The translations under genes were made by a program, and so were the position numbers. Under the pieces are notes generated by a model, which was not told the DNA's origin, did no database searches, and was given only the letters and a program-made list of their open reading frames with translations. This document shows positions 1 to 42,490 of a DNA stretch of 42,490 bases, piece after piece. The stretch is taken from contig JAJZLN010000031.1 in the NCBI GenBank assembly GCA_021803425.1, forward strand, positions 1-42,490, read 5' to 3'. How positions within the stretch are numbered: the stretch's first letter is position 1; each line of letters begins with the position of its first letter. Source of the stretch: Microcaldota archaeon (GTDB lineage: Archaea; Micrarchaeota; Micrarchaeia; Micrarchaeales; CABMGC01).

Positions 1-1115
1 TCAGTCTTTACCGAATCCCTTTCTGTATTTATTTCTCTTCCCTCATGAAGTGCGTTGATTGCAGTTTCATTTAAAAGAAAGCCCTTCTCAAGGTATTCTA
101 GCATCTTTTTGAATCCGCTTCCTGGCATGCTTATCTTACCGTGTCTCTTTAACAATTCTATTGCATTTATTGTATTTGAGATGCTGCCGTGCTTAACGCC
201 TTCCTCAAGAAGCCTTAATGCATCCTTGTCGAACATTATTAGTTCTCTTATAGTATCTTCATTAGCACCATATTTCTTTGAATAACTTGTTGCAATTTCA
301 CTTGCAGATTCTATACTCCTTATTCTTGAAACATCCACAGAATATATGGCAAGATCAGGTTCATATATGAAGCCGTATTCCTCATCACTTTCTTTTTCCC
401 TCGATGAAACAGTCATCATTGTTTCAGCATTATATGAACGCGTTTCTTTCTTAATCGGCTGGTTTGATTCTATCAGTTGCGACTGCCTTCTTTCCTCAAA
501 CCTTTCCGCATCTATAAGATTCTTTATGCCTGTTATGTTTTTAACTTCGACGCGCTCCTCACCAAGCGATATATTTAGATCAATCTTCATCTCTTTGTCT
601 ATATCTATACCAGCATAATAGAGGATGCTTCTCAGCTCATTGATGAATTCCCTCAGCTCACTTTCACTCTCCATGTCAGGTTCGGTAACTATTTCATTAA
701 GAGGTATGCCTGACCTGTTGAAATCAAGAAGTGAATATTCATCCTCACGCACTATCTTTGCTGGATCCTCTTCAAGCTGCACCCTTCTTATCCTTATCTT
801 TTTGTTCTTTATTCTGACGTACCCGTTATGGCCTACTGCACCGTCAAGCTGTGTTATTTGATAGGATTTGGGCAGGTCGGGATAAAAATATACTTTCCTC
901 AAGAAGTATGTTTCCTTGCTTATCATGCAATGCAAAGCATTTGCTACAGTGATAGTGAACTCTAGTGCAGCTTCATTGAGCATGGGCCTCGAACCAGGTA
1001 AACCCATGCATATGGGACATATTGCCGAATTGGGCTCATCTGCAGAAGTACTGCAGCTGCAGAAAAGCTTGCTCTTTGTGGGAAGCGCAACATGCACCTC
1101 AAGTCCTATTTTCAT
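1..1115 (-). CDS. gatB: Asp/Glu-tRNA amidotransferase subunit B, C-terminus cut by window edge
   Basis: GatB is the tRNA-binding and kinase subunit of GatCAB, which amidates misacylated Asp-tRNA(Asn) or Glu-tRNA(Gln). The reading frame begins with ATG at 1115 and stays open to base 1, about 371 codons, so the C-terminal tail domain is missing. The N-terminus reads MKIGLEVHVAL, followed by a zinc-type cysteine set at residues 19, 21, 33 and 36 and the family motif CMGLPGSRP. Later segments (YFYPDLPKSYQITQ, and an LLDFNRSGIPLNEIVTEPD-like stretch) are typical of the family. Its ATG overlaps the gatA stop as ATGA, so the two are translationally coupled. The GatA partner next door makes GatB much more likely than the paralogue GatE. 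Confidence 0.96.
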   Translation of the reverse strand, partial: MKIGLEVHVALPTKSKLFCSCSTSADEPNSAICPICMGLPGSRPMLNEAALEFTITVANALHCMISKETYFLRKVYFYPDLPKSYQITQLDGAVGHNGYVRIKNKKIRIRRVQLEEDPAKIVREDEYSLLDFNRSGIPLNEIVTEPDMESESELREFINELRSILYYAGIDIDKEMKIDLNISLGEERVEVKNITGIKNLIDAERFEERRQSQLIESNQPIKKETRSYNAETMMTVSSREKESDEEYGFIYEPDLAIYSVDVSRIRSIESASEIATSYSKKYGANEDTIRELIMFDKDALRLLEEGVKHGSISNTINAIELLKRHGKISMPGSGFKKMLEYLEKGFLLNETAINALHEGREINTERDSVKT

Positions 1116-2461
1116 AATGAACCCAAATTGTACTTGAACTTGTATTCGAACTCGTCTTCCCATCTTTCAGCAAAATCCAGTATAGCATAGTCATTGAAAT
1201 GATTTGTAATAAGCTGGGCACCAAGCGGCAATCCATTTACATAATCATATGGAAATGAAATATGCGGAAGCCCGCAAAGGTTTGGAGGAACTGTTATAGA
1301 GTCTATACTATATGTCTTTACTGGATCAAGATCTTTTGCTTCGTCTAATTTTGGCGGAAGTATTGGCATAGTTGGCGATATTATGAATCCATCATTTAAA
1401 GCGTCCTTGAAAGAATCTATAAGCATGTGCCGCAGCCTAAGCGCCTTTTCATAATATTTGCTCTTTACGCTCGCACTTCTTACATACGTTCCAAGAACAA
1501 GTCTCCTCTTTGCCTCTATTCCAAAAACATCTCTAGCCTCGGTAAAGAATTCATTGTATCCCAACGAAAAATCATTTACCTTATGGCCATATTTGAATCC
1601 AGTATATTTTGCAAGATTTGTAGAGGCCTCGGCCATTGATATTATGTAATATGCAGGTATGGCTTTGTCTATGAAGGGTATATCTACATGCTCTACTTTG
1701 TATCCGCTATTCTGAAGCTTTGATATAAACCTATCGAATCTGCTTAATATTTCTTCATCGACATTCTTCATGAGCTGGTTTATTATTATGAGCTTGCTTT
1801 TTCTTTCATCAGAGACTTTGTTGTCCACACATGTTGTATCATATTTGTCCCTGCCCTTTATAATATCGAATACATACCTTATGTCAGACGCACTTCTTGA
1901 TATTATGCCTATCTTATCAAGAGAGTTTGCGTAGTCTATTAGGCCGTATCTTGACACAAGACCATAGGTAGGGGTAAAACCAACAACCCCACAAAATGAA
2001 GATGGGCATGATATAGAGCCACCTGTCGATTCAGCAATTGCTGTGTGATACTTTAAGATTGAAACTGCTGCAGCAGAGCCAGAACTTGACCCACCGGCAA
2101 CCCTGGTTTCATCAAAAGGGTTGCGTACTGGATTTGCGCAATTTATTCCGAATGTTCCAAAACCAAATTCATCCATATTGGCCTTTCCGAGAAAGCCGAA
2201 ACCTTTGCTTTTTAACCTCTCCACTGCAGTTGCATCGAAAGGAGGCAAGTATCCTTCAAGTGTTTTTGATGAAGCAGTAGATTCTACTCCTTTAACGCAT
2301 ATATTGTCCTTCACACTAAAAGGGAATCCGTAATTTATTTCACGATTTATATTGTTGAAAATATGAAGCCTTCCATTAATGCCTTCAAGCTCATTTACGA
2401 GCTTTTTATAATAATCATCATGCTTATTTGTGCAGGAAAATTCCTCGATATAGCGCTTCAT
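1112..2461 (-). CDS. gatA: Asp/Glu-tRNA amidotransferase subunit A (amidase)
   Basis: GatA is the amidase-signature subunit that releases ammonia from glutamine for GatB. The protein has 449 residues, slightly short for the family because the N-terminal helical part is compact. The Lys-Ser-Ser catalytic set is visible: Lys51 in FSVKDNICVKG, the Ser cluster in GGSSSGSA (123-130) and Ser149 in STGGSISCP. The segment LGKANMDEFGFG (91-102) is also characteristic. It sits between gatC and gatB with ATGA overlaps at both junctions, so the three genes form one transcript. The same window also encodes an AsnRS, which bears on which tRNA this complex serves. Confidence 0.97.
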   Translation of the reverse strand: MKRYIEEFSCTNKHDDYYKKLVNELEGINGRLHIFNNINREINYGFPFSVKDNICVKGVESTASSKTLEGYLPPFDATAVERLKSKGFGFLGKANMDEFGFGTFGINCANPVRNPFDETRVAGGSSSGSAAAVSILKYHTAIAESTGGSISCPSSFCGVVGFTPTYGLVSRYGLIDYANSLDKIGIISRSASDIRYVFDIIKGRDKYDTTCVDNKVSDERKSKLIIINQLMKNVDEEILSRFDRFISKLQNSGYKVEHVDIPFIDKAIPAYYIISMAEASTNLAKYTGFKYGHKVNDFSLGYNEFFTEARDVFGIEAKRRLVLGTYVRSASVKSKYYEKALRLRHMLIDSFKDALNDGFIISPTMPILPPKLDEAKDLDPVKTYSIDSITVPPNLCGLPHISFPYDYVNGLPLGAQLITNHFNDYAILDFAERWEDEFEYKFKYNLGSL

Positions 2462-2730
2462 ATCTTAGGCCCCACAACATAGAATCGGTATATTTTTGAA
2501 TTTTTAAGTATCTGGTCAGTATTAGGGAATGGCTCTACGTTGTCGCTTCTTTTATTGCTTGGTATATCTATTGCCTGATATGATGGAGAATATTTGCTGC
2601 ACTCTACTGACTCTATTGTGTTGAAATACTCCAATATATTATCTATATCGGATTTTATTTTTTTATTATCTTCTTCGGAAAGTCTCAGTCTGCATGTTTT
2701 TAGAAGCCGGTCAAAGTCCTTGTCTTCCAT
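2458..2730 (-). CDS. gatC: Asp/Glu-tRNA amidotransferase subunit C
   Basis: This 90-residue protein matches GatC in length and pattern: an N-terminal helix with LLKTCRLRLSEEDNKKI, the central DIDNILEYFNTIESV segment that wraps around GatA, and a C-terminal part rich in Pro and Asn. GatC stabilises the GatA-GatB interface and is not catalytic. It is the first gene of gatCAB, and its stop overlaps the gatA ATG. An AT-rich element at 2772-2783 lies about 45 bases upstream and can serve as its TATA box. The assignment rests largely on position and the short conserved core, since GatC is weakly conserved. Confidence 0.92.
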   Translation of the reverse strand: MEDKDFDRLLKTCRLRLSEEDNKKIKSDIDNILEYFNTIESVECSKYSPSYQAIDIPSNKRSDNVEPFPNTDQILKNSKIYRFYVVGPKI

Positions 2731-2771
2731 AACCTTACCTAATTTACCTGATCAAATAAACATTGTAAGAA

Positions 2772-2783
2772 CATATTTATATG
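2772..2783. promoter_or_regulatory. Bidirectional TATA box between gatC and tRNA-Ser
   Basis: The sequence CATATTTATATG reads as a TATA-like element on both strands. On the plus strand TTTATAT lies about 26 bases before the mature tRNA-Ser 5' end. On the minus strand TATAAATA lies about 45 bases before the gatC ATG, leaving room for a short leader. Archaeal TATA boxes are normally centred about 26-28 bases upstream of transcription start. Use in both directions is inferred from position only. Confidence 0.6.
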
Positions 2784-2807
2784 ATTTGGCACAGAATAAG
2801 GTCTTGT

Positions 2808-2928
2808 GCCAAGGTGGCGGAATCCGGTATCGCGCTGGTCTTGAGTTTACCTCAAGAGCTGATCTTGATGATGCAAAAAGCCAACCAGTTCCCGCAAGGG
2901 ATTTAGGGTTCAAATCCCTACCTTGGCG
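2808..2928 (+). tRNA. tRNA-Ser (anticodon UGA) with an intron
   Basis: The acceptor stem GCCAAGG pairs with CCTTGGC (2921-2927), followed by discriminator G2928. The T arm is TAGGG-TTCAAAT-CCCTA. The long variable arm contains TCCC-GCAA-GGGA, the class II form used by tRNA-Ser and tRNA-Leu. The anticodon stem CTGGT (2835-2839) pairs with ACCAG (2884-2888) only if 37 bases (2846-2882) are removed. The spliced loop is then CTTGAGA, with anticodon TGA at 2842-2844. Discriminator G and the UGA anticodon fit serine rather than leucine. The 3' CCA is not encoded. A TATA-like element lies at 2776-2782. Confidence 0.93.
2846..2882 (+). other. tRNA intron at canonical position 37/38
   Basis: Removing 2846-2882 restores a five-pair anticodon stem and a seven-base loop in the tRNA-Ser. 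Fitting a bulge-helix-bulge motif, exon bases CTTG (2840-2843) face AAAG (2877-2880), giving three pairs and one G-A mismatch, so the motif looks relaxed. In the precursor, CTTGAG (2840-2845, containing the anticodon) is perfectly complementary to CTCAAG (2851-2856) in the intron, which would sequester the anticodon in a competing hairpin. The exact splice sites are inferred. Confidence 0.75.
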
Positions 2929-3276
2929 TTTGCCTTAACATTCGGTTTGATGTGGTCACGCGTATACGAGCATTTTGAATAGTATAAACGCGCAAACCGC
3001 GTAACATCCTCTTGATATACAAGTTCAAACTTGCAAGACAAGGCGACCTAAGAGCCTCCAGAACAGGAGAGGCTTATAGTAATTTCCAAGTTAGCATTTG
3101 GCAACCTGTGCGAAACCGTAGCAAGGTATTACGATTCTTACGTTGGTCAAGTTTAGCGTATAAGAAGTAGGCTTAATATACAACTTTATCTACAAAGCTT
3201 CAAAGGATATCCTTTTGGTCGGATTATAACTGCTTTGGTAGTATATGGCATCGGTATGTAAAAGGAGGTTTCAACA
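2929..3276. other. Intergenic region, no gene assigned; several inverted repeats
   Basis: No start-to-stop gene is convincing here. On the plus strand the frame 2990-3168 is open for about 60 codons but has no start codon and no recognisable domain. Structure is visible: CAAGTT-CA-AACTTG at 3020-3033, a hairpin with AGCC...GGCT and TCC...GGA around 3053-3074, and a perfect 14-base palindrome AAAGGATATCCTTT at 3202-3215. A perfect Shine-Dalgarno-like AAAGGAGGT (3261-3269) lies just before the converging YVTN gene but leads to no start codon. This could be a decayed gene or a structured RNA; neither is proven. Confidence 0.4.
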
Positions 3277-4497
3277 TCAAGTCGATATCACGCTTACACT
3301 CCCGCTACCTTCGTTTGCAACATAAATGTAGTTATCCCCTGATGTCACGCCTGCAGAGTTCCATCCGACCGTTAGATATGTGCTGGAGAGGGTGTTATTT
3401 ACAGTATTTATTAGGGTTACATGCTTGTTGCCAATGCCGCTTACATACATGTAGCCGTTTGAGTATGCGATTCCGACTGGCCAACCAACAAAAGTGGGTT
3501 CTCTTATACTTATGTTCTGTGTAACATTTTTAGTCGTCGTGTTTATGGCAACTACCTGTTCATTTCCCAGGAGTGTGACATAGACATAACCATTATTTCC
3601 GTAGGCTATCGCAGCAGGCTGTTCCCCTACACTTACATTCTTCATGAGTGTGTTATTTGTAGTGTTTATAATGCTAACAAATGACGGTGAGCCTCCGTTT
3701 ATGTTTAAGATGTACACATACCCGTTTGCATATCCCACCCCAGAAGGCATGAAAGGATCACTGACATTTTTTATTGTCAGCCCGGTAGCCGCATTTATGA
3801 TGCTGACGTTATTTCCCCCAAAATCGGCAACATACAGATAGCCATTGGCGTATGCTATGCCGGATGGTTCCTGTCCAGTACTTATCGTGCCAGTTACAGA
3901 ATTTGTCTTTGTGCTTATAACACTGACATTATTGCTTCCATAATTTGTTATGTATATATTGTCATTGCCATATGCTATGCCGACAGGTCCTGTGCCATGT
4001 CCTACACCAGTGTAATAATCATTTTCAAATAATTCATTTGGATGCAATCCGACAGTTATATTCTTCGTTATAGCATAGGTCGAGGCGTTTATAACCGTGA
4101 CAACATTTCCGGAATTTTGCACCACATACAGATAGCCATTGGCGTATAATATACTATTTGGATGCCCACCCACAGTAATGTTCATAACCAGTTTACCTAT
4201 CTGGGAACTTTGATTTGCAGTAGATGTTGCTGGGAGCTGCTCACAAAGCGGAGGACTGGAACTGGTATTAATGTAAAAGCCGGAAGGGCATTGATAAGGT
4301 TGACACTTTGGAGGATTGGCGCTGGTATTAAGATATTCTCCAGACGGACAGCCTGGATACGCAGTGGTAAGTACAGAAAAGCCCGACCCCTGTGAAGGAC
4401 TTGGGCTTTTAGATGGCAATAGAAGAACTGCGGCAACTATAATTATGATTATTATTACAAACCCTACCAACGCTGTATTCTGCTTTACCTTTACCAT
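3277..4497 (-). CDS. Membrane-anchored seven-bladed YVTN beta-propeller surface protein
   Basis: The protein has 406 residues. An N-terminal hydrophobic helix (about 9-27, very Ile-rich) acts as signal or membrane anchor. A linker follows with two copies of a Cys-bounded motif, CPSGEYLNTSANPPKC (50-65) and CPSGFYINTSSSPPLC (70-85). From about residue 105 to the end there are seven repeats of roughly 40 residues with the core GIAYANGYLYV...NVSVINT, the YVTN/S-layer-type beta-propeller pattern. Many NxS/NxT sites fit a glycosylated outer-surface protein. Proteins of this family are often S-layer components or adhesins; the ligand is unknown. The start ATG overlaps the end of a small upstream frame. 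Strong TATA-like sequences lie at 4690-4714. Confidence 0.88.
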   Translation of the reverse strand: MVKVKQNTALVGFVIIIIIIVAAVLLLPSKSPSPSQGSGFSVLTTAYPGCPSGEYLNTSANPPKCQPYQCPSGFYINTSSSPPLCEQLPATSTANQSSQIGKLVMNITVGGHPNSILYANGYLYVVQNSGNVVTVINASTYAITKNITVGLHPNELFENDYYTGVGHGTGPVGIAYGNDNIYITNYGSNNVSVISTKTNSVTGTISTGQEPSGIAYANGYLYVADFGGNNVSIINAATGLTIKNVSDPFMPSGVGYANGYVYILNINGGSPSFVSIINTTNNTLMKNVSVGEQPAAIAYGNNGYVYVTLLGNEQVVAINTTTKNVTQNISIREPTFVGWPVGIAYSNGYMYVSGIGNKHVTLINTVNNTLSSTYLTVGWNSAGVTSGDNYIYVANEGSGSVSVIST

Positions 4498-4643
4498 AGT
4501 ATGAATTGAGTCGTAAGATTTAATAACTTAACCTCGTCTATGTTCTCCTCTGTAATGGACCGCTTATACCCTTCCGAAGCCTTGGCGTCAAGCCAAGATG
4601 CAAGGTCGTCGCTAAGAAATACTACAATTTTCCTGCTTTTCAT
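4491..4643 (-). pseudogene. Possible truncated ribbon-helix-helix (CopG-like) protein, 50 codons
   Basis: A short frame starts with ATG at 4643. Its first 28 residues (MKSRKIVVFLSDDLASWLDA then KASEGYKRS) look like the beta-strand and first helix of a ribbon-helix-helix DNA-binding protein. The expected second helix (S-x-x-I-R-x-x-L type) is not seen; instead the frame continues as ITEENIDEVKLLNL and stops inside the start of the YVTN gene, overlapping it by 7 bases. It may be a decayed antitoxin- or regulator-like gene, or a functional mini-protein leading the YVTN transcript. TATA-like elements at 4690-4698 and 4703-4714 lie at a suitable distance. Confidence 0.45.
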
Positions 4644-4807
4644 GATGTCTTCCCAGGTATCCAGAATATCTTTTACCTTAGTATATGATTATATAGACGA
4701 GTAAATATATAAAGATATAGGAGTTAATGGAAGTTTGAGTATAGTCAGACGCATAATAGGATTTGTAACAACCAGCCCGCCGTTCTACCTTGGCGTGTAT
4801 TTTTAGT

Positions 4808-4906
4808 TTAGCTTTGGTAAATTTCGTCGTGATGAGCGTAATCTTCAATCCAAACGGTGTAGGCAGATTTATCTACATAGTAAGTTATTACAAAACTTTT
4901 CAACAT
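4808..4906 (-). CDS. Hypothetical 32-residue peptide, doubtful
   Basis: The frame starts with ATG at 4906 and encodes MLKSFVITYYVDKSAYTVWI followed by EDYAHHDEIYQS. The alternating hydrophobic pattern could form a short beta-hairpin with an acidic tail. The hairpin at 4917-4956 lies directly upstream in its 5' leader. I recognise no family. It could be a fragment of a longer decayed gene or a chance frame. Confidence 0.2.
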   Translation of the reverse strand: MLKSFVITYYVDKSAYTVWIEDYAHHDEIYQS

Positions 4907-4916
4907 ATGCACTCTC

Positions 4917-4956
4917 CTTAGGTATTTCCTACTCGCAGTAGGATGGTCTACCTAAG
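4917..4956. repeat. Imperfect inverted repeat (hairpin)
   Basis: The outer arms CTTAGGTA (4917-4924) and TACCTAAG (4949-4956) pair perfectly over 8 bases. An asymmetric internal loop (TTT against ATGGTC) follows, then inner arms CCTACT and AGTAGG (6 pairs) around a CGC triloop. It lies in an intergenic gap far from either neighbouring gene. Hairpins like this mark IS200/IS605 ends, RNA elements or terminators; none of these is established here. Confidence 0.7.
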
Positions 4957-5124
4957 AGCATATCCATTTTGTCGTCATAGATAAAATAACAGCATTTTGT
5001 GCATAAGTTACTCAAATATACCGTATTGAATAATTATCTGGTTTTCTGAGGATTTCGCGGTACAAAGCCACGTGACTGTATTAATTTAAATATGAGAATA
5101 GATAATAATATCTTATAGGTTTTT

Positions 5125-5772
5125 ATGGCAGAAGAAAGGGATTTGGTATCGATTTTAAGGGAGAAACAGCTTATTAGGGTAGCCTATGATATAGACCAGA
5201 CTACTGCCTTGGTTCATCCCCTCATGATTTCAAATTTCAATGTGGCAAATGGAACAAACTTCACTGTTAAGGATCATGTTGACTGGGATTTCAAGGCTCT
5301 TGGGTCAAATTACATGGAAATGATGCCGTTTTATGCCAAGGTTTGGATAAACCAATGGAGGCAGATACCACTTCTTGGTAATGCTGACAACATTAAGGAT
5401 ATTGGCAGATATTATGACTTCAGCTTTCTTACCACAAGAAGCCTAACAATGGCGGAAGTCACTGGCAGGACCATAAACACGATGGGCAAATGGCTAAAGA
5501 TGAAGAAGCTTGATGGCATTCCTGTCGAGATATGCGATCCTAAGCAGAATAAGGCAAGGGATTTCGATCGCGACGTCTACGTGGACGATTCACCTAGACT
5601 TGCAGATACAGTGCAGAATATGGAGGGAAAATTCATGTTGTTAATAGACCAGAGATATAATAGGGAGGTCAAGGACACTGACAATATAATGAGAGTAACT
5701 GCAGATGATGCAGCTAAGGTTTTGATGAGCGCCGCCAGAATTGAATCAGTGAGAAAGGTCAGGAGAATATAG
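5125..5772 (+). CDS. HAD-superfamily phosphatase, 5'(3')-deoxyribonucleotidase-like
   Basis: The 215-residue protein carries HAD motifs: DIDQT at 22-26 (nucleophile Asp22 and acid Asp24), LTTRS at 102-106 with the motif II Thr, and DRDVYVDDSPRL (148-159) with the acidic motif IV pair Asp154-Asp155. The overall pattern resembles the NT5C/5' deoxyribonucleotidase group, which dephosphorylates nucleoside monophosphates. The next gene is thymidine kinase, which catalyses the opposite step for dT, and this supports a nucleotide role. A TATA box at 5085-5093 sits about 35 bases upstream. The exact substrate is not determinable from sequence. Confidence 0.78.
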   Translation: MAEERDLVSILREKQLIRVAYDIDQTTALVHPLMISNFNVANGTNFTVKDHVDWDFKALGSNYMEMMPFYAKVWINQWRQIPLLGNADNIKDIGRYYDFSFLTTRSLTMAEVTGRTINTMGKWLKMKKLDGIPVEICDPKQNKARDFDRDVYVDDSPRLADTVQNMEGKFMLLIDQRYNREVKDTDNIMRVTADDAAKVLMSAARIESVRKVRRI

Positions 5773-5818
5773 ATTATTTATTATTATTTTCGTACCTTAA
5801 TTAATTAGGGGCTTTGAT

Positions 5819-6403
5819 ATGTCTAATTCAGGAAAATTGATAATAATAACCGGGCCGATGTTCGCTGGGAAGACCACCAGACTTATAAAAGAAATGCGCA
5901 ATGCGCAAAAATCTAAAAAACGCGTCATACTATTCAAATCAGCCATAGACAATAGATACAGCGAATCTGAGGTAGTATCACATGATGGAGACAAGCTTCC
6001 TGCTGCCACTTTACCTGATGGAGAGAAATGCATTGAAACGCTGCTTGAAGCAGCCAAAAATTATGATGTAATTGGGATTGATGAAGGACACTTCTGGGAT
6101 ACTACAGATGGATTCGCGAAGACGTTGAATGAAATTGCCTTTAAATCAAAGTCAGTCTATGTTTCTATGCTTAATCGTCACTCGGACGATGGAAATTCAT
6201 TCAATGTGGCAAATGAGCTCCTGCCGCTTGCAGATTATGTGGACTTTGTAAAGACAAAATGCTCAAAGTGCGGAAAGAGGGCATCTTTTACTCAGAGAAT
6301 CACGCCTTATCCCGTTCTTGATGGAAAAATAGCATATGTTGGCGGCAAAGGAGATTATGAGGCAAGGTGCAGAACCTGTTTTACACCTACACCAAAGGAA
6401 TAG
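5819..6403 (+). CDS. tdk: Thymidine kinase (type II, zinc-containing)
   Basis: The protein phosphorylates thymidine to dTMP with ATP (salvage pathway). Its 194 residues match the family length. Visible features are the P-loop GPMFAGKTT at 12-20, the DEGHFW segment with Asp88-Glu89 (catalytic base region), and four zinc cysteines at 148, 151, 184 and 187. The YVGGKGDYEARC stretch near the end corresponds to the lasso that closes over thymidine. It follows the nucleotidase-like gene in the same direction with a 46-base gap, suggesting co-regulated deoxynucleotide salvage. Confidence 0.95.
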   Translation: MSNSGKLIIITGPMFAGKTTRLIKEMRNAQKSKKRVILFKSAIDNRYSESEVVSHDGDKLPAATLPDGEKCIETLLEAAKNYDVIGIDEGHFWDTTDGFAKTLNEIAFKSKSVYVSMLNRHSDDGNSFNVANELLPLADYVDFVKTKCSKCGKRASFTQRITPYPVLDGKIAYVGGKGDYEARCRTCFTPTPKE

Positions 6404-6564
6404 GTAAGTATCAGCGTCCCGATATTGTAAATAACCTTAACATCAGTCTAATTAGACAGAGTAGTATAAAAATAAGGAGCATAAGATAGAACCGAAGATA
6501 CGATAGCCAAAATTAATGCAGTGATAGACTATAAGGTATCTAAATATAGAGGCATAATAAAAAT

Positions 6565-6801
6565 GTGAAGCTGGAGCCCATAGCAAATGAAGAATTCAAC
6601 GCGCTGGTGGAATTAGAATTGACCGGTGCAGATGAGAGGCCATGGCTTGTGACTCAATTTGCATTTATTGCAGAGCATGCCATAGAGGTAGATGCAAAGA
6701 ATTGGACAAAAGAACTGCTGAATAAAGCAAAAAAATTTATACAGAATGCATTGAGGCTGGCGGAGATTTTTCTGAACTCCAAGATATACCACAGACGCTG
6801 A
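6565..6801 (+). CDS. Hypothetical small acidic protein (78 residues)
   Basis: The frame begins with GTG at 6565 (the overlapping ATG at 6563 is followed at once by a stop). The product is mostly helical, acidic in the N-terminal half (EPIANEEFNALVELELTGADE) and basic at the C-terminus (KKFIQNALRLAEIFLNSKIYHRR). No family is recognised. It faces the DUF167 gene, whose end lies 6 bases away. Codon content is similar to its neighbours. It may be a real small protein, but the weak start keeps confidence low. Confidence 0.4.
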   Translation: MKLEPIANEEFNALVELELTGADERPWLVTQFAFIAEHAIEVDAKNWTKELLNKAKKFIQNALRLAEIFLNSKIYHRR

Positions 6802-6807
6802 AAACTG

Positions 6808-7080
6808 TTAATAAAAAGTTAATAAAAACGCAATAGATAATAACTTAGAGAATGTAGGATGCTCATCTATTTCAATGATTTTGCTCCTGCTTTTGAGCCC
6901 GCTGAGAATGCATATGCCCGATTTTTTCACGTTGAAATGCTCTGATAATATCTCAATCAGCCTTTCATTTGCCCTGCCTCCGTTCGCAGGTGCATCCACT
7001 CTTGCCTTATAATTTGCATCTGAAACCTTTATGACCCCAGCCTTCTTTGCATTAGCCGTTACCCTTACTGATATACGCAT
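6808..7080 (-). CDS. DUF167 / YggU family protein
   Basis: The 90-residue protein has the YggU core: a basic N-terminal strand (MRISVRVTANAKKAGV), YKARVDAPANGGRANERLIEILSEHF, and a GLKSRSKIIEI strand near the end. The APANGGRAN loop with its conserved Ala, Asn and Gly residues is the family hallmark. The family is widespread and small, with an alpha-beta fold and no established biochemical role. The C-terminus ends in a hydrophobic tail (SIAFLLTFY), an unusual addition. A TATA-like CCATATAATAAC lies about 40 bases upstream. Confidence 0.9.
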   Translation of the reverse strand: MRISVRVTANAKKAGVIKVSDANYKARVDAPANGGRANERLIEILSEHFNVKKSGICILSGLKSRSKIIEIDEHPTFSKLLSIAFLLTFY

Positions 7081-7367
7081 GCATTTATATCTAAAGATCA
7101 GCTTTTAACTATTATGTTATTATATGGTGCACCTGCAGCGCGATTATCCAAACGCCTTTTGTCTTACCTTCACGACAACTAATATATTTGCCGAGCTTGC
7201 AAAGTCCCTGCCTTGCGGCTCCTTTGCCGCAAACTTCATTTCAACATTTCCACTAAACTTTCTATAGTAACTACTACCGCTTCATTTAGATTCTTTTTAG
7301 CTCCTTTAAATATTTATGTGTGGATGATTAAACTGATTTTAAGTTGACGTAATCAAAAGGCTTCTGG
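7081..7367. other. Intergenic region between divergent genes
   Basis: This 287-base gap separates the divergent DUF167 and GT-C-like genes. It holds a TATA-like TTTAAATATTTATG near 7303-7318, about 50 bases before the plus-strand gene, and a minus-strand TATA-like element near 7115-7125. Two very short minus-strand frames (one ending in VVVTIESLVEMLK, the next a 31-codon frame starting MKFAAKEPQGRDFASS) overlap as ATGA but show no recognisable family and no upstream start for the first, so they are not called as genes. Confidence 0.4.
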
Positions 7368-9155
7368 ATGCGTGCTGAACATGACTTATTGAAGGCCATT
7401 GTTCTAGCAGTAGCGATACTTGATTTGGGATCGGCATACATATTATTTTCATACCAGCAATTGCTATCATTCTGGGCAATGGCAAGCCTTCTGCTCCTGA
7501 TGCTGCTATCCTTTATATTTATGTTTTTGATTGATGAGTTGTCATCAGGCAGAATTTATGGTTTGGCAGGACCAGCAATCTTATTCTTATTATCAGCAGT
7601 GTTGCTTCTATACTCGATTTCGTATGATTGGAGCGTTATAACACATGGATTTTATGCGAATTTGGGCGTGCCTATATTACTTGCATTTATTTCGTCGTTG
7701 ATAATTTTAGCTTTTGGAGTATTTTCAAAAAGAAAAATACATGACCTTCGCTTTTATATGTCGTTTATAGCATTTGCCGTACTGCTTACTTTAATAGCGC
7801 TACTAGTCACAAATTATTTTGGAATATCCAGCTCATATACCCCTACAGACGAGGCTGCATTTAACTATTATTCGGCGTATCTTGCAATGCACATGCAAAA
7901 TCCATATACTTCAAATATGTCTACGGCGCTTTCAACTTATAGAATAATTCCGATACCGCTAGTGAACGGCAGTTCAGAAGTATATTACGGTTACCCTCCC
8001 CTCAGTTTTATAACATTCCTTCCGTTAGTGCCATTTTGGCCAGATGCATATGCACTTAAACTACTCACTATACTATTCGCTTCGCTTGGAGCATTAATCA
8101 TGTATTATAAATCAAGATCAAATAGATACATGATTTTTCCAGTATTTTTATTCCTTGCATTCAGCTTTTCATTCAGTCCGGTGTCAAATACTTACTTGGC
8201 GATATCGATATTGTTAGTTCTTGCATTTGTTGCTATGACTAAAAAACAGCCTACGCTTTCGGGGATATTACTTGGAGCGGCATTTGGAATACACCAAGCG
8301 TCGTGGTTTGCTGCGCCTTTTTTCCTAATATTCACTTATAACAATTTTGGCAAGGGTGCGCTTGTAAGGCAGCTGGCAGGAGCGGCTGCTGTTCTGTTAT
8401 TAATAAGCCTGCCTTTTGTCCAGACGCCAACCACATATGTAGGGAACCTATTTGGCTTATTTGGGAGATCAAACACACTGTTAGGAGTAAACCTTGCAGG
8501 TTTGATGATAGGATCCTTTGCGGTTCCAAATACAATAATCGTTTTCTTTGCCGTGTCTGCTTTTCTACTTTCAATTATACTGTATTATCTTTATGAAAAG
8601 AGCTTTGCGTCACTTATTGCCCTTGCACCTGCATTCATATTCATCCTGTCATGGAAAAGCACAATAAGCTACAGTATGCCATACATTGTTCTATTTGTTG
8701 CAATGACATTCTGGGAAGGAAAGAACACTTTGAATGATAGATTTAAAGATAAAAGATGGGCGCTTGGAGCTGTAATGTCGCTGTTGCTTGCATTTTTAGT
8801 GCTGTCAACCTATTATCACGCGCAATACGTAAACAACCCAGCATTAAACATATCGGAAATGTACTTTGAATTGCAGCATCCGCCGACCTACTTGAATAAT
8901 ACCATTATTAGAATGCAGTTAGATGTGACAAATTACATGCAATCGAACCAAACTGTGCTTTTCTTAATATTTAGTTCGAATCCATATGGTTATGACTGGC
9001 AACCGTTCCCGTCCTACCACATACCTCCTGGAAAAACCGGAAATTACTTGATAAATGCAATGATACCACTGAATAAAGACACTGAAATAGGAGTCATAAT
9101 CATAAATAAAAATTACATCAGGCTTACTACGCTTAATTATTCTTATATAACGTAA
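7368..9155 (+). CDS. Polytopic membrane glycosyltransferase-like protein (GT-C fold)
   Basis: The 595-residue protein has about 12-14 hydrophobic segments. After the first few helices comes an extracytoplasmic loop with TDEAAFNYYSAYLAMHMQNPY (about 163-183), an Asp-Glu motif followed by a NPY segment. Then comes EVYYGYPPLSF before the next membrane helix. This arrangement matches GT-C enzymes such as the GT87/DUF2029 or ArnT/PMT-like groups, which transfer sugars from polyprenyl-phosphate donors outside the membrane. The C-terminal 100 residues form a soluble, Asn- and Tyr-rich extracytoplasmic domain. Donor and acceptor are unknown; N-glycosylation of surface proteins is plausible given the Asn-rich YVTN protein nearby. 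Confidence 0.68.
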   Translation: MRAEHDLLKAIVLAVAILDLGSAYILFSYQQLLSFWAMASLLLLMLLSFIFMFLIDELSSGRIYGLAGPAILFLLSAVLLLYSISYDWSVITHGFYANLGVPILLAFISSLIILAFGVFSKRKIHDLRFYMSFIAFAVLLTLIALLVTNYFGISSSYTPTDEAAFNYYSAYLAMHMQNPYTSNMSTALSTYRIIPIPLVNGSSEVYYGYPPLSFITFLPLVPFWPDAYALKLLTILFASLGALIMYYKSRSNRYMIFPVFLFLAFSFSFSPVSNTYLAISILLVLAFVAMTKKQPTLSGILLGAAFGIHQASWFAAPFFLIFTYNNFGKGALVRQLAGAAAVLLLISLPFVQTPTTYVGNLFGLFGRSNTLLGVNLAGLMIGSFAVPNTIIVFFAVSAFLLSIILYYLYEKSFASLIALAPAFIFILSWKSTISYSMPYIVLFVAMTFWEGKNTLNDRFKDKRWALGAVMSLLLAFLVLSTYYHAQYVNNPALNISEMYFELQHPPTYLNNTIIRMQLDVTNYMQSNQTVLFLIFSSNPYGYDWQPFPSYHIPPGKTGNYLINAMIPLNKDTEIGVIIINKNYIRLTTLNYSYIT

Positions 9156-9174
9156 TTAGGGCTGAATATAACTT

Positions 9175-10419
9175 ATGTCTTTTATTCCGATAATAGTTAT
9201 TGCCGTAGTGTTCATACTCATTGCAATTAGGCGCGTCGGGACGATATCCTTAAAAATATGGAAAATAATGCTACTTGGTGCCGTTTTTGTACTGGTAACT
9301 GCACAAATATCCCCACAAGCGGCAGTTGCCTCCATAAACTGGCAGGTGATGCTGTTCCTGTTTGGCATGTTCATAATAGCTTCTGCACTTGAAAAGAGCA
9401 ATTTGCTTGCAACCATTACTTATTTTCTGTTCAATAGATCCAAATCAGTTAATGCAGTTGTGCTTACCGTGCTTTTTGCAATGGGCATATTATCTGCATT
9501 TATTGTAAATGACAGTCTTGCAATAATAGGCACGCCAATAATGATATATGTTGCTAGAAAACAAGGCATAAATCCCAAACTGCTTGTTTTGTCACTCGCA
9601 TTCGCAATAACTATAGGGAGTGTTTTCAGCCCCATAGGTAATCCACAGAATCTGCTCATAGCCTCTACGGGAAAGATTTCCCACCCGTTCATCACTTTTT
9701 GGGAATACCTATTTCTACCAACGATGATAAACCTGATTATTGCATTTGCTTTCCTGCGGATATTTTATAGAGGTAGCTTCACTAGAAAAAGACTGAAGCA
9801 TGTAAAAGAAAAAGTAAGCGACCCTGCACTCGCAAAAACCACGACATACTCCCTGGCATTGCTGGCTGCGCTGATACTCATCAACATAGCGCTCGAGATT
9901 GAAGGCATATCTGCGGGGCTTGGTCTTGCATATATAGCGCTTTTGGCCGCGCTACCCATAGTTATATTGAACAAGAGGCGCTTTGAAATAATAAGGAATG
10001 TTGATTACAATACACTGATATTCTTTGCTTCGCTGTTCATACTTGTGCAAAGCGTATGGAATACTGGTTTCCTCCAATCGCTGATTTATGGCTTTGGACT
10101 TGATGTGACCTCTGTGATCAATATATTTGTGATAAGCGTTGTAGCAAGCCAATTCATATCAAATGTGCCGCTTACGGTACTTTACCTTCCGCTTCTGTCA
10201 ACTGCGAAGAATATTATGATATCATTGCTGGCACTTGCGGCAGGCAGCACTATTGCAGGAAACTTCACTATTCTTGGTGCAGCAAGCAACGTAATAATAG
10301 TGAATAATCTTGAGAATAAGCACAACGAAACGCTGACATTCTGGGAATTTGCAAGGATAGGGATACCGCTGACTATAGCAAATACAATAGTATACATATT
10401 ATTTCTTAAGCTTCTGTAA
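9175..10419 (+). CDS. ArsB/NhaD-type ion permease
   Basis: The 414-residue polytopic membrane protein has about 11-12 helices. Key segments are LFLFGMFIIASALEKSN, IVNDSLAIIGTPIMIY and GSVFSPIGNPQNLLIAS, whose N-x-S/D and G-N-P-Q-N patterns match the ion transporter superfamily that includes ArsB, NhaD and CitM (DASS-like inverted repeats). The second half repeats the pattern in FISNVPLTVLYLPLL and ILGAASNVIIVNNLE. The substrate could be arsenite, sodium/proton or an organic anion. It begins 19 bases after the GT-C-like gene and is probably on the same transcript. No arsenic genes are nearby. Confidence 0.85.
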   Translation: MSFIPIIVIAVVFILIAIRRVGTISLKIWKIMLLGAVFVLVTAQISPQAAVASINWQVMLFLFGMFIIASALEKSNLLATITYFLFNRSKSVNAVVLTVLFAMGILSAFIVNDSLAIIGTPIMIYVARKQGINPKLLVLSLAFAITIGSVFSPIGNPQNLLIASTGKISHPFITFWEYLFLPTMINLIIAFAFLRIFYRGSFTRKRLKHVKEKVSDPALAKTTTYSLALLAALILINIALEIEGISAGLGLAYIALLAALPIVILNKRRFEIIRNVDYNTLIFFASLFILVQSVWNTGFLQSLIYGFGLDVTSVINIFVISVVASQFISNVPLTVLYLPLLSTAKNIMISLLALAAGSTIAGNFTILGAASNVIIVNNLENKHNETLTFWEFARIGIPLTIANTIVYILFLKLL

Positions 10420-10470
10420 GCTTCCTACAGCAAAACACTATAGCCAATTTATTATGATTGGGAAACATTA

Positions 10471-11214
10471 CTAACGGATTATTCGCTTAGGCTCCTTTGT
10501 AAAAAAAGCCGCGTTCATTTGCTTCGCAAAGCCATAGCGCTCCTTGATCTTTTTTATCTCAGATTCAAGCTCCCTTGTTTCGCTACTCTTTGAAAATGCC
10601 CTGACATCACTTAATTTTAGTACATTAACAGCTATCTCTATATCGGAAGCAACATCTGCAAGATTGTGCGCTTGGATCATGTATGTGCTGCCAAGCCCCA
10701 ATTCTGGCCCTTTTTTCTCCCAATTTATCCTTTCTATTATATCTTCATTTGTAGTTGTTGACGGTCTTGAAAGCACGAGTGCATGGCCTTTTGTATCATC
10801 GAAACTAAGCTTGTCAGTTTGCACGAGTTCGCTTAAGACATCTATGTTTCTATTGCCAAGCAAATCCGTTACAGCTTCTGACTGAATTTTAAGATTAAGT
10901 CTTTCTAGGGCTTCCAAAGTGATTGCATCCTTACCCTTAAACTGCTGCACAAGGTCAGAGTACAATTTTGGAGCAGTACTGCCCCCATTAATAATTGACG
11001 ATACAAATTTAATGGCACCACAATCTGTATGCGGCAGTAGGATTATTCTTTCTGTATTTTTTGTTATAAGCTTATTGAGAGACTCTCTCTCTGTAAGCAC
11101 ATTTGCTCCGGCATTCCTTAGAGAAACAGAATTTGGATGCTCTAGCATCAATTGATCCACATATCCGTTCAACCTTCTGTCCATACACGCCAATATTATT
11201 GTCTCTCCATCCAT
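10471..11214 (-). CDS. Beta-class carbonic anhydrase-like protein with unusual C-terminal region
   Basis: From ATG at 11214 the product is 247 residues. The beta-carbonic anhydrase zinc set is complete: Cys10-x-Asp12-x-Arg14 (CMDRR), RNAGAN at 33-38 and His62-x-x-Cys65 (HTDCGA). Such enzymes interconvert CO2 and bicarbonate. The remaining 170 residues do not show the usual second half of the fold and end in a charged helical tail (KKIKERYGFAKQMNAAFF), so the function may differ. An upstream ATG at 11238 is possible, but a TATA box (CTATAAATATAATT, 11240-11253) would place the transcription start downstream of it. It is the last gene of the minus-strand run after AsnRS. Confidence 0.7.
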   Translation of the reverse strand: MDGETIILACMDRRLNGYVDQLMLEHPNSVSLRNAGANVLTERESLNKLITKNTERIILLPHTDCGAIKFVSSIINGGSTAPKLYSDLVQQFKGKDAITLEALERLNLKIQSEAVTDLLGNRNIDVLSELVQTDKLSFDDTKGHALVLSRPSTTTNEDIIERINWEKKGPELGLGSTYMIQAHNLADVASDIEIAVNVLKLSDVRAFSKSSETRELESEIKKIKERYGFAKQMNAAFFTKEPKRIIR

Positions 11215-11274
11215 TTCATTACCTAAAATATCATGCAATAATTATATTTATAGCTTTGCAAATACCCTGCAAAA

Positions 11275-12579
11275 TCACGGAGAAAGTCTGTTTGACATCC
11301 TTGGAAACGGTATTGCATCACGTATGTGATCCAGATTGAGCATCCATTTTATCAGTCTTTCCATCCCCATTCCGAAGCCGGCATGCGGAACGGATCCATA
11401 GCGCCTAAGATCCATCCACCATTTGTAGTTATCTAGGTCAAATTTTATTCCTTTGGCATTTTCTACCTCTTTAATACGCTCAGTAAGCTCATCATACTTC
11501 CATATTCTCTCACTGCCGCCAATTATCTCGCCGTGCCCCTTGGGTGCCTGCAGGTCAGAGCAGAGTACAGTCCTCTCGTCCTTTGGATTTACAGGCATGT
11601 AGAACGGCTTTATCTCTCTAGGCCAATTATAAACGAACATGGGTTTGTCTTCGGATTCGGTAAGCGCACGTTCATGTTCCACTCCAAAATCATCGCCCCA
11701 TTTCAGATTGAAACCTTTTTCATTTATCATTGAAAGAGCGTCCTCATAGCTCACTCTTTTGAATGGAGGTTTTATGTTCAGTAGGCTTTCCTTACTCACC
11801 CCCAAAATTGATAGTATCTCTTCATGATCCTTTGCAAGCCTGTTTGCTATATTTGATATGAGCTTTTCCTGTAATAACATGCTTTTTAGGTTGTCAAAAC
11901 GCATCATCTCGGGTTCAAGGTGCCAGTATTCTGCAAGATGTTTTGTAGTCCTCGAATTTTCTGCCCTGAAAGATGGGGCAAGAGAATATACCTTTTCTAG
12001 CGAAAAGGACATTGCTTCGGCATAAAGTTGCGACGATTCGGTAAGATATGCCTTGGTACCGAAGAAATCTGTCTCAAAAAGATCTGAACCAGTCTCTCCT
12101 CCGGCTCTTGTTAGCACGGGCGGAGTTACCTCAAAAAAGCCGTCCTTATCTAAAAACTCTCTTGAATACCTGAAAATATATGATCTTGCTTTCATTATAT
12201 TTATCATTTTTTGGCTTCTGAGCCACAAATGCCTGTTATCAAGAAGCAGTTCTGTGCTTTGATATTCGGTTATTGGAAAAGGTTCGGATATATGTATATT
12301 TCTAAAGGATTTTGCACACATCTCAAAGCCCGAAGGCGATCTCTTGTCTTCCTTCACTATGCCAATGACTTCTACACTTGATTCTATGGTTGCGGCAGAC
12401 GCCATGTTCCACGATTTATCGTCAACTTCCGCCTTTTTCACTGCAACTTGAATAAGGCCAGTAACATCTCTCAGTATTATGAATAATATGCCCCCACTCT
12501 CCCTCTTTCTGTGTATCCACCCATAAAGCTTTACTTTCTTACCCAAGCGTTTTGTAGCTGAATTGATATTCATAGCCAT
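11275..12579 (-). CDS. asnS: Asparaginyl-tRNA synthetase
   Basis: This class IIb synthetase attaches Asn to tRNA(Asn). The 434-residue product starts with an OB-fold anticodon domain (KVKLYGWIHRKRESGG). The catalytic domain follows, with motif 2 FRAENSRTTKHLAEYWHLE and motif 3 GFGMGMERLIKWML. Features separating AsnRS from AspRS are TESSQLYAEA in place of QSPQ-type, and FYMPVNPKDERTVLCSDLQAPKGHGEIIGGSERI. The start is uncertain: TTG at 12585, ATG at 12579 or ATG at 12573. It lies between the signal peptidase and carbonic anhydrase genes in a tight minus-strand run. Its co-occurrence with GatCAB is discussed under findings. Confidence 0.94.
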   Translation of the reverse strand: MAMNINSATKRLGKKVKLYGWIHRKRESGGILFIILRDVTGLIQVAVKKAEVDDKSWNMASAATIESSVEVIGIVKEDKRSPSGFEMCAKSFRNIHISEPFPITEYQSTELLLDNRHLWLRSQKMINIMKARSYIFRYSREFLDKDGFFEVTPPVLTRAGGETGSDLFETDFFGTKAYLTESSQLYAEAMSFSLEKVYSLAPSFRAENSRTTKHLAEYWHLEPEMMRFDNLKSMLLQEKLISNIANRLAKDHEEILSILGVSKESLLNIKPPFKRVSYEDALSMINEKGFNLKWGDDFGVEHERALTESEDKPMFVYNWPREIKPFYMPVNPKDERTVLCSDLQAPKGHGEIIGGSERIWKYDELTERIKEVENAKGIKFDLDNYKWWMDLRRYGSVPHAGFGMGMERLIKWMLNLDHIRDAIPFPRMSNRLSP

Positions 12580-12633
12580 AACCAAATCTAATTCTACATA
12601 TAGTTATTTTATGGTTTGTCTAATTGATTTCTC

Positions 12634-13668
12634 TTATCTTATTATGGTAGAATTGCAGCCGGTTACTGCAGAAAGCTGACCGCTTATTATGAGCTTAAGA
12701 TACCCTATCATTGGCAGAGTACCTACAACATATCCTACAACATCTTTAGATACAACAGGATAGTTTCCAAACTCTATGTCAAGTCCGGGATTATTATCGC
12801 CTTTTGTCAGAAAGTAATAGTTATTGCCCGATTTTATTGAGGCATATAGCCGATGTATTATATCACCGCTGAAAGTATCATTGGCTATTGTTCTGTACAC
12901 GATTATGGGATTGCTGTAATTCTCAAAAATTGTATGGTTGCCTATTGTGATGCTGCGCGTCTCTACAATCCTTTCTACGATTCCAGCATTATTTACATTC
13001 CCTATCGAATAATTATACTTGATGAGGTTGTATCCCTGATTTCCGTTTATCCTGCATCTGTAAAATTCGTTTTCACTGCCCACAGAAGCAAATGTACTGA
13101 GGCATTTGGTATTGTATAGTGCTACAGGAAAATTTCCGTTGCCTATTATGTCGCTTATTTCAGATGCATTATTTGGATTGTATGCGTAAAAGGCCAGGAA
13201 TTCGCTGTCCATATTTGCAACTGTTTTATTCATCATTGATGGGGATACATTAATGACAGGTACATTATTCAGTGACAGAAATGAAGAAATGTTAGAGATC
13301 CCGTGTAGCGCCACAATATCTCCACGCTGGAGGGACGGAAGCATGCTGCAGCTTGCAACTACATCTATCGGAGAACTCGTGTCTAGTATTATACTGAGTA
13401 AAAGCCAGAAGACAAAGACTGCAACCAGTGCAATACCTATATCATATATGCTCTTTCTTATCCCTTCCTCCTTTACACTCGCCTTGAATTCCATTGCAAG
13501 TGTGACTATTATAAGCACAAATGCAATGACCCCTATTATGATATTGTTCTGGAGCGCATATGCGATTATTGATAATGCTATTAGTATGTACAGTAAAAGT
13601 ATGGTGTAATTCCTTGAACCACTTCCTTTAACACTGTGGTAATTTTTATTCTGTTTGGATTTCAACAC
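12634..13668 (-). CDS. Signal peptidase I, ER/archaeal (S26B) type, with extra N-terminal helices and an insertion
   Basis: The protein removes signal peptides at the membrane. Three or four hydrophobic helices occupy residues 20-95, more than the single anchor usual in the family. The catalytic Ser108 lies in SCSMLPSLQRGDIV. The His partner (replacing the bacterial Lys) is His272 in GDIIHRLYA, followed by the FLTKGDNNPGLD motif with Asp291 and Asp297. Ser and His are separated by about 160 residues, whereas typical archaeal enzymes have only a few dozen; the insertion is Asn/Ser-rich and contains three Cys-containing segments. The gene is 13 bases after SMC. Confidence 0.85.
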   Translation of the reverse strand: MLKSKQNKNYHSVKGSGSRNYTILLLYILIALSIIAYALQNNIIIGVIAFVLIIVTLAMEFKASVKEEGIRKSIYDIGIALVAVFVFWLLLSIILDTSSPIDVVASCSMLPSLQRGDIVALHGISNISSFLSLNNVPVINVSPSMMNKTVANMDSEFLAFYAYNPNNASEISDIIGNGNFPVALYNTKCLSTFASVGSENEFYRCRINGNQGYNLIKYNYSIGNVNNAGIVERIVETRSITIGNHTIFENYSNPIIVYRTIANDTFSGDIIHRLYASIKSGNNYYFLTKGDNNPGLDIEFGNYPVVSKDVVGYVVGTLPMIGYLKLIISGQLSAVTGCNSTIIR

Positions 13669-13681
13669 ATCAGCTTCTTTC

Positions 13682-16600
13682 TTACTGCTTGTTCTTTATT
13701 GCACTTGCTATGTCTATCCCATATGCATTAGACTCTTTTGACGGCCCCATTGTAACGCCTATTGCGGCGTCTGCATTAACTATAAGGGAATTGTTGTGGC
13801 TTATTACTATGAACTGTGCTTCATTACTCATCTGTTTTATCAGTTTGGACAGAATTTTGGCATTTTCCGGATCTAGAGCCGCATCCACTTCATCAAACAG
13901 GTATAAAGATGATTTCTTGCAGAGGTGTATTGAGAATAGCATCATAAGTGCAACCATGGCTTTCTGGCCTCCGGAGAACGATTTAAGGGGTATGTCTGTT
14001 TTCCCATCATTTATCTTTATATATATGCCGCTGTTCAGTGGATCTTTTTCATTCTCCAGAAGGATCATGGCCTTTCCGCTGAATACGTAATTATAGAGCC
14101 TGCTGAAGTTTTTATTGACCTGATTCAACACATCCATAAACGCTTGAAGCTTCTTTGAATCTGCTTCTTCTATAGCCTTCACTACGGCATCTTTTTCTGA
14201 TTGCAGAGTCGCAACCTTTAACTGAGCCTCTTCAACAAATTTCTTCTTTTCATTGTACACTTCAGGTGCCTTGAGATTCACATTGCCTAGCTCATTTAAT
14301 TTCTCAGTTATTAGCTTAACTTCAGTCTGCATCTCGTCTACACCGAGTTTTATTATCTCCTGTGTATTTTCTGATGTGGATAGCTCTGCATTTATATCGT
14401 TAAGGCTTGTCTGCGCCTGGCTAGTTTTAATCTTGAAATCGTTTATCTGCCTTTCGAAGTTTGATATCTCAACTTCTAGTTTTCCATATTCCTGACTTAT
14501 TGCGCCCACTTCAGAATCTATTGAATTAAGCCTTGAATATGAATTGCTACTCGAATCTTTCTTTGACTTTAGCTCTTTCATTATACTGTCCCTTGACTTA
14601 TTAAGGACGTCCCTTCGCATCTCCTTTTCACCAAGTGCGGATTTGAATTCGCGGATATCAGACTGTGACTTTGATATTGTTGCTGAAAGCTCGGATATCC
14701 TTTGATTAAACATTTCTATCTCCTTAGAAAGTTCGGCAATTTTTATCTTTTGTGATTCTATTTCGTCCCTGATTTTATTTGCAGTGTCCCTATTTTCCTT
14801 GAGCCTTTTGGATTTTTCAGTGTTGGCAGTGGACGACGAAAACTTGCTCATTACCATTGATTTGTCCTTCTTATATGTTTCCACTACAGATATCAGTTCA
14901 AGTTTTTCCCTGTCCTTCGATTCAATTTCACTCTTTATTTTTTTTATGCTCTCCTCGATTTTCTTCAATTGGTCCTTTGCAGAAGATTGCTGCTTCAAAG
15001 ATTTTGAAATATCCGATTCTATAGACTTTAACTCAGAAGACATGCTACTTAATTTTACTTCACTCATGTATCTGTCCTTGTCTGAGATTTTCAGTTCCTC
15101 CTCCGCAACTATAAGGCTGTTGTTCGCATCCGATTTATCTTTTTCAAGCAAGTTTATTTTTGCCACTATTGTTGCAAGCGATACGCGTTTTGATGATCCT
15201 CCGGAGATTATTCCAGATTGCTCTATAAGTTCTCCTTCAAGCGTCACATATCTGTGCTTCCCTATACCATACTTCTTAGCTTCGTTAGGATTGTCGACCA
15301 AAAATGTGTTATTGAATATGTATGAAAACACGTTTGTGAACTTTGGCTTGAATTTGATAAAGTCAATGACAGATTTGAGCTCGGGGTCCTCCTTACGGAG
15401 CTTTTCTATGTTTAACTCGGCTATCGGTATGAAAGTCGCTCTTCCAAGATTGTTTTTCTTAAGATAATCTATTATTGTATTAGCAACGGAGATGGAATCT
15501 ACTACAAAATATTCGAACCTGCTGGCAGCTGCAGCCTCTATCGCATATGTATATTTAGGATCATACTCGCATAAAGATGATGCCTTGCCATAGAATCCTT
15601 CCGCTTCGCTGAACTTTGAAGCTATTCTTCCGGAAAAGCCAGCTTCCCTCGACTGAGCTATTGCCTTCTGCTCTTTGAATGTGAGCACTTCTGCATCAAG
15701 CCCAGAAATCTTGAGCAAGAGATCTGATATCACTTGCTTTAGCTTTGTGGATTTTGCAGCTGACTTTAAAATAGAATCTTTGGCATCTGCAATGGCCTTT
15801 TGGATATCGGACTTTTTTGTGCCTGATGATTTTATGGCTTCTTCAACATCGCATAGCGACGCTTCGATATCCTTTGATTTTGAGAGATGCAGTGAAAGTT
15901 CTGACTGCAGTTTTGATATGTACCCTTGTACGTCAATTATTGCGGAGTCTGCTTCAGATATCTTAGAGTCTATTTCCTTAAATTCCTTTTCGAAGCCTGC
16001 GGCATCAGTGAATAGATCAATGTTTGGCATCTTCGATTGCAACGCGCTGATTGATTTTTCGATAGATTGTATTGACAATCCGTTTGATTTCACTTTTTCC
16101 CTGAGAGACTTTGACTCGGCATTGGATTTATCAAGAATTGACAAATTATCTGCAACTGATTTGTGCAATGAAGGGATTTCAACCTCTAGCTGTACGAGCT
16201 CCTTTGTTATGTTTTCAAGCTTTGCATTTGTCTCGCTGAATGCGGAACTTATTTTATTGAGTTCGTTGGTTATCTGCTGCCTTTCCTCGTTTAACCGTTC
16301 ACGATGGGATCTTATTTCATTAAGCCTTGAAACTGAATCGTTTTTCTTTGAATCCAGTATTGCCATATCTCTCATATTCGTTTCAAAAATGCTGCTTAGC
16401 TCTTTCTGCCTTGATATTAATATGCTATACCTGAGCGCTTTCTGCCTCTGTCCCAGCTTCATGAATTTCTCGGCCTGCTCTTTTTCATGCTCAAGCTCAT
16501 TTAAGAAACCGAGTCTCTCATTAAGCACCGCATTAGACTCGCTTATCTTCTGATCGACTTTATCAAGATTTTGCATTGCTTCCTTTATTTTTTCATTGAA

Positions 16601-17089
16601 CTCGCTTATCCCAGCCGCAGTGTCTATGAGCTCCCTCCTGCCGTTCGAATTTAGATTGGCTATCCTTGATATCTCACCCTGGGGTATGGTTGTGGTGTCA
16701 TCAACCTTCAAACCGTTTGCAGACAGAAATTCCACAACCTCCTTTCTTGTCATCGTCTTTCCATCAAACCTGTACGAAGATTTTCCATCTGACTTTATGT
16801 ATTTTGTTATTGACACCGACTTGCCATCGCCCTCAAATTCCATCTTAACATGTGCAACAGTAGGTTCATCCTGTCTCCTCTTTACATTCCGGTTTATAAG
16901 CTCGTCAAGCCTGTCGACCCTTAGCGTCTGCAATGAAGATTCCCCAAGCCCGAATATTAGAGCATCAAATATGACCGATTTTCCACTGCCATTCGGTCCG
17001 ACAACACACGTGAATCCCTTGCTCAGGAGCAGATTAGCATTCCTGAATGATTTGAATTTATCAAGAATTACGGACTTCAAGTACAGCAT
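13682..17089 (-). CDS. smc: Chromosome segregation ATPase SMC
   Basis: The 1135-residue protein shows the complete SMC layout. The N-terminal head has Walker A GPNGSGKS (31-38) and a Q-loop segment TTTIPQGEISRIANLN. Two long coiled coils flank a hinge (about 490-650) that contains the TYAIEAAAASRFEYFVVD and ISGGS segments. The C-terminal head has the signature FSGGQKAMVALMML, where the usual first Leu is Phe, and Walker B LYLFDEVDAALD. SMC dimers organise and separate chromosomes. Its kleisin partners (ScpA/ScpB) are not in the window. Upstream is the M50 protease gene (43 bases) and downstream the signal peptidase (13 bases). Confidence 0.97.
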   Translation of the reverse strand: MLYLKSVILDKFKSFRNANLLLSKGFTCVVGPNGSGKSVIFDALIFGLGESSLQTLRVDRLDELINRNVKRRQDEPTVAHVKMEFEGDGKSVSITKYIKSDGKSSYRFDGKTMTRKEVVEFLSANGLKVDDTTTIPQGEISRIANLNSNGRRELIDTAAGISEFNEKIKEAMQNLDKVDQKISESNAVLNERLGFLNELEHEKEQAEKFMKLGQRQKALRYSILISRQKELSSIFETNMRDMAILDSKKNDSVSRLNEIRSHRERLNEERQQITNELNKISSAFSETNAKLENITKELVQLEVEIPSLHKSVADNLSILDKSNAESKSLREKVKSNGLSIQSIEKSISALQSKMPNIDLFTDAAGFEKEFKEIDSKISEADSAIIDVQGYISKLQSELSLHLSKSKDIEASLCDVEEAIKSSGTKKSDIQKAIADAKDSILKSAAKSTKLKQVISDLLLKISGLDAEVLTFKEQKAIAQSREAGFSGRIASKFSEAEGFYGKASSLCEYDPKYTYAIEAAAASRFEYFVVDSISVANTIIDYLKKNNLGRATFIPIAELNIEKLRKEDPELKSVIDFIKFKPKFTNVFSYIFNNTFLVDNPNEAKKYGIGKHRYVTLEGELIEQSGIISGGSSKRVSLATIVAKINLLEKDKSDANNSLIVAEEELKISDKDRYMSEVKLSSMSSELKSIESDISKSLKQQSSAKDQLKKIEESIKKIKSEIESKDREKLELISVVETYKKDKSMVMSKFSSSTANTEKSKRLKENRDTANKIRDEIESQKIKIAELSKEIEMFNQRISELSATISKSQSDIREFKSALGEKEMRRDVLNKSRDSIMKELKSKKDSSSNSYSRLNSIDSEVGAISQEYGKLEVEISNFERQINDFKIKTSQAQTSLNDINAELSTSENTQEIIKLGVDEMQTEVKLITEKLNELGNVNLKAPEVYNEKKKFVEEAQLKVATLQSEKDAVVKAIEEADSKKLQAFMDVLNQVNKNFSRLYNYVFSGKAMILLENEKDPLNSGIYIKINDGKTDIPLKSFSGGQKAMVALMMLFSIHLCKKSSLYLFDEVDAALDPENAKILSKLIKQMSNEAQFIVISHNNSLIVNADAAIGVTMGPSKESNAYGIDIASAIKNKQ

Positions 17090-17132
17090 TTCCGGGCACC
17101 GATCGCAATATATGGATGCTTATATTATATTT

Positions 17133-18218
17133 TTAAGCCTTTCCTTCATTTTTCTTCCTTAAATGAAGAGCAATGAAGGTGTTTATGTGCTGACTTGTAG
17201 AAATCCCGATAATCTTGCCTTTCTTTGTGATTGCGGCAATCTTGAAAGGATTAGATTCTATATTTGGCAGGGCATCGGTTATTTTTGCGGCATAGTTTAA
17301 GTTCGGTATCGGAACTGCAAGCTCCCCTATGATCTCTGCCTTATTCAAAGCCTTCCTGTCAAACACATTGACTATAGCATATTCTCCTTTAGGCGTCTTT
17401 GTGAGTATTGTATACTCCCTCTTTTTGCCGATTATATCATAAAGTACGTTCGGATTCGAATCATAATCTACTATTGCAAAATTCTTGCTCATGGTTTTAG
17501 ATATCGGCATGCCATGAGTATCGCGCCTAAGCTTTACCGATTCCTCTTCTGCCAATACCCCTTGATAAAGGAAAAATACTATTATAAAGTCCCATATTAA
17601 TATTATAACCTTTGAACTAAAGGAATATCTGATTGGAGACATTATGAATAATATCGTTGCAGCTATTATTAGGCCCATGACATACCTACTCACTCTTGCA
17701 GTCTTCATTGTTGCTTCGTAAAAATCATATTTCTTCTCAAGATAGCTCCTGAGCACTCTCCCGCCATCCATTGGAAATGCTGGAAGAATATTGAACGCCC
17801 CCAAGAATATGTTTATAACAAACAGATACTGCACTATGAAAGTAATTATTCCTGGAGGGGTGAATATCACTAAAATGCCAAATAACCCTCCAAGGAACAG
17901 GCTCATTATCGGTCCTGCAATAGAAATGTTGAATTCTACACGTGGATTTATGTTTATTTCTTCTATCATAGATGCGCCGCCTATTGGAAGAAGAACTATT
18001 CTGCTGACTTTTATCTTGTTGCGCAAGGCAGTAATTGAGTGGGAAAGTTCGTGTATCAGAACACATACAAAGAGGAGTATCCATATAAGGCCCAGGAGGG
18101 GAGATATGAAAATGAATAGCAATATAAGCAGGATGAACATCCAATGCAGTTCAATGTCTATTCCAGCTATCCTCCCTATCCCTATAGAGCCATTAGACAT
18201 TCCAACCAACACTAACAT
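17133..18218 (-). CDS. Site-2-type membrane zinc protease (M50) with C-terminal regulatory domain
   Basis: The 361-residue protein has the intramembrane protease motifs HELSH at 56-60 (zinc ligands His56 and His60, catalytic Glu57) and NILPAFPMDGGRVLR, with the third ligand Asp151. Six or so membrane segments lie before residue 230. The last 110 residues look like a degenerate CBS pair (FAIVDYDSNPNVLYDIIG, EYTILTKTPKGEYAIV, KKGKIIGIST). This domain order matches archaeal and bacterial SpoIVFB-like proteases that cut membrane-bound regulators. Start ATG 18218 is used; ATG 18200 is an alternative that fits a TATA-like sequence near 18222-18232. It is the probable first gene of the run leading to the carbonic anhydrase. 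Confidence 0.9.
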   Translation of the reverse strand: MLVLVGMSNGSIGIGRIAGIDIELHWMFILLILLFIFISPLLGLIWILLFVCVLIHELSHSITALRNKIKVSRIVLLPIGGASMIEEININPRVEFNISIAGPIMSLFLGGLFGILVIFTPPGIITFIVQYLFVINIFLGAFNILPAFPMDGGRVLRSYLEKKYDFYEATMKTARVSRYVMGLIIAATILFIMSPIRYSFSSKVIILIWDFIIVFFLYQGVLAEEESVKLRRDTHGMPISKTMSKNFAIVDYDSNPNVLYDIIGKKREYTILTKTPKGEYAIVNVFDRKALNKAEIIGELAVPIPNLNYAAKITDALPNIESNPFKIAAITKKGKIIGISTSQHINTFIALHLRKKNEGKA

Positions 18219-18259
18219 TTTTCCATAAAAGTTAATAACCCTTTTTACCTCTTTTATTC

Positions 18260-18970
18260 ATGGCGATCTCATTCTTGAAAGGTGTGCCTGCATTATTCAT
18301 AGAAAGGGAGAAATTGGTGGTAGTTGGCGACATCCATATAGGCATTGGGGAGAAATACAGAAATTCTGGGATTGAATTTCCAAATGATGCAGAAAGAACA
18401 GGACATGAAATCATGTCCATCTGTAATAATAACGATGCTGCCGGGATTGCAATGCTAGGAGACGTAAAAGACAGGATTTCCAGGCTGACCGTTGAGGACA
18501 TGCGCGGAATGAGGGATTTTTTTGCGCAGATTGCAGATACGGATATATACATAGCTAAAGGAAACCATGATGCATACATTGATGCCATACTTTCGGATAT
18601 TGGAGTAAAAGCAACCATAAAAAAGGAAATAGTGCTTTCTGACGTGGCGCTTATACATGGGAATTCGATGCCTTCTGAAGAAGCGATGAAAAAAGATTAT
18701 TTGATATGCGGACATAGCCATATGGCTGCTCTTGTAAATGGAATAGATAGAAAGGCATGGCTTGTAGCTCGGGCAGGAGATAATATCAGTAAATTTTACA
18801 AAAAACATAACAAAAACATAAAGCTTGTGGTAGCCCCGGCATTCAACAGGCTCATCATAGGCAGCAGAATAGGGTATTCGTCTGCAAAACACCTGCCTCT
18901 GCTCAACAATAATGTCTTTGATTTGAAGAAGGCGACTGTATATGATCTTTTTGGCAATGAGCTTGCATGA
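18260..18970 (+). CDS. Metallophosphoesterase (COG1407-like)
   Basis: The 236-residue protein has the calcineurin-like motifs in order: GDIHIG (29-34, preceded by VVV), GDVKDR, GNHDAY and GHSHMA. These bind two metal ions for phosphoester hydrolysis. The short, compact layout matches archaeal predicted phosphoesterases that often sit near DNA repair or helicase genes, which are not seen here. The gene is divergent from the M50 protease (41-base gap), and its stop abuts the stop of the next minus-strand gene. The substrate is unknown. Confidence 0.88.
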   Translation: MAISFLKGVPALFIEREKLVVVGDIHIGIGEKYRNSGIEFPNDAERTGHEIMSICNNNDAAGIAMLGDVKDRISRLTVEDMRGMRDFFAQIADTDIYIAKGNHDAYIDAILSDIGVKATIKKEIVLSDVALIHGNSMPSEEAMKKDYLICGHSHMAALVNGIDRKAWLVARAGDNISKFYKKHNKNIKLVVAPAFNRLIIGSRIGYSSAKHLPLLNNNVFDLKKATVYDLFGNELA

Positions 18971-19528
18971 TTATTGCTTGCGCATGACCGATTTTATCTG
19001 TTGGTTTTTGACCGAGTTTCCGAATATTTTTTGGTATTTTTTCAATTTTTCTATGTTGCTGTCCAGCTGTTTTATGCTGTTGGGATGTTCTGCCTTAATT
19101 TTTTCGTAGATGGTATCGAGCCATGAAAAGAACCTTTTCTTGTCTGCAATAAATTCAGCGAGCCTGGCGCCTGGCGCCATTATGAAAAGGGAGCCGTCGT
19201 TGCTAAGATATACAATTCTCCTTGATTTTAGCCATTCTAACGCACGTTCATTGCTATTATGAAAAAATTCATTATAGCGAACCCAGTTAAACTCATTTAA
19301 TCCTGTAATTTTGATGCCGGAATTATTGTATATGTCTTCAAGGAGGTTTATCTTTGATATGAATGTAAAGGATATACCGTTATTTTTAATCCTTAAAAGA
19401 ATTAGCTCACTTAACAAGTCTTCAGCATTTGTTAAAGTTTCTTTTTCTCTAACCTGTTCTGCAGAAGCGTACAGCTCTTTTAAAAATTCTTTTTTTGAAC
19501 TGCACACTTTTTTACTTTCTGCACCCAT
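18971..19528 (-). CDS. Hypothetical protein, mostly helical (185 residues)
   Basis: No family is recognised. The N-terminal 70 residues are charged helices with two leucine-rich stretches (LTNAEDLLSELILLRI). A middle part (about 95-130: ALEWLKSRRIVYLSNDGSLFIM) resembles the recognition helix and wing of a winged-helix domain. The C-terminal third is Lys-rich and probably coiled coil (IKQLDSNIEKLKKYQKIFG). It ends in RKQ. It starts 7 bases after the geranylgeranyl reductase stop, so it is likely co-transcribed with it. A DNA-binding role is only a guess. Confidence 0.75.
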   Translation of the reverse strand: MGAESKKVCSSKKEFLKELYASAEQVREKETLTNAEDLLSELILLRIKNNGISFTFISKINLLEDIYNNSGIKITGLNEFNWVRYNEFFHNSNERALEWLKSRRIVYLSNDGSLFIMAPGARLAEFIADKKRFFSWLDTIYEKIKAEHPNSIKQLDSNIEKLKKYQKIFGNSVKNQQIKSVMRKQ

Positions 19529-19535
19529 ATGATCG

Positions 19536-20978
19536 CTATATCGGATTCGGCTTGAATTTTTCCTTCACTTCATGCATCCTTTCAGTTACTTTGCGCTTCC
19601 ATGCATCAAATGACCCCAGATCTTTTGGATAGTTGTTGTAGTGCTCATTCATTTCTTTCATTACCTTTACGCAATAAAGGAGATTCTTGAACGCGTTGAT
19701 ATTTGATATTCCGCTTAGTACCTTGTTGAATGTGCTTGCTATCGATATCTTTGGTATATTGCCATAGCTTATCTCTACAGCTTCCTCTTCAGTAAGGAAC
19801 CTTGATATGCCATAGTTTATCAAATCATTGTTAAGCGATTGGAGATATATCCTGAAAACCTCAAGTCCGGCAGTTTTGTTACCATATACTTCATTGTACC
19901 AGAGATTATATTTCCACAGAAACTCCATGCTTGTATCATTTGAAGCTATCGCTTCGGCAGCAATCTTTCCTGCCATAGTTCCAGCAGTCATTGCAGGCCC
20001 GATTCCACCTGCACTTATGGGATTCGGCATGGCCATACTGTCCCCAGCACCCATATAACCTGGGTAGACAAGACTATCCAACTGACGCCTTACAGTTACA
20101 GACCAGTATCCTTTACCATTTGAGTCTTGCCCGTCTATAGTTGGATCCTTTATGCAGGGATTCCATCGCACATACTGGTCTATAAGCATATGGAGAGTGT
20201 CTTTCCTATTGAGCTTCGCATTTCTGATTTCCAAAGACTTTTTCTCTGTTCCTATACCGACGTTTATCCTTCTTCCGGATTTTGGAAATACCCACCCATA
20301 GCCACCAGGCGCAAGCTGCTGATTCAGATGTATAATGGCATTTTTTGGATCATAGTAATTGGTATCTGCACCTTCGGCGGGATTGAATTTATATATATAT
20401 CTGCCGGTCGATTCGATGTCATCTATGCTTATATTATTCTCTATGAAGTCGTTCTTTGGCAGTTTCCTTCGTATGGTGCTTGCTATACCTAAAGTGTCTA
20501 TGACTATCTTCGCATGATACTTTACCTGATTGCCTTTTTCGTCGCGCCCATATACGCCAACTACCTTTTGATCGGATATTATTGGTCCTTCAACTTCGTG
20601 CCTTGGCCTGTAGTCCACGCCGTTTTTCACTGCGAAATCTGTGATTACCTTTGCAAGTTTAGGCCTATCCAAGCTGTATCCTGCACCTTCAAACTGGAGT
20701 TTTCTGGTGAAATCGGGGCTGATTACCTGCACACCGTCCACTTTGACATCAAGCACAGGTTCTGTCAGCTTAAGATCAAGCTCCTTATATATAAAGTCTA
20801 CATGTGTCTTTGCTACCGCATCGCCGCATACCCATCCCCAATTAGTTTTTTTTCCTGCCTCAGAATAATCGTTCCTGTCAAGCATAAGCGTCTTCGCACC
20901 GCCCTTTGCTGCACCTGCAGCTGCAAGCGCCCCGGATATGCCTCCGCCTGCAACTATAACATCAAAATCTTCAGGCAT
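19536..20978 (-). CDS. Geranylgeranyl reductase family flavoprotein
   Basis: These FAD enzymes saturate the isoprenoid chains of archaeal membrane lipids. The N-terminal dinucleotide fold VAGGGISGALAAAGAAKGG is followed by an acidic segment (LMLDRND). The conserved WGWVCGDA stretch (replacing the more common CGE/GGL type), GGYGWVFPKSGRRINVGIG and the second FAD motif GAGDSMAMPNPISAGGIGPAM are all present. The C-terminal part is helical and less conserved. Start ATG 20978 is preferred over ATG 20987 because AAAGGATGG then sits at normal Shine-Dalgarno spacing. It lies 17 bases after rpoK and is probably in the same transcript. Confidence 0.9.
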   Translation of the reverse strand: MPEDFDVIVAGGGISGALAAAGAAKGGAKTLMLDRNDYSEAGKKTNWGWVCGDAVAKTHVDFIYKELDLKLTEPVLDVKVDGVQVISPDFTRKLQFEGAGYSLDRPKLAKVITDFAVKNGVDYRPRHEVEGPIISDQKVVGVYGRDEKGNQVKYHAKIVIDTLGIASTIRRKLPKNDFIENNISIDDIESTGRYIYKFNPAEGADTNYYDPKNAIIHLNQQLAPGGYGWVFPKSGRRINVGIGTEKKSLEIRNAKLNRKDTLHMLIDQYVRWNPCIKDPTIDGQDSNGKGYWSVTVRRQLDSLVYPGYMGAGDSMAMPNPISAGGIGPAMTAGTMAGKIAAEAIASNDTSMEFLWKYNLWYNEVYGNKTAGLEVFRIYLQSLNNDLINYGISRFLTEEEAVEISYGNIPKISIASTFNKVLSGISNINAFKNLLYCVKVMKEMNEHYNNYPKDLGSFDAWKRKVTERMHEVKEKFKPNPI

Positions 20979-20994
20979 GAAAACCATCCTTTTG

Positions 20995-21168
20995 TTAATC
21001 TACCCTTATCACAACTATAGGTATTGCATCTTCATTGAACTCCAGTTCTGCGAGATCGAGAGGAGATGAAATGGACTCTCTGATCTTTATTAGTGGTGGT
21101 GCGCCATATGCAAGTTGAAGCGCTCTTGCGCCTATTATGGTCGCCTTCTCAAACTTAGTATACTCCAT
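20995..21168 (-). CDS. rpoK: DNA-directed RNA polymerase subunit K (Rpb6/omega homologue)
   Basis: A 57-residue frame starting at ATG 21168 matches archaeal RpoK over its full length. It has YTKFEKATIIGARALQLAYG, then APPLIKI, and a C-terminal SPLDLAELEFNEDAIPIVVIR. The (T)KFE-ARALQ-GAPP-A..E-PI.I.R pattern is the family signature. RpoK helps fold and hold the largest polymerase subunit. The gene is easily missed because of its size. It is followed closely by the geranylgeranyl reductase gene. A TATA-like sequence lies in the AT-rich stretch near 21205-21235. In many archaea rpoK sits beside rpoN and enolase; here enolase is about 8 kb away. Confidence 0.96.
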   Translation of the reverse strand: MEYTKFEKATIIGARALQLAYGAPPLIKIRESISSPLDLAELEFNEDAIPIVVIRVD

Positions 21169-21261
21169 AAGCTTACCCAGCTTAAATTAAAGACAAGACT
21201 GGCTTTAATTTATTGTATAAAAAGTCTTTTATATGTATCTGATTTGGAAACCAGCTTGAAT

Positions 21262-21957
21262 CTACCTTATCTTTTTGTAGTTTGACATGGACTTCTTAAA
21301 TAGATTATACATTACCACATTTATAAGGTAGTACATAAAATATCTCCACATTCCCCACAGAATGACCCTTCTGGCGCTTGTACGCACATACGCACTTTCA
21401 ACATATCTTATCTTGCCGTATTTCTTTAGCCGATTTGAAAGTTCCCAGTCTTCGTAAGTCACTAGGTTTTCATCAAATCCGCCGGATTTCCTTAATGCAC
21501 TCGCCCTCACTGCAAAATTTGAACCGACTATGCAGGGTTTTCCGAACAATATGGATATCCTTACAAAATATTTTGAAATGAGGATATATCCCATATCCAG
21601 CAATTTTCCATTCTCTATAGGGTAGATCGGCCCTGTCGCGGCAACTACTTTTCTGTCAGCGAATGCTGAAAGGTATGATTCTATCAAATTTTCCGAAGGA
21701 AACGTATCCGAATCAATGAAAATTATAAGTTTGCCTTTTGCGGCTGCTGCCCCGATGTTCCTGGCTGCAGAAACGCCTTTCTTGTCCGTCACTATGACTT
21801 TTGCAAAGCGTCTGGCAAGATTTCGCGTTTTGTCTTCACTTCGCCCATCGACAACTATGGTCTCAAACCCGGCAAATGTCTGTTTTTCAAGGCCTGACAT
21901 GGGATATCTTATATATTTCTCCTCGTTGAGGGCAGGAATCACTACACTAACATCCAT
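21262..21957 (-). CDS. Family 2 glycosyltransferase, membrane-associated
   Basis: From ATG 21957 the product is 231 residues. It begins MDVSVVIPALNEEKYI, the GT2 nucleotide-binding start. It continues with a conserved ETIVVDGRSEDKT and the metal-binding FIDSDTFPSE. The acceptor-side motif is YEDWELSNRLKKYG (the ED pair is the catalytic base region). A single hydrophobic segment near the C-terminus (GMWRYFMYYLINVVMYNLF) may anchor it. A longer frame upstream (to 22125) adds 56 Cys-rich residues with no family resemblance and is rejected. Likely role: transfer of a sugar to a lipid or surface glycan. Confidence 0.88.
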   Translation of the reverse strand: MDVSVVIPALNEEKYIRYPMSGLEKQTFAGFETIVVDGRSEDKTRNLARRFAKVIVTDKKGVSAARNIGAAAAKGKLIIFIDSDTFPSENLIESYLSAFADRKVVAATGPIYPIENGKLLDMGYILISKYFVRISILFGKPCIVGSNFAVRASALRKSGGFDENLVTYEDWELSNRLKKYGKIRYVESAYVRTSARRVILWGMWRYFMYYLINVVMYNLFKKSMSNYKKIR

Positions 21958-22142
21958 ATCAAAGTACCATTTATTTTGCAGAAAGTGACTGGAAGCACAT
22001 TCCCATCCATAAATGGATAAGGATTTCCCGCTCACATTGTTAATATGACATTCTGTCCACAAATATTTAATTATTTTGCGTTTGCTGCAAACTGATTCGC
22101 CAAAGCAACAGGATCTGCCCTGCATTTTACATTTTTGCTGAA

Positions 22143-23165
22143 TCAGGTGGTCTTGATTTTTTGGGCTGGGCCGTTTTCTGTGGATTTGCTTTCTGCATTC
22201 TGCCTTGCTGCTTGGGCGTTATAAGCTTGCACCACCATATTTATTATGTCCTGATTTCTGCTGTCATTGGCATATGAAAGCGCATTTTTGTTATTTATGT
22301 CCGAAGCAGAAAGATCAACACCCTTGTCTATTAGCTTCTTCACAATTAAGGTATTTTGCTTCTCAATCGCAATCATTATGGGGGTTTTTCCCGATTTTGT
22401 GCGTTGATTGCAATCTGCACTGCAATCTATAAGCAGCACTGCAATGTTGGTATCCCTATCAAGGGCTATTGCATACGCCAGTGGGCTTTGACCCATAGAA
22501 TTCATATTGTCTATGGAGGCTTTGGCATCCAGCAATATTTTTATAATTTCTTCGCTGCCTGTTGAAACGGCATAATGAAGAGGAACATTTAGTTTGGAAT
22601 CGGGCCTGTTAACATCCGCGTGATAATCAATAAGCATTGAAACCAGCTTTGCGTTTTTCTTAAATATTGCAACATCAAGCGGAACTGTGGTCAGTTTTCC
22701 GTTGTAAAGCCCGCAATAATTTGGATCTGCGCCTTTATCGAGAAGCATCTTTGTTACTGACACCCTATTTCTTGACAGAGCATTTATAAGAGGCGTAAAA
22801 CCACCTACGCCAACAACATTTATAGGTGAATTGGCTTCTTCCAAAAGAAAACGGACCGCTTCGCAAGAACCGGACGATGCTGCATAGATAATTGGTATAT
22901 CCGCTTTTATTTCTTGGAACGGGTCTCCCTCTACTTTTGCACCTGAATTAATAAGAAGTTTAAGCATTGCGCCCCTTGAATCGTCATTTAATATTGCAAG
23001 ATTAACCGGCATTATAGGAACTTTTCCGCCATTGATGAATAATGGCTTGTTAGGGTCGGCTCCAAGATTCAGTGCTATGTCTACTTCATCTGCATTTTTG
23101 TCCAGCAGTATACTGTCTCGCAGAAGTACATATGCAATATCCTTTATGGATTCTGATTCAGCCAT
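22143..23165 (-). CDS. Ankyrin-repeat protein
   Basis: The 340-residue protein consists almost wholly of about eight ankyrin repeats of 33-38 residues, for example GGFTPLINALSRNRVSVTKM and GQSPLAYAIALDRDTNIAVL, with the typical G-x-TPL-x-x-A start and LL-x-x-GAD-x-N ends. No signal peptide or membrane segment is seen. The C-terminal 30 residues are polar and disordered (NAESKSTENGPAQKIKTT). Ankyrin arrays bind proteins. They are uncommon in free-living archaea but occur in small-genome symbionts, where host interaction is often suggested; no direct evidence is available here. Confidence 0.93.
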   Translation of the reverse strand: MAESESIKDIAYVLLRDSILLDKNADEVDIALNLGADPNKPLFINGGKVPIMPVNLAILNDDSRGAMLKLLINSGAKVEGDPFQEIKADIPIIYAASSGSCEAVRFLLEEANSPINVVGVGGFTPLINALSRNRVSVTKMLLDKGADPNYCGLYNGKLTTVPLDVAIFKKNAKLVSMLIDYHADVNRPDSKLNVPLHYAVSTGSEEIIKILLDAKASIDNMNSMGQSPLAYAIALDRDTNIAVLLIDCSADCNQRTKSGKTPIMIAIEKQNTLIVKKLIDKGVDLSASDINNKNALSYANDSRNQDIINMVVQAYNAQAARQNAESKSTENGPAQKIKTT

Positions 23166-23260
23166 GATGACATCAGTTCGTTTTTGTTTGAATTGTTCAA
23201 TATTATAAGCATTTACTTCAAAATTTTGAAGGGTTTTTGGTTTGCCGGCTGATGAAAAGA

Positions 23261-23270
23261 TTTAAATTAA
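23261..23270 (+). promoter_or_regulatory. TATA box for rpoF
   Basis: TTTAAATTAA at 23261-23270, preceded by GA-rich bases, is centred about 27 bases before a predicted start near 23293. That places the transcript start just upstream of the rpoF ATG at 23316. Confidence 0.55.
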
Positions 23271-23315
23271 AGCATATGACATAATATACTGCCAAATATT
23301 GTGGTCAGTGGTTTC

Positions 23316-23657
23316 ATGTCAGTTAAGAAGAGCTTGGATAATAAACTGGTCAACATATCCGAAGTGCTTGACATACTCGATGAAAGGAAGAAAGGAGGCG
23401 AGCTTGGATATGAGCAAAGCATAACTTATGAGTATGCCAGCAAATTTGCGAAGTTGAAGCCAGGAGATGCAAAGAAAATGAAGAAGGAACTGGAAAACAT
23501 GGGGCTTGAGGAAAAGCTGGCTCTTAAAGTGATAGAGATTATGCCTGAAGAACAGAACCTGCTAAAACTGATCCTTGCAATGGACAAAAATAGGGCTCCT
23601 GCAGACGAAGAGACGATAGGCAAGATACTCGGAGTAGTGAAGAGCTACGCCAAATAA
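23316..23657 (+). CDS. rpoF: DNA-directed RNA polymerase subunit F (Rpb4 homologue)
   Basis: RpoF pairs with RpoE to form the stalk of archaeal RNA polymerase. The 113-residue product begins MSVKKSLDNKLVNISEVLDI, then has the acidic/basic helical pattern GELGYEQSITYEYASKFAKL and the C-terminal HRDC-like PEEQNLLKLILAMDKNR with the GKILGVV end. An earlier in-frame GTG at 23301 would add five residues; ATG 23316 is preferred. The gene is followed 19 bases later by the DUF655 gene, its usual archaeal neighbour. RpoK is also in this window, but RpoE is not. Confidence 0.93.
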   Translation: MSVKKSLDNKLVNISEVLDILDERKKGGELGYEQSITYEYASKFAKLKPGDAKKMKKELENMGLEEKLALKVIEIMPEEQNLLKLILAMDKNRAPADEETIGKILGVVKSYAK

Positions 23658-23676
23658 ATAAAAACTGATGATCTAA

Positions 23677-24249
23677 ATGCCAGAGTTAGAGCCTAGGAGG
23701 GAAAGTCTTGAGGAACATGCCATAGTGCTTGACTATCTCCCTACTGGAAGATCCTCTTCGGCAAGGTCAGAACCCCTTGTGCAGCTGCTGGGAGAGGATA
23801 AATTCACACTTCTCGAGGCGGTGCCAAAGAGCCCAGATATACATATCGGCGAGAAGGTTTACATTGGAAAGGGAGACCGGGACAAAATATCTGTAATAAA
23901 AGGCAGGCTTTTGTACAGCGAACTTACCGAAGTGTCAAAGAATGAGCTCTCAGGTGCAATATCAAAAATAATAAAGGCAAATGAACAGAAATTCATAAGC
24001 ATTTTCAACAGCGCAGGACCGCTTAACATAAGAATACATTCACTAGAACTGCTGCCAGGCATAGGGAAGAAACACCTTACAGCCATACTTGACGCAAGGG
24101 ATGAGAAGCCTTTCGAGAGTTTTGAGGATATATCGAAAAGAGTAACATTGCTTCAAGATCCGGTCAAGTTGCTTACTGACAGGATAATACTCGAACTCAA
24201 GGGAGAATCAAGATTCAACATTCTTACAAGACCGGTGCAGCGATTCTGA
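23677..24249 (+). CDS. DUF655 family protein (helix-hairpin-helix)
   Basis: The 190-residue protein matches the archaeal DUF655 family. The N-terminus has the conserved HAIVLDYLPTGRSS segment, followed by VQLLGEDKFTLLEAVPK, a beta-barrel-like part. The C-terminal half carries a helix-hairpin-helix (LELLPGIGKKHLTAILDAR) like that of nucleic-acid-binding proteins. Its conserved place directly after rpoF suggests a transcription, translation or RNA-related role, but the biochemical function is unknown. It converges with L21e, with a 10-base gap. Confidence 0.9.
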   Translation: MPELEPRRESLEEHAIVLDYLPTGRSSSARSEPLVQLLGEDKFTLLEAVPKSPDIHIGEKVYIGKGDRDKISVIKGRLLYSELTEVSKNELSGAISKIIKANEQKFISIFNSAGPLNIRIHSLELLPGIGKKHLTAILDARDEKPFESFEDISKRVTLLQDPVKLLTDRIILELKGESRFNILTRPVQRF

Positions 24250-24259
24250 ATTTTGTGCG

Positions 24260-24547
24260 TCAGGCCTTTTCTAGATGCATCTGCGGTACGATGAGCTTCC
24301 TTACCGAAGACTTTGAAGTGTTGATTTTTACTATGTATGACGCCCCCTGCCTGCCTATTACCACTCCAATCCTCCCCCTATACCTTGGATGAGGTATATT
24401 CGCAAAATTTGACTTTGGAAGTATAAGCACCCTGTCATTGACGTTGAAATCCTTTATGAGTTTGGTTATGCCTAGCTTTGAAGGCTTGTGGTGTCTGGCA
24501 AGGTGTCTTGTCCTACCTACAAAAAGCCCGTGGGATCTTTGCGACAT
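24260..24547 (-). CDS. rpl21e: Ribosomal protein L21e
   Basis: The 95-residue basic protein begins MSQRSHGLFVGRTRHLARH and contains the family core DFNVNDRVLILPKSN and HPRYRGRIGVVIGRQGASYIVKI. L21e is an archaeal/eukaryotic large-subunit protein with an SH3-like barrel. In many archaea L21e, rpoF and the DUF655 gene lie in one direction. Here L21e is on the opposite strand, facing DUF655 and sharing an upstream region with the TBP gene. Possible TATA-like elements for it lie around 24570-24600. Confidence 0.95.
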   Translation of the reverse strand: MSQRSHGLFVGRTRHLARHHKPSKLGITKLIKDFNVNDRVLILPKSNFANIPHPRYRGRIGVVIGRQGASYIVKINTSKSSVRKLIVPQMHLEKA

Positions 24548-24645
24548 TTATATCATCTTTGTTATCAAAATATGGCTGAAAGTACAGATATAGTACATAA
24601 ATACCTTTATAAATACTTTATGTCATATTTAAAGATAGTGGTAAA
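24548..24645. promoter_or_regulatory. Divergent promoter region between L21e and TBP
   Basis: This 98-base spacer holds TTTATAAATAC near 24606-24616 on the plus strand, centred about 35 bases upstream of the TBP ATG. On the minus strand TATTTATG and ACTATATC (about 24575-24600) are candidates for L21e. The plus-strand box is among the strongest TATA-like sequences in the window. Since TBP binds such sites, autoregulation is possible but unproven. Confidence 0.55.
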
Positions 24646-24975
24646 ATGGCTAAAGCTCAAGTTGAGATTGGAAGGACAAAATCCGGAAAGAGAGTGGAAC
24701 TTCATCCTAACTTCAAGATAGAGAATATTGTTGCTAGCGCTGACCTTGGTGTGGAGCTTGACCTGTATGGTATAGCAAAAGAATCTCCTGACGTTGACTA
24801 TGAGCCTGAGCAGTTCCCTGGAGCAATATGCAAGATACACGAGCCGAAAACGGCAATACTGCTCTTCAAGAATGGAAAGATAATATGCACTGGTGCGAAG
24901 ACTGAAGCGGATATTAAAAAGGCAATAAGCCAAGTAATAAAAATAGTGAAGAACTATATCCTTGAATCTTCCTGA
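24646..24975 (+). CDS. tbp: Single-lobe TATA-binding protein (half-length TBP)
   Basis: The 109-residue product has a 23-residue N-terminal extension and then one complete TBP repeat. The repeat contains KIENIVASADLGVELDLYGI (24-43), DYEPEQFPGAICKI (51-64), EPKTAILLFKNGKIICTGAK (66-85) and a closing helix. DNA-contacting Asn27 and Val29 and the two kinking phenylalanines (Phe57, Phe74) are present. Normal TBP is about 180 residues with two such repeats. The stop is at 24973-24975, and neither side contains a second repeat in any frame. To form the usual saddle it would have to homodimerise or pair with another lobe. The gene is divergent from L21e. EPKTA and CTGAK resemble the first repeat of ordinary TBPs. 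Confidence 0.9.
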   Translation: MAKAQVEIGRTKSGKRVELHPNFKIENIVASADLGVELDLYGIAKESPDVDYEPEQFPGAICKIHEPKTAILLFKNGKIICTGAKTEADIKKAISQVIKIVKNYILESS

Positions 24976-25028
24976 AATTGAGAGCTAATTGCGCTTTTGG
25001 CCGGATATGCGCTGCGGCATGCTGCAAT

Positions 25029-25652
25029 TCATTCGCTGCGTATCTTTTTAGAAGCGACGCGATATATCAGATATAAGACTATTCCGAATGCTGCAATTGA
25101 GACCAATACCATACCTGGATTTGAAGACGACAGGGCATAATACCCAAATCCAATAAGCACTGCATTCCATATCATTGAGCCCAGTATCGAATAAATGTAA
25201 AATCGCTTCAGTTCCATCTTTGCGAATCCGGCAGGAAAGCTTATCAGACCCCTCATTACTGGAACAAGCCTTGCAAAAAACACAGACGCGGCGCCATTGA
25301 TTGAAAACCACGAATCAAAAGAATCCAGTGACTTCTTGCTTATATGGAATTTGTCCATATGTTTGTATACTATGTCTTTTTCAAGATAATATGCTATCGC
25401 ATAATCAATGGATATGCCTATTGCCGTGCCGATCACGGAGGCAGTAAAAGCCACATATGGATTAAGATGAAATGATGCATAACTAGAAGTAGAAAGCTTG
25501 CCCACAAGAGGAAGAAGCACTTCGCTTGGTATGGGCATGGAAGCGGATTCCAGCGCCATAAGAAATATTATTGCAATGTAACTGTATGAATACAAAAGAG
25601 TGCTTATTCCTGAGTACGTCAATGCAGCAATTGAAAAAATAAACAGATCCAT
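25029..25652 (-). CDS. DedA family membrane protein
   Basis: The 207-residue protein has five or six hydrophobic helices and the DedA hallmarks: ESASMPIPSEVLLPLVGKL near the N-terminus and FFARLVPVMRGLISFPAGFAKM in the second half, with the conserved Arg and GxxxA/G pattern. DedA proteins act in polyprenyl- and phospholipid flipping and in membrane homeostasis. ATG 25652 is used in preference to GTG 25661. It lies downstream of pyruvate kinase on the same strand with about 54 bases between them. Confidence 0.92.
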   Translation of the reverse strand: MDLFIFSIAALTYSGISTLLYSYSYIAIIFLMALESASMPIPSEVLLPLVGKLSTSSYASFHLNPYVAFTASVIGTAIGISIDYAIAYYLEKDIVYKHMDKFHISKKSLDSFDSWFSINGAASVFFARLVPVMRGLISFPAGFAKMELKRFYIYSILGSMIWNAVLIGFGYYALSSSNPGMVLVSIAAFGIVLYLIYRVASKKIRSE

Positions 25653-25706
25653 ATTTATCACAGATTTTTGTGCATCGATTGTGGCGCAGTCTGCGCAGTA
25701 AATTTG

Positions 25707-27059
25707 CTAATGTTCTATGTATTTAAGCGTATTTGTGCTGCCTCTCTGGTGAGGCGACCCGGATACAACAATATATTTCCTGAAACCTTTTCTTGTTGCT
25801 ATTCTTTTTATCTCTGAAAGCATCGAATCTGTATCTTCGTACTGTTTTATAGGCTCCGAATTCACTCCGTAAAATATTTTAAGTTTCTTCCTGACAGATT
25901 CAAAATTACATAATGCAATTATATTTGATTCCGGCCTGAGTGCAGACAGCTTCTTTGCCGTAGCGCCGCTGTGCGTAGGTGCAAATATGCAATCGGTCCT
26001 GTAGTTATCTGCAATATCAGCTGCGGCAAATGCTATGCTGTCGTTTATTCCGCTTATCTTAAAGTGTTTTTTGTTGCTTGTGATTATTGATTGGGCGTTC
26101 TTGGCAGTAGTTGCAAGCACATTAACGGCATCTAGAGGATACTTGCCTACTGCAGTTTCTTCGCTAAGCATGACGCAATCGGCTCCGCTCGTTACTGCAG
26201 TTGCTATGTCAGTCACTTCTGCACGCGTCGGCATTGGCGAATTCACCATGCTTGCAAGCATCTGAGTAGCTACAATAACGGGCTTGGATGCAGCTCTTGC
26301 AGCATTTATCAGATGGAATTGTATTATCGGAAGCATTTCCACTTTTACCTCAAAGGCAAGATCACCCCTCGCTACCATTATGGCATCAGACGCTTCCAAT
26401 ATGCCGCTTATGTTGTTAACCGCGTCGTTCCTTTCTATCTTTGCGATTATGTCCATGCCATTACATTTTTTTCTCATAGTATTGATATCGGATGCGGACT
26501 TGACGAATGACATTGCAATAAAATCGAAGCCGTTCTTCTTGGCAAACTTGGCAAGACGGATGTCATCCTTTGTGGGTGAAGCGGCAGACACGCTTCCGTT
26601 GCTTATGTTTATTCCTTTTCTGCTGAGAAGCACACCGGCATTTATCGCGCGGGATATTACCCTTCTCTTTGAAACCTTTTCCACCAAGAAATCCATTATG
26701 CCGTCCCCTATAGAAAGGCGAGACCCTTTCTTTACGAACTTGTGTATGTCAAAATCAAGGGGCACTTCGCCTTCCCGTGATTCCCCATACTTAAACGCCA
26801 CAATACTTCCCTTCTTAACATTTATTTCCTCCTTGAGGTTGCCTAGCCTTATCTTTGGCCCGGGAAGATCCGCAAGCAGTGCAACTTCTTTCTTTCTTGA
26901 TCTTGAAACGGCATTTATTTTATCAATGTATTCAAGCCAGCTTTCGGAGCTGCCATGCGACATGTTGATCCTGAACACGTCTACATGCCCGATTATTTTT
27001 TTAAGCACGGCTCCACTGTGTATTGCAGGCCCGTACGTTGCTATTATCTTTGTTTTCAT
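25707..27059 (-). CDS. pyk: Pyruvate kinase
   Basis: The enzyme converts phosphoenolpyruvate and ADP to pyruvate and ATP. From ATG 27059 the product is 450 residues, beginning MKTKIIATYGPAIHSG and the RINMSHGS substrate loop. The catalytic barrel contains MSFVKSASDI, AKIERNDAV, IMVARGDLAFE and VIVATQMLASM. The C-terminal part (DCIFAPTHSGATAKKLSALRP) is the regulatory domain. A longer start (27083) adds eight residues with no resemblance. The gene belongs to a lower-glycolysis group with apgM and enolase downstream on the other strand. Confidence 0.95.
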   Translation of the reverse strand: MKTKIIATYGPAIHSGAVLKKIIGHVDVFRINMSHGSSESWLEYIDKINAVSRSRKKEVALLADLPGPKIRLGNLKEEINVKKGSIVAFKYGESREGEVPLDFDIHKFVKKGSRLSIGDGIMDFLVEKVSKRRVISRAINAGVLLSRKGINISNGSVSAASPTKDDIRLAKFAKKNGFDFIAMSFVKSASDINTMRKKCNGMDIIAKIERNDAVNNISGILEASDAIMVARGDLAFEVKVEMLPIIQFHLINAARAASKPVIVATQMLASMVNSPMPTRAEVTDIATAVTSGADCVMLSEETAVGKYPLDAVNVLATTAKNAQSIITSNKKHFKISGINDSIAFAAADIADNYRTDCIFAPTHSGATAKKLSALRPESNIIALCNFESVRKKLKIFYGVNSEPIKQYEDTDSMLSEIKRIATRKGFRKYIVVSGSPHQRGSTNTLKYIEH

Positions 27060-27122
27060 GCAAAAACACTTGGAATAAAGCAATTAAGCTTTAAATTAGC
27101 AGTGTTGTACTTCGTCTCCTTC

Positions 27123-27671
27123 TCAATATTTCACAAGGGATATCACGTTTTCATCCCCAAGCAAATGCCTTCCATTGAGCTCTGAAAGTTCAACTATAAA
27201 TGCGAACTTTTGGACCTTGCCTCCAAGCTCGGTGACTAGCGACTTGCTTGCGCTTGCAGTCCCGCCAGTGGCAAGAAGATCATCTACTATAACAACCTTG
27301 TTGCCTTCCTTAATAGAATCCATGTGAACCTCGACAGTTTCAATGCCATATTCAAGCTTATAGTCCCTGCTTATCTTGTCATAGGGCAACTTTCCCTTTT
27401 TCCTAATAGGCACAAATCCTTTTTTCATGCGGTATGCAAGAGCTGAACCTATTATGAAACCTCTGGCCTCTATACCAACAATATAATCGAATTCGATGCC
27501 GGATAGCCTTCTAGACAGCTCTTCCACGCATTTCCCGAATGCCTCAGAATCCTTCAGAAGAGGCGTGATGTCCCTGAAGATTATGCCTTTCTTTGGATAG
27601 TCTTTTATATCCCTTATCCTGCCTTTTATTAAAGCCCCTATATCCTGATCCTCCTTTATCTTCATAGCCAT
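27123..27671 (-). CDS. apt: Adenine phosphoribosyltransferase
   Basis: APRT converts adenine and PRPP to AMP. The 182-residue product has the type I PRT PRPP loop VVIVDDLLATGGTASA, the substrate segment EARGFIIGSALAYRMKKGFVPIRKKGKLP and IRDIKDYPKKGIIFRDITPLL at the N-terminus, all typical of APRT. ATG 27671 is used; ATG 27665 is possible. It lies about 64 bases upstream of pyruvate kinase on the same strand. Adenine salvage fits an organism relying on external nucleobases, in line with the thymidine kinase. Confidence 0.95.
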   Translation of the reverse strand: MAMKIKEDQDIGALIKGRIRDIKDYPKKGIIFRDITPLLKDSEAFGKCVEELSRRLSGIEFDYIVGIEARGFIIGSALAYRMKKGFVPIRKKGKLPYDKISRDYKLEYGIETVEVHMDSIKEGNKVVIVDDLLATGGTASASKSLVTELGGKVQKFAFIVELSELNGRHLLGDENVISLVKY

Positions 27672-27736
27672 GTGTCTAATAGTAGAGTCTCGAATTTAAA
27701 TATTTTCTTATTTCCTTTGATATGTGTTGTGTTTTT

Positions 27737-28993
27737 ATGAAACTGTTATTTGTAATTCTTGACGGAGGCGCGGACAGGAAAGACGCATCTCTGGCAGGCA
27801 TGACTCCGCTGCAAAGCGCAAACATGCCTAATCTGAGGGAGATTGCGGCCGGAGCCATAAAGGGTATGATTTACCCTATAGCCAAGGACATTGCACCTGA
27901 GTCAGACGCAGCAGTATTCTCGATATTAGGATATGAGATAAGCAAATACACTGGACGGGGCCCGCTTGAGTCCTATGGCGCAGGATTAAAGATAAGGAAG
28001 GGATGCGCTGCGTTCAGATGCAACTTTGCAACCGTAGATAGCCACATGAACATAATAGACAGGAGGGCCGGCAGGATATCTACTGAAGACGCCAAAATTC
28101 TAGAAAAAGAAGTCAATGGCATAGATATTGGATTAGAAGGCGTAAGCTTCAAGTTTAAATCGACAATAGGGCATAGGGGAGTGTGCGTATTCTACAGAAA
28201 GGGAGGGGACTTCTCTCCGAATGTATCTAATGCGGACACAGGCTACATTAAGAAAGGGAATATCTCTGTTGCAGAGCTGTCAGGAAGCAAAAAGCTTCCT
28301 GAAGTCATGCCGCTAGATGGCTCTGAAGAAGCAAAATTCACCGCTTATGTAGTTAATTCTTTTGTTAAAAAGGCTGTAGAAAAATTGTCATCGTGCAGCA
28401 TGAATATTGAAAGATCTGAAAAAGGGGAGCTGCAGGCAAATGCATTGCTTCTGAGGGATGCAGGCATAGACCTCCCAAAAGTTGAAAGGTTCAGTGATAA
28501 GCATGGAATGAGCTGTGCATTTATTGCGGAGATGCCTGTTGAGAAGGGCATAGCAAAACTCCTCGGAATGCATGCAATAAATTTGAGTCAGATAGAAAAC
28601 CGAAGGAAAAGATACTCAAGAATGGCAGACCTTGCAATCAAAAACTCGGATCGATATGACTTTATCTATGTACATATAAAGGGCCCCGATGAACCAGGTC
28701 ATGACGGCGACGCACTCCTGAAGAAATCGGTGCTTGAAGACATAGATGATGCATTCTTCGGAAAAATAAAGAATGTTGATTCGAAGATAGTGATTACATG
28801 CGACCATGCAACTCCCTGCATCATGAAGGCACATTCAGGAGACCCTGTTCCCGTAATGTTAACTGTTGCAGATCCTAAAGATGATAAACGTATACTGTTT
28901 GACGAAGATATAGGATCAAGTGGTAGGATGGGAGTCATGAATGGAAATAGGCTCATTGAATACGTTCTTAAGATGTGGGATAATGAAAAATAG
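27737..28993 (+). CDS. apgM: 2,3-bisphosphoglycerate-independent phosphoglycerate mutase, archaeal type
   Basis: The enzyme interconverts 3- and 2-phosphoglycerate. From ATG 27737 (418 residues) it begins MKLLFVILDGGADRKDASLAG, the alkaline-phosphatase-superfamily metal site, followed by TPLQSANMPNLREIA, in which the aligned catalytic residue is Ser. Later metal-binding segments are YVHIKGPDEPGHDGDA and VITCDHATPC, then AHSGDPVPVML. This is the archaeal apgM layout. The stop overlaps the enolase start by 11 bases, so the two are likely translated together. The five-residue extension from 27722 is less likely. Confidence 0.95.
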   Translation: MKLLFVILDGGADRKDASLAGMTPLQSANMPNLREIAAGAIKGMIYPIAKDIAPESDAAVFSILGYEISKYTGRGPLESYGAGLKIRKGCAAFRCNFATVDSHMNIIDRRAGRISTEDAKILEKEVNGIDIGLEGVSFKFKSTIGHRGVCVFYRKGGDFSPNVSNADTGYIKKGNISVAELSGSKKLPEVMPLDGSEEAKFTAYVVNSFVKKAVEKLSSCSMNIERSEKGELQANALLLRDAGIDLPKVERFSDKHGMSCAFIAEMPVEKGIAKLLGMHAINLSQIENRRKRYSRMADLAIKNSDRYDFIYVHIKGPDEPGHDGDALLKKSVLEDIDDAFFGKIKNVDSKIVITCDHATPCIMKAHSGDPVPVMLTVADPKDDKRILFDEDIGSSGRMGVMNGNRLIEYVLKMWDNEK

Positions 28994-30206
28994 CGAAATA
29001 AGTGAAATAAGAGTTAGGAAAATAATGGATTCACGGGGAGGATTCACAGTTGAAGTTATTGTGGAATCTGAGGATATATCGTCGAATGCCATGGTGGCGA
29101 ATAGCACAAGTACCGGCTCGCACGAGGTTTGTGCATTCCCTAATGGGGATGTTGATGCATGCATATCAAACTTTGAGACAAAAAAGAAAGATTTTATTGG
29201 GATTGACGCAATAGAACAAAAGGCAGTAGACGACACACTAAAGTCTGTTGGAGGAGAGGGTTTTGGATTTATCGGAGGGAATATAGCAACAGGAGTATCG
29301 ATAGCTGCAGCAAAGCTGGCTGCCAAATCCTTAGGCATGGAGCTTTACGAATATGTACACGCCAAATTCACGAAGCAATACGGAATAAGAAAATCAATAC
29401 CAAGGCCACTTGGAAATCTTATCGGTGGCGGAGCCCATTCTAATAATAAAATGTCAATACAGGAGATACTGATATCCGCAGATTCTGGCAAATTCATGAA
29501 AAATGCTACAATAAACGCGCAAGCGCATAAGGAACTTGGGAAGAGATTGAAGTCTATGGGCATGTCGACAGGCGTGAATATAGAAGGCGCATGGAATACT
29601 GGTCTGGGAGACATGGAAAACCTGAAGCTTGCAAAAAGTGTAGCAATGGACGTAGGGAAAGAGACAAGCAGCAGAATTGAACTCGGCGCAGATTTCGCGG
29701 CAAGCGAATTTTTCAAGGATGGCAGGTACAGATACTCCGATGCTTCATTCGACGTGAATGGGCATGTTGAATTCGTCTACGGACTAATAAGAGACTTCTC
29801 GCTTTCATATGTAGAGGATCCGATGAATGAGGATGATTTTGGCGGTTTTGCATCACTGCTGAAAAAATCTGGAAAATCATGCATGATAGTTGGAGACGAT
29901 TTATATACCACCAACAAGAGCAGAGTAGAAGAAGGCATAAAGAAATTGGCAACCAATGGAGTGCTGATAAAAGTAAACCAGATAGGAACGCTCAGCGATA
30001 CTCTTGATGTTATAAAAGTGTCGCATGAAAACGGACTTGCCACTATAGTATCGCACAGAAGCAGGGAGACAACTGATAATTTTATAGCACATCTTGCTGT
30101 AGCCTTCGGATCAAAATTCATAAAAACAGGGATAGTAGGAGGCGAAAGAGTTTCAAAGCTTAACGAGGTTGCAAGGATAGAGGAGATTGAATCGCTTGTT
30201 GGATAG
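28983..30206 (+). CDS. eno: Enolase
   Basis: Enolase converts 2-phosphoglycerate to phosphoenolpyruvate. The 407-residue product starts MKNSEISEIRVRKIMDSRGG, overlapping the apgM stop. Family motifs are GGGAHSNNKMSIQEILI, where canonical enolases have GGAHADN, the metal site segment YVEDPMNEDDF, MIVGDDLYTT, LIKVNQIGTLSDTLD, the catalytic loop SHRSRETTDNFIAHLAV and IKTGIVGGERVSKLNE. All three metal carboxylates and the catalytic Lys are retained. It is slightly short at the ends. With apgM and pyruvate kinase it completes 3-phosphoglycerate to pyruvate. Confidence 0.95.
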   Translation: MKNSEISEIRVRKIMDSRGGFTVEVIVESEDISSNAMVANSTSTGSHEVCAFPNGDVDACISNFETKKKDFIGIDAIEQKAVDDTLKSVGGEGFGFIGGNIATGVSIAAAKLAAKSLGMELYEYVHAKFTKQYGIRKSIPRPLGNLIGGGAHSNNKMSIQEILISADSGKFMKNATINAQAHKELGKRLKSMGMSTGVNIEGAWNTGLGDMENLKLAKSVAMDVGKETSSRIELGADFAASEFFKDGRYRYSDASFDVNGHVEFVYGLIRDFSLSYVEDPMNEDDFGGFASLLKKSGKSCMIVGDDLYTTNKSRVEEGIKKLATNGVLIKVNQIGTLSDTLDVIKVSHENGLATIVSHRSRETTDNFIAHLAVAFGSKFIKTGIVGGERVSKLNEVARIEEIESLVG

Positions 30207-30277
30207 CTGTATTGCGGCTGAGATAAGCTTTTTTATAAGGCAGGTACATTATAGTATTGATATCTGTGGAGACTGAA

Positions 30278-33200
30278 ATGCGCATGGATAAAAAAGAAGA
30301 GGACATAATAAGATACTGGAATGACCATAACATTCTGGAGAAGATACGCGAGAAAAACAAAGGAATGAAACCTTTTTATTTCCTTGACGGCCCACCGTTC
30401 GTCAGTGGAGACCTGCACCCGGGCCAGATGTGGGTCAAGTCAATGAAGGACGTGATTCTACGATACAAGAGATTCAGAGAGTATGATGTTTATGACAGGG
30501 CAGGATACGACGTCCATGGGCTGCCGATAGAGAAAAGGGCGGAAGCGCAGCTTGGCATCACTTCAAAGAAGGAGATAGAGACAAGGGTAGGCGTGGAAAA
30601 ATTTATGAAGACATGCAGTGATTATGTCCAGGCATACATAGGAAGGATGGATAAGGATTATGCCAGGTTTGGCATATCCCTGGATTTCTCAAATCCATAC
30701 ATACCATCAAAGATGCAGTACATGGAAACTGCATGGCAGTATCTGAAGATAATTAATGAAAAAAATATGCTTTATAAGGATAAGCGCGCTACGCCGTATT
30801 GCACAAGCTGCGGCACTTCGGTATCGCAGGGCAGCATGGAGGTTGAATACCATGAAGATAAGGATCCATCGGCATTTGTTACTTTCAGGATAAATGAGGA
30901 TCTTTCAAATCCAAAAATAAACCTGGGGGAGCAGCTGTACCTGTTGGTCTGGACTACAACCCCGTGGACGCTCCCTGCAAACGTTTCTGTTGCAATAAAC
31001 CCTGAAGAGCGGTACGTAATAGCAAGGATAGGGAACAGAAGATGCGTATTGATAAAAAGCAGGATTGATTATCTATCAGAAATTTCCAAGGAGAGCGCAG
31101 TTATAGAGAGCGAATTTTATGGCAGTGAGCTTGAAGGGATATATTACATCAATCCGCTTGAAGACAGGATACCGCATCAAAAAGAATTGAGAAAATACCA
31201 TAAGGTTATACTTGCAAAAGAGTTAGTCTCTTCGTCTGAAGGGAGCGGGATAGTGCATATTGCGCCTGGACATGGGCTCGAGGACTACCTAATAGGAAAA
31301 AAGAATAAGTTGCCGATATTTTCACCTGTGGATCAGCAGGGAGAATATACTAAGGAAGCAGGGGAATATGCCGGGCTGAAGGTGCCTGAAAATGCCAATG
31401 AACGCGTTATTGATGACCTTAAAAGGCTTAACGCACTGTTTCACGAATCAAAGATAATACACAGTTATCCGCACTGTTGGAGATGCGATACCAAACTGAT
31501 ATACATAGCTACTGACCAGTGGTTCATAAACATACAGAAAGTTAAGAAGAAGCTCTTGAATGAAAATAAAAAGGTATGCTGGCATCCAGAAGAAGCGATG
31601 AAGTGGCAAGAGGACGTGCTGCAGAGTTCGCCTGACTGGGCGATATCAAGGCAGAGGTACTGGGGAATACCAATACCAATATGGGAATGCCATAGCTGTG
31701 GCCATATGATTGTCATAGGCTCAGTTGCTGAATTGGCCGAGGCAGCTGAAAACAAGGATTTTGTCGCATCGCTTAAGGATATCCATAAGCCATACATAGA
31801 CAATGTCGCGGTGAAATGCACAAAATGCGGCAGTATGATGATACGCGTACCGGATGTCCTGGATGTATGGTTCGATTCAAGCATAGCTTATAGGGCAAGC
31901 CTCACGCAAGAACAATTTGACTCCCTATTTCCTATGGACTTCATACTTGAAGCCATAGAGCAACTTAGGGGATGGTTCTCTTACCAACTAAAATCAAGCG
32001 TAATAGTGCATGGGAAGAAGCCTTTCAAGAATGTTGTCATGCACGGCATGATGCTTGGAAGCGACGGGAGGGAAATGCACAAAAAAATAGGAAATTATGT
32101 GCCGCTTGAAGAGATATTGAAGACGGTTACTGCAGATTCATTCAGGTTATGGTGCGTATCGCATACCCCGCAACTTGACCTGGTATTCAACATGGACAAA
32201 ATAGTGGAAGCCAATAAAGTAATAATGCTGATGCACAACATATCCAATCTTATTGCTGAGTATTCGAATGCGGTATCATATAAACCAGGAAGAATAAAGA
32301 AGCCAACGAAGCCGGACAGACTGAGCCTAGAGGATGCATGGATAGCTTCAAGATTGAATCTGACAATAAAAGAGGTTACTGAAAGCCTTGATAACTATGA
32401 AATATACAAGGCAGCAAACGCAATACGGTCATTTGTAGTAATGGATTTCAGCAGATTTTACCTTAAGATGGCAAAGAAAAAAGCCTTGTATTCGGGAAGA
32501 AAGGAGTCAAAAGCGGCACTAGACATGATGAATTATGTTCTTTACAATATCGCCATATTGCTTTCTCCGATTACACCTTTTGCATCTGAAATGGTTTACA
32601 TGGAGAGGTATGGATTCAGGGAAAGCATATTCCTTGAAGACTGGCCTAAATGCAGGCAAAAATCCATAAGAAAGGACATAGACATGGAATTTGAGGTAGC
32701 AATAGATGCAATAACAGCATTGCTTAACTGTAGGGAGAAGGTAAATGCGAAACTCAGGTTGCCGCTTGCAAAAGCAACGATAGAGGTGAATAATGAAGCT
32801 TCGCTGAATGCGCTCGGGAAACTCTCAAGCATTATGGAGGATTATACGAATATCAAGACCATTGTGGTCAAAATGGCTGATGGAAAGAAGAATTTGGAGA
32901 TACGGCCGTTATTCGCACATATAGGTCCTGATTTCAAAGAAAACTCAGGTCTTGTTGCAGAAGAACTGAAAAGATCCGATCCGAATGAAGTTGCGGATAG
33001 CATTGCAAAATCAGGCGAATATTTGCTGCATACCGACAAGGGCGTATTCGCAATAAGAAATAATCACTTTACCATGATAGAAAAACTTGAAAAAGAGGAT
33101 GCGATATCTTTCAAGTATGGGATAGCTTATGTTGACAGGGAGATAAGTAATGAGCTAAAAGAGGAAGGCATGCTTAGGGAATTTGAAAGGAGGGTCCAGC

Positions 33201-33424
33201 TTGCAAGAAAGGAAGTGGGCTTGAAGAAAGGCGATAGAATAAGGTTGCAGTATAGGGTTTCCGCAGAGATGAATGAGGTTCTAGAAAAAAACGTTAAAAA
33301 GCTTATGCATGACGTAGGTGCGCGCTTAGTTTCTAGGTCGGATAAGATAGACATGAAATTTGAAAAGGAATTCGATGTGGACGGGGAAAAGATAAGAATA
33401 GGAATTGAGAAACTTACTCCTTAG
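30278..33424 (+). CDS. ileS: Isoleucyl-tRNA synthetase
   Basis: The class Ia enzyme is about 1048 residues from ATG 30278; the TTG at 30257 is too close to the promoter element at 30229-30240. The catalytic domain starts PPFVSGDLHPGQMW, where HIGH is HPGQ. The CP1 editing domain contains WTTTPWTLPANVSVAIN and SGIVHIAPGHGLED. The KMSKS site reads EMHKKIGN (32072-32095), keeping the second Lys. Four CxxC knuckles (CTSC, CWRC, CHSC, CTKC) suggest zinc sites. Family identity comes from YDVHGLPIEKRAE, NPYIPSKMQYMETAW and WFDSSIAYRASL. The C-terminal anticodon-binding region is complete. Confidence 0.93.
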   Translation: MRMDKKEEDIIRYWNDHNILEKIREKNKGMKPFYFLDGPPFVSGDLHPGQMWVKSMKDVILRYKRFREYDVYDRAGYDVHGLPIEKRAEAQLGITSKKEIETRVGVEKFMKTCSDYVQAYIGRMDKDYARFGISLDFSNPYIPSKMQYMETAWQYLKIINEKNMLYKDKRATPYCTSCGTSVSQGSMEVEYHEDKDPSAFVTFRINEDLSNPKINLGEQLYLLVWTTTPWTLPANVSVAINPEERYVIARIGNRRCVLIKSRIDYLSEISKESAVIESEFYGSELEGIYYINPLEDRIPHQKELRKYHKVILAKELVSSSEGSGIVHIAPGHGLEDYLIGKKNKLPIFSPVDQQGEYTKEAGEYAGLKVPENANERVIDDLKRLNALFHESKIIHSYPHCWRCDTKLIYIATDQWFINIQKVKKKLLNENKKVCWHPEEAMKWQEDVLQSSPDWAISRQRYWGIPIPIWECHSCGHMIVIGSVAELAEAAENKDFVASLKDIHKPYIDNVAVKCTKCGSMMIRVPDVLDVWFDSSIAYRASLTQEQFDSLFPMDFILEAIEQLRGWFSYQLKSSVIVHGKKPFKNVVMHGMMLGSDGREMHKKIGNYVPLEEILKTVTADSFRLWCVSHTPQLDLVFNMDKIVEANKVIMLMHNISNLIAEYSNAVSYKPGRIKKPTKPDRLSLEDAWIASRLNLTIKEVTESLDNYEIYKAANAIRSFVVMDFSRFYLKMAKKKALYSGRKESKAALDMMNYVLYNIAILLSPITPFASEMVYMERYGFRESIFLEDWPKCRQKSIRKDIDMEFEVAIDAITALLNCREKVNAKLRLPLAKATIEVNNEASLNALGKLSSIMEDYTNIKTIVVKMADGKKNLEIRPLFAHIGPDFKENSGLVAEELKRSDPNEVADSIAKSGEYLLHTDKGVFAIRNNHFTMIEKLEKEDAISFKYGIAYVDREISNELKEEGMLREFERRVQLARKEVGLKKGDRIRLQYRVSAEMNEVLEKNVKKLMHDVGARLVSRSDKIDMKFEKEFDVDGEKIRIGIEKLTP

Positions 33425-33599
33425 ATGCGCTCTTGAACGCCTTTCTTGTAGGCATCCTTGACCAGCAGTCCTTACATATAACCAGCCTTATGGTCTTGCT
33501 CACTCTCCTGGAAGACTTTACGCAATTTATGCATATCTTTCTCTTGCAGTAATTGCATACGCTATGCCTGTAGATATCCTTATGGCATCTTTCGCACAT
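33414..33599 (-). CDS. Small zinc-binding protein with eight cysteines
   Basis: From ATG 33599 the product is 61 residues: MCERCHKDIYRHSVCNYCKR, then KICINCVKSSRR and a Lys/Arg-rich tail with LVICKDCWSRMPTRKAF. Cys pairs at 2/5, 15/18, 23/26 and 46/49 (CxxC spacing) form two probable zinc knuckles in a treble-clef or FYVE/LIM-like arrangement. It is strongly basic, as expected of a nucleic-acid or ribosome binder. Its 3' end overlaps the 3' end of ileS by 11 bases on the opposite strand. No exact family is recognised, but the cysteine pattern makes it a credible gene. Confidence 0.75.
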   Translation of the reverse strand: MCERCHKDIYRHSVCNYCKRKICINCVKSSRRVSKTIRLVICKDCWSRMPTRKAFKSASKE

Positions 33600-33664
33600 C
33601 ACAATGACCACACTAACAGCTAAAACACTACATATAAATCATTAAGTATTTTAATAGTTGCTGT

Positions 33665-34954
33665 ATGGCACATGCAATTATAGAGACCTACGGATGCACG
33701 CTTAATCAGTCTGACAGCGACATGATAGAAGGCGCACTGCATGCAGAAGGCATAGATACAGAGCGGGGCAGGTACAAAGAAGATGGCGAAAGCGATTATG
33801 TGATTGTGAATACATGCACGGTAAAGACCCCTACAGAGAGACGAATAATAGACAGGCTAAGGAAACTCTCGCATCTGGGCAATAAGCTCATAATAACAGG
33901 ATGCATGGCAAGCGCAAACAGGGATAAGATAACTGAAGTCGCTCCAAGAGCAAGCATAATATCAACAAGCAACATACACATGATTAGGGATGCATTAGCT
34001 GAAATAAGTGCGGGAAACGATGTTTCGTATACCAGGTATTCGCGCATTGACAAACTAGGCAGTGCAAGGATGTTTGGAGGAGTTGTGGCTAGAATACCTA
34101 TAAGCGAGGGGTGCCTCAGCAGCTGCAATTTCTGCGAAACAAAATTCGCGAGAGGACCGTTGAATAGCTTTGATGAGAGGCTTATACTAAAGGCAATGGA
34201 GATTGCTGTTGAAAAAGGTGCAAAGGAGATAGAGTTGACTTCGCAGGATGTAGGCGCCTATGGAATAGACAGAGGGACCAACATAGGTGAACTCGTTTCG
34301 ATGATAGCTGATATGGAGGGTGATTTCAGGGTGAGGATAGGCATGCTCAATCCAGAGCACCTTAACAAGTATATTGACACCCTTGTCAGCGCTTATTCTG
34401 ACAGGAGGATTTACAGATTCATCCATCTGCCTGTGCAGTCGGGAAGCGACATGGTGCTGCACGACATGGATAGAAGGTATGATATTTCATGCATATTGGA
34501 CCACATACACTTTCTGAGGAAAAAGATTCCTGGAATAAGCATAGAGACGGATATGATAGTGGGATACCCTACCGAAAGCCATGAAGATTTCGAGGATTCA
34601 ATAGATTTCATTGAACATGAAAGGCCTGCATTCACTAACGTATCAAGATTTGGAGCGCGACCGCACACCAAGGCATCAGGTCTTCCTCGCATATCGGACA
34701 GGATCATAAAAGAGAGAAGCTCTGAAATGTCAAGGGTTGCGCGGGCCGTGCAGCACCAGGATATGTCAAAATTGATGGGCACTACCGAAAGCATTCTTAT
34801 CACGGAATCCAACAAGAGATCCTTTGTGGGCCGCGATGACTATTACAGGCCGGTTGCCATAAGCAAGGGGTATTTGTCGCTGAAAGAAGGCGAAAGGATA
34901 GATGCAAAGATAGTAGGAAACACTTCTGTGTGCCTTCTAGGCGAGTTTACATGA
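33665..34954 (+). CDS. tRNA t6A37 methylthiotransferase (MtaB/CDKAL1 type)
   Basis: This radical SAM enzyme adds a methylthio group to N6-threonylcarbamoyl-A37 in tRNA. The 429-residue protein has the three N-terminal iron-sulfur cysteines (ETYGCTLNQSDSD, VNTCTVKTPTERR, TGCMAS), the radical SAM triad CLSSCNFCE and the following motifs ELTSQDVGAYG, RIGMLNPEHL, HLPVQSGSDMVLHDMDRRY and TDMIVGYPTES. A TRAM-like domain occupies the last 60 residues. The archaeal/eukaryotic CDKAL1-type is suggested by MLNPEHL and the short CLSSCNFC spacing. It starts about 65 bases after the zinc protein, divergently. Confidence 0.92.
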   Translation: MAHAIIETYGCTLNQSDSDMIEGALHAEGIDTERGRYKEDGESDYVIVNTCTVKTPTERRIIDRLRKLSHLGNKLIITGCMASANRDKITEVAPRASIISTSNIHMIRDALAEISAGNDVSYTRYSRIDKLGSARMFGGVVARIPISEGCLSSCNFCETKFARGPLNSFDERLILKAMEIAVEKGAKEIELTSQDVGAYGIDRGTNIGELVSMIADMEGDFRVRIGMLNPEHLNKYIDTLVSAYSDRRIYRFIHLPVQSGSDMVLHDMDRRYDISCILDHIHFLRKKIPGISIETDMIVGYPTESHEDFEDSIDFIEHERPAFTNVSRFGARPHTKASGLPRISDRIIKERSSEMSRVARAVQHQDMSKLMGTTESILITESNKRSFVGRDDYYRPVAISKGYLSLKEGERIDAKIVGNTSVCLLGEFT

Positions 34955-35014
34955 TAGAAATGCAGGGATACATACCGTATTGTATGCATAATACTGTGCT
35001 TGTGCGAGAACGTT

Positions 35015-37564
35015 TCATTTGTTGTTTGCATTGAGAAACTGCACGTTTGCTTCTATATACTCTAATGACTTGTTCAAATCCTTGGATATGTCATCCCTGA
35101 AGTTCTCCTTGCTTCCGAAGAATTTTTCTATATCAGCTTTTTCTTCCTTTGTATTAAGAACCCTGAGCATCCCGACAATTCTAGACAGCATGTGCGTTCC
35201 TTCTGCATACCTTTTCTTGAGCTCTTGCCAGTTGTCCTTGATCCACGGCCAAATTAGTTCCGTACCCGCAGGATTGGAAGCTACCTCTGCAGGTATTCTG
35301 AATGAATCCTGCAGCCTGACGTCTTTGGACATTGTGAATTTAAGGGACTCAAGAAGTAGCTTCTTGTCATTGAACCTTCCCAATGAGGACAGCAGCATTA
35401 ACTTCTCCTCAGGCAGCTCCTCGCTTTTGTACTTTGTCTTAAGTATATTTAACACGGACGCCCCTCTCTCCATTGCTGTGATACTGTAAACAGCGCCTTT
35501 GAGGTTTTGATCTATCTCCTGCCCACGCTTAATAAAGTTGTCAAAAAGGGTAAGAGCATTCTCTATAGTAGGCACATGGCCTGAGAGCGCAGCATTGCGT
35601 ATGGCAACTGACCTCAACATAGTCACATGTGCGGGCTCATTCTTGCCGCGTTTCCAACCTACATTATCTATGATATCGGTGCTATATCTTAGAAGTAGCT
35701 CCTTAACTGACGCCTTCTTATCATTTGGCATTATATTGAAAAGCCAGGACAGGTGATTTAATACGCTAGCATTCAGGGGGTATTCGCAGCCGAAACAGTG
35801 TTTGTCCACAAATTCAAGATATTTTTCCGCTTTTGACCTGCCGGATCTTATCATTGCAAAAAGGTCATTTTCAACGCCCCACGCATCAATGCCGCTAAGC
35901 TTTTTGGAGCGTATCATTTCTCCAAGCATTTCTAGGTCTTTATCGTTATATGCAACCCTATATAGCCCGTTCTGTCCCAAGTTAAGTTTAATTGCAGCAT
36001 CTCTTGCAGCATTAATGAGTAATGACTTCTTTTCTAAAAGCGCCTGTTTTTCCTTTCCGTTTGAAAGATAATTTATAGGAACCGGCCATTTTGTTCCATC
36101 GGAGAGATTATTTAGCAAAAAATATCTGGACTGTTTCAGAGTCACGCTGTTTTTATCTCTCTTCACTTCGATTATAGGGTATCCCGCTTTGTCTATCCAA
36201 TTACTGGCGACCTTGGTCACTTTTATGCTTTTATGCTTTGACCTAGCCGCATCGTCTATTGCTTCCCACAAATCAAATTTTGTTGCATTTGAATATGAAT
36301 GCTTTTTTAGATACTTATGCAGTCCTTCCCTGAATATCTCGCTGCCGGAGTATTGCTCCAGCATATTAAGCACTGTACCGCCCTTCTCATAACTTATTTC
36401 ATCAAACATCTGCACTATATCAGCAGTGGTCTTTACAGGCATACTTATGGGATGTGTGGATTTCAACTGATCCGCACTGAATGCAATTGCTATTGTATCC
36501 CTAAGATACTCAGTCATTATCTTCCATTCAGGAAATATGTGATCCATGGCTTTGTACGACATGAATGTTGCAAAGCTCTCATTCAGCCATATGTCATTCC
36601 ACCACTTCATGGTGACAAGGTCTCCGAACCATTGATGTGCAAGTTCATGTGCTATGACCTCTGCGACGCGCTGCTTCACGGCAACGGAGCTCTTTTCGTT
36701 TATAAGAAGGTCGGCTTCCCTAAAGGTTATTGCCCCCCAATTTTCCATAGCTCCGGCTGCAAAATCCGGAACTGCAATGAAGTCTACCTTTGGAAGAGGG
36801 TACTTTATGCCGAAATAGTCCTCAAAGAATTTTATCGAATCGATTGCATATCTCAATGGCAGTCGTGCAAGATGTTTTTTGCCTGGCGTAGTTATTACGC
36901 GGACTTTTGTATCCCCAGCCTCGCCTTTTATGTAATCGAAATTCCCAACGCCAAGATAGAGGAGGTATGTTGACATCTTCGGGGTTTCATCAAATTTGAC
37001 CTCCCTAATGTTTCCGCCAAGATCATTAACGCTCGATATAGGCATGTTGGATATGCAATCCAGGTCTTTATTTACTATCATTGAAACTTCGAAAGTTGCC
37101 TTGAATGAAGGTTCATCGAAGCATGGGAAAGCATTCCTTGCGTTTGGTGCTTCGAATTGTGTGGTAAGCATGTATTTTGTTTCTTTACCTTCCAGGTATT
37201 TTGATCTGTAGAATCCATACATGTTGTCATTATTTACTCCGATGAAATCTATCTTTATCTGCACATCGCCGCTTATGCTTTTGTCTATTTTAAGAGTTGC
37301 AGTTTCCTCCTTGCTGTCGAATACCACATTGGCCGCATATTCTATACCGTTGGATATTATTGCTGCCTTTTCTATTTCAAGCTCCTTGGCATTGAGGATT
37401 ATTTTTTTGGTGCTGTCCCGTATGCTTGCGCTTATAACCTCGTGCCCTTCAAACTTGAATGTCTTGAAATTAGGCTTGAAGGTAATGGTATACTTATGTG
37501 GTACTACATTGTTTCCGAGTGTTCTGTGGTTTTCCGCTTCTACAGCATTTTTTGATTTCTTCAT
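35015..37564 (-). CDS. M1 family zinc aminopeptidase (tricorn-factor F2/F3-like)
   Basis: The 849-residue enzyme trims N-terminal residues from peptides. The M1 signatures are GAMENWGAITFRE at 271-283, HELAHQWFGD (306-315: zinc His306 and His310, catalytic Glu307) and NES with the third zinc ligand Glu329. The beta-saddle N-terminal domain, the barrel segment and a long helical C-terminal domain (ERAP-like) are all present. No signal peptide is seen, so it is probably cytosolic and acts after the proteasome or tricorn-like protease. It lies 2 bases downstream of the peroxiredoxin gene and is likely co-transcribed. Confidence 0.95.
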   Translation of the reverse strand: MKKSKNAVEAENHRTLGNNVVPHKYTITFKPNFKTFKFEGHEVISASIRDSTKKIILNAKELEIEKAAIISNGIEYAANVVFDSKEETATLKIDKSISGDVQIKIDFIGVNNDNMYGFYRSKYLEGKETKYMLTTQFEAPNARNAFPCFDEPSFKATFEVSMIVNKDLDCISNMPISSVNDLGGNIREVKFDETPKMSTYLLYLGVGNFDYIKGEAGDTKVRVITTPGKKHLARLPLRYAIDSIKFFEDYFGIKYPLPKVDFIAVPDFAAGAMENWGAITFREADLLINEKSSVAVKQRVAEVIAHELAHQWFGDLVTMKWWNDIWLNESFATFMSYKAMDHIFPEWKIMTEYLRDTIAIAFSADQLKSTHPISMPVKTTADIVQMFDEISYEKGGTVLNMLEQYSGSEIFREGLHKYLKKHSYSNATKFDLWEAIDDAARSKHKSIKVTKVASNWIDKAGYPIIEVKRDKNSVTLKQSRYFLLNNLSDGTKWPVPINYLSNGKEKQALLEKKSLLINAARDAAIKLNLGQNGLYRVAYNDKDLEMLGEMIRSKKLSGIDAWGVENDLFAMIRSGRSKAEKYLEFVDKHCFGCEYPLNASVLNHLSWLFNIMPNDKKASVKELLLRYSTDIIDNVGWKRGKNEPAHVTMLRSVAIRNAALSGHVPTIENALTLFDNFIKRGQEIDQNLKGAVYSITAMERGASVLNILKTKYKSEELPEEKLMLLSSLGRFNDKKLLLESLKFTMSKDVRLQDSFRIPAEVASNPAGTELIWPWIKDNWQELKKRYAEGTHMLSRIVGMLRVLNTKEEKADIEKFFGSKENFRDDISKDLNKSLEYIEANVQFLNANNK

Positions 37565-37566
37565 CT

Positions 37567-38034
37567 TTATGCATCTTCAAGTTCTTTTATCGCGTTTATT
37601 ATGCTGGTTTCATGGCCCAACGGATTTACCTTTTCGAATACCTTGACTACCTTACCTGATTTATCTATGACAAACGTGTTTCTCAACGTCCCCTTGCCGA
37701 ATATGCCACGGTCACCGTATGACCCGTACTTTTTTATTGTTAATGAACCAGGATCTGAAAGGAGAAGGAACTGCAGCCCGTATTTAGCTGAAAACTTGCA
37801 GTGTGAGTCGATGCTGTCGCTGCTTACGCCTACAATATTTGCGCCTATTTTTTTTATTTCATCCAGCTTGCTGTTGAATCCCTTCGCCTCAATTGTGCAT
37901 CCGGGAGTATCATCCTTTGGATAAAAGTAAAGTACAAGGTATTTTCCAGAAAAATCCTTCAGGCGGTGCTTCTTTCCGTCAGATCCCTCAAGAGTGAAAT
38001 CGGGAGCCATCGAATTTATATCGACCAAACACAC
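37567..38034 (-). CDS. Peroxiredoxin, Bcp/PrxQ type
   Basis: The protein reduces peroxides with a thiol. The 155-residue product starts at GTG 38034 (ATG 38010 is an alternative): MCLVDINSMAPDFTLEGSDG. The peroxidatic Cys lies in YPKDDTPGCTIEAKGF. The usual Bcp resolving Cys five residues later is absent (Ala-Lys-Gly-Phe follows), so this may be a 1-Cys form or resolve with Cys107 in SHCKFSAKYG. The TFVIDKSGKVVKVF strand near the end is typical. The aminopeptidase gene follows directly. Confidence 0.93.
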   Translation of the reverse strand: MCLVDINSMAPDFTLEGSDGKKHRLKDFSGKYLVLYFYPKDDTPGCTIEAKGFNSKLDEIKKIGANIVGVSSDSIDSHCKFSAKYGLQFLLLSDPGSLTIKKYGSYGDRGIFGKGTLRNTFVIDKSGKVVKVFEKVNPLGHETSIINAIKELEDA

Positions 38035-38126
38035 ACCAAGAATACATCCATATATTCTTGGGAAATATTATATAATAATTGTATTAATAAGCGTAATGTA
38101 TTTATTACGTATCAGATGTATCAATC

Positions 38127-38816
38127 ATGGACTTTTTAAGACGAATATTTGGCAAGGAAACGGAACGGACCGCAAAGACGCCGCGCATATCGATAACCTC
38201 AGTGAACATAAAGTTCATGGGCAATTCACATGGAATAAATGGAATGGATGTTGATGGAGACAAGTTCGAGATGAAGATACCTTTCCGCAACAGGATGGGA
38301 AGTGAGCATCTTCCCGACAACCTTAGGGGCCCTAAAGTGAAGATAAGCAAGGTGACAGTTGCTGAGCCATTCAAACTTCTTGGGATAGAACCTGCACTTC
38401 CGGTAGATGTTGAATACATGTCCAGCGTGATGTTTACCCTTACGATAAAGCCGCCGGAAATGAAGTATGAAGGCCCTATGGAAATAAATTTCGGAAATGA
38501 GCCTGCTGATACGGTTAATATCAATATTAAAAAAGTCGTGCTGCACTACAAAGGCCATTCAGCGGACATGGACAGCTCAGAGATTGTTACGAATATGCAG
38601 AAGTTCCAGCTATTCAGGCAGAACATACAGCTATACCAGATAATATCTCTCGGAGATACTGTAACCCACATAGAGGCAGGAAAGCCTTTTGAGGTTGTAA
38701 GCACAGATCCAAAGCTTCCGATAAAGGCAGATAGGAAGGACAGTTACATAATAAGCCTTTTTATAAAAGGGCCTGATTTTAGCTATGCAGGAAACCTTGA
38801 TTTGATGTTGGAATAG
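38127..38816 (+). CDS. Unknown protein with two tandem beta-sandwich-like repeats
   Basis: The 229-residue protein has no signal peptide or membrane segment and is rich in alternating hydrophobic residues, typical of beta-structure. Two halves repeat: residues 80-122 (EPFKLLGIEPALPVDVEYMS, then FTLTIKPPEMKYEGPMEI) and 186-229 (KPFEVVSTDPKLPIKADRKD, then SLFIKGPDFSYAGNLDLM). Both have PF, P-x-LP, a hydrophobic strand and a P/F-x-Y-x-G. The duplication suggests two similar domains. No family is recognised. Its stop precedes the GTG of the EF-Tu-like gene directly, so the two are likely translated together. Confidence 0.8.
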   Translation: MDFLRRIFGKETERTAKTPRISITSVNIKFMGNSHGINGMDVDGDKFEMKIPFRNRMGSEHLPDNLRGPKVKISKVTVAEPFKLLGIEPALPVDVEYMSSVMFTLTIKPPEMKYEGPMEINFGNEPADTVNINIKKVVLHYKGHSADMDSSEIVTNMQKFQLFRQNIQLYQIISLGDTVTHIEAGKPFEVVSTDPKLPIKADRKDSYIISLFIKGPDFSYAGNLDLMLE

Positions 38817-39731
38817 GTGTATCGATTGAACTATGTAGTGGCAGTGCCTGTAAATGAAAATGTGGCTTCTTTTATAGGTAAGAAAGGGTCTGAAAACGGG
38901 CTCATTTTCTACAACAGGAAGATTGATGACAAGGTTATTGTTGCGCTCATGCCCGTAAACAGCGAAGACAAGCTATTCTACGGCATGGCGGAATCAATGC
39001 TCATAGCAGGCCAGATAGTGATAAGCACAGCTTCTGTTGACAAGATGCTTGGGGAATCAATAGTTGCCGCGTCGTTGCTGGACAAACATGTAATCATTAT
39101 AGATGAGACTGATGTGTCTGGAATGGTTAATGGATTGTTCAAGGATTTTGAATATTGCGGGATGGATAGCCTGCTTGATAGGATAACATCCAATAAGGAG
39201 CAGCACGATGGTAGCCTAAGGATAGATATAGATAAGGCATTTCCAGTGAAAGGAATAGGTACGGTTGCATTGGGCATAGTGACAAGGGGCATAGTAAGAG
39301 TTCACGACCAGCTGCATCACTGGTCTGGCAAGACGGCTCTTGTGAAATCCATACAGAGCCAGGATGTAGACGTAAGCGAAGCAGGGTATGGAACCAGAGT
39401 TGGCCTTGCCCTTAAGGGAATAGAATATGGGGAGCTGGACAAAGGCGATCTTATGCTTGCAACCCCTTACAAAAAATCCAGGGAAATAGAAGCTAGGCTA
39501 AATGTGAGTCCGTTATCCAACGAGAAGCTTGAGACGAATAAACGCTATGTGTTCATATCCAATTTCTCGCGCGCAGAATGCCACATTGAGGAAATTGCAG
39601 GAAATGCTAAGAATGAATCGCGCATAGTGTTTGAAAAACCGCTCTCGATAATTGACGGGGATGCATTTATGCTCATAAGGGAGAAGGCGCCGAGGATATT
39701 TGCATCTGGCACTGTGACAAAATGCCTCTAA
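38817..39731 (+). CDS. EF-Tu/SelB-like protein lacking GTPase motifs
   Basis: The 304-residue product starts at GTG 38817. Residues 135-217 match domain 2 of translation GTPases: DKAFPVKGIGTVALGIVTRG, then VRVHDQLHHW, VKSIQSQDVDVSEAGYGTRVGLALKG and ELDKGDLML. Residues 220-304 look like domain 3. The first 130 residues occupy the G-domain position but lack the P-loop GxxxxGK[ST], DxxG and NKxD; DETDVSGM is the only acidic switch-like part. Such factors cannot hydrolyse GTP by the usual route. Relation to archaeal SelB-like proteins is inferred. It follows the duplicated-domain protein with no gap. Its end overlaps the next minus-strand gene by 4 bases. Confidence 0.78.
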   Translation: MYRLNYVVAVPVNENVASFIGKKGSENGLIFYNRKIDDKVIVALMPVNSEDKLFYGMAESMLIAGQIVISTASVDKMLGESIVAASLLDKHVIIIDETDVSGMVNGLFKDFEYCGMDSLLDRITSNKEQHDGSLRIDIDKAFPVKGIGTVALGIVTRGIVRVHDQLHHWSGKTALVKSIQSQDVDVSEAGYGTRVGLALKGIEYGELDKGDLMLATPYKKSREIEARLNVSPLSNEKLETNKRYVFISNFSRAECHIEEIAGNAKNESRIVFEKPLSIIDGDAFMLIREKAPRIFASGTVTKCL

Positions 39732-40285
39732 AGCGATTTCCACATTGACCAGAACTGCTTTCTCAACAGGCATATCTCGCTGCCGTTATATGTGACACTT
39801 ATCTGTTCTATGTTTTTGTGCGTGCCCTTGTAAGTGAGGTTTGCGGAACCGGTTATTGCCATGCCGTCCGCTATGTAAGATTTTGCATGTACAAACTGCT
39901 TTGGGATTTTTAGAAAGATGTTCTGTTTTGTTTTGTAGTACTTGATTAGACCGACTATAAATGGTACAAAAGAAATTGATAGAACTGGTCCAAATACCCT
40001 TATGTACAGCATTAGCAAAGCAATTGCAATTGATAGCATAGCATATAAAGCAAGAGGGAGCTTGCTTCTCTTCCTTTTTAGTATATTTAAGGCATTTCCT
40101 TCGGCCGAAGAGGATATTATGTAAAAATGCTTGTTTCTTGACAACCCCGAGACCATTTCTGCATAATATGTGTCTATGTATGGCGATATTAAAAGTATGT
40201 CGCCACTGCGCTCCAAAAGCCTTTCCAGGTACTTGTATGTCTCACTTCCTGAATAGTAGCTGTTGGATGTCTCGCTTCCCAGCAT
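39728..40285 (-). CDS. Phospholipase D-like protein with two membrane helices
   Basis: From ATG 40285 the product is 185 residues. It has one HKD motif, VHAKSYIADGMAITGSANLT (His, Lys and Asp visible), near the C-terminus. Two hydrophobic segments (about 80-120: LALYAMLSIAIALLMLYI and VLSISFVPFIVGLIKYY) split the PLD fold. Typical PLDs have two HKDs, so this one would need to dimerise. An upstream in-frame extension (to 40387) overlaps the divergent VIT1 gene and is rejected. It could be a lipid- or nucleic-acid-directed phosphodiesterase at the membrane. Confidence 0.8.
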   Translation of the reverse strand: MLGSETSNSYYSGSETYKYLERLLERSGDILLISPYIDTYYAEMVSGLSRNKHFYIISSSAEGNALNILKRKRSKLPLALYAMLSIAIALLMLYIRVFGPVLSISFVPFIVGLIKYYKTKQNIFLKIPKQFVHAKSYIADGMAITGSANLTYKGTHKNIEQISVTYNGSEICLLRKQFWSMWKSL

Positions 40286-40321
40286 AATATATAAAATAGA
40301 TGAACTAGAATAAATAACGTT

Positions 40322-41281
40322 ATGGATTCTAAATTCGAGAAAAGGAAGAGGCTTGAAAGGAAATTCTACCTGCTTGAGATGCTGCATTATAAAGTATACA
40401 GAATGCTGGCTGGAATGGAGAGGGACAAAAATCTCTCAGATATGCTCATAGCCCTTGCGGAAAAAGAGAAAAAGCACTTTACAATATGGAAAAATATGCT
40501 GCTAAAGGATGGGATTGAAGACGCTGAACTAGGAGTCTGGAGCAGTGCACAATATTTCATCTTCGTGCTAGTAAGGCGTATATTCGGTCTGGCATTCGCT
40601 ACAGGATATCTAGAGCGTGATGAGAGAAAGGCGCTTGACGAATATATTGAACTGCTCGAAGATAACAGTTTCACAAAAAGCGAAATGTCAAAAATAAAAG
40701 AAGTGATAAGGGACGAACGGTCCAATGAAAATGAGCTCACAGAGCAAATGAGCTCAAAATTTACCCATTCAGATTATACGCGCTCGATAGTTTTTGGGTT
40801 CAATGATGGGGTAGTGGAGGTACTTGCTGCCGTTGTAGGATTTGCTGTACTTGCAACATCGAATCTCATAGTGATAATAGGGGGCATAATAATCGGGCTT
40901 TCCGGAACGCTGTCAATGTCCGGAGGCGCATATCTGTCTGCAAAATCCTCGGATCTTGTTGAAGAGGGATTTGGCGTAAAAGAAAAACATGTGCACACTT
41001 CGCCTAAAAAAGAAGCGCTTTATACTGGGATATACTATTTCATTGGTGCGCTTATACCAATACTTCCATTCGCACTTGGCCTGAGCGGGATATATGGCAT
41101 TGCAGCTGCAATAGCCCTTGTAATAATCGGGCTGATAATAGCTTCGATAGTGATAGCGGTGATAAGCGGCAGCAGCATAAAGAAACATGCAGCCGAAATG
41201 GTTGCGATATCGCTTGCAGCATCTTTCGGCACCATAATGCTTGGCATTATACTCAGGATCTACTTCGGAATAAGTATATAG
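40322..41281 (+). CDS. Ferritin-like / VIT1 (CCC1) fusion iron-manganese transporter
   Basis: The 319-residue protein fuses two parts. Residues 1-130 form a rubrerythrin/ferritin-like helical domain (RKRLERKFYLLEMLHYKVY, LSDMLIALAEKEKKHFTIWK) with Glu and His residues able to bind iron. Residues 150-319 are the VIT1/CCC1 membrane domain, with IVFGFNDGVVEVLAAVVGFA, SMSGGAYLSAKSSDL and three to four more helices. VIT1 proteins export Fe2+ or Mn2+ from the cytoplasm or store it. The gene is divergent from the PLD-like gene with a 36-base gap. No regulator is seen nearby. Confidence 0.9.
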   Translation: MDSKFEKRKRLERKFYLLEMLHYKVYRMLAGMERDKNLSDMLIALAEKEKKHFTIWKNMLLKDGIEDAELGVWSSAQYFIFVLVRRIFGLAFATGYLERDERKALDEYIELLEDNSFTKSEMSKIKEVIRDERSNENELTEQMSSKFTHSDYTRSIVFGFNDGVVEVLAAVVGFAVLATSNLIVIIGGIIIGLSGTLSMSGGAYLSAKSSDLVEEGFGVKEKHVHTSPKKEALYTGIYYFIGALIPILPFALGLSGIYGIAAAIALVIIGLIIASIVIAVISGSSIKKHAAEMVAISLAASFGTIMLGIILRIYFGISI

Positions 41282-41317
41282 GCCAATATTGCGGCATACA
41301 TGCCGAAACCAAGCCAC

Positions 41318-41329
41318 ATATTTATAAGC
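41318..41329 (+). promoter_or_regulatory. TATA box for the SIMPL-domain gene
   Basis: ATATTTATAAGC at 41318-41329 is centred about 28 bases before the ATG at 41352, the spacing expected of a leaderless archaeal transcript. Confidence 0.55.
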
Positions 41330-41351
41330 TCTTACGGGATACCTTAGATAT

Positions 41352-42053
41352 ATGCGACAGGATCAATTTATGTTCATGATAGCAGTGCTTGCAGTGCTTA
41401 TAATGGGTATCTTGCTTGCTCTTGCAATCCTGTACCCTAACAATACATTTTCAAAAGGGGAATACACCACAGTCGTGGTTTCTGCGTCAGGAACATCTTA
41501 TGCGCTTCCAGAAAATGCGGTGCTTTATGTGACAATGAATGGCACAGGAAAGACAGCCGCAATTGCTGCAGCAAACCTTTCGCTGACGCTTAGCCAGTTC
41601 AACTACACAGTATTGAAGTATACCAATAACGACTCTGGCGAAATATCCACATTATCCTATTCTTTGCATAAGCAGTACAATGGCACAGGATATGTTGCAG
41701 AAGAGTCGCTTTCTGTTTATCTCCCCTCTATAGATACAGTAAACCAGCTCCTAAGCACGCTCTCGTTCATAAAGAATGTTTATATTGACCAGATATCGGC
41801 GCAGTTATCACAGCAGCAGGTTTCAGAAATGACTAAAAACGCACTGACGATTGCGCTGCAAAACGCCACATCGCAAGCAGAAATTCTGTCAAATAACAGC
41901 ACGCTCTCGCTCAAAAACATTACTGTATCGGAACAATACAGGATATATCCTTATGTGGCGTCGGCATCAAGCCTTGGAGGGGAGAACCAGTTTTTCTTCG
42001 AAGGAAGACAAGGAGTCACGGAATCCGTTACAGCGGTGTTCAACTATAGATAA
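41352..42053 (+). CDS. SIMPL (DUF541) domain protein with N-terminal membrane anchor
   Basis: The 233-residue product starts with a hydrophobic helix (about 6-28: MFMIAVLAVLIMGILLALAI), then a SIMPL-like core: VVVSASGTSYALPENAVLYV, VNQLLSTLSFIKNVYI and a repeat-type strand-helix pattern QVSEMTKNALTIALQNATSQ. The family is found on the outer face of membranes in many prokaryotes, with no firmly known function. Several NxS/NxT sites fit an extracytoplasmic, glycosylated protein. It is likely leaderless, given its TATA box. Confidence 0.8.
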   Translation: MRQDQFMFMIAVLAVLIMGILLALAILYPNNTFSKGEYTTVVVSASGTSYALPENAVLYVTMNGTGKTAAIAAANLSLTLSQFNYTVLKYTNNDSGEISTLSYSLHKQYNGTGYVAEESLSVYLPSIDTVNQLLSTLSFIKNVYIDQISAQLSQQQVSEMTKNALTIALQNATSQAEILSNNSTLSLKNITVSEQYRIYPYVASASSLGGENQFFFEGRQGVTESVTAVFNYR

Positions 42054-42057
42054 CCCA

Positions 42058-42490
42058 TTAAAGGCTGTCAATATACGACTTGAGATCGGACATCAACATT
42101 GCAAGCTCTTTGCTTCTCCTTTTCCTTGCCAATTCTTTCCACTTTATCGAATTTCTTATGAATGACTCCTCCATCTTACATACATTAGGAACACTGGTCT
42201 GAAGATATGAATACAGCTCCGGGCTTGAATCAAGTATGCTCTTTACGAAGGATTTCAGAAACCTGAAGCTTGTGCTGCTGGAATTCGCATGTTTCTGTAT
42301 CTTCAGCTCTTTCCATGTAGCCGCAGTCACAAATCCTACAAAATGGGTCAGTGAGAGGATTGCAGCTATCATGTTGTCATGTGATCTCGGATCCATGATT
42401 ATCACATTAAATCCGTTCTTGCGCAAATACAGCGAAAATTCCTTAGCAAATTTCATCTCGTTGGATTTTGATGGGGTAAGTATAAAATTC
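42058..42490 (-). CDS. Prephenate dehydrogenase-like protein, N-terminus cut by window edge
   Basis: The frame is open to the right edge and stops at 42058. The visible 143 codons resemble the middle and C-terminal part of prephenate dehydrogenase (TyrA): (I)LTPSKSNEMKFAKEFSLYLR, then NVIIMDPRSHDNMIAAILSLTHFVGF, in which the HDNMIA...LTHF stretch is characteristic. The helical C-terminal part (SSTSFRFLKSFVKSILDSSP, PELYSYLQTSVPNV) is as expected. The enzyme would make 4-hydroxyphenylpyruvate for tyrosine synthesis. The NAD-binding domain lies outside the window, so function is inferred. Confidence 0.72.
   Translation of the reverse strand, partial: NFILTPSKSNEMKFAKEFSLYLRKNGFNVIIMDPRSHDNMIAAILSLTHFVGFVTAATWKELKIQKHANSSSTSFRFLKSFVKSILDSSPELYSYLQTSVPNVCKMEESFIRNSIKWKELARKRRSKELAMLMSDLKSYIDSL

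Follow-up and report, generated by a model that had tools for sequence, protein, structure and literature searches.

A single-lobe TATA-binding protein in the archaeal class Micrarchaeia and its possible history

The locus and its protein

The window (the whole stretch of DNA that was analysed, 42,490 nucleotides) carries on its forward strand, at positions 24646–24975, a gene for a TATA-binding protein (TBP) of 109 residues plus a stop codon, matched by the TBP model PF00352 in one stretch. Its divergent upstream neighbour (24260–24547, reverse strand) encodes ribosomal protein L21e (PF01157, 2.7e-11) and its convergent downstream neighbour (25029–25661, reverse strand) a membrane protein of the VTT/DedA type (PF09335, 7.4e-20), a neighbourhood that is retained in relatives. 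No degraded second lobe adjoins the TBP gene, both neighbours being ordinary genes on the opposite strand. The gene has a probable TATA box of its own (TTTATAAA, 24606–24613, forward strand) lying 33–40 bp 5' of the start codon, with the same core and the same distance as the motif found upstream of genes throughout the genome (median start −36). A search with an anti-phage defence library gave no match. Elsewhere in the window, upstream of the TBP region, the reverse strand encodes a 340-residue protein (22143–23165) that, judged by eye, is ankyrin-repeat-like, and a tRNA match of 121 nt (2808–2928) is some 50 nt longer than the model and so probably carries an intron.

As an earlier note on this DNA had it, the 109 residues contain one complete TBP repeat: PF00352 is matched once, at all 85 of its positions, by residues 22–104 (105.7 bits, E=1.1e-30, cut-off 22.9). 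This lobe proper (24709–24957, forward strand), recognised by both the profile and AlphaFold2, comprises strands S1–S5 and helices H1 and H2. The residues singled out in the same note are all present and are invariant in 44 relatives, namely Asn27 and Val29, which contact the minor groove, and the kinking phenylalanines Phe57 and Phe74. The alignment of these relatives contains 33 invariant columns, including the DNA- and TFB-contact residues, and places strand S1 among the best-conserved parts of the protein. Equally invariant is the stirrup YEPEQFPG (residues 52–59; 24799–24822, forward strand), which holds E53 and E55 at the TFB-contact positions as well as the kinking F57; its YEPE segment recurs in 106 of 106 single-lobe proteins and in 40 of 40 lobes of the two-lobe TBPs of Micrarchaeia. 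According to PMC7221094, the stirrup glutamates of TBP bind TFB/TFIIB.

The protein is 45–47% identical to the lobes of Pyrococcus TBP. Its single chain was modelled by AlphaFold2 with a core pLDDT of 92–95, and its superposition on a single lobe of solved TBPs gives about 1.0–1.5 Å (6uep_B: rmsd 1.0, 77 columns); among solved structures its best matches come from archaeal TBPs, either lobe of each aligning separately with it. The canonical two-lobe TBP (PF00352; PDB 1pcz, 1ais, 2z8u, 1mp9) has the same lobe fold, kinking phenylalanines, Asn/Val contacts and stirrup glutamates. It differs in that the protein studied here has one lobe per chain and would presumably form the saddle as a dimer, whose stirrups would then be identical. 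Two tandem lobes per chain define a canonical TBP, and the 109-residue chain has one; the NCBIfam PRK00394 series for the full-length archaeal protein gives at best 94.5 bits, below the cut-off of 278, with half of the model covered.

Distribution of single-lobe TBPs and their paralogs

The window's genome, that of a Candidatus Micrarchaeota archaeon, consists of 880,901 bp in 33 contigs and is 93% complete (7% estimated missing); its sequence was obtained in pieces, about 647 kb of the 881 kb. A six-frame PF00352 search yielded one match at E<=0.001, the gene at 24646–24975, and even at the permissive E<=10 no second TBP lobe emerged from this 93%-complete genome, which bears out the absence of a second repeat claimed for the window. 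Throughout the genus the same search model finds exactly one single-lobe TBP in 11 of 12 genomes, the twelfth (G004) having no TBP match at all, and a 97%-complete relative in 3 contigs (G013) also has only one. Among 60 relatives of the order, all TBP matches are single-lobe ORFs save for an in-frame repeat at a contig end in G027. There (L024, 1495–1897) 98 nt identical to the end of the single-lobe TBP gene stand in frame before it, the mark either of a tandem duplication of the lobe in the very recent past or of an artefact of the assembly end.

That 24646–24975 might be a truncated pseudogene or an assembly error of a normal TBP is hardly credible. Beyond the general risk attached to metagenome assemblies we found nothing in favour of such a reading, and against it stand the stop-free open frame, its strong conservation, and the fact that dozens of independent genomes carry the gene with identical length and ends. 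A frameshift or assembly error at 24970–25030, which the earlier note had considered a possible source of the short frame, is ruled out, because the same single-lobe gene is present in those 11 congeners. The single-lobe TBP of the window is a real observation.

Two single-lobe paralog types exist in the order: A (IENIVASADLGVELDLY), to which the window's protein belongs, and B (IQNIVVSADLHATIDLY), encoded at a separate locus. Both are present, at separate loci, in all but one or two of the sampled genomes of family f2 and in about half of the genera of f1. Two single-lobe matches, 630 kb apart, are also found in the cultivated strain Candidatus Micrarchaeum sp. A_DKE (NZ_CP060530), a remoter relative within the order (64% identity) whose genus NCBI taxonomy places in class Micrarchaeia, order Micrarchaeales. 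It seems probable that in the sister genera type A works with the second, separately encoded lobe. Residue 22 (24709–24711), just before S1, is mostly K or N in genomes with A alone and D or E in 14 of the 16 A proteins from genomes with both; this charge could bear on the choice between homodimer and heterodimer, and the pattern is suggestive and confounded by ancestry.

These A plus B genomes, together with the pair of matches in A_DKE, speak for the idea that the window's protein is one partner of a heterodimer whose other lobe, B or a diverged one, is missing from the assembly. A further point in its favour comes from the B locus. In f1 genomes B is flanked by a glycosyltransferase on one side and the thermosome on the other; the window's genome has both of these flanks without B, and between them, at the syntenic site, a run of 1446 Ns (contig C16, 28746–30191; L232, 8746–10191), where relatives keep either B or an ORF of about 430 residues. 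Against this, B scores 73–91 bits with the Pfam model and would not be overlooked, and it is absent from every congener that has a TBP match as well as from G013 and its near relative. No B was found upstream of the thermosome in congeners, and in four of them the flanked site is free of gaps and lacks B, one of these four having a run of 100 Ns close by. We therefore regard the heterodimer with a missing partner as quite improbable for the window's genome; since the congeners show no B at this site, the gene appears to be absent from the genus, which would have kept only A. A hidden second lobe in the window's own genome was considered and set aside, both the E<=10 search and the B site of the congeners standing against it.

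For the class as a whole we surveyed 146 genomes sampled across the phylum, the families being labelled f1 to f21. Single-lobe TBPs are the only kind in f1, f2, f8, f9, f10, f11, f13, f14, f15 and f17, and apparently in f21; in the distant f17 there is one in 11 of 11 genomes. Two-lobe TBPs of about 185–230 residues occur in f3, f4, f5, f6, f7, f12, f16, f18 and f20, with a single-lobe gene in mid-contig in one genome from this two-lobe clade (G139, f6). The single-lobe TBP is a class-wide trait: the search of related genomes that the earlier note had proposed finds it to be common to the genus, the order and further families of the class.

A few peculiarities were met along the way. Some f11 genomes (L172–L175, L082) have two or three single-lobe TBPs, some of them nearly identical and close together, as in G087, where two lie within 1.3 kb. 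In a sister family, G093 (L071) has single-lobe matches and an extra two-lobe TBP that is unlike those of Micrarchaeia and groups with other archaea, either as a contamination or as a transfer from another archaeon. The RpoA' open frame measures 1133–1170 residues in f10, f13, f15 and f17 (L324–L327) versus about 860 elsewhere, perhaps through inserts or a fusion with the neighbouring subunit.

History of the lobe

In a species tree built from RpoA' and EF2, all nine two-lobe genomes fall into one clade (100/100) nested among single-lobe lineages, and the clade stays nested when the tree is rooted with the RpoA' of Pyrococcus and Thermococcus, a root that consists of two outgroup sequences, both from Thermococcales and both for RpoA' only. 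In a tree of the individual lobes, the Micrarchaeia lobes, whether N, C or single, stand apart (98/96) from both kinds of lobe, N and C, found in other archaea. Between the two lobes of one protein the identity is 51–79% in two-lobe Micrarchaeia TBPs versus 42–54% in Pyrococcus, Methanocaldococcus and Sulfolobus. Two signatures mark this kinship: FPGA is found in 145 of 146 Micrarchaeia lobes and FKNGK in 141 of 146, compared with none of the 8 outgroup lobes for either, and each occurs in both lobes of the two-lobe proteins. Those of f3–f7, f12, f16 and f18 resemble the window's protein in carrying FPGA, FKNGK and EPEQ stirrups in both lobes; they differ from it in having two lobes in one chain, and they are found in one clade of genomes.

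The simplest history that such comparisons suggest would be the loss of one lobe before the ancestor of the class, one re-duplication and one later re-loss. The ancestor of Micrarchaeia, then, had probably lost one lobe; a two-lobe TBP would later have been regained in one clade through tandem duplication. In the order Micrarchaeales the single-lobe gene would have duplicated to give A and B as separate paralogs, and the window's genus would have retained A alone.

The main rival to this loss and re-duplication is a two-lobe TBP inherited throughout the class, about six independent losses of a lobe, and a likeness between lobes that is due to concerted evolution (gene conversion), which could mimic shared ancestry. 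Every solved TBP from other archaea and from eukaryotes has two lobes, and the mid-contig single-lobe gene of G139, inside the two-lobe clade, indicates that loss of a lobe can happen. Nor does the AU test reject descent of the Micrarchaeia C lobes with the other C lobes (p=0.114, from 86 alignment columns), or several other groupings of lobes. However, the corresponding vertical descent of the N lobes is rejected (p=0.0036), class-specific residues are common to both lobes, and about six losses would be needed on the rooted tree in place of three events, namely a loss, a gain and a re-loss. On balance we hold multiple losses to be rather unlikely.

A single-lobe homodimeric TBP is thought to have preceded all two-lobe TBPs, and the earlier note had linked the window's protein to that form. 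Micrarchaeia could indeed have retained the pre-duplication TBP, the two-lobe proteins of the class then having arisen by a second duplication, independent of the ancient one. The separation of all Micrarchaeia lobes from those of other archaea is compatible with such a relic; the trees nevertheless speak more for a lobe lost secondarily, ahead of the class ancestor, and we find retention very improbable.

We also considered, and did not adopt, a fission of TBP that would have left an N-lobe gene and a C-lobe gene as A and B. Type B is C-lobe-like in places, and the AU test does not reject its grouping with the outgroup C lobes (p=0.19, on the same 86 columns), but A and B group together in the lobe tree with support of 100/99.

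A possible symmetric saddle and its promoters

The textbook TBP is a fused pseudo-dimer whose two-lobe form is taken to account for its shape as well as for transcriptional direction, and in which the S1 strands pair the two lobes. For a single-lobe protein, to judge from its sequence, the simplest way to work would be as a homodimer. Given that the DNA-binding strands and the kinking residues are complete, two type A chains paired through their S1 strands would give a full, symmetric saddle, able to bind and bend an 8-bp TATA box. This saddle would have at either end a TFB-binding stirrup with its TFB-contact glutamates; with stirrups at both ends, it would fall to a canonical TFB, reading the BRE on one side, to choose the direction. 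Homodimerisation, TATA binding, TFB-set polarity and the order of evolutionary events are what we infer here. Taken as a whole, a general TBP cut down to one lobe, acting as a homodimeric saddle whose direction is set by TFB and BRE, and with a history of loss followed by re-duplication, is the reading that we favour and consider probable.

The protein might instead act as a monomer, one TFB-held lobe kinking a single TpA step and RNA polymerase being recruited without a full saddle. PMC4041446 reports that TFB is required for DNA bending by the Sulfolobus TBP, and TFB could by the same token compensate for a missing lobe; moreover, single TBP domains elsewhere, such as that of RNase H3, act alone according to PMC7221094. 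Yet the motif upstream of genes throughout the window's genome retains a TATA core of the full 8 bp that is informative at either end, which suits two lobes acting together rather than one, and the lobe-pairing strand S1 belongs to the most strongly conserved parts, though DNA contact is a second role of this strand. We judge the monomer distinctly unlikely and keep to the homodimer.

The single TBP domains of RNase H3 and of DNA glycosylases have the helix-grip TBP fold once, as here; they differ in being fused to enzymes and in their weak structural similarity (RNase HIII, E=0.32). Nearer at hand are proteins of some archaea with, as in the window, one TBP domain, which Brindefalk et al. (2013, NAR 41:2832) reportedly described and which PMC7221094 mentions in passing. 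Our literature searches returned no description of a single-lobe or homodimeric TBP in Micrarchaeota. What appears to be new is that whole lineages have a single-lobe TBP and no other, together with the pairing of A with B and the two-lobe clade nested among single-lobe lineages. Lineages whose only TBP has one lobe allow the old idea of a homodimeric TBP to be put to a direct test in living cells. The class would amount to a replay of the duplication, with homodimers (A only), separately encoded paralogs (A and B) and two-lobe TBPs fused anew side by side in related organisms, and its one-lobe lineages would separate the share of TBP in promoter polarity from that of TFB and BRE.

Bidirectional-looking TATA boxes had been offered as an argument for a symmetric TBP, an argument that finds no support here. 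The correlation of the TATA motif with its reverse complement is no higher in the window's genome (0.62) or in another single-lobe genome (0.62) than in a two-lobe relative (0.66), in a coarse comparison of two single-lobe genomes with one two-lobe genome that depends on simple ORF calls and start choices. The TATA flanks show no clear difference between the single-lobe and the two-lobe genomes, being A-rich upstream and T-rich downstream in the former and more weakly so in the latter. Promoter symmetry speaks neither for nor against the homodimer.

The orientation of archaeal initiation complexes depends mainly on TFB and BRE, as Bell et al. are said to have found in 1999, so that a symmetric TBP need not lessen the directionality of transcription. 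The less directional promoter binding that the earlier note had envisaged is accordingly not implied by what the window's genome encodes: a single-copy, canonical TFB with a zinc ribbon and two cyclin repeats, whose C-terminal BRE-recognition helix (VTEVTIRNRYREL) is nearly identical to that of a Pyrococcus-type TFB (VTEVTVRNRYKEL).
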